Below, piece by piece: positions 1 to 64,000 of a DNA stretch of 64,000 bases. The notes beneath the pieces are model-generated. The model was not told the origin of the DNA. It did not search any database and saw nothing but the letters and a program-made list of their open reading frames with translations. The DNA is from Victivallis vadensis. Lineage in GTDB: Bacteria; Verrucomicrobiota; Lentisphaeria; Victivallales; Victivallaceae. The stretch's first letter is position 1. The number at the start of each line of letters is the position of its first letter. The stretch lies in NCBI RefSeq assembly GCF_003096415.1, contig NZ_QEKH01000009.1, positions 1 to 64,000 on the forward strand. The letters are read 5' to 3'. The translations under genes were made by a program, and so were the position numbers.

Positions 1-1
1 G

Positions 2-94
2 GAGGACTACTGGCAAAAACGTATGCAAATTATCGGCAACGTCGTTATCGGCGTTGGAAACTACAAGTGTGTTTCACAAAATTTGGGACAATAA
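2..94 (+). CDS. Possible 3' end of a truncated gene at the window edge
   Basis: The frame beginning at base 2 is open from the window edge to a TAA at 92-94 and would encode a 30-residue C-terminus that includes IIGNVVIGVGNY. No domain can be recognised in so short a piece. It is plausible as the tail of a gene that starts outside the window, because the other two forward frames give arginine-rich or stop-containing peptides. The product is unknown and the call is tentative. Nothing else is apparent between 95 and 241. Confidence 0.35.
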   Translation, partial: EDYWQKRMQIIGNVVIGVGNYKCVSQNLGQ

Positions 95-241
95 CTAAAA
101 CTTGAAATGCCGCAAAGAGCGGTTAATTTATTGTTAGGCTATCGTTAGTTTATCCAATGGGAAGAACGGTATTTCTTCTTAAGTGCGATTTCATCAAAAA
201 AAGAGAATTGAGCTGAACAAGTCGGAAAAAAAGGCAAAAAA

Positions 242-316
242 TGGCTCCGGCAGCTGGATTCGAACCAGCGACCAAGTGGTTAACAGCCACCTACTCTACC
301 GCTGAGCTATGCCGGA
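242..316 (-). tRNA. tRNA-Asn (GTT)
   Basis: Read on the minus strand, the sequence folds as a complete cloverleaf. The acceptor strand TCCGGCA pairs with TGCCGGA, the anticodon stem GTGG/CCAC encloses the loop CTGTTAA with anticodon GTT, and the T-arm carries GGTTCGAATCC. The 3' CCA is encoded at 242-244. It is the last gene of a minus-strand tRNA cluster and lies 16 nt from tRNA-Val. Confidence 0.95.
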
Positions 317-332
317 ACATATAGAAACAAAA

Positions 333-409
333 TGGTGGGCGTAACAGAACTCGAATCTGTGACCTTCACGATGTCAACGTGACGCTCTAACCAACTGAGC
401 TATACGCCC
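333..409 (-). tRNA. tRNA-Val (GAC)
   Basis: The minus strand gives acceptor GGGCGTA paired with TACGCCC, D-loop AGCTCAGTTGGTTAGAGC, anticodon stem TCACG/CGTGA with loop TTGACAT (anticodon GAC), and an encoded CCA end at 333-335. All arms are intact. Confidence 0.95.
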
Positions 410-705
410 GAAGCGTTTCAATGTTTCTTAATATAACCGGTGTTAAAAAAAATGCAACCTTTTCAAGCAAAAAAAATCAACTTTTTGGGCGAATGAGAAT
501 TGAAAAAGTAAACGCCCCCCTTGAGTCGGACCAGTTGCGTTTAGTTTGCCAAAACAGAGGAGCTGCATTTAGTCTTTCGGAAGGCTGTTGCAGATAATCG
601 TACTTCTGATCGCGAATACTTCAAACTGAAAATTTATCAGCTGCCGGAAATTTCGAGCGTGAAGGAACCATAAATTGTGTCAAGGACCGTCGAAGAGGCA
701 AAAAA
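410..705. other. Intergenic spacer inside the tRNA cluster, no supported gene
   Basis: This ~296-nt spacer separates tRNA-Val from the first tRNA-Asp. A stop-bounded frame (545-673) without an ATG can be read through it, but no family is recognisable and no ribosome binding site is present. I see no terminator or RNA structure that I would defend. Confidence 0.5.
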
Positions 706-782
706 TGGCGAGAGAGACGGGACTCGAACCCGCAACATCCACCGTGACAGGGTGGTACTCTAACCAATTGAGCTACTCCCCC
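706..782 (-). tRNA. tRNA-Asp (GTC), copy 1
   Basis: Minus-strand cloverleaf with acceptor GGGGGAG paired with CTCTCTC (two G-U pairs), anticodon stem CCACC/GGTGG with loop CTGTCAC (anticodon GTC), and encoded CCA at 706-708. It is identical to the copy at 835-911. Confidence 0.95.
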
Positions 783-834
783 GCGTTATAAACGCAGACA
801 TCATCACTTCCAACTCGAACACGGACCATTAAAA

Positions 835-911
835 TGGCGAGAGAGACGGGACTCGAACCCGCAACATCCACCGTGACAGGGTGGTACTCTAACCAATTGA
901 GCTACTCCCCC
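835..911 (-). tRNA. tRNA-Asp (GTC), copy 2
   Basis: Exact second copy of tRNA-Asp(GTC), 52 nt upstream of copy 1 in the transcription direction. A few flanking bases on each side are also shared, which points to a recent tandem duplication. An apparent 95-codon plus-strand frame (834-1121) runs through this gene and is a translation artefact of the tRNA. Confidence 0.95.
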
Positions 912-1502
912 GCGTTCGCCGCGTTGGTGACGACATTTTTTAAAATATCACCGTTTTATCGTTTTTCAAATCGGATTCAGCAAAAAATCGCTGATTTTCA
1001 GGTATTCTGTCCGAACCGGCGACTTTTGCCGGTCCGGAAGGGGAAGGGCGGTGTCTGGAATTTATTTTCCGCTTATTATTGGAATGCGGCTTGTATTGCC
1101 CGGATTACCGTGATATGTTAAAAACAGTTTCCAGGTGGAATGCAAATGCGGCCGGATTGTTCCGGTCATGTGAAACTTGCGGCATCCGGGACGTTACAGT
1201 TAAGGTTTTTTATTTGACTTCTCATTGTTCCTGATTGCCGCTTTGCCGGCTTTCCAAAATAATCCGAATCTCTGCCCGTTCCGGGCATCTGATATTCCGC
1301 AGTGTCATTCCCTGATGGTTCAGCATGTTTTTATGCTTTCCCCCCTATCTATCCGGTAATTACAAGTGGATTTCGCATCAAACAACATAAACTGAATAAC
1401 CGGGGGAGAGCAAAACAATCACAGGAAGTGTTCCGAAGCGCCGAAAAACGGTCCGGACCTTCCGAAAAATGCAGGCGATAACGCCGCAGGAAAGAAAACA
1501 GA
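912..1502. other. ~590-bp intergenic region upstream of the RRM gene
   Basis: No coding frame with a ribosome binding site is apparent. An imperfect hairpin (arms 1011-1020 and 1028-1037, ACCGGC/GCCGGT core) lies in the middle. The stretch just before 1503 is purine-rich and probably forms a long 5' leader for the RNA-binding protein, as is common for cold-inducible RRM genes; that last point is inference only. Confidence 0.4.
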
Positions 1503-1808
1503 ATGAATATCTATGTGGGAAACATGCCGTACTCGATGACCGAAACCGACCTTAACTCCGCGTTCAGCGCGCATGGTTCGGTCAGCAGCGCCCGTCTGGT
1601 CACGGATCGCGATACCGGCCGCGCCAAAGGATTCGGCTTCGTCGAAATGAATGACGCGAACGAGGCGAAAGCGGCGATCGAAGCCCTGAACGGGACGAGT
1701 CACGATGGCCGTGAACTGGTGGTTAATGAAGCGCGTCCCCGGGAAGAACGTCCGAATCGCAACGGCGGCGGCAATCGCGGTTTCGGCGGCGGGCGTCGCA
1801 GCTGGTAA
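1503..1808 (+). CDS. Single-RRM glycine-rich RNA-binding protein
   Basis: This 101-residue protein consists of one RNA recognition motif followed by a Gly/Arg-rich tail (about residues 80-101). RNP2 (IYVGNM, residues 3-8) and RNP1 (KGFGFVEM, residues 42-49) are both intact with their aromatic RNA-stacking residues. Bacterial proteins of this size and layout are small RNA-binding proteins often linked to cold response or RNA chaperoning. AGGAAAG lies just before the ATG at 1503. It appears monocistronic: it has its own terminator at 1839-1871. The family is certain; the physiological role is inferred. Confidence 0.93.
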   Translation: MNIYVGNMPYSMTETDLNSAFSAHGSVSSARLVTDRDTGRAKGFGFVEMNDANEAKAAIEALNGTSHDGRELVVNEARPREERPNRNGGGNRGFGGGRRSW

Positions 1809-1838
1809 CCGGTTCGCGGGCCCTTGCCGCGGCAGATC

Positions 1839-1871
1839 GGGGATGCGCAGTAATTGCGGTCCCCTTTTTTT
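1839..1871 (+). terminator. Rho-independent terminator after the RRM gene
   Basis: A GC-rich stem starts with GGGGAT and CGCA and closes with TGCG and TCCCC around a short GTAAT loop, with one bulged G. It is followed directly by seven T residues. It lies 30 nt after the RRM stop codon. Confidence 0.8.
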
Positions 1872-1908
1872 GCCGGCCGATTCTGATGCAATCAACCGGG
1901 AGATACCT

Positions 1909-2754
1909 ATGGTGAATTTATTCCCGAACGACAGCTATGACACTCCGCCCGGGCGGCGGACTTTCCTGTCCCGGATTCTGTTCAATTCCCGCCTTTACTT
2001 CTATTCGAAAACCTATTACAACTTCTACCGGATCGGCAGGTGCGCCGGCCGCGGCCGGTTTGACCGGGACCGCCAGAGCTACTACAGCGGACTGAATGTC
2101 CGGATTCTTGAAAGCTGCGGCGCCCGGATTCATCTGCGCGGCCTGAACCATTTGAGCGACACTCCCGGCCCCTTTGTGATTGTCGCCAACCACCAGAGCT
2201 CGGTGGAAACGGCAATCCTCAATGCGGTAATTTCTCCCAGGCTGGATTTCACTTTTGTGATCAAGCGTTCGCTCTTTTCCGTCCCGTTCTTCGGTGCGGC
2301 GATGCGGGCCATCGACGCGATCGGAGTCGACCGCGTCAACCCGCGCGAGGATTTCAAGGAAGTGATGAGGGCGGGGCAGGAACTGCTGAAGGAGGGCCGT
2401 TCCGTGCTGATCTTTCCGGAGTCGACCCGGCAGAGGGAATTTCTGCCCGAACGTTTCAATACGATCGGACTTAAACTGGCCAAGAGCGCCGGCGTCAGGA
2501 TCATTCCGCTGGCGTTGAAAACCGATTTCCTGGAGCCGGGGGCATTGATCCCGGAATTCGGTTCGCTGCACCGCAGCCGTCATATCCATCTGGAATTCGG
2601 CGAGCCGCTGGATGCTTCCGGCAATGGCCGTGAAGCGCACCGGCAGATTCTCGATTTCATCGCGGAACGGACCGCGCATTGGAATCTTGCGGAACGGAGA
2701 GCGCCATGTGCTTCTGCCGGCCTCAACGGGTTTCGTCCCGCACCCGTCTCGTGA
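1909..2754 (+). CDS. 1-acyl-sn-glycerol-3-phosphate acyltransferase family protein (PlsC-like)
   Basis: This 281-residue protein belongs to the PlsC/LPLAT acyltransferase family, which transfers acyl groups to lysophosphatidate in membrane lipid synthesis. Motif I appears as NHQSSVE (His95) and motif III as FPESTR (169-174). The canonical HX4D motif has Glu100 in place of Asp, which is unusual. The start at 1909 is chosen over the upstream in-frame codons because GGGAG precedes it and the longer frame would overlap the RRM gene. The substrate is inferred from the family. Confidence 0.85.
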   Translation: MVNLFPNDSYDTPPGRRTFLSRILFNSRLYFYSKTYYNFYRIGRCAGRGRFDRDRQSYYSGLNVRILESCGARIHLRGLNHLSDTPGPFVIVANHQSSVETAILNAVISPRLDFTFVIKRSLFSVPFFGAAMRAIDAIGVDRVNPREDFKEVMRAGQELLKEGRSVLIFPESTRQREFLPERFNTIGLKLAKSAGVRIIPLALKTDFLEPGALIPEFGSLHRSRHIHLEFGEPLDASGNGREAHRQILDFIAERTAHWNLAERRAPCASAGLNGFRPAPVS

Positions 2755-2763
2755 AGTGAGACA

Positions 2764-2795
2764 AAACCACCGGTTGAAACCAGCCGGTGGTTTTT
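2764..2795. terminator. Bidirectional terminator between convergent genes
   Basis: AAACCACCGG pairs with CCGGTGGTTT around a 9-10-nt loop and is flanked by an A-run on the left and a T-run on the right. It sits between the convergent plsC-like gene and the O-acetylhomoserine sulfhydrylase gene and can serve both. Confidence 0.85.
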
Positions 2796-2809
2796 GATTG
2801 ATCCCGGGT

Positions 2810-4087
2810 TCAGGCGCGATTCAGGGCCTGATCGAAGTCGGCCTTGATGTCGTCGATATTCTCAATGCCGACCGATACACGGATCATGTCCGGTGAAACG
2901 CCGGCGGCTTCGAGTTCGGCGTCGGTGAGCTGGCGATGGGTCATGCTGGCCGGATGCAGCACGCCGGTGCGCGTGTCGGCCACATGGACCACGATCGCCG
3001 CGAGCTTCAGCGAGTTCATCACGATTTCGCCGGCGGCCTTTCCGCCTTTCACGCCGAAACAGAGTACGCCGGAGCAGCCCCGGGGCAGGTATTTCTTTGC
3101 GAGTTCATGCTGGCTGCTCGACTTCAGGCCGGGATAGTTCACCCAGCTGACCTTCGGATGGTTTTCGAGGAATTCGGCCAGCGCCAGCGCGTTCGAGCTG
3201 TGGCGCTCCATGCGCAGCGCCAGCGTCTCCACGCCGAGATTGGAGAGATAGGCGTTGAAGGGGGCCATGCCCGCGCCGATGTCGCGGATCCACTGCGCCC
3301 GCAGTTTCACCGAATAAGGAGCCGCCGGGAAGGCCTCGGTGTAGACCAGCCCGTGATAGGCCGGGTCGGGATTCACGAATTCCGGGAAGCGCCCGTTGTT
3401 CCAGTCGAAACCGCCCTTTTCGATGATGATGCCGCCGACCGCCTGGGCGTGGCCGTCGGTGTATTTGGTGGTCGAGTGGGTCACGAAGTCCGCGCCGAAT
3501 TCAAACGGGCGGCACAGGCACGGAGTCGGGAAGGTGTTGTCCACGATCAGCGGAATGCCTGCCGCGTGCGCCGCTTCGGCGAAGCGTTCGATATCCAGCA
3601 CGATCAGCGCCGGGTTCGCGAGGGTCTCGGCGAACAGCGCCTTGGTGTTGGGGCGGATTGCCGCCGCGATCGCGGCGGAATCCGCTTCGGGGGAGATGAA
3701 GGAAACTTCAATGCCGCATTTTTTCAGGGTGTTGGTAAACAGCGACACCGTCCCGCCGTAGAGGCTGGAAACCGCGACCACATGGTCGCCGCTGACGGCG
3801 AGGTTCATTACCGACAGCATGGAAGCCGCCTGGCCCGCTCCGACCGCGACGGCGGCGACGCCCCCTTCCAGAGCGGCCATCTTGCGTTCGAAGGCATCGA
3901 CGGTCGGATTGGCGAGCCGGGTGTAGAAGAAGCCTTCGCGTTTCAGGTCGAAAAGGTCCGCGACGCTTTGCGCGTCATCATACTTGTAGGTCGTGCTCTG
4001 GTAGAGCGGCAGCACACGCGGATCGCCGTTGCCGGGTTCATAGCCGCACTGTACGGCTTTAGTTTCGATTTGCCAGTTTTTGTCCAT
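2810..4087 (-). CDS. metY: O-acetylhomoserine sulfhydrylase (aminocarboxypropyltransferase)
   Basis: This 425-residue enzyme is a fold-type I PLP protein of the Cys/Met metabolism family. It makes homocysteine from O-acetylhomoserine and sulfide in methionine synthesis. The PLP Schiff-base lysine is Lys208 within STTKYTDGH, and the N-terminal TRLANPTVDAFE and GAGQAA signatures are present. Length and motifs fit the OAH sulfhydrylase subgroup better than cystathionine gamma-synthase, which is about 380 residues. It is divergent from the HPr gene. I see no SAM-type riboswitch in the 230 nt upstream. Confidence 0.92.
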   Translation of the reverse strand: MDKNWQIETKAVQCGYEPGNGDPRVLPLYQSTTYKYDDAQSVADLFDLKREGFFYTRLANPTVDAFERKMAALEGGVAAVAVGAGQAASMLSVMNLAVSGDHVVAVSSLYGGTVSLFTNTLKKCGIEVSFISPEADSAAIAAAIRPNTKALFAETLANPALIVLDIERFAEAAHAAGIPLIVDNTFPTPCLCRPFEFGADFVTHSTTKYTDGHAQAVGGIIIEKGGFDWNNGRFPEFVNPDPAYHGLVYTEAFPAAPYSVKLRAQWIRDIGAGMAPFNAYLSNLGVETLALRMERHSSNALALAEFLENHPKVSWVNYPGLKSSSQHELAKKYLPRGCSGVLCFGVKGGKAAGEIVMNSLKLAAIVVHVADTRTGVLHPASMTHRQLTDAELEAAGVSPDMIRVSVGIENIDDIKADFDQALNRA

Positions 4088-4185
4088 GATGCCGTGATCT
4101 CCATATAATGATGAAAAGAAGAAAATTTTTCAAAAAATATTGAGTTTAATATATCCGGCGGAGTGCGGTTTTACAAGATCGGCAG

Positions 4186-4214
4186 TTGCTTTATTGATGA
4201 AACCGGTGTATATT
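4186..4214 (+). promoter_or_regulatory. Candidate sigma70-type promoter for ptsH-ptsI
   Basis: TTGCTT (4186-4191) and TATATT (4209-4214) are separated by exactly 17 nt, giving a leader of roughly 100 nt before the HPr start at 4320. The assignment rests only on consensus and spacing. Confidence 0.5.
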
Positions 4215-4319
4215 AAATATGTTGAGCGCCGGGATATAAGAGGAGTCCGGGCGCGCGGGATGGCTTTGCCTGAAGAGGCGGCGGTCCGCCGGATCGGGAA
4301 TTTTTCACAGGATATTGCG

Positions 4320-4613
4320 ATGACGACCGAAGAGCTTTTTGAAACCATAGTCACCATCGACAACCGGATGGGACTCCATGCCAGGCCGGCGACGATGTTG
4401 GCGAAACTCTCTTCCGGCTTCGAGGCGGAGCTGACGCTGGAGCGTCTTGACGGCAATGGTGAGGTTGCCGACTGCCGCAGTGCGCTTTCCTTGATGATGC
4501 TCGCGGCGGGGCGGGGAACCAAATTGCTCCTGAAGGCGTCCGGCCATGAGGCGGAAGAGGCGTTCCGTGAAGCTGTCCGCCTGTTCGAATCCCGTTTCAA
4601 CGAGGAAGAATAA
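4320..4613 (+). CDS. ptsH: Phosphocarrier protein HPr
   Basis: This 97-residue HPr carries phosphate from Enzyme I. His20 in GLHARPA is the phosphorylated residue. Ser54 in CRSALSLMM occupies the place of the regulatory Ser46 of Gram-positive HPr, so kinase control is possible. The ATG at 4320 is preferred over the upstream in-frame codon at 4140 because AGGA precedes it and the HPr fold begins there. It is followed after 30 nt by Enzyme I. No EII components are in the window, so transport or a regulatory phosphorelay are both possible. Confidence 0.93.
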   Translation: MTTEELFETIVTIDNRMGLHARPATMLAKLSSGFEAELTLERLDGNGEVADCRSALSLMMLAAGRGTKLLLKASGHEAEEAFREAVRLFESRFNEEE

Positions 4614-4643
4614 CTTCAATCTCCAGCACCGAAGGCGGCAGCG

Positions 4644-6410
4644 ATGACTTTACCAGCACAGACGATTCAGGCGATTGCGGTATCTCCCGGGATTGCGATC
4701 GGCCGGGTGGCGCGGGTGCGCGGCTCCAACCATCTGCAGGAGCCCAATCCGCACAAGATTACCGATGATGAAATCAACGGAGAGTTGACCCGTTTCATTG
4801 CCGCACTGGTGGAAACCCGCAAGCAGCTGGTCGAACTTCAGGATCAGGTGCGCGACCGGCTCAATTCGCGCGACGCCGATATCTTTGAAGCCCACATTAT
4901 GCTGGTCGACGACAGGACGCTGCTGAATGAAGTTGAAAAACGGATCAAGGGTGAGCATGTCACTGCCGAATATGCGCTCTTTGAAGCTACGGAGCGTTTT
5001 ACCGCGGTCTTTAACGGCATGCAGGATGAATATTTGAAGGAGCGCGCCGCCGATATCCGCGACGTCGCCGCCCGGATTACCGCCAACCTCAACGACGATC
5101 CGCATCATGATATGGAGCTGGACGACCGCCGGATCATCATTGCGACCACGCTTGCGCCGTCGGAGACCGCGCAGCTGGACCGGAGCAAGGTGCTCGGCTT
5201 CGCAGTGGAGACCGGCAGCGCCACCAGCCATACCGCGATTCTGGCGCGGGCGATGAAGCTTCCGGCGGTGGTGGGAATTCCCCCGGAGCTGCCGGAGACC
5301 CTGACGGCGGATGACAAGCTGATTATCGATGGCTATACCGGCAAGGTCATCATCAACCCGGACGGGCGCACCGAGGAGGCCTACCGGCTCAAGGCGCAGG
5401 CGGCCGGAGAGCTGCTGAACGAGCTGGAGCGCGAGAATTCGCTGAGGCCGGAGACGACGGATGGTTTCATGGTGCAGCTCGCGGCCAACCTCGATTCGCC
5501 GGAGACGATCGGGGAGGTGAAAAAGTCGGGAGCCTGCGGCATCGGCCTGTTCCGGACCGAATATCTGTTTATGAACACTTCCCAGCTGCCGACGGAGGAG
5601 GAGCAGTTCGAGGTTTACAAAGATCTGCTGGTCAAGAGCGGCGAACAGCCGGTGATCATCCGCACGCTGGATGTCGGCGGCGATAAGTTCAACACCAATA
5701 TTTTCCGGGCGACCGAGCAGAATCCGTTTCTGGGGCTGCGCGGCATCCGGCTCTGTCTGCATGAGCGCCGGGACATTTTTTCCACCCAGCTGCGGGCGTT
5801 GCTGCGGGCCGGCGTGTACGGCAATTTGCGCGTAATGCTCCCGATGGTCAGCAGTATTCGCGAGGTGAATGAGGTCAAGCAGCTGGTCGGGGAACTCCAG
5901 GAGCAGCTGCGGCGCGAGAAGCTGGAATTCGTTTCCCATCTGCCGCTGGGGGTGATGATTGAGACGCCGGCCGCGGCGATCCTGGCGGACCGGCTTGCTC
6001 CGTTGGTGGATTTTTTCAGCATCGGCACCAACGATCTGGTGCAGTATACGATGGCGATCGACCGGGGCAACGAACGGGTCGCGTACCTCTACCGGCCTTC
6101 CCATCCGGCGATTCTCGAATTGATCCGCCGCACGGTGGAGGCGGCGCGCCACAACAACATCTGGGTCAGCATCTGCGGGCAGATGGCTTCCGAGCCGTCG
6201 CTGGTGCCGCTGCTGGTCGGCCTGGGCGTGCACGAACTGAGCATGGCGCCGTCGTCGATCGGCATGGTGCGGCGGGTGATCCGGGGGCTGGCGATGCACG
6301 AAGCGGAGGAGGCGGCGCGGCAGGCGCTGGCCTGCAGCAACGCGTCCGACGCGCTGGCTATTTCCGAAGCCCTGCTGCGCAAATCCGCGCCGGAGATCGC
6401 GAATATCTGA
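4644..6410 (+). CDS. ptsI: Phosphoenolpyruvate-protein phosphotransferase (Enzyme I)
   Basis: This full-length 588-residue Enzyme I takes phosphate from PEP and passes it to HPr. His196 in GSATSHTAILARA is the phospho-acceptor. The PEP-binding TIM-barrel domain contains GLFRTEYLFM (about 301-310), SIGTNDLVQY (459-468) and the active-site Cys511 in ICGQMASEP. It lies 30 nt downstream of ptsH and is clearly co-transcribed with it. Confidence 0.96.
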   Translation: MTLPAQTIQAIAVSPGIAIGRVARVRGSNHLQEPNPHKITDDEINGELTRFIAALVETRKQLVELQDQVRDRLNSRDADIFEAHIMLVDDRTLLNEVEKRIKGEHVTAEYALFEATERFTAVFNGMQDEYLKERAADIRDVAARITANLNDDPHHDMELDDRRIIIATTLAPSETAQLDRSKVLGFAVETGSATSHTAILARAMKLPAVVGIPPELPETLTADDKLIIDGYTGKVIINPDGRTEEAYRLKAQAAGELLNELERENSLRPETTDGFMVQLAANLDSPETIGEVKKSGACGIGLFRTEYLFMNTSQLPTEEEQFEVYKDLLVKSGEQPVIIRTLDVGGDKFNTNIFRATEQNPFLGLRGIRLCLHERRDIFSTQLRALLRAGVYGNLRVMLPMVSSIREVNEVKQLVGELQEQLRREKLEFVSHLPLGVMIETPAAAILADRLAPLVDFFSIGTNDLVQYTMAIDRGNERVAYLYRPSHPAILELIRRTVEAARHNNIWVSICGQMASEPSLVPLLVGLGVHELSMAPSSIGMVRRVIRGLAMHEAEEAARQALACSNASDALAISEALLRKSAPEIANI

Positions 6411-6527
6411 CGGGCCTTTCAAAAATAATTCCGTCCGGCGCGTGAAAAAATCCGGTTGGCGGTGTATAGTATGTGATTTGCGGCGTGGCGATGCCGGCGG
6501 CAAAGTGAAACGACTGACGGGATTTGT

Positions 6528-6950
6528 ATGGAAAACAACAGAAAAACGATTTACCTTTCCGGTCCGATCATGGACGAACATGCCGGGACGGCCCGTGCGT
6601 GGCGGGAGACGGCGAAACAGCTTCTGGGCGGTCGCTTCCGGTTGCTGGATCCGATGCGGCGCGCCTTTGTGGACCGTCAGGTGGACAGCGCCAACGAAAT
6701 CGTGGAATTCGATCTTCAGGATGTCCGGGATGCGGATATCATTCTGGTCAACTACAACAAGGCGAGCATCGGCACGAGCATGGAGGTTTTCTATGCGGCG
6801 CACGATCTCGGCAGGTTTGTGGTGGCGTTCTCCCCCTTCGAATACAAGGATTGCAGTCCGTGGATGGCCCGGTACTGCACCAAGATCCTCGGCTCGCTCG
6901 AAGAGGCCGCGGAGTATGTGAACAATCATTTTACGGAGCAGCAGGTGTAG
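6528..6950 (+). CDS. Nucleoside 2-deoxyribosyltransferase-like protein
   Basis: This 140-residue protein has the Rossmann-like fold of the nucleoside deoxyribosyltransferase family. The IYLSGPI start (residues 8-14), Asp70 in RDADIILVNY and Glu86 in GTSMEVFYAAH match the substrate-binding and nucleophile positions. Family members exchange or hydrolyse the N-glycosidic bond of deoxynucleosides, but related proteins also cleave nucleoside monophosphates, so the substrate is open. The gene ends 3 nt before glmS and shares its transcript. Confidence 0.75.
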   Translation: MENNRKTIYLSGPIMDEHAGTARAWRETAKQLLGGRFRLLDPMRRAFVDRQVDSANEIVEFDLQDVRDADIILVNYNKASIGTSMEVFYAAHDLGRFVVAFSPFEYKDCSPWMARYCTKILGSLEEAAEYVNNHFTEQQV

Positions 6951-6953
6951 AAT

Positions 6954-8789
<1,836 letters not shown>

Positions 8790-8795
8790 CTTTCT

Positions 8796-10079
8796 ATGTT
8801 CAGATTCTTCTACAATCTGTTTTTGCCGCTGGGCTTTTTGTTCTTCATTCCCGGACTGTACCTCAAGTACCGCAATCGGGGAGGCTGGAAAGACACCTTC
8901 GGGGAACGTTTCGGCCATTTCAAGCCGGAGCGGGTCAGGGAGCTGGCTGAATACCACGGCGCGGTCTGGGTTCATGCGGTCAGCGTCGGCGAAACGGTGG
9001 TCGCGATGTCGATGATCCGCACCTGGCACCAGATGCACCCGGAGCGGAAGTTCATTCTTTCGACCACGACCACCACCGGGCAGGAGCTGGCGCGCAAGCA
9101 GGCGCCGCCCTCGACGGCGGTGATCTTCTGCCCGATCGACTTTCTGTGGATGGTGCGCCGCACGCTGAGCGTGCTGAAACCGGCGATGCTGGTGATCTTC
9201 GAGACCGAAATCTGGCCGAACATGGTCGCCGAAACCCGCAAGCGGGGGATTCCGGTGGCATTGGTGAACGGGCGCATGTCGGATCATTCGGCGCGCGGTT
9301 ACCGGCGCGCGCGGCTTTTCTTCGGGCCGCTGCTGAAAATGTTCAATCTGATCTCCGTGCAGACGCAGGCGGACTTCGACCGCTACAAATCGGTGTCGCC
9401 GGAGGCGAACGTGGTGGTCAGCGGCAATCTGAAATTCGACCAGAAAGCACCGGAAAATCTGCCTGAACCCGAATATGAAAGATACTTCGGTCCCGGCAGA
9501 CACCTGATCCTGCTGGCCGCCAGCACTCATCCGGGCGAGGAGGAGCTGATTGCCGAAACCTTCAAAAAGCTGAAAGACGAGGTGCCGGAGCTGAAGCTGG
9601 TGCTGGTGCCCCGCCATGCCGAGCGCGGCGGCGATATCGCGGAGATGCTGAAAAGCCATCTGCTGGATTTCGCGCGCCGCAGCCGCCAGGCGGAAGCGGA
9701 CCCGCCGGTGGATGTGCTGCTGGCGGATACGACCGGCGAGATGCTGAAGCTGATGAACGGCGCGGACATCGTGATCATGGGCAAGAGCCTGGCCGGGCAC
9801 GATGAGGGACACAACCTGATCGAACCGGCGCTGCTGGATAAGCCGATCGTGACGGGACACGTGCTGCGGAATTTCCGCTTTATCCTGAATGTGCTGCTGC
9901 AGGAGAACGCGGTGGCGACGGTCACGCACGACTCCGAACTGGAGGAGCAGCTCCGCAAACTTCTGGTGAATAAAGAATTAAGGGAAGAACTCGGAAAACG
10001 GGCCGGACGGACGATCCGCAAACACGCGGGAGCGACGGAACGGACGGTGAACGAACTGGAATCCCTGCTGAAAAAATAA
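8796..10079 (+). CDS. waaA: 3-deoxy-D-manno-octulosonic acid (Kdo) transferase
   Basis: This 427-residue GT30-family enzyme adds Kdo to lipid IVA. An N-terminal membrane anchor (about residues 8-24) is followed by two Rossmann-like domains. Glu66 in HAVSVGETVVA is the expected catalytic base, and ETEIWPNM and GHNLIEPALL are family signatures. It follows glmS after 6 nt. The pairing with glmS (UDP-GlcNAc supply) fits an LPS-producing Gram-negative cell. Confidence 0.94.
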   Translation: MFRFFYNLFLPLGFLFFIPGLYLKYRNRGGWKDTFGERFGHFKPERVRELAEYHGAVWVHAVSVGETVVAMSMIRTWHQMHPERKFILSTTTTTGQELARKQAPPSTAVIFCPIDFLWMVRRTLSVLKPAMLVIFETEIWPNMVAETRKRGIPVALVNGRMSDHSARGYRRARLFFGPLLKMFNLISVQTQADFDRYKSVSPEANVVVSGNLKFDQKAPENLPEPEYERYFGPGRHLILLAASTHPGEEELIAETFKKLKDEVPELKLVLVPRHAERGGDIAEMLKSHLLDFARRSRQAEADPPVDVLLADTTGEMLKLMNGADIVIMGKSLAGHDEGHNLIEPALLDKPIVTGHVLRNFRFILNVLLQENAVATVTHDSELEEQLRKLLVNKELREELGKRAGRTIRKHAGATERTVNELESLLKK

Positions 10080-10084
10080 AAAAG

Positions 10085-10360
10085 AACAGCCGCTTCAGCA
10101 GCGTCGCCACAGGCAGCTTGCCGGACGCGGTCCAGCGGCGGAACGCTGGTCACCTGTCTCTGGCTCGCGCAGGCGTGAGCCAGAGACAGGGGAAATGTAA
10201 GGTCCGCGAATGCGGGCCGCGATCGCAACAGTACCGCCCGGCAGAGCGCGCGATCCTCAAAAAGTGAAGCGTTTTTTGAGGATCGGTTTGAAGCGCGGAG
10301 CTGCCGCGAGGGGCGGTGACAAAAGATGGTAATTGCGGATAGGGCCGAAGCGGATGCGTG
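10085..10360. repeat. Hairpin-rich intergenic array A
   Basis: The 392-nt gap between waaA and thiC holds no gene but several perfect or near-perfect hairpins. Arms 10132-10137/10144-10149 form CCAGCG/CGCTGG. Arms from 10153 to 10190 form a 14-bp perfect stem extending by three pairs to a 4-nt loop. Arms 10251-10263/10273-10285 form a 13-bp perfect stem. The first hairpin and its preceding GGTC are shared with the array at 40557-40935 (12 identical bases at 10129-10140 and 40582-40593). None ends in a clean T-run on the plus strand. Confidence 0.65.
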
Positions 10361-10477
10361 AGCTTCCGGAGTACGAAGTCTGTGTGCCGGTCGTGGCGTT
10401 TTCGGTGACGTGACGCGTTTGGGGGAATATAAAGTTTGAGTCATTTTGTTGGAATTATATAGTCAGGAGAAGTGAAC

Positions 10478-11776
<1,299 letters not shown>

Positions 11777-11790
11777 CCCGTCCCTGAACC

Positions 11791-11827
11791 GGCGGCCCGT
11801 CCGAAAACAGGCGGGCCGTCTGTTTTT
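11791..11827 (+). terminator. Rho-independent terminator after thiC
   Basis: GGCGGCCCG pairs with CGGGCCGTC (one G-U) around a 12-nt loop and is followed by TGTTTTT. It lies 15 nt after the thiC stop. Confidence 0.85.
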
Positions 11828-11841
11828 ACCCGGAAAGCAGG

Positions 11842-12729
11842 CTAAAAGACTGGAAATACGGCAAAAACTCTGAAAGCATTACTTGTAGAAGTCAGCATCT
11901 TATTCGTACGTGTCGAAGTCGAAAGGTAATTGTTCTCGCTCAACGTCGGCTTCCGGCCATGCTCCGCGATGAACTCCGCCTCGGCCTTCTCGATCTGCCG
12001 CCGCCGCTTGGAAAACCGTTCCATCACGTCAGCCGGAACGCACGCCAGATCGTACCAGATGACGTTGCCTTTCCGGTCCCGCGTTTCGACCGTTTCGTAA
12101 CCCAGTTCACGGCACCTTGCCGCCATCTCGTTGTGATAGACTTTGCCCGCGTAACGGATCGCCCGGCACATCTCCAGCGTTTCGAGCGCCTTGTACCTGC
12201 CGTCGCCCGCCCGCGTCACATTGCAGACCACGTTGTGCGTATGCAGTTGAGGATCGAGCGCGCGGCTCGTATCGTGCATGAACTCCGCGTAAACCAGCTT
12301 CCCGGTCGTTTCATAATTGTTGGTCCGAACGTTCTCCCCGTCGCGCACCCGAACCGCCGCCAGCCGTTCCAGTTCCGCCATCGCAATCCGAACCGATTCC
12401 CGATGCGCCTCGACCAGCCGTTCATCGAACATCGACATCACCGAAACCGACTTCGGAGCCGCCACCTGAAAATCAAAGAACCGCGGACCGCCGGGCATAT
12501 TTTTCTGCGTCAGCTTGCCCGGCGTTTTCGGATTCACATTCCGCTGAAACAGACTGAACTCCTCGCTCGTCACAACCTTATCCCGCAAACCGAACGTATC
12601 CGCAAGTTCTCCCCTCCAATATCCCTGAACCTTCTCATGCTCCGAATAATAATCGTTTGAAGAAAGATGATTCGCATAGAAACTCTTCCCCGAACCATTC
12701 GTCGCACGAATCTTCGTCATATTGAACAT
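11842..12729 (-). pseudogene. Truncated MobF/TrwC-type conjugative relaxase
   Basis: This 295-residue frame is the N-terminal relaxase domain of the MobF/TrwC family, which nicks oriT in conjugation. FFDFQVAAPKSVS and the metal-binding histidines in LDPQLHTHNVV are intact. Full-length members carry a C-terminal helicase and exceed about 900 residues; here the reading ends shortly after the domain, after NNYLSTSTRTNKM, with unrelated residues before the stop. The start at 12729 is chosen because GAGGAG lies 9 nt upstream; an in-frame ATG at 12750 lacks a good site. It is probably a decayed fragment of an integrated conjugative element, though a stand-alone relaxase domain cannot be excluded. 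Confidence 0.75.
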
Positions 12730-12823
12730 AGCCCCATGCTCCTCATCCATTATCCCAAGTAAAAACCACCTGGATATAGTCTATGAGAAGCACAGCTAAA
12801 CTTCAAGCAAACAGCACTTTACG

Positions 12824-12851
12824 ATGAGAAAAACTACGTCGTTTTTCTCAT
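12824..12851. terminator. 11-bp perfect hairpin between relaxase remnant and ATPase gene
   Basis: ATGAGAAAAAC (12824-12834) and GTTTTTCTCAT (12841-12851) form a perfect stem with loop TACGTC. The stem is AT-rich and contains T/A runs but is not followed by a clear T-tract, so terminator function is uncertain. The rest of 12730-13006 contains nothing I can assign. Confidence 0.45.
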
Positions 12852-13006
12852 TAGAAAATCAGGAGTTGAAAATAAAACGCAATACCCCGATTCTTGATCG
12901 GTGATCGCGTTATCCGCGTTTCAGGAGTGCCGCTTGATTTCTTTAAGATATCGTGTATTTTATAAATAAAATGAAAATTGCACGACAAAAAAAGGGGGGG
13001 GGAATA

Positions 13007-14215
13007 ATGCAATACATTCACCGTAATCTGGAAGATTTTTTCAAAAAGAGTGGGATGCATTATCCGGCAATTCTGCTGACCGGGCCGCGGCAGGTCGGTA
13101 AAACGACTTTTCTGAGACATGTCAGTGAAGAGTCGCGAAATTATGTTTCGCTGGATATTCCCCGTGACCGCAATCTGGCGAAAGAAGATCCCGAGTTGTT
13201 TCTGGAACGGCATAAGCCGCCGGTTCTGATCGACGAGATTCAATATGCGCCGGAGCTGCTGCCTTTCATCAAGGTTTTGATCGACAAAGAACAAAAGCCG
13301 GGAATGTTCTGGCTGACCGGCTCCCAGCAGTTCCAAATGATGCGGAACGTTACGGAATCGCTGGCCGGACGGGTCGGTATTTTCGAGATGCTGGGACTTT
13401 CGAATCGGGAATTGGAACACCGGAATGTGGAACCGTTTCTGCCGATCAATGATTTTCCCGATGTGCCGGAAAAGCTGGATCTGCAGGGGTTGTACCGCCG
13501 TATCTGGCAGGGAAGTTTTCCCAAATTGGCCGACGATCCGGAAATGGATCATGACTTGTTTTACGGCTCCTATATCAATACCTATCTGGAGCGGGATGTA
13601 CGGATTCTCGGCCAGGTCGGAGACTTGCAGCGTTTTTTCCGTTTCCTGCGTGCGGCAGCCGCCCGGACCGGGCAGCTTCTCAATTATTCCGATCTCGCCA
13701 GAGATGCGGATGTCGCTGTTGGAACCGCAAAGAATTATCTGAGCATCCTGATCGCTTCCGGACTGGTGACGCTTCTGGAACCTTATTTTGCCAATCGGAC
13801 CAAGCGAATGACGCAGGCTCCCAAGCTCTATTTTCTGGATACCGGTTTATGTGCTTACCTGACCGACTGGTCATCCCCGGAAACGCTGGAGGCCGGAGCT
13901 ATGGCCGGGCATATCTTTGAAACATGGTGCTTTGCGGAAATCCTGAAAAGCTATCGGAATTCGGGAAAGCGTCCGGCATTCTATTTCTACCGGGATTTCG
14001 ATCAGGTGGAAATCGATCTGGTCATCGAACAGGACGGCGTTTTGTATCCGGTGGAAATGAAGAAAAGTTCCGATCCCGGGCGGGACGCCGCAAAGCATTT
14101 CTCCAAATTGGAGAAGTTTGGAAAGAAAATAGGAATGGGAGCGGTCGTCTGCATGGTCCGGGAAAGTTCGCCGCTGACCCGGGAGTGCAAACTGATTCCT
14201 GCGGCAGGCTTGTAA
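13007..14215 (+). CDS. AAA ATPase with DUF4143 domain
   Basis: This 402-residue P-loop ATPase has Walker A GPRQVGKT (residues 26-33), Walker B VLIDE (73-77), and a C-terminal DUF4143/restriction-like region with ending YPVEMKKSSDPG. Proteins of this type are common, variably distributed, single-gene accessory ATPases in anaerobes and archaea; their role is not established. The ATG at 13007 has a run of G residues 5 nt upstream and is preferred over the in-frame ATG at 12953. The gene is less GC-rich than its neighbours and lies beside a relaxase remnant, consistent with acquisition. Confidence 0.85.
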   Translation: MQYIHRNLEDFFKKSGMHYPAILLTGPRQVGKTTFLRHVSEESRNYVSLDIPRDRNLAKEDPELFLERHKPPVLIDEIQYAPELLPFIKVLIDKEQKPGMFWLTGSQQFQMMRNVTESLAGRVGIFEMLGLSNRELEHRNVEPFLPINDFPDVPEKLDLQGLYRRIWQGSFPKLADDPEMDHDLFYGSYINTYLERDVRILGQVGDLQRFFRFLRAAAARTGQLLNYSDLARDADVAVGTAKNYLSILIASGLVTLLEPYFANRTKRMTQAPKLYFLDTGLCAYLTDWSSPETLEAGAMAGHIFETWCFAEILKSYRNSGKRPAFYFYRDFDQVEIDLVIEQDGVLYPVEMKKSSDPGRDAAKHFSKLEKFGKKIGMGAVVCMVRESSPLTRECKLIPAAGL

Positions 14216-14328
14216 CTGCCCCGATTGCAGCATTGAGTGATGGAGATCCTTCTTTGCTGTTTGAAAACTGAAGGATCAGATAGTATATATAATAATAACA
14301 GCAATCCCAGCAAGGAAACCTGATATCT

Positions 14329-15318
14329 ATGCGGAAAGTCACGATCAGCGATGTTGCGTCAGAGGCGGGATGTTCCAAGGCGGCAGTATCTTATGTGATC
14401 AACCGGACAAGGCCGATCAGTGCGGAGGTGCGGAAAAAGGTACTGGATGCGGCGGAACGTCTCGGTTACCACCCTTCCGGCAAGCGGAATACGCCCCGGC
14501 GGCGTTCCATCGCACTGCTGATCCGCGGCGATTTCAGGGTGGGAAACGAACCGGCTTTCACATTTCATCACGAAATTCTCCGCAGGGGTTATGTCCCGCA
14601 GATTTTCATGTGCGGTTCGGATGCGGAATCCCTGAAGCCGGTGCTTTCCGCGATCGGGAATGACCGGAATATCGCCGGCGTCATCAACACCGTCCCGGAT
14701 ATCGGCAGTCTGAATCTGCTGAAATATTGCCGGGAGCTCCCTTCCTTCATCTATGCGCGCAACGGCTGCATGCTCTGTTCCGTTCATTGCAATTATACGC
14801 ATCGGATGAATCTGGCGCTCTCGCACCTGCACACTCTCGGGCACCGCAAAGTTGTATTTTTCATCGACTCCGCGACCATGGACAAACAGCAGATGATCGA
14901 CAATCTGGCGTTCCTGCAGAGATACTCCCGATCGGTTGGAATGGAGGCCCGAGTCGTGGCGCATCCTGAACGGCGGGACAATCCGGTGCTCTTTCCGAAG
15001 CTGGACCGGGAATGGGACGGCGGTGCCACCGCCATTCTGGCTTGGAACGATTTTTTCGCCTCGATGGTCTATCAGTGGGCTTATGAGCGGTATATCCGCA
15101 TCCCGGACAAACTGTCGGTGATTGCGTTCTGCGATGAATTCAGCGCCCGGGGATTTGCGCCGCCGCTGACATCGGTGCAGATTCCGCTTGACTTGCTGGT
15201 TCACCATACGGTGGAGGCGCTTCTGGCGCGAATTGAGGACCGCAAGACCGAGGAAGTCCTTCTGCATCCGTTTCTGTCGATGGGAGCATCAACCGGGCCG
15301 TTATTGAAAAAACATTGA
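14329..15318 (+). CDS. LacI-family transcriptional regulator
   Basis: This 329-residue regulator has an N-terminal LacI helix-turn-helix (about residues 4-50, with VTISDVASEAGCSKAAVSYV) and a C-terminal periplasmic-binding-protein-like sensor domain that ends with the TSVQIPLDLL segment of the family. It lies 89 nt upstream of the glycyl radical enzyme operon in the same direction and is the likely local regulator. The ligand is unknown. Confidence 0.92.
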   Translation: MRKVTISDVASEAGCSKAAVSYVINRTRPISAEVRKKVLDAAERLGYHPSGKRNTPRRRSIALLIRGDFRVGNEPAFTFHHEILRRGYVPQIFMCGSDAESLKPVLSAIGNDRNIAGVINTVPDIGSLNLLKYCRELPSFIYARNGCMLCSVHCNYTHRMNLALSHLHTLGHRKVVFFIDSATMDKQQMIDNLAFLQRYSRSVGMEARVVAHPERRDNPVLFPKLDREWDGGATAILAWNDFFASMVYQWAYERYIRIPDKLSVIAFCDEFSARGFAPPLTSVQIPLDLLVHHTVEALLARIEDRKTEEVLLHPFLSMGASTGPLLKKH

Positions 15319-15355
15319 ACAAAATCAGATTTCCCTTCCTCTCCTTGCCGTTTTC

Positions 15356-15384
15356 TTGAAACCGCTTCGCTTCTTTGATATGTT
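15356..15384 (+). promoter_or_regulatory. Candidate promoter of the glycyl radical enzyme operon
   Basis: TTGAAA (15356-15361) and TATGTT (15379-15384) are 17 nt apart and lie between the LacI gene and the activase gene, whose start is at 15408 after AAAGGAG. This suggests the operon has its own promoter rather than simple read-through from the regulator. Confidence 0.45.
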
Positions 15385-15407
15385 GGTTCTTCAAAGGAGC
15401 GGTTTTC

Positions 15408-16310
15408 ATGAACGGAATCATTACGGAAATTCAACATGCGTCGGTGCATGACGGCCCGGGCCTGCGGAGTGTGGTATTCCTCAAGGGATGTCAGATGCGT
15501 TGCTTCTGGTGTCATAATCCGGAGACCATTTCGACCAGTCCACAGCTCTTTTTCGACGAATCGAAATGTATGGGATGCGGGCGGTGCCTGGGGTTCTGCG
15601 AAGCGCACAAGCTCTCCAATGGCCGGCACCGCATTGAACGAGCGTTCTGTACTTCCTGTTTCCGGTGCGTCGAAACGTGCTTTACCGGTGCACTGAGCGT
15701 CTGCGGGCGAGTGGTTTCCGTGGATGAGGTCATGCGTGATCTTGCCGAAGATATTCCGTTTTACGGGGAATCCGGCGGAGGCGTCACCGTTTCCGGCGGC
15801 GAACCGGGCTGCCAGTCGGATTTTACAGCGGAAATTCTGCACCGCTGTCATAAAATGAAGATTCATGCCGCGCTTGAAACCAATCTCGCCTATTCGCGCG
15901 CCATTCTGGAAAAGCTCGTCGCCGGTTGCGATCTGGTGATGGCCGACTTGAAGCATATCGATTCGCAGAAACACCGCGCGGGAACCGGCCACGGCAATGA
16001 GCAGGTTCTGGAAAACCTCCGCTCTCTGACAGTTCCCCTGATCCTGAGGACCCCGATTGTACCCGGCTTCAACGACGACGCCGGAACAATCCGCCGGATC
16101 GCGGAGTTTGCGGTAAAACTGGATACGCTCCAATATTATGAGTTGCTGACCTACCATCCGCTCGGCTGTGGAAAAGCGGAGCGTCTCGGGATGGAAGAAC
16201 GGGCCAAGCCGCAGGCTTCCCCGACAATAAACACAACAGATTATCTGATCAAAGCCGCCTCCGAAACCGGAGTGCCGCTTTTTCTTAATGGGAGACGCAT
16301 TGTAAAATGA
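15408..16310 (+). CDS. Glycyl radical enzyme activase (radical SAM)
   Basis: This 300-residue radical SAM enzyme installs the glycyl radical on its partner. Cys28/Cys32/Cys35 in GCQMRCFWC form the SAM-cluster site. Two ferredoxin-type clusters follow (Cys54/57/60/64 and Cys81/84/87/91), the layout of activases of dehydratase-like glycyl radical enzymes rather than of PFL activase, which lacks the insert. The ATG at 15408 is preceded by AAAGGAG; an in-frame ATG at 15375 has no site. Its stop overlaps the start of the enzyme gene (ATGA), so the pair is translationally coupled. Confidence 0.95.
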   Translation: MNGIITEIQHASVHDGPGLRSVVFLKGCQMRCFWCHNPETISTSPQLFFDESKCMGCGRCLGFCEAHKLSNGRHRIERAFCTSCFRCVETCFTGALSVCGRVVSVDEVMRDLAEDIPFYGESGGGVTVSGGEPGCQSDFTAEILHRCHKMKIHAALETNLAYSRAILEKLVAGCDLVMADLKHIDSQKHRAGTGHGNEQVLENLRSLTVPLILRTPIVPGFNDDAGTIRRIAEFAVKLDTLQYYELLTYHPLGCGKAERLGMEERAKPQASPTINTTDYLIKAASETGVPLFLNGRRIVK

Positions 16311-18457
16311 GTGGATTCAAACTTGAAAAATATGCCGGGCGGATCGCCCGCCTTGTCGCAAAGAAAAAAGAACAGACGCTGGCGAAGTACCGCCGGTTCG
16401 GGAAAGCGGATGAGGACGATTACGGCTATGTCCTGCCGCCGGAAGAATTCATGCGAACGTTCCGTTTTCCGGTCCTCGATGAAAACGGCTCGTTCCACGG
16501 AGTGTCCGCATGGGCGAAAAACTACCGGGCGCTGCTGGAAGCGCATCCGGTCTATGTCGATCCCGACGACGCACTGGCCGGGCGCTGGATGTTCATGATG
16601 TCACGCATGCGCGCCGGGTATCAGCTTTCCCTTGCGCCGTTTCCGGTGGACTATTCGTTTTTGCATCACGACCAGGAGCTTTACGACCTGACCCACGGCA
16701 TCGGCAAGGATGCCCACTTCGCGCCGGATTACCGGATCGGGCTGTCCCTCGGCTGGGGCGGACTGACGCGCAAGGTGGAACGGTCGCTCGAAGCGCATAA
16801 ATTCGACTCCGAAGCGGTCGAACTGCTGAACGCTGAACTGGAGGCGCTTGCCGGAATCCGCAACTGGATTCACCGTACCGCCATGGCGGCAGAGGGAGAA
16901 CTGCGGCGCATCAACCTCAGGCTGGAGAACGATCCGCCGGAAACCCTGCGCGAGGCCTGCCAGTGGATCGCATGGTTCAATATGGCTTCCCGCACCTACA
17001 ACCGCGACGGTGCGGGAGGGCAGCTTGACGAGATACTCCGCCCCTATTACGAGCGCGACATTGCCGCCGGGCGCATCGACGACGAAGATGCCGTCTACTA
17101 TATCGCATGTCTGCTGCTGAACGATCCGCACTACTATCAGATCGGCGGCCCGGATCCGAACGGAAAAGATCAGACGAGCCGGATTTCCTTCCTGATCCTT
17201 GAAGCGGCCCACGCTTTGAAAACCCCCTGCAACCTGACGATCCGGGTCCATGACAGGATGGACGAGAAGCTGTTTCGCCGCGGAGTGGAAATTCTGCTGG
17301 AGGACAATCTCGGCTATCCGCGTTTTTCGGGGGATAATGCGCTGATCGAGGGCTTTATGCGCAACGGATACTCCATCGAGCTTGCCCGTGAACGCATCGC
17401 CCTCGGCTGCAACTGGATGAGCATCCCCGGCCGGGAATACACGCTCAATGACACGGTCAAGATCAATATGATGAAGGTGTTTGAAGTCGCGTTCAATGAA
17501 ATCGCCGATTCCGGAAAGTTTTCACTCGGAGCACTTCACAAATGTTACCAAAAACATCTTGCGCGCGCCGCATTCTGCATTGCCGAAGGACTTGATTTTC
17601 ACCTTGCGCATCAGTACAGGAATGAACCGGAACTGCTGCTGAATCTGCTCTGTTACGGTCCGATCGAAAAAGGACGTGATGCGTCTCATGGAGGAGTCGA
17701 TTTCTACAATATGTGCTGCGATGGAGCGGGACTTGCCGTCGTCGCGGATTCCTTTGCGGCGCTCCAGACCCAGGTCGTCGAACGAAAACGCATTGCCTGG
17801 AAAGAGTGTGTCGAGGCTGTCCGCAGTGATTTCAGGAATGAAAACGGCGAGCAGATCCGGCGTCTGCTGGCCTCTTCGCCGCGCTTCGGCCATGGCGGGA
17901 CTTGCGCCGATGAATGGGCGGTCACACTGACGCACGACTTTGCCGAAACGTTTCCGAACGGCCGCCGCACTCCGGAGGGGCGTCTGATTATTCCGGGGCT
18001 GTTCTCCTGGGCGGATACGCTCCGTTTCGGCAAGACGGTCGGAGCGACTCCGAACGGAAGGCGTGCGGGGGAGCCGTCCTCCCACGGCGCGAACCCGTGT
18101 CCGGGGTTCCGGAAAGACGGCGCGGCTACGGCGGTTGCCAAGGCGGTCGCCTCGGTTCAGTGCGGATACGGGAACACTTCGCCGCTTCAACTGGAACTCG
18201 ATGCGTCGTTTGTGAACTGCGCGGACCCCGTCGGGAGGCTGACGGCACTGTTCCGGACGCATTTCAAGCTCGGAGGAACGCTGATCAATGTGAACATCGT
18301 CGATGCGAAAACGCTTCGGGCGGCACAGAAGGAACCGGAAAAGTTTCCGGATCTGATCGTGCGCGTGACCGGTTTCACCTCCTATTTCATCATGCTTTCT
18401 CCCGAATTCCGGGATTTCGTCGTCAAACGCATCATAGAGGAAGAACAATATGCCTGA
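16307..18457 (+). CDS. Glycyl radical enzyme of unknown substrate (PFL/diol dehydratase superfamily)
   Basis: This 716-residue protein is a complete glycyl radical enzyme. The glycyl loop RVTGF carries Gly689, and Cys368 in ALGCNW is the expected thiyl residue. GGPDPNGKDQTS (280-291) and the NGRRAGEPSSHG segment match the dehydratase branch. That branch usually has GCxE with a catalytic Glu two residues after Cys; here Trp370 takes that place, so ordinary diol dehydratase chemistry is doubtful. It is oxygen-sensitive and cytoplasmic. Neighbours are two Gfo/Idh/MocA oxidoreductases and a beta-helix protein, which points to a sugar-derived substrate; this is inference. Confidence 0.92.
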   Translation: MSGFKLEKYAGRIARLVAKKKEQTLAKYRRFGKADEDDYGYVLPPEEFMRTFRFPVLDENGSFHGVSAWAKNYRALLEAHPVYVDPDDALAGRWMFMMSRMRAGYQLSLAPFPVDYSFLHHDQELYDLTHGIGKDAHFAPDYRIGLSLGWGGLTRKVERSLEAHKFDSEAVELLNAELEALAGIRNWIHRTAMAAEGELRRINLRLENDPPETLREACQWIAWFNMASRTYNRDGAGGQLDEILRPYYERDIAAGRIDDEDAVYYIACLLLNDPHYYQIGGPDPNGKDQTSRISFLILEAAHALKTPCNLTIRVHDRMDEKLFRRGVEILLEDNLGYPRFSGDNALIEGFMRNGYSIELARERIALGCNWMSIPGREYTLNDTVKINMMKVFEVAFNEIADSGKFSLGALHKCYQKHLARAAFCIAEGLDFHLAHQYRNEPELLLNLLCYGPIEKGRDASHGGVDFYNMCCDGAGLAVVADSFAALQTQVVERKRIAWKECVEAVRSDFRNENGEQIRRLLASSPRFGHGGTCADEWAVTLTHDFAETFPNGRRTPEGRLIIPGLFSWADTLRFGKTVGATPNGRRAGEPSSHGANPCPGFRKDGAATAVAKAVASVQCGYGNTSPLQLELDASFVNCADPVGRLTALFRTHFKLGGTLINVNIVDAKTLRAAQKEPEKFPDLIVRVTGFTSYFIMLSPEFRDFVVKRIIEEEQYA

Positions 18458-19523
18458 ACACAAGAAGCTGCGGGTAGCCGTCATCGGCTGCGGAATGATC
18501 CATGTGGAACATATGCAGGGCTATGCGGAACTGAAGGACAAGGTGGAAATCGTCGCCGCAGTCGACCGGAAGCGCGAATGCCTGGAGGCGGTGCGCGATA
18601 AGTGGGGCCTCCCGGAAAACGCGCTTTTTGCGGACTGGGATACCATGCTTGCGGAGGTGCGCCCGGATGCCGTAGATCTCTGTTTGCCGAATTATGAGCA
18701 TTTCCCCGCCGCGATGGATGCGATCGCCGCCGGCTGCCATGTTTACTGTGAAAAACCGCTCGGCATGAATGCCGCCGAATGCGAAAAGATGATCGCGGCG
18801 GCAAAGGCGAAGAACCTGAAGCTCGCAGTCGGCTTCCAGCAGGAATACTGTCCGTCGACCGAAGTTCTGGTGAACGCCCGGAATGCGGGATTCTTCGGCG
18901 AACTGCGCTCTGTTCACGGTTCGCTGCTCCGCCGCCGCGGCACACCGAACTGGGGAACCTACTACAGCCGCGAACTCGGGGGCGGCCCCGTTCTCGACAT
19001 TCTGGTCCATCTGCTCGATGTCATTACGCATGTCTGCGGCCGCCCGGAGCCGGCACGTCTTTCGGCATCGTACTTTTACGGCGAAGGGAAAAATCCCTGC
19101 GATGTCTTCTGCTCCGCTCCGGACTGGAACAGCCGCGACTACAACGTCGAGGACCTGGCCGTCGCCCAGATAACGTTCAGAAACGGCCTCGTCGTGCAGC
19201 TTGAAACGTCGTATATCAACCATATCAGGGAAGACTGTGTTTATGACTTCAAGCTCAGCGGAGCCAAGGGCGGCGCGTGGTGGCGCAACGGAAAAGCTCC
19301 GGAGCTGTATGCCGACCGGTTCGGAGCGATGATGAACATCACGCCCGCTTACCTGCCGTCGCTCGGACGGCCCGACATGTTCCGCCGGAAACTCGACAAC
19401 TGGGTCACCGCATGCCTGACCGGTTCCGCGTTGATGCTTCCGGGCGAGATCGGACTTTACATTCAACGGATGCTCGACGCGATCGCGCTTTCCGCGAAAA
19501 GCGGAAAAGAAGTCGAATTATGA
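18450..19523 (+). CDS. Gfo/Idh/MocA-family oxidoreductase
   Basis: This 357-residue NAD(P)-dependent dehydrogenase has a Rossmann fold beginning VAVIGCGMIHVEHM (residues 10-23) and the EKPLGMN motif with the conserved catalytic lysine. The family oxidises or epimerises sugars, inositols and sugar acids. It overlaps the glycyl radical enzyme gene by 8 nt, so the products very probably act in one pathway. The substrate cannot be read from the sequence. Confidence 0.92.
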   Translation: MPEHKKLRVAVIGCGMIHVEHMQGYAELKDKVEIVAAVDRKRECLEAVRDKWGLPENALFADWDTMLAEVRPDAVDLCLPNYEHFPAAMDAIAAGCHVYCEKPLGMNAAECEKMIAAAKAKNLKLAVGFQQEYCPSTEVLVNARNAGFFGELRSVHGSLLRRRGTPNWGTYYSRELGGGPVLDILVHLLDVITHVCGRPEPARLSASYFYGEGKNPCDVFCSAPDWNSRDYNVEDLAVAQITFRNGLVVQLETSYINHIREDCVYDFKLSGAKGGAWWRNGKAPELYADRFGAMMNITPAYLPSLGRPDMFRRKLDNWVTACLTGSALMLPGEIGLYIQRMLDAIALSAKSGKEVEL

Positions 19524-19549
19524 CAGACCGGACAAATCAGGGGCATACC

Positions 19550-20788
19550 ATGAAATCATTGCTGCTTGCCGGGGATGGAATTCATGACGACACAGAGGCG
19601 ATTCAGTCGTTGCTCGACAGTGGAGTGAATCTCATTCACCTGCCGCCGCCGGCAAAGCATTACGTGATCAGCAAAACGCTGATCATGCACTCCGGACAGG
19701 AATTGAAGCTGGATCGCTTCACGCGGATCCGCCTGGCAGCAGGCAGCAACTGTCTCATGTTGACCAACGACGATCATGCAGAGGGAAACCGGAACATTTC
19801 CGTTTCCGGTGGAATCTGGGATTACAATAACCAGGAACAGGCGCCAAATTACCAGCTGGCAGGGAGGGCGCATCCATCCACGCCGGATAAGAAAGTCCCC
19901 GGACAGCTTTGTGACTCCAACCGCGCTTATTCCCGCGATCTTTACCGCGGAGTTGCATTTCTCTTCGTCAACGTGGAACATTTCTCCATGACGGGCGTCA
20001 CTTTCCGCGATCCGGTCACCTACGCCTCGCAATTCGCCCTTTTGCGCTATTTTACGATTGAGGATGTCACATTCGATTTCCGGCATTGGAATCCCGCGCC
20101 GAACAACATGGACGGAATTCATCTCGACGGAGGATGCCGTTTCGGAAAAATATCGAATCTCAAGGGAACCTGTTATGACGATCTGGTCGCGCTGAATGCA
20201 AACGACGGCCTCATCGACTCCCCCTTTCAAGGGCCGATTTCCGACATTGAGATCGACGGGATTTTTGCGGAAAATTGCCACAGCGCAGTCCGGATGCTCT
20301 CTTTCGAAGCCCCGATCAGGCGGATTCACATTCGCAATATTTACGGGACGTTCTACCGCTACACCGTCGGAATCACGCACTGGACAGGCGCGACGCGGGG
20401 GATTTTCGACGATATCTTGCTGGAAAATCTCTTTATCGGCAAGGCGCTGCCGCGCGAAGAAGATTTCAATACTCCGGCACTGCCGGAATATCCGCCGATT
20501 TTCATCGAACGCGGTGGCGACGTAAGCAGCCTCTCCATACGGAATTTGCAGCGGGATGAGCATACCGTCGCCGTCCCCACCATCGTGATTGAAGATCATG
20601 TGACCGTCGAATACCTGATGATCCATGATTCCGGATGCAGAAACCATCTGCCGGAACCCTTCAACTTTCTGGTCAACGACGGCACGGTGAAACGGCTTGT
20701 GCTAGACGGGATCCGGCTTGCCGGAGCATCCGGAGAAACGGTCTCCGGCAGCGGTACGATTCACTCTCTGCGGAGCGATGAAAAATGA
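19550..20788 (+). CDS. Right-handed beta-helix protein (pectate lyase/GH28-like)
   Basis: This 412-residue protein opens with the GDGIHDDTEAIQSLL motif typical of pectate-lyase-superfamily and polygalacturonase-like beta-helix proteins. Repeated short strand-turn units follow (for example ISVSGGIWDYNN and DIEIDGIFAENCHSAVRM). No signal peptide is evident, so it likely acts inside the cell on imported oligosaccharide. The start at 19550 follows CAGGGG; an alternative ATG at 19520 overlaps the preceding stop (ATGA). Hydrolase versus lyase activity is undetermined. Confidence 0.75.
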   Translation: MKSLLLAGDGIHDDTEAIQSLLDSGVNLIHLPPPAKHYVISKTLIMHSGQELKLDRFTRIRLAAGSNCLMLTNDDHAEGNRNISVSGGIWDYNNQEQAPNYQLAGRAHPSTPDKKVPGQLCDSNRAYSRDLYRGVAFLFVNVEHFSMTGVTFRDPVTYASQFALLRYFTIEDVTFDFRHWNPAPNNMDGIHLDGGCRFGKISNLKGTCYDDLVALNANDGLIDSPFQGPISDIEIDGIFAENCHSAVRMLSFEAPIRRIHIRNIYGTFYRYTVGITHWTGATRGIFDDILLENLFIGKALPREEDFNTPALPEYPPIFIERGGDVSSLSIRNLQRDEHTVAVPTIVIEDHVTVEYLMIHDSGCRNHLPEPFNFLVNDGTVKRLVLDGIRLAGASGETVSGSGTIHSLRSDEK

Positions 20789-21108
20789 CCGCTCTCTGCA
20801 TCACCCTCTATTTCCTTCTCCAGATCGGGGCATATTTGCTGTTCAAATGGGGAAGTTCCGCGCCGGGTCTCTACTGGAAAGGTTTCATTTTCGGAAATAT
20901 TCTGGGAATTTCAAGCACTCTTATCATGATACAGATTTACAAATGCATGAATGCGAATCTGGCGACGGCAGTCATGATGGGGGGCGGCTTTCTACTGGTC
21001 CAGATCGTCATGACGGTCGTCTGTCGGCTGACGCCGGGAATTTTTCAGATTTCCGGATCTTTGCTGATTTTCGCAGGAATAATTATGATGTCGATCGCAA
21101 ACAAATAA
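20785..21108 (+). CDS. Small four-helix membrane protein, SMR/EamA-like
   Basis: This 107-residue, strongly hydrophobic protein has four predicted membrane helices (about 5-20, 31-49, 60-80, 86-104). Its size and topology resemble small multidrug resistance and EamA half-transporters. It overlaps the beta-helix gene by ATGA and so probably serves the same operon, perhaps exporting or importing a pathway metabolite. The transported compound is unknown, and the conserved membrane Glu of EmrE is not seen in helix 1. Confidence 0.65.
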   Translation: MTALCITLYFLLQIGAYLLFKWGSSAPGLYWKGFIFGNILGISSTLIMIQIYKCMNANLATAVMMGGGFLLVQIVMTVVCRLTPGIFQISGSLLIFAGIIMMSIANK

Positions 21109-21181
21109 ACGCTCCGCCCCCGGCGGAATCATCGCAAACTCGTTATAAAACAATCATCAGAAAAAATCAGGAGTCACCAAC

Positions 21182-22267
21182 ATGAAAAAACTTAACATCG
21201 CACTCGTCGGCTGCTGGCACCCGCATGTCCCACGCTATTACCCGATCCTTCAGAAGCGTGAAGACACTGCGTTGACCTGCGTCTGGGATTCCACCGCGGA
21301 GCGCGGCGCGAACTGGGCCCGGAAACTCGGGATCCCGTTCGTCGCCGACTACGCTGAATTGCTGAAACGTTCCGATGTGGATGCCGTCTGCATTGTCGCG
21401 GAGACCTGCCGTCACGCCGAACTGATGAAGAAGGCGGCGGAGGCGGGGAAACATATTTTTACGGAAAAGAGCTTCACGATCACGACCGCCGAAGCCTCCG
21501 AGGTGCGCGATGCCGTCAAAAAGAGCGGCGTCAAATTCGGGATCGCGTACATCCGTGCCACGACGCCCGCGTTCGTCCTCGGGAAAAAGCTGATGGATGC
21601 CGGATTGCTCGGTGAAGTGAACATGGTCCGTATCCGCAATGGAGTCGACGCTTCCAAAATGAATGACCTTCCTCCCGACTGGTTCGACAGAGCGGTTTCC
21701 GGCGGCGGCGCGTGGATCGACCTCGGATGTCACCAGATGTACCTGATGGACTGGATGCTTGGCGAACCGCTTGATATCTCTGTAAATGCAATCAACTATT
21801 ACGGGCGCGATGTGGAGGACAATGTCTGTGCGGCAGTGAAGTTCAGGAATGGAACGCTCGGCGTTGCGGAATCGACCTGCTCGACCTTTTATTCTCCGTA
21901 TATGTTCGAGATTTACGGGCGGAAAGGCTCTTACCTCTGCCGCATCGACGCGCCGGAATCCGAAATTCAGATGGAAGCGGAAAATCTGGAAAAGCTCCGC
22001 GCCCTCCTGCCGGGGATCAGCCTGAAAGAGGAAATTGTCGGCGGTACGGTAAGCAATGCTTCGGTCAATTCGCTGTTCGGAGCGCGTGCGGTCGTCAAGG
22101 TTCCCGTGGCGGAACTTCCGCAGGGCAAAGAACCGATCGAACTCTGGATTGATGAGATTCTGTATGGCAAAGAGAATCCGTTCGATATCGACTGCGGCTA
22201 CCGTCTGACCCGCCTGATGGAAGGCGGATGCAAAGCGCTTGCAACAAAACAGATTGTTGCATTCTGA
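21182..22267 (+). CDS. Gfo/Idh/MocA-family oxidoreductase (second copy in operon)
   Basis: This 361-residue dehydrogenase has an N-terminal dinucleotide fold (LNIALVGCWHPHVPRYY) and the TEKSFTITTAEA segment with the conserved lysine position. It is only distantly similar to the copy at 18450, so the two likely act on different intermediates. A spacing of 73 nt after the membrane protein gene, with AGGAG before the ATG, keeps it in the same operon. Confidence 0.88.
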   Translation: MKKLNIALVGCWHPHVPRYYPILQKREDTALTCVWDSTAERGANWARKLGIPFVADYAELLKRSDVDAVCIVAETCRHAELMKKAAEAGKHIFTEKSFTITTAEASEVRDAVKKSGVKFGIAYIRATTPAFVLGKKLMDAGLLGEVNMVRIRNGVDASKMNDLPPDWFDRAVSGGGAWIDLGCHQMYLMDWMLGEPLDISVNAINYYGRDVEDNVCAAVKFRNGTLGVAESTCSTFYSPYMFEIYGRKGSYLCRIDAPESEIQMEAENLEKLRALLPGISLKEEIVGGTVSNASVNSLFGARAVVKVPVAELPQGKEPIELWIDEILYGKENPFDIDCGYRLTRLMEGGCKALATKQIVAF

Positions 22268-22276
22268 GGAGATTTT

Positions 22277-23185
22277 ATGAAACTCGCCATGCTTCTGTTG
22301 ATTTTTCCAGCATCGTTTTGCATATTGGCGGAGCCTTGCCCTCCGCAGGCAAAACTGTTGGAAATGCGTATGCAGTCAAACAGAATGCAACTCAACCATG
22401 CAATATTGAAACATCCGGAAGATTATTCCGCTGCCTGTATAAAAAAGGCGGCGGAGGATCTTGCCGAACTGGAGCGGGACTGGCTGACGGCAAAGGACTG
22501 GAGCAGTCCTGCGCCGGAATTCACCCTTCCTCATTTGTCGTCGGCACCGGTAATAGACGGCAAAGCTGATGAACCGGTCTGGAGGCAGGCAAGGAAGTGG
22601 CTGGGCAGTTTCCCATGTTCTTCAGAAAAATATCTGGCAGACGGAAGCATATGGCGTCTCGCATGGCATGGCAGGTATCTTTACGGCAGTGTGTTCTTTC
22701 CTGACTGCGATATGACATTTTATAAAGGGCGTCAAGGTGAATCATGGGAAAACAGACGGATCTGGCAGGGGGATTGCCTGGAAGTGTTCGTTCAACCGGA
22801 CGAATCAATTCCTTATTATCTGGAATTTCTCCTATCTCCCGGCAATACGGCATGGATACTGGATCACGTCCTGCCGGAAAGCGGTTTCTGGACCACAATT
22901 CATTTTCACTTTCAATACGAAATACAAGTTGCGGGGCATATCAACGACAATGGTTATGAACTTGAATTCAGAATTGATCTTGCTGATTTTCCTCCATATC
23001 AGCAAAGACGGAAACCGCGTGGCGGCGATGTTCTGCGTATGACTATGGTTCGCATGAATTTGGATATCCGGAAGCAGGAAAAAACAGTTCAGACTTCCTT
23101 TTATCCGCTGCTGCATTCCGGGCACAATATTTTTGGTTATGCCAAAATGATTCTGGCAGAAGGAAAATCATTGAAAAATCATTGA
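22277..23185 (+). CDS. Secreted CBM9-like carbohydrate-binding protein
   Basis: This 302-residue protein has an N-terminal signal peptide (LAMLLLIFPASFCILA, residues 3-18), a short helical segment, and then a beta-sandwich with PVIDGKADEPVWRQA and DCLEVFVQPD, features of the family-9-like carbohydrate-binding/DOMON-like domain. There is no catalytic domain. It follows the second oxidoreductase after 9 nt. It probably binds the polysaccharide whose breakdown product the operon consumes. Confidence 0.75.
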   Translation: MKLAMLLLIFPASFCILAEPCPPQAKLLEMRMQSNRMQLNHAILKHPEDYSAACIKKAAEDLAELERDWLTAKDWSSPAPEFTLPHLSSAPVIDGKADEPVWRQARKWLGSFPCSSEKYLADGSIWRLAWHGRYLYGSVFFPDCDMTFYKGRQGESWENRRIWQGDCLEVFVQPDESIPYYLEFLLSPGNTAWILDHVLPESGFWTTIHFHFQYEIQVAGHINDNGYELEFRIDLADFPPYQQRRKPRGGDVLRMTMVRMNLDIRKQEKTVQTSFYPLLHSGHNIFGYAKMILAEGKSLKNH

Positions 23186-23346
23186 ACAAAAAAGATTTTA
23201 TGAAAAAAAAGATTTTTTCCATTGCCGTTCGCCACAGTTTTTATTATAATAATTTAAAAGAATAACAAAAGTTTTGATGGAAGTTTCCAATTAGAAGTCC
23301 ATGGCTTGTGATTCGCAAAGTAATAAGGTAAGCAAGGAAGGTTGAA

Positions 23347-24099
23347 ATGAAACAGAAACAGGTTTCCCGCAGATTTTTTACATTGATTGAGCTGCTCGTT
23401 GTGATCGCGATCATCGCCATTCTTGCAGGGATGCTGCTGCCTGCGCTGAACAAAGCGCGATCAAGGGCGCGGGCCAGCTCCTGTCTTAACAATAAGAAGC
23501 AGACTATCACGGGACTGCTGCTCTATGCGAATGATTACAACGTGATTCCCTATCATTGCGGCAGCCGGTGGAATCAACTGATGCTGGATTATACGAATGC
23601 AACGCAGGGACTCAAATCAAAGTACGGTTCCTGGAAAACCATGCTCTGCCCGTCATTGCCGGAAACGCAGCAGCCCCTGAACACGATCTCGGAAATTGTC
23701 GAGAAAGGCGGGTTCGACAATTATACATTCGGCTTATGGCGTCCCTACTGGAACGCCGCAGGCAAAAAGACCTTTGAGGCGGGACAGGCGACCTTGAGCG
23801 GCAATTTGTTCGTAAAGACCAACACTGAAACCGCTTTCTTCAAGCTTTCCGCGGCCAAAAACGCTTCCGGCACCTGCATGTTGGCGGATGCCTCTGACGG
23901 CACGGTCGGCAAAAGTTACTTCTATTTCGATCCGCAGGCTTACACCAATTACCGTCCGCGTCTGGGGCATGGGCAAAGCGGTACGTTCGCATTCCTCGAC
24001 GGCCATGCGGCGATGTTGACGGCGGGGAAACTGCGTTCTTATTATACCAGCAGACTTTTCTACTATAGGGAACAATTTACCCGTGCCGAATGCCAGTAA
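23347..24099 (+). CDS. Pseudopilin-like prepilin (prepilin-type N-terminal cleavage/methylation protein) 1
   Basis: This 250-residue protein begins with a basic leader and the prepilin peptidase signature [17 protein letters not shown], followed by [12 protein letters not shown], a disulfide-suited CLNN segment and a C-terminal FLDGHAAML motif. Such proteins are processed by prepilin peptidase and anchored or assembled in type II secretion/type IV pilus-like systems, but most members in this lineage have no proven role. A 160-nt AT-rich spacer upstream suggests its own promoter. Three similar genes lie at 46880, 54143 and 56194. Confidence 0.9.
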
Positions 24100-24215
24100 A
24101 CATTCCCTGTGAAAAGAGGCATACGGCATTGAAATGTTCAACCATTTCCGGTCTCTCCAACCATGGAAGCGGCAAACCCGGAGACATTTTTGAAAATCAC
24201 GAAAGATTCCAATCT

Positions 24216-27200
24216 ATGATGAAAGCAATTTTAATCACATTCGTCTGCCTGCTCGGACTTGTTCTACATGCAGAAATCAAAGTGGACAAACCCGGGTACG
24301 TCATCCGCATCAGTGAAGACGGCACTCGCCTGCTTGGGATTATCGCCAAATCCTCCGGCAAAGTCATTGCCGCCGATGTCGATCTCTGGGAGATGGTGCT
24401 GAATAACGACCGGAAATTCGGGCCGGTTGATTTTTTCAGCGCGTCGTCCGGCGGCACGTTCTCGCATCGGCAGACAGACGACTGTCTGGTGCTGGAGTTC
24501 CGCTCTGCCGAATGCTCCTTCGACATCGTTTTTTCGCTGCGCGATCAGGAATTCGACTGCGAAGTCGTAAATCTCAAAAACACCCGGAACGCAATTCAAT
24601 TCATGGCGGTTCCTGCCCGCTGGACATTCCCGACGGCGGAGATGAAACGCTTTGTATTTCCCAGTCAGGCCAACTGGTCGATGGGGATCTGTTTCCTGCC
24701 GTCCTTTTTTGAAAAACGCGCCGAAGACGATGTGATTCACCGCATTGCGGCAGCGCCGTTTCCGGGCATGGCGCGGCTTTTCAACAGCCGGACCATTCCC
24801 GCCGACGACCCGAACTCCCGCCTGAAATCCCATATGGTTGCAACGGAACAGGGAAAATCCCTCTATTCGCCGGAGGAACAGCGCGACCTGACGAAAAAGG
24901 GATTCCTGCGCATCTCCTACAAACAGAGCCGCCCGGAAGCATTCGAGCTTGGCCTGATCCGCACTCAGAACGAAAACCGCCCGCTGCTGATCGGGACGCA
25001 ATTCGGCGGCAGTGGCTATCTTTTTCAGTTCCAGTTCACCAATCAGAACATGATGGAGCGCACCCCGCTGGTCGAGTCAATCATCTTCAACACCATGAGC
25101 GCCTTGCGCCGCCGGAACGGCGGCCTGATCGACGGCAAAGCGTTTGTCTTGATCGATTACCCCAATATGCCGGCGATGGTGACCGGCTTCGATCCGGTTT
25201 CACTGGATATGACGGACTGGCGCAAACTGGTTCGGAAATACTCGGAAAAATTCGGCATCGAGGTGCGCACGGTTCGAAACCTCGCGGAACTCCGCGCCGC
25301 GCTTCGGGATCACGCGGTCGGCACCATCCTCAATCCGTACGGAAACATCTTCCCGTCCGACGATGCGGCGAACTTCGGCGACGATCTCGAACTCGTCCGT
25401 TCCTATGTGAAAAACGGCGGAGTCTGGTGGGAGGTCGGCTCCCGCTCCTTTGAAAAACTGTTGCGGAAAGATTATTATTCCGCCTATGACCGGCAGGGAC
25501 GCTATCCTTCCGCCGCCGCCGATTATGCCTGTGCGGAGTACGGCAATGATCACGCCGTCGCGCTGTTCGGGGTTCAGCCGACCATGCGCTTCCCGTACGA
25601 TAAGGAGCGCGCCGCCATTCCCAAGGCATACGCTCTGCGGGGCGGAGAGAAGGGAGCGGTTTTCGTCCATCAGTGGGTCATGTGGGTCGACGCAAAATCC
25701 AAACGTCCGTGGAACTCCTCGCCTTACCGCGTCTCCTTCCGGCACCCCGATGCGAGGCAGGGGCTCCTCGCCTATGAAAAGACGCTGGAGCTGAATAAGA
25801 AGATCGAGGATAAAATGCCGCCGGCCGTTCTGGAAAAGATGAAGAATTCCATGCTGATCTGCTTCTGGCACGACAACGCCCAGTCCAACATCCGCAGCTG
25901 CAAAATTCTGCCGAAAAACAACATCGCGCACTTCATCGGCGCTCTGGCCAGCCGTTTCGACGCCAATTACCCGGAGCATCTGCCGCCCTCTTCATCCTGG
26001 GGCACCATGGATGATCTGCGTGAACTCGTCAAAGTCGGTCATGAAAACGGCCATCTGCTCATGCCCTACACCAATACCACCTGGTGGCTTCCCCATGAGA
26101 ACGGTCAACTCTCCCCCAGCCAGCAGAAGTGGGACGACCGCAAACAAGAGGTCATGGCATTGAAACAGGACGGTTCGCCGATGTGGCGCAAAGGACGCAC
26201 CGGGCGCGGCTGGGCGTTAAATTTTTATCATCCTTATGTACAGCAGGCGAGTTTGAAAGTCACTAGACAGTTCGCCGAAGCTGGCTGCGACATGATCTTC
26301 ATGGATGAAATGGGCGGACACCCGTGGACGATGACCTGGAATCCGGACGAACCGTGGCCGGCGACGGCGCTGGACGGACGTATTTCGATGTGCTGGGATT
26401 CTTCAAAAGTGCTGCCGACCGCAACCGAAGAGGGACATGACCGGCTGCTGAATTTCAACACCCTGTTCTGCGGCGGGACATGGAAGACATTCCCCAACAA
26501 ACAGTTCGAGTCCCAGCGCTACAAGCATCAGTTCCGGCCGTCAGACTGGCAGTATTACCCGGCCTTTCTCTTTCTCGGGCACGACCGGGCGTTCTTTACG
26601 GTACACGATCTGCTGCAGCGTTATGAAGGATTTGAAGATCTCTCGCTGGCTCTGGCGCTGGGATACAAGATGAAGGATGCGATCAGTTTCAATTCTTCCT
26701 CCGAGAGGCTGCAGTGGTGTCATTTTCTGGACGCCGTTCAGAAAACCGTGGCCAGGGAGTATGAAGGGCAGAAGTTGATCACCTTCCGCTATCCGCTGGA
26801 GAATACCCGTCTGCCCTATCGCAATTCGCTCGTTTTCGCCGAATACGGCAACGGCATCCGGATGGTGTGCAATCACAGCGATCAGGAAGTTCCGTTGGAT
26901 CAGCTTGATCTGCCTTTCGCGGAAGAGGAGATGGCCTATCTGAAAAAACAGACGCTCCCGCCTTACGGTTTCTACGTCTCGACCTCACGCGGCAGATGCG
27001 GCTACCTCCGGCAGGACGGCAACCGGTTCGCCTTCGCCATGGCGCCGGAAGCAGGCGCGTACCGGGCGGCGATCTTCAATCCGTCGGATTGCAGGACCTT
27101 CCTGCTGCCGGACAACGCCCTCTGGCCGACCGGAGAATTCGATTTTTCCGCCGGGAAATGGCGGGTGGAGCGCCGCGACGGCCAACTGGCACTCACGCTG

Positions 27201-27848
27201 CCCGCCGGGGGAACGCCCGACAAACCGGCCTGGCTCTTCACGCATTACGATCCCGCCGCCAAGCCTGCCGCCGCCGTCTTCCCGCTGATCCGGAACGGCG
27301 CGGTCGTTTCCGGTCAGAAAGGGGTGCGTATAATTGCCAATACGACACAAGCTCGCCCGAATGAGCCGCTGGCGTTTCACGGCGATGCGGCGCCCGGAAT
27401 CCGGCTGACGGTGCCGCAGCAGGGAAATTCAATGAGTTTCATCGCTGACGTGACAGCGACCGGACTGCCGGAAAAAGGGCTGATGACGCTGGTGAGCCGC
27501 ACCGGCTGCAACAACACGTTGGGCATCGATGCGAATGGACGGGTCGTGATGACGATGTGGTACGCCGACCGGAAAACCCAGAACCACGTATTGTCGAAAA
27601 CCCGCCTGAAAGCGGGTGAAAAAGCGCACATCGCGGCGACGATCGAGGAAGAGAAAGGACAGACCACGCTGCGGCTTTATATCAACGGTCGCCAGGAAGC
27701 CGTCCGGACAACGCCGCAGCGTCCTTTTCCCTATTCTTCCCGGCTGCTGATCGGCAGCAAATTCCGGGGGGAAATCGGCAATCTCTTCTGGGCGGACGGC
27801 TGCCTGAGCGAGGCAGAGCTCCGCAAGATGCAGGAGCCCCTGCCATGA
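24216..27848 (+). CDS. Large secreted TIM-barrel-like glycosidase candidate with C-terminal LamG domain
   Basis: This 1210-residue protein starts with a signal peptide (MMKAILITFVCLLGLVLHA). The N-terminal half is beta-rich. A central region (about 590-800) reads like a barrel with ICFWHDN, GHENGHLLMPYTNTTWW and CDMIFMDEMGGHPW. The last ~160 residues form a LamG/concanavalin-like sandwich (DVTATGLPEKGLMTLVSR to LLIGSKFRGEIGNLFW). I cannot assign it to a numbered GH family; DMIFMDE is a plausible catalytic strand. The ATG pair at 24216/24219 is chosen over the long upstream frame because the signal peptide begins there. Its stop overlaps the next gene (ATGA). Confidence 0.75.
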   Translation: MMKAILITFVCLLGLVLHAEIKVDKPGYVIRISEDGTRLLGIIAKSSGKVIAADVDLWEMVLNNDRKFGPVDFFSASSGGTFSHRQTDDCLVLEFRSAECSFDIVFSLRDQEFDCEVVNLKNTRNAIQFMAVPARWTFPTAEMKRFVFPSQANWSMGICFLPSFFEKRAEDDVIHRIAAAPFPGMARLFNSRTIPADDPNSRLKSHMVATEQGKSLYSPEEQRDLTKKGFLRISYKQSRPEAFELGLIRTQNENRPLLIGTQFGGSGYLFQFQFTNQNMMERTPLVESIIFNTMSALRRRNGGLIDGKAFVLIDYPNMPAMVTGFDPVSLDMTDWRKLVRKYSEKFGIEVRTVRNLAELRAALRDHAVGTILNPYGNIFPSDDAANFGDDLELVRSYVKNGGVWWEVGSRSFEKLLRKDYYSAYDRQGRYPSAAADYACAEYGNDHAVALFGVQPTMRFPYDKERAAIPKAYALRGGEKGAVFVHQWVMWVDAKSKRPWNSSPYRVSFRHPDARQGLLAYEKTLELNKKIEDKMPPAVLEKMKNSMLICFWHDNAQSNIRSCKILPKNNIAHFIGALASRFDANYPEHLPPSSSWGTMDDLRELVKVGHENGHLLMPYTNTTWWLPHENGQLSPSQQKWDDRKQEVMALKQDGSPMWRKGRTGRGWALNFYHPYVQQASLKVTRQFAEAGCDMIFMDEMGGHPWTMTWNPDEPWPATALDGRISMCWDSSKVLPTATEEGHDRLLNFNTLFCGGTWKTFPNKQFESQRYKHQFRPSDWQYYPAFLFLGHDRAFFTVHDLLQRYEGFEDLSLALALGYKMKDAISFNSSSERLQWCHFLDAVQKTVAREYEGQKLITFRYPLENTRLPYRNSLVFAEYGNGIRMVCNHSDQEVPLDQLDLPFAEEEMAYLKKQTLPPYGFYVSTSRGRCGYLRQDGNRFAFAMAPEAGAYRAAIFNPSDCRTFLLPDNALWPTGEFDFSAGKWRVERRDGQLALTLPAGGTPDKPAWLFTHYDPAAKPAAAVFPLIRNGAVVSGQKGVRIIANTTQARPNEPLAFHGDAAPGIRLTVPQQGNSMSFIADVTATGLPEKGLMTLVSRTGCNNTLGIDANGRVVMTMWYADRKTQNHVLSKTRLKAGEKAHIAATIEEEKGQTTLRLYINGRQEAVRTTPQRPFPYSSRLLIGSKFRGEIGNLFWADGCLSEAELRKMQEPLP

Positions 27849-29071
27849 GTTACGATCTTGTCGTCGTCGGCGGCGGCATCGCCGGGATCGCCGCCGCGGT
27901 TCAGGCGGCGCGGCAGGGATGCCGGGTGGCGCTGGTCGAGAAAACCGCGCTGACCGGCGGACTCGCCACCGCCGGGCTGATCAATGTATTTCTGCCGCTT
28001 TGCGACGGCAACGGGCATCAGGTCAGTTTCGGCCTTGCCGAAGAGATGTTGCGCCGGAGTCTGAAATACGGCCCCGGTGAAATTCCTCCGCGCTGGCGCG
28101 ATGAACGCGACGCCGCCGAACGCAAACGTTTCATCAGCGTTTTTTCTCCGGCCTCGCTGGTGTTGGCGCTGGATGAGCTGCTGGAGGAAGCGGGAGTGAC
28201 GGTCTATCTGGACACGCTGGTCTGCGCGGCGAAAACTGCCGGGAATCGCCTTACGGGAGTTGCCGTCGAAAACGAAAGCGGTCGCTTCACGCTCCGGGCC
28301 CGGCAGTTCATCGACGCCAGCGGCAGTGCGGTTCTCGGGCGCCGGCTGGGGCTGCCGGTGACGGCCGGCGAGAATTATTTCTCGCTCTGGGCACTCGAAT
28401 GCGTCCGGGGGAAGATCGAAATGAACATCGGCGCGGTATACGGCAACGGAGCTGCCACCGGCAAATTCAGCGACGCGGCGCTGGCGGAGTCCGGCTGGTC
28501 GCGACAGCGTCTCGCAGAACAGAAGCAGACCGGCATTGACGGCAGACTGGTATCGGAGTATTTGCTGAAGACACGCGGTTATCTGCGTGGTTACTATCGC
28601 CACTGCTATCGGCAGGAGGAAGCGACCCGGGAATCACTGTACCCGGTAGCGCTGCCGATCATGCCGCAGTATCGCAAAATCTGCGCGATCCAGGCCGCGG
28701 AAACCATGCGGGACGGTCAGGCGAACCGGCACGTGCCGGATTCCGTCGGGCTGGTTGCCGACTGGCGGCGAGCGGGCTCGGTCTGGGAGGTTCCGTTCCG
28801 GTCGCTGTATTCGGCATCAGGACCGGAAAACCTGCTTTTTGCCGGCCGCTGCATGGGAGCAGTCGGCGACGCCTGGGAGGTGATGCGCGTGATTCCCGCG
28901 GCGGCGGTGACCGGGCAGGCCGCCGGCATGGCGGCGGCGCTGGCGCTGCGCGACCGGCTTCCGCTCCGGGAATTGTCCGTCGAACGATTGGGCGACGAGT
29001 TGAAGCGCCGGGGGATTCCGCGGCATTTGGAAGAACTGGGATTGACGGAACCATGTCGGAAAGAACGATGA
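27845..29071 (+). CDS. FAD-dependent oxidoreductase
   Basis: This 408-residue flavoprotein has an N-terminal FAD-binding Rossmann motif (VVVGGGIAGIAAA, residues 6-18), a second FAD element at ALVEKTALTGGLAT, and a C-terminal GAVGDAWEVMRVIPAAAVTGQAAG segment. It resembles the FAD-dependent oxidoreductases found beside glycosidases in Planctomycetes, Verrucomicrobia and Lentisphaerae loci. It has no signal peptide. ATGA overlaps with both neighbours imply translational coupling. The substrate is unknown; oxidation of a sugar or sugar alcohol is a guess from context. Confidence 0.87.
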   Translation: MSYDLVVVGGGIAGIAAAVQAARQGCRVALVEKTALTGGLATAGLINVFLPLCDGNGHQVSFGLAEEMLRRSLKYGPGEIPPRWRDERDAAERKRFISVFSPASLVLALDELLEEAGVTVYLDTLVCAAKTAGNRLTGVAVENESGRFTLRARQFIDASGSAVLGRRLGLPVTAGENYFSLWALECVRGKIEMNIGAVYGNGAATGKFSDAALAESGWSRQRLAEQKQTGIDGRLVSEYLLKTRGYLRGYYRHCYRQEEATRESLYPVALPIMPQYRKICAIQAAETMRDGQANRHVPDSVGLVADWRRAGSVWEVPFRSLYSASGPENLLFAGRCMGAVGDAWEVMRVIPAAAVTGQAAGMAAALALRDRLPLRELSVERLGDELKRRGIPRHLEELGLTEPCRKER

Positions 29072-32000
29072 GAAATCAATATCCTCCGCTGCATTCACTG
29101 CGGCCGATGCCCTTCTGGGCCTGGAACGGCGAACTGACGTTGGAGCGGCTGCGGCTCCAGATCCGGCAGATGAAGGAGATGGGATTCGGCGGATTCTTCA
29201 TGCACTCCCGATTCGGGCTGAAAACCGAATACCTCGGCGAACGCTGGTTCGCCTGCGTCAAAGAGTGCATCGCGGAGGCCGCGCGGCTGGAGCTGAGTCC
29301 GTTTCTGTACGACGAGGATCGCTGGCCGTCCGGCTACGCGGGTGGAAAACTGACGGCTCTGCATCCGGAATACGCGCAATGCGGAATCGATTATGAATTC
29401 TGTTCGCCGGAGAAAAGCGTCCCGGAGTCGGACATCGCCTGCTTCGCCCTGCAGCTGGAGGGCGAAACGGTTGTCGGCTGGCGACGGGTTGAGCCGGGCG
29501 CGAAACTGACGGATCAGGAACGCTTCTGTCGCTTTTTTGAAGTGCCGGCTCCGGTGTCCGAGTCGTTGAACGGCGGCAGTTATATCGACACCTTCAACCC
29601 GGCGGCGGTTCAGGCATTCCTCCAATTGGTTCATGCGCGATATTGGGAAGAGCTGGGAGAGGAACGGGCGCTGGTGCCGGGCATTTTCACCGACGAGCCG
29701 ACGTATAACGGCTTCTGCGGGAAGCTGCCATGGTCGAAACTCCTGCCGGAGCGCTTTTATGAAACCTTCCACGTGCGCCTTGAGGAGCATCTGCCGGAAC
29801 TCTTCTTTGAAAAAAACGGCAGACCGGAGTCCAAAATCCGGTTGGATTTCTATCGCCTGATCACCCGGGAGTTCGTCAATGCCTATTCCCGGCAGATCGG
29901 CGACTACTGTCGAGCGCACAACCTTGCGTCGACCGGACATGTGCTGGGGGAGGATGATCTGTTTTCCCAGACACAGGCCATCGGCAGTGCCATGCGTCAT
30001 TATGAATATATGGAAATTCCCGGCATCGACGTGCTGACCGAGCACTGGCAGTTGTATCTGGCCGCCAAACAGTGTGTTTCCGTCGCGCGCCAGCAGGACA
30101 AACCGATGCGCCTGGCGGAACTCTACGGATGCACCGGCTGGGATTTTCCGCTGGAGGGACACGTTGCGATCAGCGACTGCCTGAATGTGCTGGGGATCAA
30201 TCTGATGGTGCCGCATCACTTCTTCTACCAGATGGGAGGAGAGAGCAAACGGGATTATCCTGCCAGCATTTCACCGCACTCCCCCTGGCACTCGATCTAT
30301 CGGGCTGTGAACGACCGGATTGACCTGATCAACCGGACATTCGCACCAACCCGGGAAGTTCGGCGCATTCTGGTGATTCATCCGCAGGAGTCCATCTGGT
30401 TCGGGCGGCCGCTGGAGGCCTACGGCAGAGAGCAGGCCATCAACCGGAACGGCTTTTTCCTTCATACCGGTGCGGAAAAAAATGCGGAGATGAACCGGGC
30501 GCAGGGAATCACCGACGAACTGCTGCGCCGTCATCTGGATTTCGATTTCGGCGACGAAGATCAGCTGGCGCGCTGGTACCGGGTCGAGCCGCGCGTGCTT
30601 CATGTCGGCAAAGCCGCATATCAGGCGGTGGTCATACCGGAACTCCGGACAATCCGCCGCTCGACGCTGCAGGTGCTGGAGGAATTCGTCCGGCAGGGTG
30701 GTGTCGTTTTTCATCAGGGCGCGGTGCCGGATTTCGTGGACGGTCTGCCGGACAGAGCGGCGGAAGTTTACCGGTACTTTCGGTCGCTGAACTATGCCGA
30801 TCTGGAGGAATTCCGGGACGTTTCATGTACGCTGCCGACCGGAAACGAGGCGGAGACGATGCTGTATCGGCTGGGCGAAGGCGATGACAGAAAGGTGCTT
30901 TGGTTGTGTAACACCTCGGTCCCGCCGCAGCCGGACATTCACGCTTCTCCGGCGATTCGCGATCGGATCGCAACTTTGAGCGATGTACAGATTTCGTGGC
31001 GGATTCCCGCAGATTATCAGATTTACGAACTGGATGTTGCAAGTGGGAATTCCATCGCGGTCGAAACGCGCCGGAAAGGCGGGCTGACGTGTTTCTCCTG
31101 CGATTTCGATCGCCTGCAGAGCCGCATATTCATCGCCGTTCCCGAAGCGGCTCTTCCCGCTGTTTCAGAGCCTCCGCGCCGGATCGGAGAGCTGCCGGGA
31201 ATCCCCCGGCGCGGACCATTCCGATACGAGCTCTCGGAGGAAAATCTGCTGGTTCTGGATCACCCCCGCTGGGCGCTTCCAGACGGGGAATGGCAGCCGA
31301 AAACGTATGTGCTGCTGCTCGATGCCGAATTGCGCAAACGCCTCGGCTTGCCGCCGCGCTCCATCATGGCGCGGCAGCCGTGGGCTGATCAGGAACAGGG
31401 CGGGGAACAGCCGATGCTCCGGCTGCGTTACACCATAAACTGCCGTCGGGAATTCCGGCAGGTGCGTCTGGGGATCGAATGTCCGGAACAGTGGCGATTC
31501 TCCTGGGACGGCGTCCCGTTTGAAGCGGTCGATCGCGGCTACTGGTGCGATGAAGCGATTCGCGCGCTGGAACTGCCTGCGCTGACGCCGGGACGACATG
31601 TGCTGGAATTGACCACGCAATTCGGCAAAGAGACGGCGCTGGAGAGTCTTTTCCTGATCGGCAACTTTGCGGTCAATGTCCGGGATGAGCTGGAAGAACT
31701 GCCCGAAGCGCTGTCCGAAGGCGACTGGACACGACAGGGATTTCCGTATTACGCGGGCAATATCACCTATCACTGGGACTTCGAGGCGGCTGGAGAAATG
31801 CGGCGGTTCGATTTTTCGGACTGCGTCGGGACGGCGTTCGGCGTGTCGCTCAACGGCGAACCGGAACGTCCTTTCGTGGCGCCTCCCTATGAGTGTCGGA
31901 TCGAGACGCGGCCGGGACGCAACCATCTGGCATTTCAGGTGTACGGCAGCCGGAGAAACGCGCTGGGGCCGTTTTATCACCGCGGCGTTCCTTACCTGAT

Positions 32001-32094
32001 CACGCCGCGCACTTTCCGGGAATATGAAGGTTCCTCCAGACAGCTGCATCATTGCGGAATCGCCTGCGGCAAGCGCCGGAAGGTGCAGTCATGA
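29068..32094 (+). CDS. GH106-like glycoside hydrolase (putative alpha-L-rhamnosidase)
   Basis: This ~1008-residue cytoplasmic protein begins PMPFWAWNGELTLERLRLQ and carries GFGGFFMHSRFGL and FLYDEDRWPSGYAGG, hallmarks of large bacterial hydrolases annotated as GH106 or GH106-like. GIFTDEPTYNGFC supplies acidic residues expected in the active site, and the C-terminal third is made of beta-sandwich domains. The ATG at 29068 overlaps the preceding stop (ATGA) and follows GGAAAG; an in-frame ATG at 29053 is possible. Substrate specificity is inferred. Confidence 0.75.
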   Translation: MRNQYPPLHSLRPMPFWAWNGELTLERLRLQIRQMKEMGFGGFFMHSRFGLKTEYLGERWFACVKECIAEAARLELSPFLYDEDRWPSGYAGGKLTALHPEYAQCGIDYEFCSPEKSVPESDIACFALQLEGETVVGWRRVEPGAKLTDQERFCRFFEVPAPVSESLNGGSYIDTFNPAAVQAFLQLVHARYWEELGEERALVPGIFTDEPTYNGFCGKLPWSKLLPERFYETFHVRLEEHLPELFFEKNGRPESKIRLDFYRLITREFVNAYSRQIGDYCRAHNLASTGHVLGEDDLFSQTQAIGSAMRHYEYMEIPGIDVLTEHWQLYLAAKQCVSVARQQDKPMRLAELYGCTGWDFPLEGHVAISDCLNVLGINLMVPHHFFYQMGGESKRDYPASISPHSPWHSIYRAVNDRIDLINRTFAPTREVRRILVIHPQESIWFGRPLEAYGREQAINRNGFFLHTGAEKNAEMNRAQGITDELLRRHLDFDFGDEDQLARWYRVEPRVLHVGKAAYQAVVIPELRTIRRSTLQVLEEFVRQGGVVFHQGAVPDFVDGLPDRAAEVYRYFRSLNYADLEEFRDVSCTLPTGNEAETMLYRLGEGDDRKVLWLCNTSVPPQPDIHASPAIRDRIATLSDVQISWRIPADYQIYELDVASGNSIAVETRRKGGLTCFSCDFDRLQSRIFIAVPEAALPAVSEPPRRIGELPGIPRRGPFRYELSEENLLVLDHPRWALPDGEWQPKTYVLLLDAELRKRLGLPPRSIMARQPWADQEQGGEQPMLRLRYTINCRREFRQVRLGIECPEQWRFSWDGVPFEAVDRGYWCDEAIRALELPALTPGRHVLELTTQFGKETALESLFLIGNFAVNVRDELEELPEALSEGDWTRQGFPYYAGNITYHWDFEAAGEMRRFDFSDCVGTAFGVSLNGEPERPFVAPPYECRIETRPGRNHLAFQVYGSRRNALGPFYHRGVPYLITPRTFREYEGSSRQLHHCGIACGKRRKVQS

Positions 32095-33581
32095 GCGCTT
32101 CGCAGCTGCTGGTCGGATATGCATCCGCAACACTCACCGTGCCTGATCCGGTGCATTTGCTGGGACAATTTCATATGCGGCTGAATACGGGCGTGCAGGA
32201 CGACGTTGCCGCACAGGTCATGTTTCTGGGCAATGACGCGGACAGCGTGATTTTCGTCAGCATCGACACGGAGGAAATTCAACCGTATCTGGTGACGGAA
32301 GTGCAGCGGAAAGTCCATTTGCGAAACGCCCGAATACCGGTGGAGTCGCTGCTTCTCCATGCGACCCATACGCACGGCGCGCCGAGTTACCTGCGGGACG
32401 ACCATCCGGGGCTGGCGGAAGCGGCGCAGTTTCCTCATCCCGGCTACGTCATACCCTCCGGCGATTCCTATCGGGCGGAAATGACCGACCGTCTGGCCGA
32501 AGCGATTCTGCGAGCGTGGGACAACCGGGCGCCGGGCGCAATGGCTTACGGATACGGTTATGCCACAGCGGGGCATTGTCGCCGGGTCTGCTATTATCGC
32601 GAACAGTCCGGCCGAACCGGGATCGCCCGCAACGGCACTTGCGTGATGTACGGTTCCACCGACACCGCCGAGTTCAGCCATTTCGAAAACGGTGGCGGCG
32701 ATGCGATGATGCAGGTTCTCTATACCTTTGACCGGCATCGAACATTGACTGGGGCGGTCATCTGTCTTCCCTGTCCGTTTCAGCTGGACGAGTCGGACGA
32801 GCGGACGACAGCGAGCTTCGCGCACGAAATACGCGAAACCATTCGCAGCATTCATCCGGAATTGCCCGTACTGCTGCTGAGCGGAGCGGGCGGGGATGTA
32901 TCACCGCGCATGCTGTATGCGAAACAGGCGGAAGATCGACGATTCCGGCTGAAATACGCCGGAGAGACAGCGAAAAGCAGCGAATACTTCCGACGCCGCG
33001 ACATTGCAGAACGGGTAGGCGCCGCGTTTGAAGAGATTCTGAGCTGGGCGAGCCGTGAGTTGGACTCGTTTCCGAAAATCCGGCACTTGCGGGAAATCGT
33101 GCCGCTTCCCGCACGGCAGGTATCCCTCTCCGAATATGAATATGTCAAAACCGTCCGGGCCGAATGGGAACGCGCAGGCGAGTGGAGCGCCGATGACGGC
33201 AGCCGGGAAGAAGTGCTGCGGCATAATTCAACACGGCAGAGTGTGCTCAATCTGGCGGACGAGGTCTTGCGCCGGTACGAGCGGCCGGTGGTGGCATGGG
33301 ATGTCGAAGTCCATGCGATACGCCTCGGCGATTTTGCCTGTGTCACGGTGCCGCTGGAACTGTATCAGGATTATCACTACCAGGTGCAGGCAAGAAGTCC
33401 GATGACGCAGACCATGGTTGTGCAAATGGTAAATGATTCTCTGGGGTATCTTTCGACGACACGTGCTGATGCGGGCGGGGGATACAGTGCTGGATATTTG
33501 AATAAAGTATCGCCGGAGGGCGGACGGATACTGGTCGATCGGCTTCTGGCACTGCTGCTCCGGACAAAAGCTGATGAATAG
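32091..33581 (+). CDS. Neutral/alkaline ceramidase N-domain-like hydrolase
   Basis: This 496-residue protein resembles the N-terminal catalytic domain of neutral/alkaline non-lysosomal ceramidases. It has the metal-binding HATHTHGAP motif, an internal LLSGAGGDVSPRM segment corresponding to the nucleophile-loop region, and a C-terminal YLSTTRADAGGGYSAG segment. There is no signal peptide and the C-terminal Ig-like domain of true ceramidases is absent. In glycan-degradation loci such proteins may cleave amide or ester groups on sugars rather than ceramide. ATGA overlap with the upstream gene sets the start. Confidence 0.75.
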   Translation: MSASQLLVGYASATLTVPDPVHLLGQFHMRLNTGVQDDVAAQVMFLGNDADSVIFVSIDTEEIQPYLVTEVQRKVHLRNARIPVESLLLHATHTHGAPSYLRDDHPGLAEAAQFPHPGYVIPSGDSYRAEMTDRLAEAILRAWDNRAPGAMAYGYGYATAGHCRRVCYYREQSGRTGIARNGTCVMYGSTDTAEFSHFENGGGDAMMQVLYTFDRHRTLTGAVICLPCPFQLDESDERTTASFAHEIRETIRSIHPELPVLLLSGAGGDVSPRMLYAKQAEDRRFRLKYAGETAKSSEYFRRRDIAERVGAAFEEILSWASRELDSFPKIRHLREIVPLPARQVSLSEYEYVKTVRAEWERAGEWSADDGSREEVLRHNSTRQSVLNLADEVLRRYERPVVAWDVEVHAIRLGDFACVTVPLELYQDYHYQVQARSPMTQTMVVQMVNDSLGYLSTTRADAGGGYSAGYLNKVSPEGGRILVDRLLALLLRTKADE

Positions 33582-33666
33582 TTGCATTGAAAACAAGATT
33601 TTTCACCCAAAAAACGCCGATCATTACGAAAATAACTTGACAAAACCTGATATGGAAGGAATCAAT

Positions 33667-35703
33667 ATGAAATACACGGTCGTGATAAAAAGCGTTCTGC
33701 TCGGAAGCGCTATGCTTCTGCACGGCGACACGGTGCCGCCAGGGGAAAGGAGTCCGGACAAGGCTGTTATGATGAGAAATATCAATATCGCGCCGATGTT
33801 TCCTGCGCACAAAAACGAAATCTGCCGGGACATCGCCAAATTGTACGAGCAGGGGATTATCACTGAAAATGCGTTCATGATGAAACTCAATCCGGAAGGC
33901 ACACCGCCGGTGGATCCGGTATCGGAGGCCGCGCAGAATTTTCAGGAAATGCGCGCGGAACTCCGGAAATACGCACCGCTCCGGGTGGGGATTCTGATTC
34001 AGGCGAGCATCGGCCATGGCTATTGGCGGGATTCTCCGCCGGCGGACTTTACCCGAATGGAAACGCTGGCGCCGGACCAGCCGGAGGCTCTGACGCACAT
34101 TGTCTGTCCTTACGATCCGAAAGTCCGTTCTTACCTCAGGGGAATCGCCGTCAAACTGGGGCATCTGAAACCGGATTTCCTGCTGATTGACGACGATTAC
34201 CGGATCATAACGGGGCGTTACGGATGTTTTTGCGCGCTGCATATCGCCGGATTCAATCATCTGACCGGCAACTCGTATACCCGTGAAAGTCTGAGCGATG
34301 CCGTGCGGAACGATCGGCGTGTCGCGCTGGAATACGAACGTTTTCTGGGGGAAACATTCGGCGAAGCGCTGAGTGAATTCCGCGCGGCGCTCAATGAGGC
34401 TTCGCCGGGAACCAATATCTATTATTGTTCTTGCACCCGGGATCTGAAATTCTCTGCGGACTTCGCCCGCCGTCTGGCCGCGCCGGGGCAGAAGCCGGTG
34501 ATCCGGCTGAACAATGGGCGGTATTCACGGGAAACGATGCGGGATTTTCCGCTGCGAATGTATACGACTGCGGCGATGATCGATTATCTGAACGGCGGGG
34601 AATTCGAGCTTTTGTCGGAGCCGGACACCTGTCCGCACAATCAATATGCCACTTCGGCGGCGCTGCTGAACTGCCACATGGCCGGTTCCATCATGGAGGG
34701 TGTAGCGGGAGCAAAACATTGGATTACGCCGCTGGCCGCTTACGAACCGGAATCCGGAAAGGCATACCGGAATATTCTGGCCTCCTATCGGGGATTTTAT
34801 CAGGAACTGGCGAAATTGCAGCGCCGGAAGCAGGATCTGGGGGTGACAATGGTGCTGCCGGGCAGAAAATTTCAAACGCACAGCGTTTTTCACAATGAAT
34901 CCATCGATGCCAAAGTGGAATTCGTGGTTTCGATGACGCGTCTGGGAGTGCCGGGCAATTACAGCAAGGCGTCGGATACGGTTTCGGTATTGAATGTCGA
35001 ATTCATCGACAGCTGGAGCGATGCGGAAATCCGAGCCATGCTGGCGCGTGGCGCCATTCTGGAAGGCAGCGCGGCCTTGCGCCTGGCCGAACGCGGTTTC
35101 TCCCGGGAGCTGGGTGTGGACGTAAGCCCCGGCATTGCCGCCAAAACCACTGTGGAGCAGCTGAGCGACGGCCGTCCGCTGCGTTGTCAGAGCGGCACTC
35201 TGGTCACGCTCAAACCCCGTTCCGGTCAAACCCGGGTGTTGTCGACGTTGTATAGCGAAAGCCGGAACGGCGCGAAGCGGACGCTGCAGGCAATATCACC
35301 GGGCATGATCCGCTACCGGAACGTGCTGATTTTCGCCGGCTCACCGGTGCGTCACATCTATTGGCCCGATCATACGGCGTTTCTGAATGAGACCCGCAAA
35401 AAAGCAGTGCTGGAACAATTGACGCAAATGACTGAGGTTCCTGTTCTGTATGCCGGGCCGGACGATATCGCCGTCAAGCTCTGGCTGGTCGGCAATCAGG
35501 TGATCATGCCGGTCATCACGCTGGGGCGTGACGATATGCCGGAAATGGAACTGACGGTAAGCCGGATGCCGATTCGGGTGGAAAGCCTGCAGCCGAAAGG
35601 CGACTGGCGGGAAGTGGCGTTCCGCCGGGAAACGCCGTCGCGGATTGTCCTGGAGGAGGAATTCCGGGCGACCCGCCCGTATGTGCTGCGCTTTTCATAT
35701 TGA
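33667..35703 (+). CDS. Secreted protein of unknown function, possible beta-galactosidase-like barrel
   Basis: This 678-residue protein has an N-terminal signal peptide (YTVVIKSVLLGSAMLLHG), a barrel-like first half with PDFLLIDDDYRI and FLGETFGEALSEFR, and a middle section (about 390-560) that reads like the trimerisation domain of GH42-type enzymes (VLNVEFIDSWSDAEIRAM). No catalytic pair can be assigned with confidence. GGAAGGA precedes the ATG at 33667, which is therefore preferred to the ATG at 33574 that overlaps the previous gene. Confidence 0.65.
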   Translation: MKYTVVIKSVLLGSAMLLHGDTVPPGERSPDKAVMMRNINIAPMFPAHKNEICRDIAKLYEQGIITENAFMMKLNPEGTPPVDPVSEAAQNFQEMRAELRKYAPLRVGILIQASIGHGYWRDSPPADFTRMETLAPDQPEALTHIVCPYDPKVRSYLRGIAVKLGHLKPDFLLIDDDYRIITGRYGCFCALHIAGFNHLTGNSYTRESLSDAVRNDRRVALEYERFLGETFGEALSEFRAALNEASPGTNIYYCSCTRDLKFSADFARRLAAPGQKPVIRLNNGRYSRETMRDFPLRMYTTAAMIDYLNGGEFELLSEPDTCPHNQYATSAALLNCHMAGSIMEGVAGAKHWITPLAAYEPESGKAYRNILASYRGFYQELAKLQRRKQDLGVTMVLPGRKFQTHSVFHNESIDAKVEFVVSMTRLGVPGNYSKASDTVSVLNVEFIDSWSDAEIRAMLARGAILEGSAALRLAERGFSRELGVDVSPGIAAKTTVEQLSDGRPLRCQSGTLVTLKPRSGQTRVLSTLYSESRNGAKRTLQAISPGMIRYRNVLIFAGSPVRHIYWPDHTAFLNETRKKAVLEQLTQMTEVPVLYAGPDDIAVKLWLVGNQVIMPVITLGRDDMPEMELTVSRMPIRVESLQPKGDWREVAFRRETPSRIVLEEEFRATRPYVLRFSY

Positions 35704-35716
35704 AAGAAAAATCATT

Positions 35717-36667
35717 ATGAATATCAAAAAACTTGGAAAACTCATCATGTGCATCGCCGTGGCGCTGCCGTTGGCGGTCCCGGCGGAGGAAAACCGCCTT
35801 GCCGGAATTTTTCCGGAATGGATCAAAACGGTTGCGCTGGTCGCTCCCGCCAGTCCCGGGACATCCAGAGAAAAGGTGGACGCGGCAATCTCTCTGCTGA
35901 AAAAGGCGGGAGTTAAAGTAAAAGTCATGCCGAATGCCCGCGAAGGTGAACCGGCAGGATATACCTCCATCCCGGCGGAAAAACGGGTTGCCGATCTGGA
36001 ACGGGCGTGGCTTGATCCCGAAGTCGATTTGATTTTATGCATCCGCGGCGGAGTCGGAACCATCGACATCGTGGAGAAACTTGACTGGGCTAAACTGCGC
36101 ACCCGGCCCGATCTGCCGGTTTTGGGATTCAGCGACATTACGGTTCTGCATATGGCCATGCTGAAGGAGAAAGCCGGGCATCCCTACGCCTCCGCATCGC
36201 TGCTGGCTCTGCCGGATGTGGACGAAGCCAGTTTGAAGAGCATTCAGGCGGTTCTGCATGGCCGGGCGCCCGAACCGGTCGTCCTCACGCCGCTGCGGGG
36301 AGGAGAAGCCTCCGGTGTGGCGCTGGCGGGACACCTGCGGCTGCTGGAAACCGTGAGCCGAACCCGTTTCCGCCCGGAAACGCGCGGTAAGGTGATTTTC
36401 ATCGAATCCCCCGATCTTGCGCCGGTCGAGGCGGAGAAAGCATTGACGTCGCTTCGACGCTCCGGCTTTTTCGACTCCTGCGCCGCCGTGGTTTTCGGGC
36501 GACTGAGTGGCTGCGGAGAACGGGAGGAAGCTGTGATGCGTGACTTCGCCGAAGAAGTGAAGTGTCCGGTTTATATGGGCTTCCCCTACAGCCACACATC
36601 CCGCAATCAGATGATCGACCTGTTTGGCAAAGTTATGATCGACGCTGCGGGGCGGCTGCGACGCTGA
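35717..36667 (+). CDS. Secreted S66-family LD-carboxypeptidase-like protein
   Basis: This 316-residue protein belongs to peptidase family S66 (muramoyltetrapeptide carboxypeptidase), which removes D-Ala from muropeptides. The catalytic triad is visible as Ser139 in GFSDIT, Glu230 in FIESPD and His293 in YSHTSRNQ. A signal peptide (LIMCIAVALPLAVPA) is unusual, because the E. coli enzyme LdcA is cytoplasmic. It closes a run of glycan-active genes, so a role in degrading foreign wall material or an unrelated peptide-like linkage is possible. Confidence 0.85.
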   Translation: MNIKKLGKLIMCIAVALPLAVPAEENRLAGIFPEWIKTVALVAPASPGTSREKVDAAISLLKKAGVKVKVMPNAREGEPAGYTSIPAEKRVADLERAWLDPEVDLILCIRGGVGTIDIVEKLDWAKLRTRPDLPVLGFSDITVLHMAMLKEKAGHPYASASLLALPDVDEASLKSIQAVLHGRAPEPVVLTPLRGGEASGVALAGHLRLLETVSRTRFRPETRGKVIFIESPDLAPVEAEKALTSLRRSGFFDSCAAVVFGRLSGCGEREEAVMRDFAEEVKCPVYMGFPYSHTSRNQMIDLFGKVMIDAAGRLRR

Positions 36668-36686
36668 AAACCGCAGCCGCCCACAT

Positions 36687-37123
36687 GTCGGGGGGATCCG
36701 CCCGACCTGCTTTATTGGGAAGTCCCCTGGAAAAGAAATTACCTTGCCTCCGAAACTCAAAAACAGGAGGTGCCTATGAAAGCAACTGTCCCGCCACCGC
36801 CTCCCGGTAAATTTCGTTATTTTCGTATATGCCCAGTGAGCCCCATGATGATGAGGATATTAGCGGGGGAGTTTTGGAAAAATTAGAGTCAGGAAAGATG
36901 ATGTCGTCTGGCGGTTATTGCCGCCAGACGGCTTTCCTTTTCATAATAGCTCATTGACTACTTTGCTTCGCCCTGGAAATCAGCGAATCAATCTGTCCGG
37001 CCGGAGTGGAACTCAAACGTGGGAGAACATCTTCAAGGCATTTGCTTTTGCAAATGCCTTGAAAAATATTAAACTTTTAAAATAGCAATATTTCAATGAA
37101 TGTGCAATATGGTTGATAGGTTT
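36687..37123. other. Intergenic region with three hairpins downstream of the S66 gene
   Basis: No gene is supported here. A weak hairpin GTCGGG/CCCGAC (36687-36706) could end the upstream operon. A stronger terminator-like stem lies at 36905-36930 (listed separately). A perfect 14-bp stem with a TTTT loop (arms 37032-37045 and 37050-37063) precedes an AT-rich stretch next to the IS481 remnant. Short ATG frames, such as the one starting at 36834, have no recognisable product. Confidence 0.5.
36905..36942 (+). terminator. Terminator-like hairpin
   Basis: CGTCTGGCGG (36905-36914) pairs perfectly with CCGCCAGACG (36921-36930) around TTATTG and is followed by a T-rich GCTTTCCTTTTC. It lies ~240 nt after the S66 gene, so it may belong to a lost gene or act as a distal terminator. 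Confidence 0.6.
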
Positions 37124-37300
37124 TCAAAAAGTAAAGTGCAGAAGCGCAAGTTCACCACCTTCTTCGCATAATTTCTTAAAGCGATAGAAGCTGTCACGAG
37201 AATAACCGAATACTTTACAGGCTTGGCTGACATTGCCTAATTGGCGGCCAAGCTCAAGAACTCCAAGCTTCGGCTTAATGAGCTTTGCGTCCGAGTTCAT
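37124..37300 (-). pseudogene. IS481-family transposase N-terminal fragment
   Basis: A 58-codon minus-strand frame begins with AAAGG and an ATG at 37300. It encodes the N-terminal helix-turn-helix of IS481-type transposases (KLGVLELGRQLGNVSQACKV, then GYSRDSFYRFKKL). The reading then stops in unrelated sequence, so the DDE catalytic domain is missing. The AT-rich flank at 37320-37390 may include the original terminal region. It is a dead insertion-sequence remnant. Confidence 0.82.
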
Positions 37301-37660
37301 CTGATTGACCTTTCTTTTTATTGATGCATTTCAATATAGCACCTGTTTTGAGTTTTGTCAGATGAAATATTAACTTTTACATTTTACTCAACAAACAATA
37401 AGGGCGATGTCGGCCTTTTTTTCCATTTCATCGCTGGATTTTTCCCATTATAAGCTCGTTCTTGTCAAATATCGTCGAAGAACCATATTAGCGCCCATTT
37501 ATACAGCGGGAACCGCGTTCGGAATGCGTGCCCGATGCGGAGAAGTAATATCCCGAAGTCAGCGCGGCCCCCGAAGGCGGTAGTGATCAGCGGGACTGGT
37601 TACGGAGGACATTTCAGGGTGATACAAACGCTTTGGTCGCCGAAAGCGAATTCCGGGTGT
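37301..37660. other. Intergenic region between IS481 remnant and hisA-like gene
   Basis: The first ~150 nt are AT-rich like the insertion-sequence remnant; the rest returns to the high GC of the chromosome. A short hairpin CGCTTT/AAAGCG near 37628-37648 could end the minus-strand hisA-like transcript. No other feature is supported. Confidence 0.4.
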
Positions 37661-38416
37661 TCAACTCCGGCGCACGACTTCGGCATAACTCAAAGGGCCG
37701 CCGAAGATGTCCAATGCCGAACCGATCGTGTAGCCGATCCGGCCGTTTCCGGCGCGGCGCACCTGTTCGATATCGTCGAAATTGCGGATGCCGCCGGCGT
37801 AGACGCACGGAATCGGCGAGTGTTCGGCGAGAATGCCGAGCAGCTCCGCGTCGATGCCGGACTGCCTGCCCTCCACATCCACCGCATGCACCAGAAATTC
37901 ACAGGCGTAATCCGCCAGTTGGTTCAGCGTCGCCGCATCCACCGCCAGAGTGGTGAACTTCTGCCAGCGGTCGGTCACGATCCGGTAGCCTCCCCCCGGC
38001 AACCTGCGGCAGGAGAGGTCCAGCACCAGACGGTCGCGCCCGGTCGACCGGAACAGCTTTTCCAGACGGTCGCGCTTCAACTCGCCGTCGGCGAAGATAT
38101 AGCTGGTCACGATCACCTGTCCGGCTCCCGCCGCGAGCCATTCCGGCGCGTTTTCGGCAGTTACGCCGCCGCCGACCTGAAGCCCCCCCGGATAGGCGGC
38201 CAGCGCCCGCTTCGCGGCTTCGTCGTTGCCGGGGCCGAGCTTGATCACATGGCCGCCGGTCAGGCCGTCGCGCCGGTAAAGCTCCGCGAACCACGACGAA
38301 TCGTGTTCCGCGACAAAATTGGTTTTGACCGTGGATTCCGAATCGGACAGCGTGCTTCCGACGATCTGTTTGACCTTGCCGTCATGCAGGTCGATGCAGG
38401 GGCGAAACAAACTCAT
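37661..38416 (-). CDS. Eukaryotic-type HisA-like phosphoribosyl isomerase
   Basis: This 251-residue TIM-barrel protein starts with LFRPCIDLHDGKVKQIVGST, the signature of the HIS6/eukaryotic-type ProFAR isomerase family rather than ordinary bacterial HisA. AVDVEGRQSGID and YAGGIRNFDDIEQV mark the phosphate-binding half. The reaction would be the fourth step of histidine synthesis, but no other his genes are nearby; it overlaps the rhamnosidase gene by ATGA. The start at 38416 is set by that overlap; an ATG at 38440 lies inside the upstream gene. Confidence 0.85.
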   Translation of the reverse strand: MSLFRPCIDLHDGKVKQIVGSTLSDSESTVKTNFVAEHDSSWFAELYRRDGLTGGHVIKLGPGNDEAAKRALAAYPGGLQVGGGVTAENAPEWLAAGAGQVIVTSYIFADGELKRDRLEKLFRSTGRDRLVLDLSCRRLPGGGYRIVTDRWQKFTTLAVDAATLNQLADYACEFLVHAVDVEGRQSGIDAELLGILAEHSPIPCVYAGGIRNFDDIEQVRRAGNGRIGYTIGSALDIFGGPLSYAEVVRRS

Positions 38417-40533
38417 TTTTCCGGCAGCTCCAGTTTGCATTCGACGCCCTCCGGCGCTTTCGCGTCCACGCGGAACTCTCCGTCGCGGTTGGTCCAGCGC
38501 ACCTCGATCCGGCCGCGGGGCGTCTCATGGCACATATTGAAAAACTCCAGCTGCGGCACCGGATTCGGGCGCAGCGTCACTTTTGAAAATCCCGGCGCGT
38601 CCTCGTCCGGCGCCAGCCCGCCGAGGTAGCGGAAGCTCCACGCGGCGACGTCGCCGAACATGATGTGGTTCCGCGAAGCCTCGCCATGCCAGTTGCCCCA
38701 CAGGGTCGTCGCCCCCTGCCGCAGCCAGTGAATCCAGCCGGGGTACTCCGGCTGCGTGAACATCCGGTAGGCGGTTTCGACGTAACCGGCGTCGGCCAGC
38801 GCACGCGGCACCGCCTTGCTCCCGAGAATACCGAAGTCGGGAATATAACGATGCTCCCGCACGATCCGGTCCAGCCGCGCCGCGATCACGGCGCGTTCCG
38901 TCTCCGGCGCGACACCGTGAAACAGCGCGCCGCCGAGGGAAGTCATCTCGTCGTGCGCATAGCTGCCGTCCCCGTTGTAATAGCGGCGGTTCACCGCATC
39001 GCGCACCCGCGCAGCGCGCGCTTCCAGCTCCGCCGCCACCGGGCGGTTCAGCCGGCGCGCGAACTTCGCGGCCAGCCGGGTGCAGCAGTACAAATAAAAG
39101 CTGTCGGTCAGCTCCGCCGGGGCCATCCGGGCCGGATCGACGTGGTTCCAGTCGCCGAGGCCGAAACAGACCAGATCGTCCGTCGCCCGGTCGAAGGCGT
39201 AATCAAGATAGCGCAGCATCGCGCCGAAGTGCGTTTCAAACGCCCGCCGCCGCCCGGTGTAAAGGTAGATCGTCTCCGGGATCACGAAGAGCGCCGCGTC
39301 CCATGCCGGGCCGCTGCCCCAGTTGTACCCCCACCCCGAAGTCGGGGCGATTCCCGGCAGCTGGCCGCTCGGTCGCTGGCAGTCGGCCAGCGTATCCAGC
39401 CACTGTTCGAGGCTGGTCGCGGCATCGAAGCAGCAGAGGCCGGTTTCGCAGGCCAGCTGGGTGTCGCCGGTCCAGCCGTTCTTCTCGCGGTGCGGGCAGT
39501 CCGACGGAATCCCGACGAAGTTGCCGCGGTAGGTTTCGCCGGTCGCCTGCAGCAGTTGATTGAACTCGGCGGCGGAGCTTTCCACACTCCCGATCTGCGC
39601 GAACGAGGTGTACACAAACTCCGCCGTGACCGCTTCCAGCTCGGCGTCAGTGTCGATCTGGCAGTACTGGAAACCGTGGAAAGTGAAGCGCGGCGCCCAC
39701 TCCTCCGCGCCGCCGCCTTTCAGGATATAGCGGTCGAACTGGTTCTCGCCGGAGAGCACGAATTTGCCGATATGCTCCTTGTCGACATGCCCGTCCGCAA
39801 ACAGCCGCTCGCCGTAGCGCAGCTCCACCGCCTGCCCCGCTCTGCCGCGCACCCGGATGCGGCACCAGCCGGTCAGGTTCACGCCGAAGTCCGCGATTAT
39901 CGCGCCATCCGGCAATTTCGTCAAAGTGACCGGTTCGATCCGGCGCATCACCTTGCAGGGGGGGGAGGTCTGTTCTTCGAGGATGCCGCCGGGCGGAGCC
40001 AGCTCAAGCGGGGATTCCCAGCCGGAGGCGTCAAAACCGTTCTCGCACCAGCCGGGAAGTTCCAGCCGGGCGTCGTAATACTCGCCGTTCCGCAGCGAAT
40101 CGAAGGTGATCGGGCCGGAAGCGGTGCAAAGCCAGCTCCGGGCGGAGGTGGTCAGCCGGAGTTCGCCGCCGATGTAGAGTTTCAGCGCGAACTTGCACTT
40201 GTCGAGCCAGGTGGCGTGATCGAAATTCCACACATCTTTCGCGGGGCAGTTGAACCAGCCGGTGCCGAGAATCACGCCGACGGTGTTGAGACCGGGCTTC
40301 AGGTACTCCGTCACGTCGTGGCGGACGAAGCGCACGCGACGGTCGTAGACGGTCACGATGGGGTCGAGCACCTGATCGCCGACCCGGCGGCCGTTCAGGT
40401 ACAGCTCATAAAATCCGACGCCGGAGATCAGCAGAACGGCGGGGGAGAGTGCGGATAGCTGAAACTCGGCGCGGAAGTGCGGCGCGCCGCCGGTGACGCC
40501 GGAGCCGATCCATTTGACGTGATTGAAATCCAT
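38413..40533 (-). CDS. GH78-like alpha-L-rhamnosidase
   Basis: This 706-residue protein is a bacterial alpha-L-rhamnosidase of the GH78 type. It has N-terminal beta-sandwich domains (GFYELYLNGRRVGDQVLDP at about 42-60, ADFGVNLTGWCRIRV, FTFHGFQYCQI) and a C-terminal (alpha/alpha)6 barrel with IPSDCPHREKNGWTGD, the conserved acid segment, and LWGNWHGEASRNHIMFGD. No signal peptide is seen, so it acts on imported oligosaccharides. It is translationally coupled to the hisA-like gene. Confidence 0.9.
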   Translation of the reverse strand: MDFNHVKWIGSGVTGGAPHFRAEFQLSALSPAVLLISGVGFYELYLNGRRVGDQVLDPIVTVYDRRVRFVRHDVTEYLKPGLNTVGVILGTGWFNCPAKDVWNFDHATWLDKCKFALKLYIGGELRLTTSARSWLCTASGPITFDSLRNGEYYDARLELPGWCENGFDASGWESPLELAPPGGILEEQTSPPCKVMRRIEPVTLTKLPDGAIIADFGVNLTGWCRIRVRGRAGQAVELRYGERLFADGHVDKEHIGKFVLSGENQFDRYILKGGGAEEWAPRFTFHGFQYCQIDTDAELEAVTAEFVYTSFAQIGSVESSAAEFNQLLQATGETYRGNFVGIPSDCPHREKNGWTGDTQLACETGLCCFDAATSLEQWLDTLADCQRPSGQLPGIAPTSGWGYNWGSGPAWDAALFVIPETIYLYTGRRRAFETHFGAMLRYLDYAFDRATDDLVCFGLGDWNHVDPARMAPAELTDSFYLYCCTRLAAKFARRLNRPVAAELEARAARVRDAVNRRYYNGDGSYAHDEMTSLGGALFHGVAPETERAVIAARLDRIVREHRYIPDFGILGSKAVPRALADAGYVETAYRMFTQPEYPGWIHWLRQGATTLWGNWHGEASRNHIMFGDVAAWSFRYLGGLAPDEDAPGFSKVTLRPNPVPQLEFFNMCHETPRGRIEVRWTNRDGEFRVDAKAPEGVECKLELPEK

Positions 40534-40556
40534 ACGATGTTTTTTCCTTAAAGTAT

Positions 40557-40935
40557 TCGCCGCCGGGTGCTACCCGGTCGTGGTCCAGCGGCGAAAGCGC
40601 TGGCCGTCGGAGACACCCGTGGGCGAAACGCCCAGCTCAGGTGCCTGATTGAAAATCAGGCCGTGAGCCCACGGAGGTCTGGAGGCCGTAAGGCCGTAAG
40701 ACCCGCCTGCCGCGAAAGCGGCATGGCTTCCCAATTCATGGCCCATCAGGGGGAATGCCTGCCATTTTAAAGGCAGGCAGGTCTGCTTGCCCTTACGGGC
40801 AGCAGACCTTGTGCGCTACGCGGCCTGATTTGCAATCAGGCTCCGACAGCTGGGCGCTACGCGCACAATTGCCTCCGGCGGCCAAGGCGCTTCGCCCTTG
40901 GAACCCGACCGGCAACGTGCCAGTGCGGAGTTACT
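40557..40935. repeat. Hairpin-rich intergenic array B
   Basis: About 380 nt between ung and the rhamnosidase gene are almost entirely foldable into at least ten hairpins. Clear examples are CCGGGT/ACCCGG (40563-40577), CCAGCG/CGCTGG (40585-40603), CCTGATT/AATCAGG (40644-40660), TGCCGC-GAAA-GCGGCA at about 40708, TGCCTGCC/GGCAGGCA (8 bp) and AGGTCTGC/GCAGACCT. Some are nested in longer pairings. A 34-nt core at 40882-40915 is identical to 51073-51106 in the element at 51048-51755. No coding frame is supported. Confidence 0.8.
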
Positions 40936-40959
40936 TCACGCGTCGCACTTCAGCGCCTC

Positions 40960-41616
40960 TCACAGCTCCGGCCAGCGCCAGTTCCCCCCGATCGCCTTCT
41001 CCGTCTGCGAAAACGGGCGGCTCCCGAAAAACCCCCGGTGCGCCGACAACGGCGACGGATGCATGTTCTCCAGAATCGTGTGCTTCGCCCCGTCGATCAG
41101 CGGCTTCTTCCCGATCGCGTAGTTGCCCCACAGCAGGAACACCAGCCCGGTGCGTTCCGCGCTCAGCGCCGCAATCACCGCATCCGTGAACTTTTCCCAT
41201 CCGAACTTCCGGTGGCTTCCGGCCGAGTGCGCCGCCACCGTCAGCACGCTGTTCAGCAACAGCACCCCGTGTTTCGCCCACGGCATCAGCGTTCCGGTCT
41301 CCGGCACCGGCCGCCCGAGGTCGGAGGCATACTCCTTGAAGATATTGCGCAAGCTCGGCGGAAATTTGATCCCGGCCGGAACCGAAAACGCCAGCCCCTC
41401 CGCCTGCCCGTCGTCGTGATAGGGATCCTGCCCGAGCAGCACCACCTTCACCTCCTCCGGCGCGGTCAGCTCCAGCGCGTGAAACACCTGTCCGGCGGGC
41501 GGAAACACCTGCCCGCCGGCGCGGGCGGCCTCCACTTTCGCCAGAATCGCCTCCAGCCCGGCGGCGTCGAGACGGCCGCCGAGGAAGGAGCGCCAGTTGT
41601 CCGGCAGGCGTTCCAT
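40960..41616 (-). CDS. ung: Uracil-DNA glycosylase
   Basis: This 218-residue family-1 uracil-DNA glycosylase removes uracil from DNA in base excision repair. GQDPYH (residues 62-67) contains the catalytic Asp64, and the leucine-loop motif HPSPLSAHRGF near the C-terminus is intact. The length is normal. Its ATG overlaps the aconitase stop (TAATG), an odd pairing with no obvious functional link. Confidence 0.96.
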   Translation of the reverse strand: MERLPDNWRSFLGGRLDAAGLEAILAKVEAARAGGQVFPPAGQVFHALELTAPEEVKVVLLGQDPYHDDGQAEGLAFSVPAGIKFPPSLRNIFKEYASDLGRPVPETGTLMPWAKHGVLLLNSVLTVAAHSAGSHRKFGWEKFTDAVIAALSAERTGLVFLLWGNYAIGKKPLIDGAKHTILENMHPSPLSAHRGFFGSRPFSQTEKAIGGNWRWPEL

Positions 41617-43556
41617 TATTTCAGGTTCAGCATGCCGCCGGCGAGGATGATTCTGATGTCCTCGTCGGAGAGCCGGTGCTTGAAGATGATCTCCTGCGTC
41701 TGGCCGTTCTCCTTGACCAGTTCCGCCCTGACCGGAGCGCCGACCGCGAGCTGCTTATGCAGATCGGTGAACCGCAGTTCATCCTTCTCATCGATCGCGT
41801 CGTAGTCCGCCGGATTCTCGAACATCAGCGGCAGGATGCCGAAATTGATCAGGTTCGCGCTGTGAATCCGCTCGATCGCCAGCGCCGCCACCACCTTGAC
41901 CCCGAGGTACATCGGGCAGATCGCGGCGTGTTCGCGGCTGGACCCCTGCCCGTAGCTGTCGCGGCCGACGATCACCCCGGCCTTGCCGGAGTCGCGGACC
42001 GCCGCGGCGCGTTCGGCGAATGAGGGCCAGCCCGGCTCGGTGAAGCACTCGAACACCACCTTGGAGTAAGCCGGGATATTGCTGCGCAGCTTCAGGTGCA
42101 CCCCGGCGGGCATGATGTGGTCGGTGGTGATCTTGTCGCCGACCTTGATGACCACGACGCCGTCGATCTCATCCGGCAGCGGCGTGTTGACCGGCGGCTG
42201 GCCGATGGTGCGCTTGCGGACGATCTCGCCCGTGCCGGTCGGCAGCTGGATCATGCTGTCGTTGATGCCGAACACTTCCGGCTCGACCACATCCGGATAC
42301 TCCACGCCGAGCTTGCGCGGATCGGTGAATTCGCCGGTCAGCGCGACCGCGACCGCCGTCTCCGGGCTGACCAGATAGGACTGGTCGCCTTTGGTGCCGG
42401 TCCGGCCCGCGAAGTTGCGGTTGAAGGTGCGGACCGTCACCGTGTCGTCCGCCGGGCTCTGCCCCTGCCCGATGCACGGGCCGCAGCCGGTTTCGAGGAT
42501 GCGCGCGCCCGCGCCGATGATGTCGGCGAGCATTCCGTTGCGCGACAGCATCTCCAGCACCTGGCGGCTGCCGGGAGCGATCGCCAGCGTCAGATTCGGG
42601 TTGACCTTCCGGCCTTTCAGAGTCATCGCGACCATCGCGAGATCGCGGTAGCTCGAATTGGTGCAGCTGCCGATGATCACCTGCCCGACCTTGGTTCCGG
42701 CGAGGGCTTCGATCGGCTTGATGTTGTCCGGGCTGGAGGGGCAGGCGGCCAGCGGAACCACCTTCGCGAGGTCGATTTCGATCACCTGATCGTATTCGGC
42801 GCCGGCATCGGCGGCCAGCGGCACGTAATCGGCCTCGCGCTGCTGCGCTTTCAGGAACTTGCGCGTGGATTCATCCGACGGGAACACGCTGGTGGTCACG
42901 CCCAGCTCCGCGCCCATGTTGGTGATGGTCGCGCGCTGCGGCACGGTGAGGGAGGCCACGCCGGGGCCGAAGTATTCGACGATGGAGCCGACGTTGCCCT
43001 TGGTGGTCAGGATCGAGAGCAAATGCAGGATCACATCCTTCGCGGCGCACCACGGCCCGAGCTTGTTGGTCAGCTTCACGCCGATCACTTTCGGATACGG
43101 AATGCGGAAAGGTTTGCCCGCCATCGCCAGCGCCACGTCGAGGCCGCCCGCGCCGATCGCGAGCATGCCGATGCCGCCGCCGGTCGGCGTGTGCGAATCC
43201 GAACCGATCAGGGTCTTGCCCGGCACGCCGAAGCGTTCGAGGTGGACCTGATGGCAGATGCCGTTGCCGGGAGGCGAAAAACGCACGCCCTTCGCATTCG
43301 CGACGCTCTGCAAATAGACGTGGTCGTTGCGGTTCTCCGGCCCGTTCTGCATCATATTGTGGTCGACGTAGGAGACGGAAAGCTCGGTTTTCACCGCCGG
43401 AATCTGCATCGCCTCAAGTTCGAGGTACGCCATCGTGCCGGTGGCGTCCTGGGTCAGGGTCTGGTCGATTCTGATCGCGACCGGCTTGCCGGTTTCGCGG
43501 CTGCCGGAAACATAGTGGGCTTCGATGATCTTCTGTACAACGGTGCCTTTGGCCAT
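41616..43556 (-). CDS. Aconitate hydratase
   Basis: This 646-residue enzyme interconverts citrate and isocitrate. The [4Fe-4S] cysteines appear in GSCTNSS and in CGPCIGQGQ, and the swivel domain follows (about 490-646, with GRDSYGQGSSREHAA). The length and layout match the shorter mitochondrial-like/Aquifex-type aconitase rather than the ~900-residue AcnA. The ATG at 43556 has GGAGGA upstream, so the longer open frame to 43745 is not used. It is divergent from the secreted protein gene at 43712. Confidence 0.94.
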   Translation of the reverse strand: MAKGTVVQKIIEAHYVSGSRETGKPVAIRIDQTLTQDATGTMAYLELEAMQIPAVKTELSVSYVDHNMMQNGPENRNDHVYLQSVANAKGVRFSPPGNGICHQVHLERFGVPGKTLIGSDSHTPTGGGIGMLAIGAGGLDVALAMAGKPFRIPYPKVIGVKLTNKLGPWCAAKDVILHLLSILTTKGNVGSIVEYFGPGVASLTVPQRATITNMGAELGVTTSVFPSDESTRKFLKAQQREADYVPLAADAGAEYDQVIEIDLAKVVPLAACPSSPDNIKPIEALAGTKVGQVIIGSCTNSSYRDLAMVAMTLKGRKVNPNLTLAIAPGSRQVLEMLSRNGMLADIIGAGARILETGCGPCIGQGQSPADDTVTVRTFNRNFAGRTGTKGDQSYLVSPETAVAVALTGEFTDPRKLGVEYPDVVEPEVFGINDSMIQLPTGTGEIVRKRTIGQPPVNTPLPDEIDGVVVIKVGDKITTDHIMPAGVHLKLRSNIPAYSKVVFECFTEPGWPSFAERAAAVRDSGKAGVIVGRDSYGQGSSREHAAICPMYLGVKVVAALAIERIHSANLINFGILPLMFENPADYDAIDEKDELRFTDLHKQLAVGAPVRAELVKENGQTQEIIFKHRLSDEDIRIILAGGMLNLK

Positions 43557-43711
43557 AACGGCATTCCTCCATAGGTTGAAAATGAGAATCGCCATAATAT
43601 ACAGCTTCATTCCCCGCCCGGCAAACTCCAAACCGCCGAAAAGCCGAAAAAGCGGTTGCAATCCGCCCCGTGCCGTGGTATGGTAGTAAGAAAATATGGA
43701 GATTACGCCTG

Positions 43712-45496
43712 ATGAAAAAGAGTTTCTGCGCCTTTGCCGCCGCACTGTCGATGACCGTTTCCGCCGCCTCCGGCTTCCAGCCCACCGGCTTGAACCGCGA
43801 CGCCTACCTTGACCTGATGGAGCCGATCGTGCGGCTCGCCGCCGGCTGGGTCGATGAAAAAGGCGCGGTGATCGATCCGGCGCTGAACCGGGAGTGGAAC
43901 CAGACCACGCCGCGCTTCGTATCTTCCGCCGCGATCCTGCTCCGCTTCGGGCGCTGCCCGGAGCTGCTCGACACCGTGCGCCGCGCGATGACCTACAGCT
44001 GCTCGCGCCTGCCGGAGACGGAGGTGCGCGAATCCTCCCCCGACTTCTGGATGCGCGAGCTGGCCACCGCGTGGTACTGCCTGAAACCGCTGGTTCCGCC
44101 GGAGGAGAGCGAGGCGTGGCGCACCAGACTGGCGGCGGTCGAACCGGAAAACATCTACAAATTCACCGATCCCGCCCATAAAAAGCTCAAGGAGTTCCAC
44201 AACTGGGCTGTCTACAGCTCCGGCGGCGAAAGCATGCGCGACTCGCTCGGCATCGGCGGCGGCGACTTCCTGTGGGGCAACCGTTTCTTCGACGTCTACA
44301 TGGCCGGCCAGCTCCACCGGCTGACGCCGGAGGGGATGTACCGCGATCCGGGCGATCCGATCACCTACGACATCACCACCCGGCTGCAGATCGCCAACGC
44401 GCTGCACTTCGGCTACCGCGGCGAACATTTCCGGATTCTCGACAATTTCCTGAAAACAGGCGGCCCGACGCTGCTGCGCTTCCTGTCGCCGGAGGGGTTC
44501 GTGCCCTACGGCGGCCGCTCGGCGGGCATGCAGTTCCAGGAGGCGATCGCGGCGGCGCTGTGCGAGCTTGAGGCCAACCGCTGCAAACGCCTCGGCGACC
44601 TTGAAAGCGCCGGGCAGTTCAAGCGGCAGGCGCACCTCTGCATTCAGGCGATCCGCCCTTATCTGACCGGCAGGGAACTTTACCACGTCAAAAACCGCTT
44701 CCCGCCCACGTCGCTGCACGGCTGTGACGGTTACGCGCAGTATTCGGTCTATCTGCTGTTCGCGTCGTCGGTGCTGGGACAGGCGGCGCTGTTCGCCGAC
44801 GATTCGATCGCGGAGCGCCCCGCCCCGGCGGAACAGGGCGGCTACCTCTTTGTGCTCGCCCCCGCGTTCCACAAGGTGTTCGCGTCGTGCGGCGGCAGCT
44901 ACGCCGAACTCGACGCCGACGCCGATCCCCGCTACGATTCGACCGGCCTCGGCCGCATCCTGCTCAAGGGTGTTCCCTACGGAGTGCTGCCCGCGATGCC
45001 GTTCACGGCGACGCCCAACCACAAGCTCACCCGCGGCAAGGCTCCGGCGCAACCGGCCGCGATCGGCCCGGCGTGGGAGGGCGGCACCGCCGCCGCGAAG
45101 CCGGACGCGCCGTGGGATACCGAAATCATCCGCCAGACTCCGCAGGAAGTCGCGTGGAAATGCGCCGGGAAGTACGGGGAACATACCGTGATTCAGGAGT
45201 ACGCCCTCACGCCTGCCGCGCTGGCCATCCGCTGCCGGGTTACGGGAAAGGACGGCAAGCCGGTGCCGTTCCGCTTTGAATTTCCGGTGCTGTCCAACGA
45301 CGGCGCACTCCGGCCGGAATGGAAACTCGACGGCAATGTCGCCTCGTATGAAAACATCAAACTGACCGCTTCCGCGCCGTGGCAGGCCGGAGAGGAGATC
45401 GCGAACCGCAACGGCCTCTACCGGGTATTGCGTTTCAACTCCAATGCGGAAGGCGTCGCGGAAGTGGCGGCCGCCGTCTCCCCGGAAACGCACTGA
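43712..45496 (+). CDS. Secreted alpha/alpha-toroid-like protein, possible polysaccharide lyase or hydrolase
   Basis: This 594-residue protein has a signal peptide (FCAFAAALSMTVSAASG). A helical region (about 25-370, with WMRELATAWYCLKPL and EFHNWAVYSSGGESMRDS) is followed by a beta-sandwich (about 385-594). This two-domain plan resembles heparinase/alginate-lyase-like proteins and some secreted hydrolases. No catalytic residues can be assigned firmly. It stands alone between a divergent aconitase and the GntR-type regulator. Confidence 0.6.
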   Translation: MKKSFCAFAAALSMTVSAASGFQPTGLNRDAYLDLMEPIVRLAAGWVDEKGAVIDPALNREWNQTTPRFVSSAAILLRFGRCPELLDTVRRAMTYSCSRLPETEVRESSPDFWMRELATAWYCLKPLVPPEESEAWRTRLAAVEPENIYKFTDPAHKKLKEFHNWAVYSSGGESMRDSLGIGGGDFLWGNRFFDVYMAGQLHRLTPEGMYRDPGDPITYDITTRLQIANALHFGYRGEHFRILDNFLKTGGPTLLRFLSPEGFVPYGGRSAGMQFQEAIAAALCELEANRCKRLGDLESAGQFKRQAHLCIQAIRPYLTGRELYHVKNRFPPTSLHGCDGYAQYSVYLLFASSVLGQAALFADDSIAERPAPAEQGGYLFVLAPAFHKVFASCGGSYAELDADADPRYDSTGLGRILLKGVPYGVLPAMPFTATPNHKLTRGKAPAQPAAIGPAWEGGTAAAKPDAPWDTEIIRQTPQEVAWKCAGKYGEHTVIQEYALTPAALAIRCRVTGKDGKPVPFRFEFPVLSNDGALRPEWKLDGNVASYENIKLTASAPWQAGEEIANRNGLYRVLRFNSNAEGVAEVAAAVSPETH

Positions 45497-45541
45497 CAGC
45501 CGCTTTTTCCAGAAAAAAGTTAATATTTTTCGGATTGCCTA

Positions 45542-45581
45542 TTGACATTGTTATAGGACTTTGCTATAATATTTAGCAAAG
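45542..45581 (+). promoter_or_regulatory. Consensus promoter overlapped by a palindromic operator
   Basis: TTGACA (45542-45547) and TATAAT (45565-45570) are exactly 17 nt apart, a perfect sigma70-type promoter. The inverted repeat CTTTGCTA (45559-45566) and TAGCAAAG (45574-45581) is centred on the end of the -10 box. The regulator gene starts at 45611 after AGGAG, so the layout is typical of repression of its own gene. Confidence 0.8.
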
Positions 45582-45610
45582 AGCAATGTTCGCCACTCAG
45601 GAGATCCGGG

Positions 45611-46732
45611 ATGAAACAGGCGCGTAAAACCAAAGTGGAACAGGCCCGTGACTGGTTGTTGAAGGAGATCAGGAACGGCAACTTTCCGCGCGGCACCGCC
45701 CTGCCCCCGGAGCGCGAACTGGCCGAACAGGTCGGGGTCAGCTATATGACGCTGCGCAAGGCGGTCGGAATGCTGGTCGATGAGAACTTCCTCGACCGGA
45801 ACCACGGCAGCGGCACCTATGTCCGCAGTGAAATCTCCGAAACCAAGGTGCAGAAGCAGCTCGGGCTGGTGCTTCCGGCCTGGTCGGCGCCGGAGACGCT
45901 CGACGTGATCATGTATCTGTCGGAAGCGTGCCAGAAGGAGAACTGGCTGCTCCGGGTGATCTTCGCCCGTTCGTGGGAAGAGCGCTCCATCCTCGATCTG
46001 TGGCAGAGCTGCGATGCGGTCGTCTGCTCGGCGGTCCGGCATATTTCCGAGATTCCGCCGGTTCTGGCGGAAAAAGTGGCCAACCACAGCAAGCCGTTCA
46101 TTTTCAACGGAGCCAACGTCGAATCCATCGGCGGCGACTCCGTGATCTGCTATCTGGAAAGCCTCCACGACGAAGTGGCTGAAAAACTCAGCCGCCTCGG
46201 CCACAGCCGAATCCTGCTGGTCGACCAGGTCACCAACCAAAACGGAACGCGGCAGACCCTGCATCCGAGCCTGACCTCTTTCTGGGAACATTTCCGGGCC
46301 GACCGGCCCGGCACCCACATCGACAACCGGCTGATGTCGCTGGAAATTCCGCTGTTCGAGCTGGCTCATCATACGATCCGCCGCAAGCTGGCCGCCGCCA
46401 AGGAGGAATTGCGCAAATTCAGCGCGATCGTCTGCCCGCTGAGCTTCTACTGGGGCGTGGTCTCCGGCGTCTACGCGGCGGGGCTGCGGATTCCGGAAGA
46501 CATCTCAGTCCTGACCTTCGGCGACCGGCAGGAGGCGGAATTTTACCATCCCCGCCCCGCCACCTTGTCGGCCCCGCTCCGCGACCAGGCGTTCCGCGCG
46601 ATGGAGCTGGTGCGCTGGCGCGAGCAGAATCCCGATGCGCCGCCCCGCATCCTTCACGTCAAACCCAAATTCGTCGTCGGGGAAACCCTGATCGCGACTT
46701 CGCAGAGTTTTGTCGATAAGATATATGCTTAA
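45611..46732 (+). CDS. GntR-type regulator with LacI-like sensor domain
   Basis: This 373-residue regulator joins an N-terminal GntR winged helix-turn-helix (about 5-72, with LPPERELAEQVGVSYMTLR) to a C-terminal sugar-binding-protein-like domain (about 85-365), the arrangement of AraR-type repressors. The sensor likely binds a sugar from the glycan degraded by the downstream GH39- and GH43-like proteins. An ideal promoter with a palindrome over the -10 box lies just upstream, which suggests autorepression. Confidence 0.92.
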   Translation: MKQARKTKVEQARDWLLKEIRNGNFPRGTALPPERELAEQVGVSYMTLRKAVGMLVDENFLDRNHGSGTYVRSEISETKVQKQLGLVLPAWSAPETLDVIMYLSEACQKENWLLRVIFARSWEERSILDLWQSCDAVVCSAVRHISEIPPVLAEKVANHSKPFIFNGANVESIGGDSVICYLESLHDEVAEKLSRLGHSRILLVDQVTNQNGTRQTLHPSLTSFWEHFRADRPGTHIDNRLMSLEIPLFELAHHTIRRKLAAAKEELRKFSAIVCPLSFYWGVVSGVYAAGLRIPEDISVLTFGDRQEAEFYHPRPATLSAPLRDQAFRAMELVRWREQNPDAPPRILHVKPKFVVGETLIATSQSFVDKIYA

Positions 46733-46879
46733 GTGACTTTTATGAATTCAGAAAATGCCAAGAGTCTTATAATAAACAGTACGTTAAGTCTACTCTGCTT
46801 GTTTTTCATTTTGTATCCTTTCCGTCTTTCTGTTGACTCCTGTCATCTGAACTTGGGGAATCTGCACATATTGTTTATT

Positions 46880-47647
46880 ATGCGATCCAACCTTGGTTTC
46901 AGCTTCACCCTTATTGAGCTGCTGGTTGTGATCGCGATCATCGCGATTCTCGCCTCCATGCTGCTGCCCGCACTGAATAAGGCACGCACGAAAGCGCGCT
47001 CCATCCAGTGCGTCAGCAACCTCAAACAGGTTTCCACCGGACTGGCGATGTACGCCGGAGACTATCAGCTCTACCCTCCGGCCAAGCCGAAAGACTGGGC
47101 TACCTTCAATATGAACACCTGGCCCTGGCTGACTATGCCTTATCTCGGCATGGACAATACCACCATGCCGAAGGATTGGGATGATGTCTGCCGCCGGAGG
47201 GAAACCGGGGCACTCCGCTGCCCGGAAGTTCCGTTTGAAGTTTCGATGCGCGACCGCAACAGCTATTCGATGTACGGTTTCGGCCCGCTGGTGAACTGGT
47301 TCGGCTTCACCTCCTCGACTCTGGTGCGGGGCGGTGTCAACCAGTCCACTTCAATCTATGCCGTCACTCCCGGCAGCCGGGCGACCAAAGAGGGCGGGAT
47401 CGGTTCGGTTCCGCGTCCGTCAGCGATCGCATTCGTATCAGAAATGGGTTACGTGGCCGGCAACAACGGCAACGATGTAGCTTATCAGAACGGCGGCCAG
47501 CTCAACAGCATCGATCCGGCTAAGAACGGCAGCGACGGCCTCTCCTTCGCATTCCGCCACGACCTGCGCAAAAGCGTGCTGTGGTTTGACGGCCATGTTT
47601 CAAACGTGCAGCGCGGCGAACTCAACAACAATGCTTTCGTACCTTAA
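46880..47647 (+). CDS. Pseudopilin-like prepilin protein 2
   Basis: This 255-residue protein has the prepilin signature [18 protein letters not shown] followed by [16 protein letters not shown] and a C-terminal WFDGHVSNV motif. The ATG at 46880 places a normal short leader before the cleavage site; the open frame extends up to 46733 but that would give an ~55-residue leader. It lies between the GntR-type regulator and the GH39-like gene in one direction, so its expression is probably tied to glycan sensing. Confidence 0.88.
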
Positions 47648-47668
47648 TCAATAGAAAGAACCCGGTCC

Positions 47669-50128
47669 ATGAACTATTTCCGCCTCCTCCTCTGCAGCCT
47701 GTTCCTTGCGGCGACCGTTTCCGCCGCGCCGTTCGACACCGCCGACGCAGTCGCGGCCCACGCCCCCGGCAGCGTGTTCACGCAGGGCGAACCGCTGCGC
47801 TTCTCGCTGAAGCCCTATGCGGCCTCCCCGCTCAAGTGGACGCTTCGCGACTGGCGGAACCGTGAACTGCGTTCCGGCGACTGGCCCGGCGCGGGCAAGG
47901 CGGAGCTGACCCTTGCCGCACTGCCGGACGGCTACTACATTCTGACGGTCGAATCGCCGGAGGCGGCTTTCGACGGCTTCCGCAGCTTCGCGGTCGTGCC
48001 GGACCCGGCAACCCGCCGCCGCAATCCCGACACTTTCTTCGCGATGGATTCGGCGCAAAGCTGGCTGGCGCGCCCGGATTCGGCCAACGTGCGCCATCCG
48101 GGGGACGCCTACGAGCTGGTCTCCGAAGTGATCCGCCGGGGCGGAATCGACGTCGTGCGCGAGCGCATGAGCTGGGCGGAGTGCGAAGCCGTCCCGGGCA
48201 AGTTCGACTGGAAACAGTACAAGCTCAACGCCGACCTGCTCTCCAGACGCGGCGTCGGCATCTCCGGCATGTACCACAACGCCCCGCGCTGGGCGAAGAC
48301 CAACACCACCCACCTGCCCGGCGATCTGGTCGCCGTCTACCGGTTCGCCCGCAAGGCCGCGGAGACCTTCAAAGGACAGATGACCGACTGGGAGTTCTGG
48401 AATGAGCAGGACATCGGCTTCGCGCCGGAATCCGCCTGGGATTATGCCTCCGCGCTGAAAGCCGCCTATCTCGGCTTCAAGGCTGCCGATCCCGCGCTGC
48501 CGGTCGCGATCGGCGGCTATGCGATGACCCCGATCGCGGAGTACGCCGACGTGGTGATGGCGAACGGCGCGAAGGATTACTTCGACATCTTCAACATCCA
48601 CGCCTACCGCCCGATCAGCAACTATGCGCAGATCATGGAGGATATCCGCAATTACCTGAAGCGGCACGACATCGCGGACCGGCCGGTCTGGTTCACCGAA
48701 AACGGCACCGACTCCGAAGGCTCCGGCCGGATTCCGAGTTATATCGCCGGACTCAAGGCCCATTCCCCCGAACAGGAGCTGCTCGTCGCGGAGCTGCTCC
48801 CCAAGATCATGATCCACATGCAGTCGCTCGGCGTCGACCGCGACTTCTTTTTCGTGCTGCCTCCCTACAGCGAGCGCGACGGCAACAAGGACTGGGGACT
48901 GATGCGGCGCGATTTCACGGTCAAGCCGGGCTATGTGGCCTTTTCCACCCTGTCCAGCCAGCTCGGCGACGCGGAATACCTCGGCACCGTGGCGCTGGCC
49001 GACGGCGTCTCCGGCTTCCTGTACCGCCGCCCGGACGGTTCGCAGAGTCTGGTCTACTGGAGCGTCTCCCCGCTGGAAACCGAGAGCAACCGGCCCGACC
49101 GCAAATTCGACGACCTGCTCGAACGCCCCTTCCGGCTCGCCGCCGCCCCGGGAAGCTATCGCGGCATCGAACTTTTCGGCACTCCGTTTGAGGTGAAAAC
49201 CTCCGGAAATACGCTGGAGCTGACCGCCACGCGGCTGCCCGCGATCCTGACCGGACTCTCCGGCCTGAAGCCGACTGTGCCCTTCCGCCGCCTCTCCAGG
49301 CCCGGCACGGCGGAAAGCGGATACGACCGCTCCATCGTGTTCCGCACGGAACTTTCCAAAGATTTCGTGCTCTCCGGCGGCAAGAGCAGCGTCGACGTCA
49401 AAAAGGACGATGCGGCTTTCAAACTCCAGATATTCAACCTCTCCGACCGGGCCAAACGCGGTACGCTCGCGCTCTCCGGCGGCAGATTCGGCGGCGTCCC
49501 CGCCGAAGTCACGGTGCCGCCTTTCGGCAAGACCGAACTGAACCTCACTTTCACCCCTGAACTGGACAAGGAGTTCCGGGGCGCGCTCCGGGTCGGCGGC
49601 ACCTTCGACGGCAAACCGGCCTCGGAATTGGTCGCGCCGGTGCGGGTGGTCGGCAAGCTGCTCGACGGCAGCCGCAAGGTCGATCTGGTCGGAATGAGCG
49701 ACCCGGTCAATTTCCGCCATAACAGTTCCGGCAGGCAGACGATCACCTACGACCCGGAAGCGCAGGGGCTGAAGTTCCACACGCTCTTCCCGCCGAACGT
49801 CGACCGCTGGGTCTACCCGGAGTACATGCTCCAGCTTCCGCAGGAATCGCTGAAGGATGCCCTCGGCATCGCGTTTGAAGTCAAGGTTTCCGCCCCCAAG
49901 CAGGTCAAGCAGATGCTGCTGATGACGGTGTTGGGCAAGGAAAAGGAGCACGGCGAATCGATCAACCTCAACGTGGTCGCGCCGACCGCGCAGTGGGAGG
50001 AGCGGATCGTGCAGTTCCCGGATTCGCTCGACCCCGACCGCATCCGGCAGCTGCGGCTGGGGCTGAACTCCCTCGTTGACGATATCACCTACTGGGTCCG
50101 CAACGTGCGGATTCTCTATCGGAACTGA
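47669..50128 (+). CDS. Secreted GH39-like clan-A glycoside hydrolase
   Basis: This 819-residue protein begins with a signal peptide (YFRLLLCSLFLAATVSAA). A (beta/alpha)8 barrel covers about 120-440. Glu246 in WEFWNEQD fits the acid/base and Glu344 in VWFTENGTDS fits the nucleophile of retaining clan GH-A enzymes of the GH39 kind. Beta-rich domains follow to the C-terminus. It follows the pseudopilin gene after 21 nt. Xylosidase, iduronidase or another specificity cannot be chosen from the sequence alone. Confidence 0.82.
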   Translation: MNYFRLLLCSLFLAATVSAAPFDTADAVAAHAPGSVFTQGEPLRFSLKPYAASPLKWTLRDWRNRELRSGDWPGAGKAELTLAALPDGYYILTVESPEAAFDGFRSFAVVPDPATRRRNPDTFFAMDSAQSWLARPDSANVRHPGDAYELVSEVIRRGGIDVVRERMSWAECEAVPGKFDWKQYKLNADLLSRRGVGISGMYHNAPRWAKTNTTHLPGDLVAVYRFARKAAETFKGQMTDWEFWNEQDIGFAPESAWDYASALKAAYLGFKAADPALPVAIGGYAMTPIAEYADVVMANGAKDYFDIFNIHAYRPISNYAQIMEDIRNYLKRHDIADRPVWFTENGTDSEGSGRIPSYIAGLKAHSPEQELLVAELLPKIMIHMQSLGVDRDFFFVLPPYSERDGNKDWGLMRRDFTVKPGYVAFSTLSSQLGDAEYLGTVALADGVSGFLYRRPDGSQSLVYWSVSPLETESNRPDRKFDDLLERPFRLAAAPGSYRGIELFGTPFEVKTSGNTLELTATRLPAILTGLSGLKPTVPFRRLSRPGTAESGYDRSIVFRTELSKDFVLSGGKSSVDVKKDDAAFKLQIFNLSDRAKRGTLALSGGRFGGVPAEVTVPPFGKTELNLTFTPELDKEFRGALRVGGTFDGKPASELVAPVRVVGKLLDGSRKVDLVGMSDPVNFRHNSSGRQTITYDPEAQGLKFHTLFPPNVDRWVYPEYMLQLPQESLKDALGIAFEVKVSAPKQVKQMLLMTVLGKEKEHGESINLNVVAPTAQWEERIVQFPDSLDPDRIRQLRLGLNSLVDDITYWVRNVRILYRN

Positions 50129-50141
50129 CGGGAGAACCGGC

Positions 50142-51032
50142 ATGGATTTCACCGCTTTCACCTCACCGCTCCTGCTGCGCGGCGACGCGCACACCGCCTA
50201 CCGCGATCCGGCGGCGTACTTCCATGCCGGGGTCTTTTATCTCTATTTCACGCTGGTGGAAACCGAACCGGACGGGACGGTCTACCTCTATCTGGCGATG
50301 ACAACCAGCACCGACCTGATCCGTTTCACCCCGGTGCGCAAACTCTCGCCGCGCGACCGGACGCTGAACCTCTCCAGCCCCGGCAACGTGATCCGCTTCG
50401 GCGGCCGCTTCTGCCTCTGCTGCCAGAGCTACTGCCGCGAAAACGGCGAAAAGTACGGCAACGCGAACTGCCGCCTCTGGCTGCTGCGCTCCGACGACCT
50501 CGTCCACTGGGACGCGCCGGAGCTGCTGCGGGTCAAGGGCGATGCGGTTCCCCGCGAGGAGATGGGGCGCATGATCGACCCCTATCTGCTTGAGGACAAG
50601 GACGAACCGGGCAAGTACTGGTGCTTCTACAAACAGAACGGCGTGTCGCTCTCAAGCTCACGCGATCTCGAACACTGGGAGTATGCCGGACATACCGACT
50701 GCGGCGAAAACGTCTGCGTCGAAGTGGTCGGCAGCGAGTACTGGCTCTGGCACTCGCCGCCGAACGGCATCGGCCTGATGCGCAGTTCCGACCTGATCCA
50801 CTGGGAGCGCGATGAAACGCTGATCACGCTCGGCCAGCGGGATTGGCCGTGGGCGCAGGGGCGGCTGACCGCCGGAGCGGTGCTCGACCTGCGCCGGGAG
50901 CCGGCGGTCGGCAAGGCGCTGCTCTTTTTCCACGGCACCGGCCCGAAGGACGAGCGGACCGTGTTCGACCAGTACGCCGGCATCGGCTTCGCATGGAGCG
51001 ACGACCTGACGCACTGGGAGTACATCCGCTGA
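50142..51032 (+). CDS. GH43-like five-bladed beta-propeller hydrolase
   Basis: This 296-residue protein has repeated propeller blades with YRDPAAYFHAGVFYLYFT, MIDPYLLEDKDEPGKYWCFY and CVEVVGSEYWLW, which supply the two Asp and one Glu arrangement of GH43/GH32-like enzymes. It has no signal peptide. GGGAG precedes the ATG at 50142, 13 nt after the GH39-like gene, so it is the last gene of the regulator-pseudopilin-hydrolase operon. Its stop is 16 nt from the hairpin element at 51048. Confidence 0.75.
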   Translation: MDFTAFTSPLLLRGDAHTAYRDPAAYFHAGVFYLYFTLVETEPDGTVYLYLAMTTSTDLIRFTPVRKLSPRDRTLNLSSPGNVIRFGGRFCLCCQSYCRENGEKYGNANCRLWLLRSDDLVHWDAPELLRVKGDAVPREEMGRMIDPYLLEDKDEPGKYWCFYKQNGVSLSSSRDLEHWEYAGHTDCGENVCVEVVGSEYWLWHSPPNGIGLMRSSDLIHWERDETLITLGQRDWPWAQGRLTAGAVLDLRREPAVGKALLFFHGTGPKDERTVFDQYAGIGFAWSDDLTHWEYIR

Positions 51033-51047
51033 ACGCTTCAGCAATAT

Positions 51048-51755
51048 CCGGGATTTCGCTCCTCTGGAGCGACCAAGGCGCTTCGCCCTTGGAACCCGAC
51101 CGGCAAGGTGCCGGCGCCAGGTACTTAGATCCGGGAAAGGCGTATCGCCTTTCCCTCCAGTAAGGGGAGGCTCCGGTAGAGACTGACATGGTTGTACAGG
51201 AGCGGCACACCGCTCCGGTCGGCGCAAAGCCCGCTTTTTTGCGGGCTTTAGGCACTCCCTGCGCCTGCTGCCGCCGGAGGTCACGCGCAGAACCTCCAGA
51301 TGCTGACTATCTGATGTGAAGTTACTCTCATGGAGGCTGAACTCTACTTGTTTCTATAATACAGGCAAGGTCCAGTAAGGCTCGCATTCAAAGATATGCT
51401 TGCCTGTGATATGACGATTGCATTGTTGCCTGACCTCGCTTTGCGTATATCGGCAGATAAACTCTTATCAGCCTCCATCAGGGTATCTGTCTATTATTTG
51501 GTCAGCATCTGGAGGCTCCGCGCGTGACCTCCGGCGGCAGCAGGCGCAGGGAGTGCCCGGCGTCGGCAAAAAAGCCGACGCGGTTGCCGACCGGAGCGGT
51601 GTGCCGCTCCTGTACGCTCCATGCCTGTCTCCATCAGGGCTCCCCCACCCGGAGGGAAAACCGGAACGGTTTTCCCAGATCTCGTACCCGGCGCCGGCAC
51701 CTTGCCGGTCGGGTTCCAAGGGTGCCTTGGTCGCTCCCAAGGAGCGAAATCCCGG
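51048..51755. repeat. 708-bp inverted pair of hairpin-array elements
   Basis: The left copy (51048-51307) and right copy (51501-51755, inverted) align along their whole length. Each holds six hairpins in the same order: left 51057-51071, 51073-51092, 51100-51114, 51133-51155, 51199-51216 and 51226-51249; right 51732-51746, 51716-51730, 51694-51708, 51654-51676, 51593-51610 and 51560-51581. Stems 4 and 6 differ between copies yet stay fully paired. A 38-nt linker (51251-51288) is identical in both. The 193-nt spacer contains ATGGAGGCTGA/TCAGCCTCCAT and ACAGGCAAG/CTTGCCTGT. Each copy starts 15-22 nt after a convergent stop codon. Confidence 0.9.
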
Positions 51756-51777
51756 TTCAGGAAGGTGTAAAACAGGA

Positions 51778-54120
51778 TTACTTCCCGGCGGCGGAACGGA
51801 CGACGTTGCCGCCCTCTTCGAGCTTCGTTACCGAATCCGGGTCGTACAGCACGCCGCTTTTCAGGCCGGGCAGCGATGATTCCCACACATTGTTCAACAC
51901 CCGCACCGTGCCGGAATTTCCCGCTCCGATCAGCCCGCGCTTCTCCTCCTTCACCGGTACCGTCTCATGGTTCACGAACCGGTTGCCGCTGATGGTCACA
52001 TTGTCGGCGGTGCTGACAAACACCGGCGAGCCGGTCGATTCGCGGAACTCATTGCCGGTGATCCAGATATCGCGAATCACCGGATAGGGGCTTTTCAGCA
52101 GTGACGGATCGCTGCGCAGATAGCTGTTGATGTAGATGTCGGGGCGGTTTTCGCTGACATAGCGGCCCCGGCGGTTCACGCCGGTGAAACGGTTGTTGCG
52201 GATCACCACGTTGCGCACCCCGTACCCCTCGCTCCACACGTCGAAGGTGTAACCGGTTTCGAGCTTGATCCCGGCGGCGTTGCCCTCTTCAAAGCGGTTG
52301 TTCTCAATCGTCACGTTCTCCGCCATCAGCAGCAGCCCGCGCGGAAAGTGGTGGATATGGTTGTTGCGGAAGATCAGGTTTCTCGAACCGTAGCTGCGGT
52401 TGAACAGCACGAAACCGCCGCCCGCCGGCTCCGGCACCGGTTTGTCGAAGGTGATTTCGCCCTCGCGGCGGTTGCGGAATTTGATCGCGGTGATCTTGCC
52501 GGTGAAGCCGGTCGGCGAAAAATCGTCGTTGCAGAGTTCGATCGGGTCCCCGACCCGGAAATAATCTCCCGGATGGCTGTTCAGATTGGTGGTCATGATC
52601 CGGTTCTCATCCAGCTTCACCGCGTAGCCGTTCAGATCGTGGAAGTTCATGGTGTCGTCACAGCTGTAGGCCAGCTCGCAGTTCTCCAGCCGGAAGAAAC
52701 CGGCCGACGAAATCGTGTGCATCGCATCGGCGGTGGTGCTGCAGGGGCGCTTCGACCCGGCGGGCGGCGCGATCCGGCAGTTCAGCAGCTGCCAGTGGTG
52801 CTGGCGGCCGCTGGTGATCACCCCCATGCCGGGCGCGGAGGCGACCGTCACGTTTTCCAGCGTCAGGTGCTGGTTGTTGCGCAGGAAAAACGCGCCGAAA
52901 TCATAGCCGTAGTGACGCATCAGAAAGGTTTCGCCGGGCATCGCGCTCTTGAACATGCCGGGACGGGAGGTCAGCTCCACCAGATTCGGCTCCAGGAAAC
53001 GGGCCTCCGGCCGGTTCTGCCCCTTGTTCATTTCGAGCGTGATCCGCACCGGGCGCACCGGATCGGCCTGCCGGTTGGCCGGATCGATCCGGCTCAGGTC
53101 GGCGACGCGCAGATCGGTGTTCGGAAATTTCTCATAATCGACGAAACGCAGCCGGATGCTCCTGCGGTCCGGCGCAACCGAATCGACCGTGACCACGCTG
53201 GCCAGCGGGTCGCGCTCCCAGTCCCAGTCAACCGTGAAGTTCTTCAGCTCCAGCCGGGTGGAATTCGAGACCGCGATCAGCTGCCGGTCGCCGCCGGTGC
53301 GGTGGAAACGCAGCTCCGCCCCCTGTCCATCCAGCTCGAAGTCGGTCAGCGCATTGAAGATCAGCGGTTTTTCCCCCTCAAAACGGTAGACGCCGGGTTC
53401 CAGAAACAACCGGGCGGGAGCCTGGCGGCGGACCGTGTCGATCGCCCGCTGCAGAGCGGCGGTATTGTCTTTTGACGCGGTGGATACGCCGAATTCCTTC
53501 GCGTTGAACTCCTTGCGACTCTCCTTTTTCGGACGGTCCACCGTGAATTCCTCCGAACCGGTCGGCAGCACGGCCGGAAGCGGTACGGCTTTCGCCTGCC
53601 GCGGCGCCGGAATTTCCTTCAATTCGATCGGTGTCACGGTGATATCGTCCACCAGCGCGCGCACGCCGAAATGAGTGTGAACCTGAAGCGAATAGTCATC
53701 CGGCTTCTCCGGCACATTCAGCCGGAAAGTGATCTTCTCCTCCTTGCCGACCGTCTGCGGCGTCAGCATCCCCGCGTCACTGAGCTCGTGGTTAGCCGAC
53801 AGCGGGCGGATCAGGAACAGCAGTGAAGCCCGGTCGTTCGCCTTGTCCGTCACCTTCGCCGTCAGGCTGATCTTATAACTGCGGCCCGGCTTCAGCACGC
53901 CTTTGGGCAGGCTCCACACCCCGTTCCACTCCGAATCGCTCGTTCTGGTATCGACCGCCAGCGAACGGGAACCGGAGAGCGGCGCGGCCGTTTCAATCCC
54001 GGCATACCGGCGATCGAACCGCTCCTTGCCCAATCCCTGTTCAAAATCGAATACCGCCGGAGTCGCCGCCGGCAGCGCCGCCGCCACGGCCAGAGCACTG
54101 TAAATCATCATCTGTTTCAT
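51778..54120 (-). CDS. Secreted right-handed parallel beta-helix protein
   Basis: This 780-residue protein has a signal peptide (IYSALAVAAALPAATPA), a carbohydrate-binding-like beta-sandwich (about 20-175) and a beta-helix (about 205-765) of pectate-lyase/GH-like repeats, with EFNAKEFGVSTASKDNTAAL at the helix start and units such as LIFRNNHIHHFPRGLLLMAEN. The ATG at 54120 has GGGGAG upstream. It is the last gene of the minus-strand regulator-pseudopilin operon; its stop is 22 nt from the hairpin element. The reaction type is unknown. Confidence 0.82.
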   Translation of the reverse strand: MKQMMIYSALAVAAALPAATPAVFDFEQGLGKERFDRRYAGIETAAPLSGSRSLAVDTRTSDSEWNGVWSLPKGVLKPGRSYKISLTAKVTDKANDRASLLFLIRPLSANHELSDAGMLTPQTVGKEEKITFRLNVPEKPDDYSLQVHTHFGVRALVDDITVTPIELKEIPAPRQAKAVPLPAVLPTGSEEFTVDRPKKESRKEFNAKEFGVSTASKDNTAALQRAIDTVRRQAPARLFLEPGVYRFEGEKPLIFNALTDFELDGQGAELRFHRTGGDRQLIAVSNSTRLELKNFTVDWDWERDPLASVVTVDSVAPDRRSIRLRFVDYEKFPNTDLRVADLSRIDPANRQADPVRPVRITLEMNKGQNRPEARFLEPNLVELTSRPGMFKSAMPGETFLMRHYGYDFGAFFLRNNQHLTLENVTVASAPGMGVITSGRQHHWQLLNCRIAPPAGSKRPCSTTADAMHTISSAGFFRLENCELAYSCDDTMNFHDLNGYAVKLDENRIMTTNLNSHPGDYFRVGDPIELCNDDFSPTGFTGKITAIKFRNRREGEITFDKPVPEPAGGGFVLFNRSYGSRNLIFRNNHIHHFPRGLLLMAENVTIENNRFEEGNAAGIKLETGYTFDVWSEGYGVRNVVIRNNRFTGVNRRGRYVSENRPDIYINSYLRSDPSLLKSPYPVIRDIWITGNEFRESTGSPVFVSTADNVTISGNRFVNHETVPVKEEKRGLIGAGNSGTVRVLNNVWESSLPGLKSGVLYDPDSVTKLEEGGNVVRSAAGK

Positions 54121-54142
54121 CGTCGTTCTCCCCATAATAAGA

Positions 54143-54886
54143 CTACAGCGTCACCAGAGCATTCGCCTGGTTGAACACCTGCCGCACCTTGATCTGTTCA
54201 TTCTTGAGTTCCCCCATGGTGCAGGAGCGGACGCTGCCGTCGAACCACGACAGATTCGTGGAACCGGAGTGGATGGTGTGAAGCGCATTCTCGTCGCCCA
54301 ACTTCGAGATGCTCCAATAGTAGTACGGCAGCCCTTTCCACGGCACATTTGTCTCGACGTTGCCGTCGCGCATGGTCACCGAATCGGCCAGCATCGGGAA
54401 GCGGGTCGGACTCTTCATCCGATGAGTGACGTAGAGTACGAAAGCGGAGTGCTTGTTCACCGCGCAATCCCCTGCCCAGTTCACAAATTCGTCGCGGCGG
54501 TTCGAATAGTTGTTGTCCCAGCGGATGCCGTACATGCCGTAGGAGGCGTTCAGGTTCTTGACCCGCGCCCCGCCTTCATTGGAGGGACACCGCCAGATTT
54601 TGCTGTGATAAGGGAGGTAGCCGCCGTTCTGCAGCGCCACCGCATGGGTGATCGTACCTCCGGTCGAGGCGGAACTCGGATCGTGGTTGGTCTGCAGCAC
54701 CACGTAGCCGTTGAAGTCGTCGGCGTACAGCAGATGAGCCATTGTGATCTGCTTGAGATTCCCGGAGCATTTGGACTTCCGCGCCATCTCCCGGGCTTTG
54801 TTCAGCGCCGGCATCAGCATCGCGGCCAGAATCGCGATGATCGCAATCACGACCAACAACTCAATAAGGGTGAAATTCTTTTTCAT
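54143..54886 (-). CDS. Pseudopilin-like prepilin protein 3
   Basis: This 247-residue protein has the short leader MKKN directly before the prepilin signature [16 protein letters not shown], then [16 protein letters not shown] and a C-terminal WFDGSVRSC motif. It lies between the regulator at 54900 and the beta-helix gene, with gaps of 13 and 22 nt, and is co-transcribed with them. Confidence 0.92.
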
Positions 54887-54899
54887 ATTATGCCTCTGA

Positions 54900-55955
54900 T
54901 TAAGGTTGAGAGTTCAAGCTGCATACGGATTGACGTTCGAGCAAATGGGAAACGGCGCGCGTATGAAAATACGCACACTCTCCGGAGAAAACCCGAAACA
55001 GTCCGGAGATCACCGCGTCGGCGATCTCTTCCGGGTCCGTTCCGATACAGGCCAGCGGCGGTGACAGAAATTCATTGCTGGCCAGCCGGTCGTGGCCGAT
55101 CACGCTGACATCCGCCGGAATCGCGATCTTGTGATCGCTGAAGAACTTGTACACCTCCAGCGCGGCAGACGAACTGCCGAGGAAAAGTCCGGTGAAGTCC
55201 CGGCCATGTTCTTTCAGATGACGTTCCAGCGCCTGATAGCAGATGCCGCGATAGGATTCGCCGATATGGATACCGGTTTCGATCACCCGGACGCGGGCCC
55301 CGGAAAGCTCCGCGAATTCGCGGAACCCGCGGCAACGCATATCGAAGCTGTCGCTCGGCGGCTCCGTAACCAGCAGCGCCAGCTCGCGGTGGCCGTGCCG
55401 GATCAGGCAGGAAGCGGCCATCATGCCGCCGGAGGCCGGATTGTCCGATACCGCCGAAATGCCGATGCCGCCAAGTTCACAGTGCAGCACCACCACCGGC
55501 ACCGGCAGCGATGCGATCAGCATGATATCCGAAGAGGAGAGCCGGCTGCCCGGAGTCACCAGCACCAGCGCATCACAGCCGTCCGCCTGCACCTGCCGGT
55601 AAAAATCGGGCGTTACCGCCTGCATTGTACTGCGGAACGTGAAGCCGCCTTCCATTTCGGCGCGCCTCAGGAAGCTCCGCTCCAGCTGCTGGTAGTTTTC
55701 ACTGGCCCAGTTCGGAAGCACCATCCGGATCCGGGGCAGCCCGTCATTCGCGGAAGGCGCGACGAACCAGCCGGAACCGGGACGGCGTATCACCATCCCG
55801 GATTCCCCGAGCTCGTTCAGCACCCCCTCCACCGTGCGCTGGCTGGTCGAAAAGCGCTGCATCAGGCAACGGATCGTCGCCAGCTTTGTATTCGGGGCGG
55901 AATTCTCGACTTCCCCCCTGATTTCCATCAGAATCTGATTGCGGTCTGCCATCAT
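54900..55955 (-). CDS. GntR-type regulator with LacI-like sensor domain (second)
   Basis: This 351-residue protein has an N-terminal winged-helix region (about 5-68, with [20 protein letters not shown] and [11 protein letters not shown]) and a LacI-type sensor domain (about 75-345, with [19 protein letters not shown]). It likely binds the inverted repeat in its own promoter (55963-55984) and the same element upstream of the pseudopilin at 56194. The first of two adjacent ATG codons is given as start; AAAGG lies upstream. Confidence 0.9.
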
Positions 55956-55962
55956 GAATACC

Positions 55963-56016
55963 TTTTGTATTTTGTATTACACAATATATTATGATGTATT
56001 CACAACGAAATGTCAA
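55963..56016 (-). promoter_or_regulatory. Promoter with operator, copy 1 (regulator operon)
   Basis: On the minus strand TTGACA (56011-56016) and CATAAT (55988-55993) are 17 nt apart. Just downstream an inverted repeat of seven-base half-sites, TTGTGTA and TACAAAA separated by 8 nt (55963-55984), overlaps the start region. The same elements with the same spacing occur at 57063-57116. Confidence 0.8.
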
Positions 56017-56124
56017 GCCCCAAAGGACAAAACGATACAATTTTTCCGCAATTTTCTCAGGAAGCGGCTTATTTCCGATGGCGAAGCAGCGTAAGACGCC
56101 CTTTATCTTCTCCAATATATACGA

Positions 56125-56176
56125 TTTCGCTTTCAGGCACGGCCCCGGTTTTGTCCATGCCTGAAAGCGAAATCAA
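56125..56176. terminator. 17-bp perfect inverted repeat after pseudopilin 4
   Basis: The arms 56125-56141 and 56160-56176 are perfectly complementary over 17 bases (core CGCTTTCAGG) around an 18-nt loop. It begins 18 nt after the stop of the minus-strand pseudopilin gene. A T-run is absent, so it may stabilise the 3' end or be a repeat rather than a classical terminator. Confidence 0.6.
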
Positions 56177-56193
56177 ATATTCCTGAATAAACT

Positions 56194-57006
56194 CTATGGT
56201 TCGGGAGGTTCGGGAAATTTCTGATAGAAACCGGTGTCAACCGGATACGCCGACGCGGCATGGCCGTCCGCATACACCATATTGCCGCGTTCCTCGCCGT
56301 GGGGACCGAGTTTGCTGTCCGGAAACTTGAAATACGACTCCCCCATCAGCCAGACTTCGGATGGCGAAAGATTCTGCGGCGAATCCGTTCCATAGTAAGT
56401 CTGATTGAACAGCGCCATGCTGAATATCTGCAGCGGCCTGCTCATTCGCGTCGGAACCGGTATGCGGCCGGCGGGAGTATTGATCAGATCATAGGAACTG
56501 GCAAGAGAAAACCAGCGATAGGTGACATTCCGTTTGGCGGCTTCGCCCATGAACCATTTATCGTCGGCCCAATTGGCCGAAGACGGACAGACGGCGACTT
56601 TTCTGGCGGAGAGATAATTGTTCAGATAGTAATAAATCGACCCGGTATATTTCTCCCAGTAGTATTCTTCGGTCGTTTCCGAATCCCCGCTGTAATAGGT
56701 CGCAGTACGGATGGTCTGCAAAGAGCCGACGTCATGATCCCCGAATGGAAGAAAATCATAATCCGATTCGTAACCGGCAAGCGCCAGCCCCAACTGTTTG
56801 AAATTGCTCAGACAACTGCTCTGGCGTGACTTCTCTCTGGCCTGATTCAGCGCCGGAAGCAGAATGCCGGCAAGGATCGCGATGATGACAATAACAACCA
56901 GCAATTCGATCAAAGTGAAATTATTCCTCAAGATACCGGATATACCGATACGCCGGGCGGCAAGGCCCCCACATTGCAACTCACTGCTCTCTGTCATGTT
57001 ACGCAT
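56194..57006 (-). CDS. Pseudopilin-like prepilin protein 4
   Basis: This 270-residue protein has an unusually long leader of about 28 residues before [18 protein letters not shown], followed by [16 protein letters not shown] and a C-terminal YADGHAAS motif. AGGAGG lies 4 nt before the ATG at 57006; a second ATG at 56997 is possible. It is monocistronic, with its own promoter and an inverted repeat after its stop. The shared operator suggests control by the regulator at 54900. Confidence 0.88.
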
Positions 57007-57062
57007 GTTTCCTCCTAAGTTGATGGATTATCCCCGCCTGTCCGGTCTGATTCCGCCCGGCC

Positions 57063-57116
57063 TTTTGTATTCTATACTACAAAATATATTATGTTATATT
57101 CAAAAACGGATGTCAA
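57063..57116 (-). promoter_or_regulatory. Promoter with operator, copy 2 (pseudopilin 4)
   Basis: On the minus strand TTGACA (57111-57116) and CATAAT (57088-57093) are 17 nt apart, and TTTTGTA/TACAAAA half-sites separated by 8 nt lie at 57063-57084. Every spacing equals that of copy 1 at 55963-56016, and the bases before the -35 box are also shared. Confidence 0.8.
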
Positions 57117-57236
57117 GCCCCTCAAGATGAAACAATGCGATTTTTCCGCAATTTCTTATAAAACGGCTTCCCGACGATGATGGCCCCCGAACCGCAACGA
57201 AATGTTCCGATACTCTTCAGGCTGGTATAAAGCGAA

Positions 57237-57283
57237 GCCCGCTGACGCGGCCGATGCTTTCAGGATCAGCTGCGTCAGCGGGC
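57237..57283 (-). terminator. Hairpin downstream of the GH2 gene
   Basis: GCCCGCTGACGC (57237-57248) pairs perfectly with GCGTCAGCGGGC (57272-57283), a 12-bp GC-rich stem with a 23-nt loop. On the minus strand it is followed by TTCGCTTTAT. It lies about 40 nt after the beta-galactosidase stop and probably ends that transcript. Apart from this and the promoter at 57063, the 57007-57321 gap shows nothing. Confidence 0.6.
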
Positions 57284-57321
57284 AAATAAACGGCGCCCCG
57301 CGCCAATCAGGGCGTTTTCAT

Positions 57322-60261
57322 TTATTCAGGGATCAGTTGAAAGTCGAATACCGCTGAGAGTTCGGAGCAGAGCAGCCGGTATTCGGTGTGCACATCGCAT
57401 CCCCAACTGTCATCGCCGCCGACGCCGCGCTGGGCGTAGTCGAGGATCAGCTCAAACGTTCCGTCCGGCAGAAGTTCCGCCGCATGCGCCGCCGTTTCCA
57501 ACGCCGCGGAAGAATAGGGGCGCAGCGTAAAGCCGAAAAGCTCCGGCGAAACAACGGTGAGCCTGCGCCCGTCGGCGAAACGGATCGCCAGTTCGCGCAC
57601 GTCGCCGCGCCGGCCGTTCTCCTGCGGCCGGGTGTACGCTGTCGCCAGCGACTCCGGCGCGGCGGCGTAGCGGCCGACAAAAGCGGCGCTCCTGCGGTCG
57701 CAGTAGTTTTCCCCGGGGCCGCGCCCGTAATACTCCACCTCCGCGAGGCTGCCGGAGCCGAACCGGAACCGCAGGCCGAAGCGGGCGATTTCGGGACAGT
57801 CCGGCTGCGCCAGAAAGGAGAGCCGGGCGCGGAAAGCTCCGGCGGCTCCGGCTTCCCAGTCGAGCCGGACGGCGCAATCCTCCGGCCTGCGCCCGGCGGT
57901 ACGCCGGTCGAATCCGCAGCCGCGGTCGTTGTCGGTCACGGCACGGTCGAGGACGATGGCCGGCGGCTCCAGAAGCCCCGGCAGTTCCGGGGCGGAAGCG
58001 GCGTGGAAGGCCCCGGACGGAGCATGGTAGAGCGGATTGGCTCCGGGCAGCACGCCGCGCTTCTCCGGTTCTCCGACCGGAAGCTCCAGCTCCGCCAGCG
58101 GCAACCCCGGGGTGCGCCAATGGGGAGCATTGGAATCCAGCAGCGTCAGCCGCCAGAAGCACTCTCCATCCGCCGGAATCGGGGCGGGGGCGTCAAAGGA
58201 GCAACTTTCACCCGGCGCAAGGCTGACCCGGAGACTGCCCGACGCGGCGGCTCCCCCGTTCCGCAGCAGAACCCACAGCAGTTCCGCGCCCCGGATGGAG
58301 CGGAACAGAAATCTGCTGGTCAGCGAAAGCCGGTTCGCCGCCCGGTCGAATGTTCCCCGGACCGGCTGCTGGACCTGCCGGACCTCCGCCAATCCCGGAT
58401 TCGGGATGCGATCGGCACGAACCAGCCCGTCGCAGCAGAAGTTGCCGTTGTTCGGCACATCCCCGAAGTCGCCGCCGTAGGCGAAGAAGCCGGGTTCGGC
58501 TCCGGCCGGAATCAGGCCGTGTTCGCACCACTCCCACAGGAAGCCGCCGGCGAGGCACGGATGCTTTTCGATCGTCTCCCAGTATTCCGGGAAATTGCCG
58601 GTGCTGTTGCCCATCGCGTGGGCGTATTCGTTCATGATGAAAGGCTTGCTGCTCGGCCCCGCGCCATGCTGGCGCAGGTGGGGAATTTCCCCGTGCTCGC
58701 CCTTGCGCTCGGCGTTCCCCCCGGCGTACTCCTCCAGCCACGCGGGCGGCGGGTAGGTCTGGCTGTCGAAGTCCGCGACCGCGTTCATATCCGCATACTG
58801 GATCGGGCGCGGGTCGAGCGAGCGCAGCAGCTTCGCGCCCTCGGTGAACGCGTCGCCGTAGCCTGCTTCGTTGCCGAGCGACCAGAGCGTGACCGAAACG
58901 TGGTTGCGGTTGACCTTGACCAGCCGTTCGATGCGGTCGAACACCGACGGGAACCACGCGGGATCGTCGCCGGGCAGCACGCAGGCGTGATAGGAGAGGC
59001 CGTGGCTTTCGATATTCGCCTCGTCCAGAACATAGAGGCCGTACAGGTCGCACAGTTCGTACCAGCGCGGATCGTTCGGATAGTGGCTGGAACGGACCGC
59101 GTCGAAATTGGCCTCCTTGATCATGCGGATGTCAGTCTTCATCCCGTCGAGCGTGAGCGCCCTGCCCCGCCGGGGATCGTGCTCATGGCGGTTCACGCCG
59201 TGGAAGCGGAGCGGTTTGCCGTTGAACAGGAACTGCCGGTCACGGATTTCAAAGGTGGTGAAACCGGTGCGGTAGTGGCGCACGTCGAGAACCGTTTCGC
59301 CGCGCTTCAGGATCACCCGGACCGGATAGAGCACCGGCAGCTCGGCGCTCCACAGCTCGACGGCGGGCAGCGCGACCTCCGGGATTTCATCCGCCGGAAC
59401 CGTCACGGCGAAGTCGCCGTCGCGCGGAGTGCGCACGCGCAGCTCGACCGTCAGCCCGGCGGTATCGCCGCCGTACACGATTTCGGCCCGGACGGTTTTC
59501 GCGGCGGCGGAAGCCGCCAGCCGCACATCGGCCAGATACTCCCGCTCGGTCGCATAAAGCGTCACATCGCGGAAAATGCCGGAAAGTCGCCAGAAATCCT
59601 GATCCTCCAGATAGCTGCCGCTGCAATACTTGTACACTTCGACCGCGATCAGGTTTTCACCGGGCCGGACGAAACCGGTCACGTCGAATTCGGCCGGACT
59701 CATCGAATTTTCGCTGTAACCGGCGAATCCGCCGTTCACCCAGACCCGGAACGCGCTCTGCACCGCGCCGAAGTAAAGCACCAGACGCTTGCCGCCCCAC
59801 TCCGCCGGAAGAGTGAAACGGCGGCGGCAGCGGCCGGTCGGATTGCGTTCGACAAACGTGGTCCAGTCGGCGGGCGGCTCGCCCATCACATGCGGCGGGT
59901 CGCAGTGGAACGGATAGGTATAATTGGAGTAAATCGGCGTGCCGTATCCGGCGCACTCGAAATTGGCGGGCAGCACGATTTCGTCCCAGCCGGAATCGTC
60001 GAACTCCGCCGCGGCGAAACCGTCGCCGTCCTCCGGCAGGGTCGGCGTCCAGCGGAATTTCCAGAAGCCATTCAGCTTGAGGCGGCAGTCGTCGAGGTCG
60101 AACAGCAGTTGTCCGGGAGCGACTTCGAGCTGCCGGGTCGGCCACGCGGTGCTGCGCGGCGGCAGTTTGTACATTCCGACCATCGTCGGGTCTTCAAGCA
60201 GAGAGAGCAGCGGGAGCATGTGAGATATTCCGGAATTGAATTGAAAGTTCATGTCGTTCAT
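57322..60261 (-). CDS. GH2 beta-galactosidase (LacZ-type)
   Basis: This 979-residue enzyme has the five-domain LacZ plan: a jelly-roll domain (about 50-240, with GFWKFRWTP), an immunoglobulin-like domain, the barrel (about 335-640) and the C-terminal domain 5 (about 720-975, with EVEYYGRGPGENYCDR). Glu465 in WSLGNEAGYG is the acid/base and Glu545 in IMNEYAHAMGNS the nucleophile. There is no signal peptide, so it acts in the cytoplasm on imported galactosides. The start is uncertain between 60261 and 60252 because no clear ribosome binding site is present. Confidence 0.94.
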   Translation of the reverse strand: MNDMNFQFNSGISHMLPLLSLLEDPTMVGMYKLPPRSTAWPTRQLEVAPGQLLFDLDDCRLKLNGFWKFRWTPTLPEDGDGFAAAEFDDSGWDEIVLPANFECAGYGTPIYSNYTYPFHCDPPHVMGEPPADWTTFVERNPTGRCRRRFTLPAEWGGKRLVLYFGAVQSAFRVWVNGGFAGYSENSMSPAEFDVTGFVRPGENLIAVEVYKYCSGSYLEDQDFWRLSGIFRDVTLYATEREYLADVRLAASAAAKTVRAEIVYGGDTAGLTVELRVRTPRDGDFAVTVPADEIPEVALPAVELWSAELPVLYPVRVILKRGETVLDVRHYRTGFTTFEIRDRQFLFNGKPLRFHGVNRHEHDPRRGRALTLDGMKTDIRMIKEANFDAVRSSHYPNDPRWYELCDLYGLYVLDEANIESHGLSYHACVLPGDDPAWFPSVFDRIERLVKVNRNHVSVTLWSLGNEAGYGDAFTEGAKLLRSLDPRPIQYADMNAVADFDSQTYPPPAWLEEYAGGNAERKGEHGEIPHLRQHGAGPSSKPFIMNEYAHAMGNSTGNFPEYWETIEKHPCLAGGFLWEWCEHGLIPAGAEPGFFAYGGDFGDVPNNGNFCCDGLVRADRIPNPGLAEVRQVQQPVRGTFDRAANRLSLTSRFLFRSIRGAELLWVLLRNGGAAASGSLRVSLAPGESCSFDAPAPIPADGECFWRLTLLDSNAPHWRTPGLPLAELELPVGEPEKRGVLPGANPLYHAPSGAFHAASAPELPGLLEPPAIVLDRAVTDNDRGCGFDRRTAGRRPEDCAVRLDWEAGAAGAFRARLSFLAQPDCPEIARFGLRFRFGSGSLAEVEYYGRGPGENYCDRRSAAFVGRYAAAPESLATAYTRPQENGRRGDVRELAIRFADGRRLTVVSPELFGFTLRPYSSAALETAAHAAELLPDGTFELILDYAQRGVGGDDSWGCDVHTEYRLLCSELSAVFDFQLIPE

Positions 60262-60267
60262 ATAATA

Positions 60268-60306
60268 TGCCGGTGCCCCGCCTCTTTTTCAAGCGGGACA
60301 CCGGCA
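60268..60306 (-). terminator. Strong hairpin between the 183-aa gene and the GH2 gene
   Basis: TGCCGGTG plus CCCGC pairs with GCGGG plus CACCGGCA, 13 pairs with one C-A mismatch, around an 11-nt T-rich loop. It lies 21 nt after the stop of the 183-residue protein gene and directly before the GH2 start, so it can act as a terminator or limit read-through into the GH2 gene. Confidence 0.65.
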
Positions 60307-60326
60307 GGTAATGGGAGGCATATCAG

Positions 60327-60878
60327 TTATTTTTTCCGATAGAAGTCCCGAAAAAAGATTTCCCGTTCGGCGAGACGCAGCAGTCTGACTTTATTTTTCC
60401 AACAGTAGATCACAATCAGGCTTTTCGGCTTGCTCGGCGCGGGATCGGGGCCGAAGTTGAAGTTGTCCACCTGAACATCCACGGGAGCGGTACGGAGTTT
60501 TTCCGTGACATTATTCCATTGATCTGCAAAACCGTAGTAGGCACCGATCATCCGGAACGCTTCCGTCGGCCGAAAATCTTCCGCGAGAACAATGCAGGTC
60601 TGCTTCTCACCGGTGACGGCTTTTTTCTCTTTGCCGCTTTCACGGCAAATGACGATCAACTGTTTATAGGCGCGTGGCGCGGGGTCGCCTCCAAGCAGGT
60701 TATTGTCGACCGGCATTGCCAGCAATACGCCGGGAATGACGATCGCGTTTTTACGGACAGCTTCAGTCACATCGGCGGTTCGGTCTTTAGAACCGTAAAA
60801 AGCTTTGACCAGTTCGAGTTCGGCGGCGCCTGCGATACAGGCGGTCAGTGCAGCCAGAAAAAGAAAAGCTTTCTTCAT
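60327..60878 (-). CDS. Secreted protein with two DUF3395-like repeats
   Basis: This 183-residue protein has a signal peptide (AFLFLAALTACIAGA). Two copies of a ~65-residue unit follow: KAFYGSKDRTADVTEAVRKN to APRAYKQLIVIC and GAYYGFADQWNNVTEKLRT to PKSLIVIY. Each has a YG...D..xVTE opening, a DN(x)3GGDPAP-type middle (the second reads DNFNFGPDPAP) and a hydrophobic LIVI end. The unit resembles the DUF3395/DnaJ-C11 C-terminal-like domain. It lies 36 nt after the GH50-like gene; its role is unknown. Confidence 0.75.
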   Translation of the reverse strand: MKKAFLFLAALTACIAGAAELELVKAFYGSKDRTADVTEAVRKNAIVIPGVLLAMPVDNNLLGGDPAPRAYKQLIVICRESGKEKKAVTGEKQTCIVLAEDFRPTEAFRMIGAYYGFADQWNNVTEKLRTAPVDVQVDNFNFGPDPAPSKPKSLIVIYCWKNKVRLLRLAEREIFFRDFYRKK

Positions 60879-60914
60879 CGGATCAATCCTTTCGTTATTC
60901 AGCGACGCCGCCGC

Positions 60915-62978
60915 TTACTTCATTTCATTGCAATATTTGCCGTTCAGACGGTACTGATACATATTTTCACCGATGTCACGGGCGGTTTCAGTCATTTCGC
61001 GATAAGGCGTGTCGGCGATGTCCAGAAAACCGATCTGGTAACCTTCGCCGTCGAAGCGCCCGGTCAGAGGCTGATCACGCAGCTGGAACCAGTGGGTACC
61101 GACGATATTCGGATGAACCAGTGCTCCCTGCAGATAGCGCAGATAGGTGGTGGCACGTTCGTGTTCATCGGCTCCCGCGACAATATCCGGCGTAAAGACG
61201 CCGCGTCCCGGCAGGCTGGTACTGAAATGAAATTCTCCGATCAGCACGGGGATATCCGGCATGCCCTCGATCCGGAAATTACCCGGCGTATGACGATAGA
61301 TGTTAGCGGAAAGCACGTCGGCATATTTGGCGCAGGCGTTTGCCATCACCGGCAGCGTCGCGTCATCGCCGAGGAAGCGGCAACCGAGGTAGAGCCGGTG
61401 CGGCGCAACACTTTTGACCGCATCACGGCAGATGCGGAAATACTCCTCGACGGTTCTGGCAAAGAACGCCTCCATGTCTTTCCGGAATCCTTCGCAAGCA
61501 GGCACCAGTTGTGAAGCCAACAGCGCGTCAAAACTGGTATAGGAGGCGTTCCATGCCCGGTTGAGGCTGTCGATCGAACCGTATTTCCTTTTCATGTCGG
61601 AAACAAATTCCCGCTTGGCAGCCTTGGTCGCAGGCGCGCTCATCACATGTCCCGCGAACGGGAAACCCTGACGGTTGCCGAAAAACAGTTCATTGTCGAT
61701 CCAGTAGCCGATGCACATCGGGTCGTTCAGCGACTTGCGCACGGCCGGCGAACGCTCGGAAGCGGTTTTGACCAGGTCCTTCATCTTTTTCCGGTAAGTC
61801 GGATCGTAGACATCATAGAATTTGTGGCCGAGTGATGGCATGGAACGGTCAAAGTCCGTAAGCTGAAATGTATAGGGCATCTTTCCCATCACCGCCAGAT
61901 CGTCCGCCCCCCAGTCGCCGATGGTGTTGATTCCCCAATGCTCAAGACGTTTGGCAAGCGTCCGGTAGAACTCGTCGGAATAATCCTCCTTGCCGTATTT
62001 GATCTTCAACACATCATCGGTGGCCTGCCAGAGCTGTCTGCCCCTGACATCGGCAGCGAACCAGTGTTCATGACCGGGAACCTTCACCGGGTCGGTGTAC
62101 TTCCAGAGTACGTCGATGCCGTGCGAAAAGAAAAGCCGACCGCTGGGATCAACCAGATACCATTTACCGTTGTACTTTTCAGTACGAAAACTACCGGTCG
62201 CTTTCAGTTGCGGACCGTTTTTCCAACCGCCGTATTCGTTCCATTCGGCAGGACGCGGTGAGGCGGCAAGTTCGGCTTTCTCTTTTTCAAAAGCAGTTTT
62301 CAGGTCTACATCGGAATGAATCTTTTCAGGCCAGTCGGCGTGAACGAACTGCCCGTAACGGTCAATAAAAGGAAAATAGTTCTGGATATAGGCGCGCGAA
62401 GCCTTCGGGGAAGGCGTAAGTTCTCCCTCCAGCCGCATGTTCGACAGCAGGCAATCGGTCAATCCCGGCAACTCCGGTTCAAACCAACCGTGCAACGCAA
62501 AGTCGATCGAAGTGATTCTGGAAGTGTCGATCGTCCGCACACCGGGCAGTCCGGCCGGTCCCTGATAGAGCCAGCGGTGCGGTAACGCAAAGCGCAACGT
62601 CCGGGTTTCTCCGGGATTCAGTGAGATGCCCGCGCTGAAAGTACCGGTTTTTTTATTGCGATCGGGCGTTTTCAGGAAGATCAAAAAACGTCCCTGCCGT
62701 TTTTTAGAGAGATTGGTCACATCCACCGCAAAATTGCGGCCATGCGACAGGTCAAAGAACTTTTGTTCCTTCGGCGGTAGCAGTGAAACAGCAGGATCGG
62801 CATAGGGATCATCGATTCTCAAGTGAAGTGCTCCGTCCCGATAGAAGGCGCTGCCGCCCTTGCTGCTGCGGATCTGTGCCGGAGGCAGCGGCGTACCCGT
62901 TTCCGGCGTATCACCGGAAACGGTAAGCCCCGCAAGCAGCAGGGACGGAACAAGCAGAAATTTCCGAAATGTTTTCAT
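60915..62978 (-). CDS. Secreted GH50-like (beta-agarase-type) glycoside hydrolase
   Basis: This 687-residue enzyme has a signal peptide (FLLVPSLLLAGLTVSG), an N-terminal beta-sandwich (about 30-190) and a barrel (about 250-660). FRTEKYNGKWYLVDPSGRLF matches the start of the GH50 catalytic domain. Glu430 in GYWIDNELFF is the expected acid/base and Glu582 in LIGEFHFS the nucleophile. GH50 enzymes are mainly exo-beta-agarases, but host or plant galactans are also possible targets. It sits upstream of a GH2 beta-galactosidase, which fits a galactan pathway. Confidence 0.85.
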   Translation of the reverse strand: MKTFRKFLLVPSLLLAGLTVSGDTPETGTPLPPAQIRSSKGGSAFYRDGALHLRIDDPYADPAVSLLPPKEQKFFDLSHGRNFAVDVTNLSKKRQGRFLIFLKTPDRNKKTGTFSAGISLNPGETRTLRFALPHRWLYQGPAGLPGVRTIDTSRITSIDFALHGWFEPELPGLTDCLLSNMRLEGELTPSPKASRAYIQNYFPFIDRYGQFVHADWPEKIHSDVDLKTAFEKEKAELAASPRPAEWNEYGGWKNGPQLKATGSFRTEKYNGKWYLVDPSGRLFFSHGIDVLWKYTDPVKVPGHEHWFAADVRGRQLWQATDDVLKIKYGKEDYSDEFYRTLAKRLEHWGINTIGDWGADDLAVMGKMPYTFQLTDFDRSMPSLGHKFYDVYDPTYRKKMKDLVKTASERSPAVRKSLNDPMCIGYWIDNELFFGNRQGFPFAGHVMSAPATKAAKREFVSDMKRKYGSIDSLNRAWNASYTSFDALLASQLVPACEGFRKDMEAFFARTVEEYFRICRDAVKSVAPHRLYLGCRFLGDDATLPVMANACAKYADVLSANIYRHTPGNFRIEGMPDIPVLIGEFHFSTSLPGRGVFTPDIVAGADEHERATTYLRYLQGALVHPNIVGTHWFQLRDQPLTGRFDGEGYQIGFLDIADTPYREMTETARDIGENMYQYRLNGKYCNEMK

Positions 62979-63015
62979 AATATTTTCCTCCTGTATTAGA
63001 TATGATGGATGCTAT

Positions 63016-64000
63016 TCAAAGTCCAAATTCCCAACGGGTTTGCCAGCGCACCGTCTCGCCGGGACGCAGGCGGATCGCGGTAAAGGGTTCGACACAGAGT
63101 GCCCGGTCCTGCCCGTAAACCGCCAGAGAATGCAACGGCGTATCACCGGTAAGACGCACCGAAGCACCGGTCGCCCGGTTGGTCACGGTAAAGTCATTTG
63201 CCGCCGCCCCGAGTTTTTCAAATCCCGCAAGCTGCGTGTACAACGGGTTGAAGTCGTCGCGCGGAAGCCGGGAAGTGAGCAGCAGTCTCCTCTCTTCCAG
63301 TTTTGCCGCGCCGCGCAGGTCGCCGCTGCCGGAGAAAACCGGATCGAATATGAACTCCACCTGATACTCCGGCCCGACTGGGCGATTGTCGGCAAAGATG
63401 AAATTGTGACCGTAAACTGCGGTTTCAATCGTTTTTTCTCCGGTGTTGCACAACTTATGGCTGACGGTCATCACAGGCCTGGAGAAATCGAGCGTAACGG
63501 TTTTTCCGTATTCATAACCGTAACCGCGCATTGGAGGCAGCCGGTGGAAGAAATGAATTTCGCGGTCGCCGTTTTGCTTTGTCCGCCAGCAACCGGCTTC
63601 AGCGACCGGGAACTTCCGGCGCGACCAGTAGAAACGGTCGTTGATCTTCACCAGATGACCGACACCGATTTTGAGAAATGTGTCGCCGACCTCCGCATCG
63701 GCATAACCCGGAGGCGTTTCCGGGCTGAATTCTTCTGCCGGGCCGCTGCCCGCGTCGTCTCCTTCCGGATCGTGCGGCACCCGGAAATTGCCGAAATATC
63801 GGTGATACCGGGTTCTGACCTGCGCAACCATTCCCGAATGATCGAACCGGCAGCCGCGATAAAAACCGCGTTCGGCATCCGGCGTGTAAAGGACGGCCTC
63901 CAGCGCTCCGTTACGCAGCGTCACCGCGGGATAAGCGTTATCCGCCGCCGTTTCCGGTTCAGCGCGACCGATCCGCGACTCATATCCTTTGTAGACGCCG
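63016..64000 (-). CDS. Partial aldose-1-epimerase/galactose-mutarotase-like protein
   Basis: The frame is open from the stop at 63016 to the window edge, so the GTG at 63924 is internal and the true start lies outside. About 327 residues are visible. The sequence (GYGYEYGKTVTLDFSRPVMTV, AVYGHNFIFADNRPVGPEY, PFTAIRLRPGETVRW) has the beta-sandwich character of galactose mutarotase-like proteins. Position just upstream of the GH50-like gene suggests the same galactan-related operon. Confidence 0.7.
   Translation of the reverse strand, partial: GVYKGYESRIGRAEPETAADNAYPAVTLRNGALEAVLYTPDAERGFYRGCRFDHSGMVAQVRTRYHRYFGNFRVPHDPEGDDAGSGPAEEFSPETPPGYADAEVGDTFLKIGVGHLVKINDRFYWSRRKFPVAEAGCWRTKQNGDREIHFFHRLPPMRGYGYEYGKTVTLDFSRPVMTVSHKLCNTGEKTIETAVYGHNFIFADNRPVGPEYQVEFIFDPVFSGSGDLRGAAKLEERRLLLTSRLPRDDFNPLYTQLAGFEKLGAAANDFTVTNRATGASVRLTGDTPLHSLAVYGQDRALCVEPFTAIRLRPGETVRWQTRWEFGL

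Follow-up and report, generated by a model that had tools for sequence, protein, structure and literature searches.

A palindrome between two convergent genes

The segment at positions 51048–51755 of the window (the whole 64,000-nt stretch of Victivallis vadensis DNA that was analysed) lies between two convergent genes, one on the plus strand (50076–51032) with its stop codon 15 nt from the segment, and one on the minus strand (51778–54135) with its stop codon 22 nt from it. The segment is a single imperfect palindrome of 708 nt, without strand as a whole, and a member of a dispersed repeat family, here called family A. The initial annotation described two inverted copies of a structured element of ~255 nt. 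The inverted arms are real, and sequence comparison within the window confirmed that both carry the same six hairpins in identical order; the two 'copies', however, make up one repeat unit between them, and such half-units are paired genome-wide. When the arms of the window copy are compared with one another, the inverted pairs I2, I4 and I5 are 94–100% complementary and the pairs I1 and I3 are 74–82% complementary.

The left arm (51048–51310, plus strand, ~260 nt) contains the terminal stem GGGATTT (51050–51056), whose partner AAATCCC is located at the right end (51747–51753), followed on the same strand by hairpin 1 (51057–51071, the 'long' allele CGCTCC-TCT-GGAGCG), hairpin 2 (51073–51092, the CCAAGG..CCTTGG allele, the alternative being GCAGGG..CCCTGC), hairpin 3 (51100–51114, CCGGC-AAGGT-GCCGG, common to other families and to genus relatives), hairpin 4 (51133–51155, the GGCG allele), the nearly invariant hairpin 5 (51199–51216, GGAGCGG-CACA-CCGCTCC), hairpin 6 (51226–51249, the AAAGCCCGC-T6 allele) and an invariant 38-nt linker (51251–51288). 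An asymmetric conserved centre (51311–51493), which is doubled in several other copies, separates it from the right arm (51494–51755, minus strand), which is inverted with respect to the left one and carries other alleles at hairpins 4 and 6. The right-arm hairpins 6 (51560–51581, the GTCGGC-T6 allele), 5 (51593–51610) and 4 (51654–51676, the ACCG allele) are likewise read on the minus strand. The two-sided differences noticed between the arms were borne out: hairpin 4 reads GGGAAAGGCG/CGCCTTTCCC on the left and GGGAAAACCG/CGGTTTTCCC on the right, and hairpin 6 reads AAGCCCGC-T6-GCGGGCTT on the left and, in arm orientation, GCGTCGGC-T6-GCCGACGC on the right, while the 38-nt linker GGCACTCCCTGCGCCTGCTGCCGCCGGAGGTCACGCGC does not differ between the arms. 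The fold of the entire 708 nt is far beyond chance (−531 kcal/mol, z = −40.6 against shuffled sequence), with a single arm folded by itself reaching z = −4.3.

A dispersed family with IS982-type ends

A genome search returning only this pair of arms had been named in advance as an outcome that would speak against a structured element, but ~35 full-size copies of family A were found in the same genome (33 extracted by a core pattern, together with L189 and L226, which have a variant linker). At least 40 arms were matched by a DNA search with the arm, and the core pattern matched at 31 forward and 32 reverse sites, arranged as inverted pairs; the seemingly unpaired matches are contig ends or neighbours of a variant arm. 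Since the arms are paired genome-wide at near-constant spacing, the repeat unit is the whole palindrome. Full copies are palindromic, with about six hairpins in each arm on either side of a conserved centre; they are mostly ~705–720 nt long and range overall from about 660 to 965 nt, the longer ones having either a doubled centre (~+95 nt) or nested insertions, and none of the scored copies contains a coding ORF. The partly duplicated centre of L123, L128, L129, L136 and L189 corresponds to a second CAGGCAAG..CTTGCCTG hairpin, and L226 is of similar length; L111, L114 and L131 carry insertions of ~125–130 nt within the arm by hairpin 6, apparently nested modules. At L124 (G000 C17:88731-89447), the two sides carry inverted versions of ~26 nt of flanking sequence with a stop-like TAAACC stretch in it, a pattern resembling the duplication of an arm along with its flank.

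Below the full size of 660–965 nt, the family continues as a size ladder of small relatives, from 30-nt hairpins through forms of 34–40 nt to forms of 48–63 nt, and these small relatives (30–115 nt) hold only the outermost hairpins. The terminal motif GGGATTTCGCYYY was counted 116 times, whereas a reversed control contained none. DNA shared with family A was detected in two of 30 relatives, essentially as the outer piece of ~50–70 nt, and in 77 further family-level relatives the core pattern was no more, or little more, frequent than expected by chance. The hairpin-3 module GACCGGCAAGGTGCCGGYGCC, on the other hand, is present 215 times in the genome of origin; three congeners have 35, 27 and 18 occurrences, and elsewhere in the phylum sample there are 0–3 per genome. 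Given these module counts in congeners and the full copies in one species, the modules are spread across part of the genus, with only their full assembly being species-specific. One congener, G005, has tandem and dispersed multi-hairpin repeats of its own (L031–L045), which share a CGCTTCGC-loop hairpin and have different stems (CCAAGG or CCGGGG). The region at 40557–40935 of the window, which had been suggested for inclusion with both copies in a covariance model, turned out to belong to a second multi-hairpin palindromic repeat, family B, which has dozens of copies (in tandem at 332-nt spacing on contig C32) and only ~59 nt in common with family A.

The ends of the elements point to an insertion sequence. 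Some family A copies are flanked on one or both sides by ACGCCGTGTGCAAGTTTCCTGAA, a sequence with 48 occurrences in the genome, many of them at contig ends, where the assembly is interrupted by a long repeat. One such contig-end sequence (L185) is the start of an IS, and the same IS start in congener G005 (L215) precedes an ORF matching the IS982 transposase model NF033520 (transpos_IS982), the match covering the first third of the transposase and not reaching the cut-off that the model sets for the whole protein. Two IS types, alike in their terminal repeat, are found at many contig ends of the genome (L182, L185, L188). Within family A, 15 of 70 ends match the terminal repeat ACGCCGTGTGCAAGTTT, as do ends of small relatives. 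The suggestion that the element may be mobile and non-autonomous is supported by L189, a full-size copy (854 nt including the terminal inverted repeats, TIRs) with the IS982-type terminal repeat at both ends and a perfect 6-bp target site duplication (TSD), GAAATA. Two small relatives, L163 (113 nt) and L170 (98 nt), also have both repeats and 6-bp TSDs (CAATAC and ATATTC, respectively). No TSD was found at L122, L123 and L129, full-size copies with both terminal repeats, which weakens a simple transposition history. The left end of the window copy has no terminal repeat and its right end retains TTCAGGAA (8 nt) at most, so that its own transposition would be assigned to it by family membership.

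Ends lacking the terminal repeat show a weak GCATC(C/G)GGGATTT consensus in about half of the cases, which suggests either another type of end or a preference for certain targets. Insertion into hairpin loops was considered as a rule for repeat-less copies and rejected, the flanks being no more complementary than mismatched pairs except at L120 and L124. At lysS (L120), seven of eight other genus members have a lysS match with at least 66% identity, and no empty site was readable in these eight genomes, in which the downstream neighbour is not conserved. At the family level, IS982-type TIRs, a 6-bp TSD, multiple dispersed copies and the lack of an own transposase correspond to the hallmarks of miniature inverted-repeat elements (MITEs), the TIR not being present at the window copy. 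Only the small relatives fit the size typical of MITEs (<300 bp); the full copies are too long, and the term MITE-like is therefore preferred to MITE proper. Family A thus probably represents MITE-like, non-autonomous mobile elements with reshuffled hairpin alleles.

Probable hairpin exchange and the origin of paired stem changes

Typing of nine positions yielded 69 combinations among 70 arms, each hairpin occurring as a few discrete alternatives. Across the 60 alignable arms, stem-paired columns are linked almost completely (r2 about 0.98), and for columns 11–25 nt apart r2 is 0.40–0.57 inside one module versus about 0.03 between modules at the same distance (1/n floor, 0.017), a contrast that is descriptive, as the module blocks were drawn by hand after the linkage had been seen. 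The flat linkage floor beyond 26 nt is independent of the choice of blocks. Alleles show no consistent dependence on arm side, and the two arms of one element are little associated, with a weak association for hairpins 1 and 2. In family B, which has other hairpins, linkage among 31 arms likewise decays to the floor beyond 26 nt.

Such a mosaic could also be produced by an assembly that joins reads of different copies, and the draft does consist of 87 contigs with breaks inside IS copies. However, the median length of the longest exact block that two copies have in common is 65 nt, and just 6% of bases fall within shared blocks of at least 127 nt, so that the copies would be resolved by reads of at least 150 nt; moreover, near-identical IS copies break contigs where family A copies mostly do not, and family B shows the same pattern in the same assembly. 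An artefact is thus improbable.

The orientation of hairpin loops provides a further indication of mechanism. In hairpin 4, the loops GTTCC/GGAAC, GTTTC/GAAAC and GGCAC/GTGCC occur in the two orientations at 21:8, 10:4 and 5:3, respectively, and further loops at 6:1, 3:1 and 2:1, while the T6 and CTTCG loops are never flipped (68:0 each). A loop flip inside an otherwise unchanged arm requires an inverse copy of the hairpin, which is the mark of template switching or of inversion across the stem. Template switching has been reported to be capable of creating and repairing stems in one event, and of maintaining them (PMC8794818).

The paired stem changes had led to the proposal that two-sided changes with conserved linkers mean selected structure. 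This does not follow from the pattern, given that discrete hairpins assort independently across the 60 arms. The covariation is real and, with linkage outside modules close to zero, cannot be ascribed to phylogeny. Homology-dependent exchange can join only in identical linkers, and heterologous hairpins would therefore move whole without selection. The rare stem changes also speak against the proposal: seven break a pair and two keep it, where 34% keeping is expected, although these numbers are small and hairpin 2 adds little to them owing to a hand-set pairing that is offset by one column. Rare alleles number eight in 74 stem columns and 57 in 178 other columns, a scarcity that could reflect either constraint or template-switching repair. 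A structured functional RNA (a non-coding RNA or 3′ UTR) whose stems are under selection and change through compensatory substitutions one base at a time would agree with the ~99% of stem cells that are paired across the 60 arms and with the nearly complete covariation of paired columns but not of their neighbours. Nevertheless, the changes are discrete whole-hairpin alleles with few one-sided intermediates, the loop flips call for an inverted-copy mechanism, the full copies are found in a single species and with IS terminal repeats, no promoter match was obtained, and the window element matches no Rfam family either at the gathering threshold or at E≤1. This explanation is accordingly very improbable. 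For the 'compensatory' changes, the best reading is an exchange of whole hairpins together with template switching; they do not prove selected RNA structure.

A history that would account for these observations begins with an IS982 transposase acting in trans, which may have placed the copies; these would have survived mainly between gene 3′ ends, where no promoter is broken, and many would afterwards have been stripped of their outer terminal repeats. Whole hairpins would then be swapped between copies by short tracts of conversion or recombination with junctions in the identical 20–40-nt linkers, and template switching inside the palindromic stems would flip hairpins and rewrite both sides of a stem together. 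Together, the two processes could yield the paired stem changes of the window copy, and selection on RNA would not be needed.

Convergent location, related systems and significance

Among the scored copies, 22 of 32 lie between convergent genes, against a background of 15 among the 111 remaining gaps of the sequence, gene calls being those of a simple codon-usage script, and the distance to both stop codons is often 2–30 nt. At least two further copies, L112 and L127, also appear convergent by eye, with the stop of a minus-strand gene at most 25 nt away. Transcripts of either gene that read through the element would fold into a very long hairpin; some influence on the 3′ ends of transcripts is therefore likely, if secondary, and a two-way transcript-end role for the element is plausible. 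It is possible, though doubtful, that the element has been domesticated as a two-way terminator or 3′-end stabilizer, kept by selection since the stable read-through hairpin ends or protects both transcripts. The convergent location near both stop codons, the extreme fold energy, the 30-nt relatives that by eye directly follow stop codons, the roughly threefold scarcity of rare alleles in stem columns and the intactness of the element where terminal repeats are lost are all in line with domestication. On the other hand, promoter avoidance alone predicts the same location and explains it as well as a positive transcript-end role does, a search for bidirectional terminators (GC stem with T run) found two sites, both on the minus strand, against 1.0 expected and hence no clear intrinsic terminator, most convergent gaps within the window have no copy, rare stem changes show no bias towards keeping pairs, and the element is not conserved in relatives.

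Comparison with known repeats places the MITE-like reading in context. The BOX elements of pneumococcus are modular intergenic repeats, composed of boxA, boxB and boxC, that are able to form stem-loops. Family A resembles them as a modular intergenic repeat with stem-loop capacity, but differs in that its modules have several alleles in linkage equilibrium and its unit is palindromic with a fixed hairpin order. IS982-derived MITEs exist elsewhere, as exemplified by MITECca01 of Cardinium, which is about 240 bp long (PMC9769881). Like MITECca01, family A is non-autonomous, with IS982-type TIRs, many dispersed copies and no transposase; unlike it, family A is ~700 nt long, palindromic throughout, built of exchangeable hairpins and concentrated between convergent genes, with most copies lacking terminal repeats. 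REP/BIME elements associated with RAYT transposases (PMC2817692) are palindromic intergenic repeats of alternating orientation, and mobilization of family A by such a Y1 HUH transposase would be in keeping with its palindromic, intergenic inverted pairs near gene 3′ ends. Against this, family A is far larger (~700 nt), its members include IS982-type terminal repeats and 6-bp target duplications, and no Y1_Tnp domain (PF01797) was found in the genome by a search that was positive in five of 14 controls; a RAYT/REP origin was therefore rejected as extremely improbable. Quasi-palindromic hairpins rewritten by template switching (PMC8794818) share with family A the two-sided stem changes in single events and the maintenance of stem perfection, but were described in RNA genes, whereas here a dispersed mobile element and shuffling between copies are involved.

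A more far-reaching suggestion, which is tentative and rather unlikely as a whole, is that hairpins are shuffled efficiently in this bacterium, whether through recombination or through template switching while single strands are folded, so that dozens of dispersed palindromes stay in near-complete linkage equilibrium at the ~25-nt scale, and that convergent genes have come to use the resulting elements as their two-way transcript ends.

Selected RNA structure is usually considered to be best demonstrated by stem changes on both sides between conserved flanks. Family A provides a natural case, with 60–70 arms in one genome, in which near-complete changes of this kind are explained by swapping and flipping, and it thus calls for caution in covariation-based RNA discovery where repeat families are concerned. 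It also allows the formation of perfect stems by template switching, the bacterial tolerance of 700-bp palindromes and the possible recruitment of mobile elements as transcript ends of convergent genes to be tested directly.
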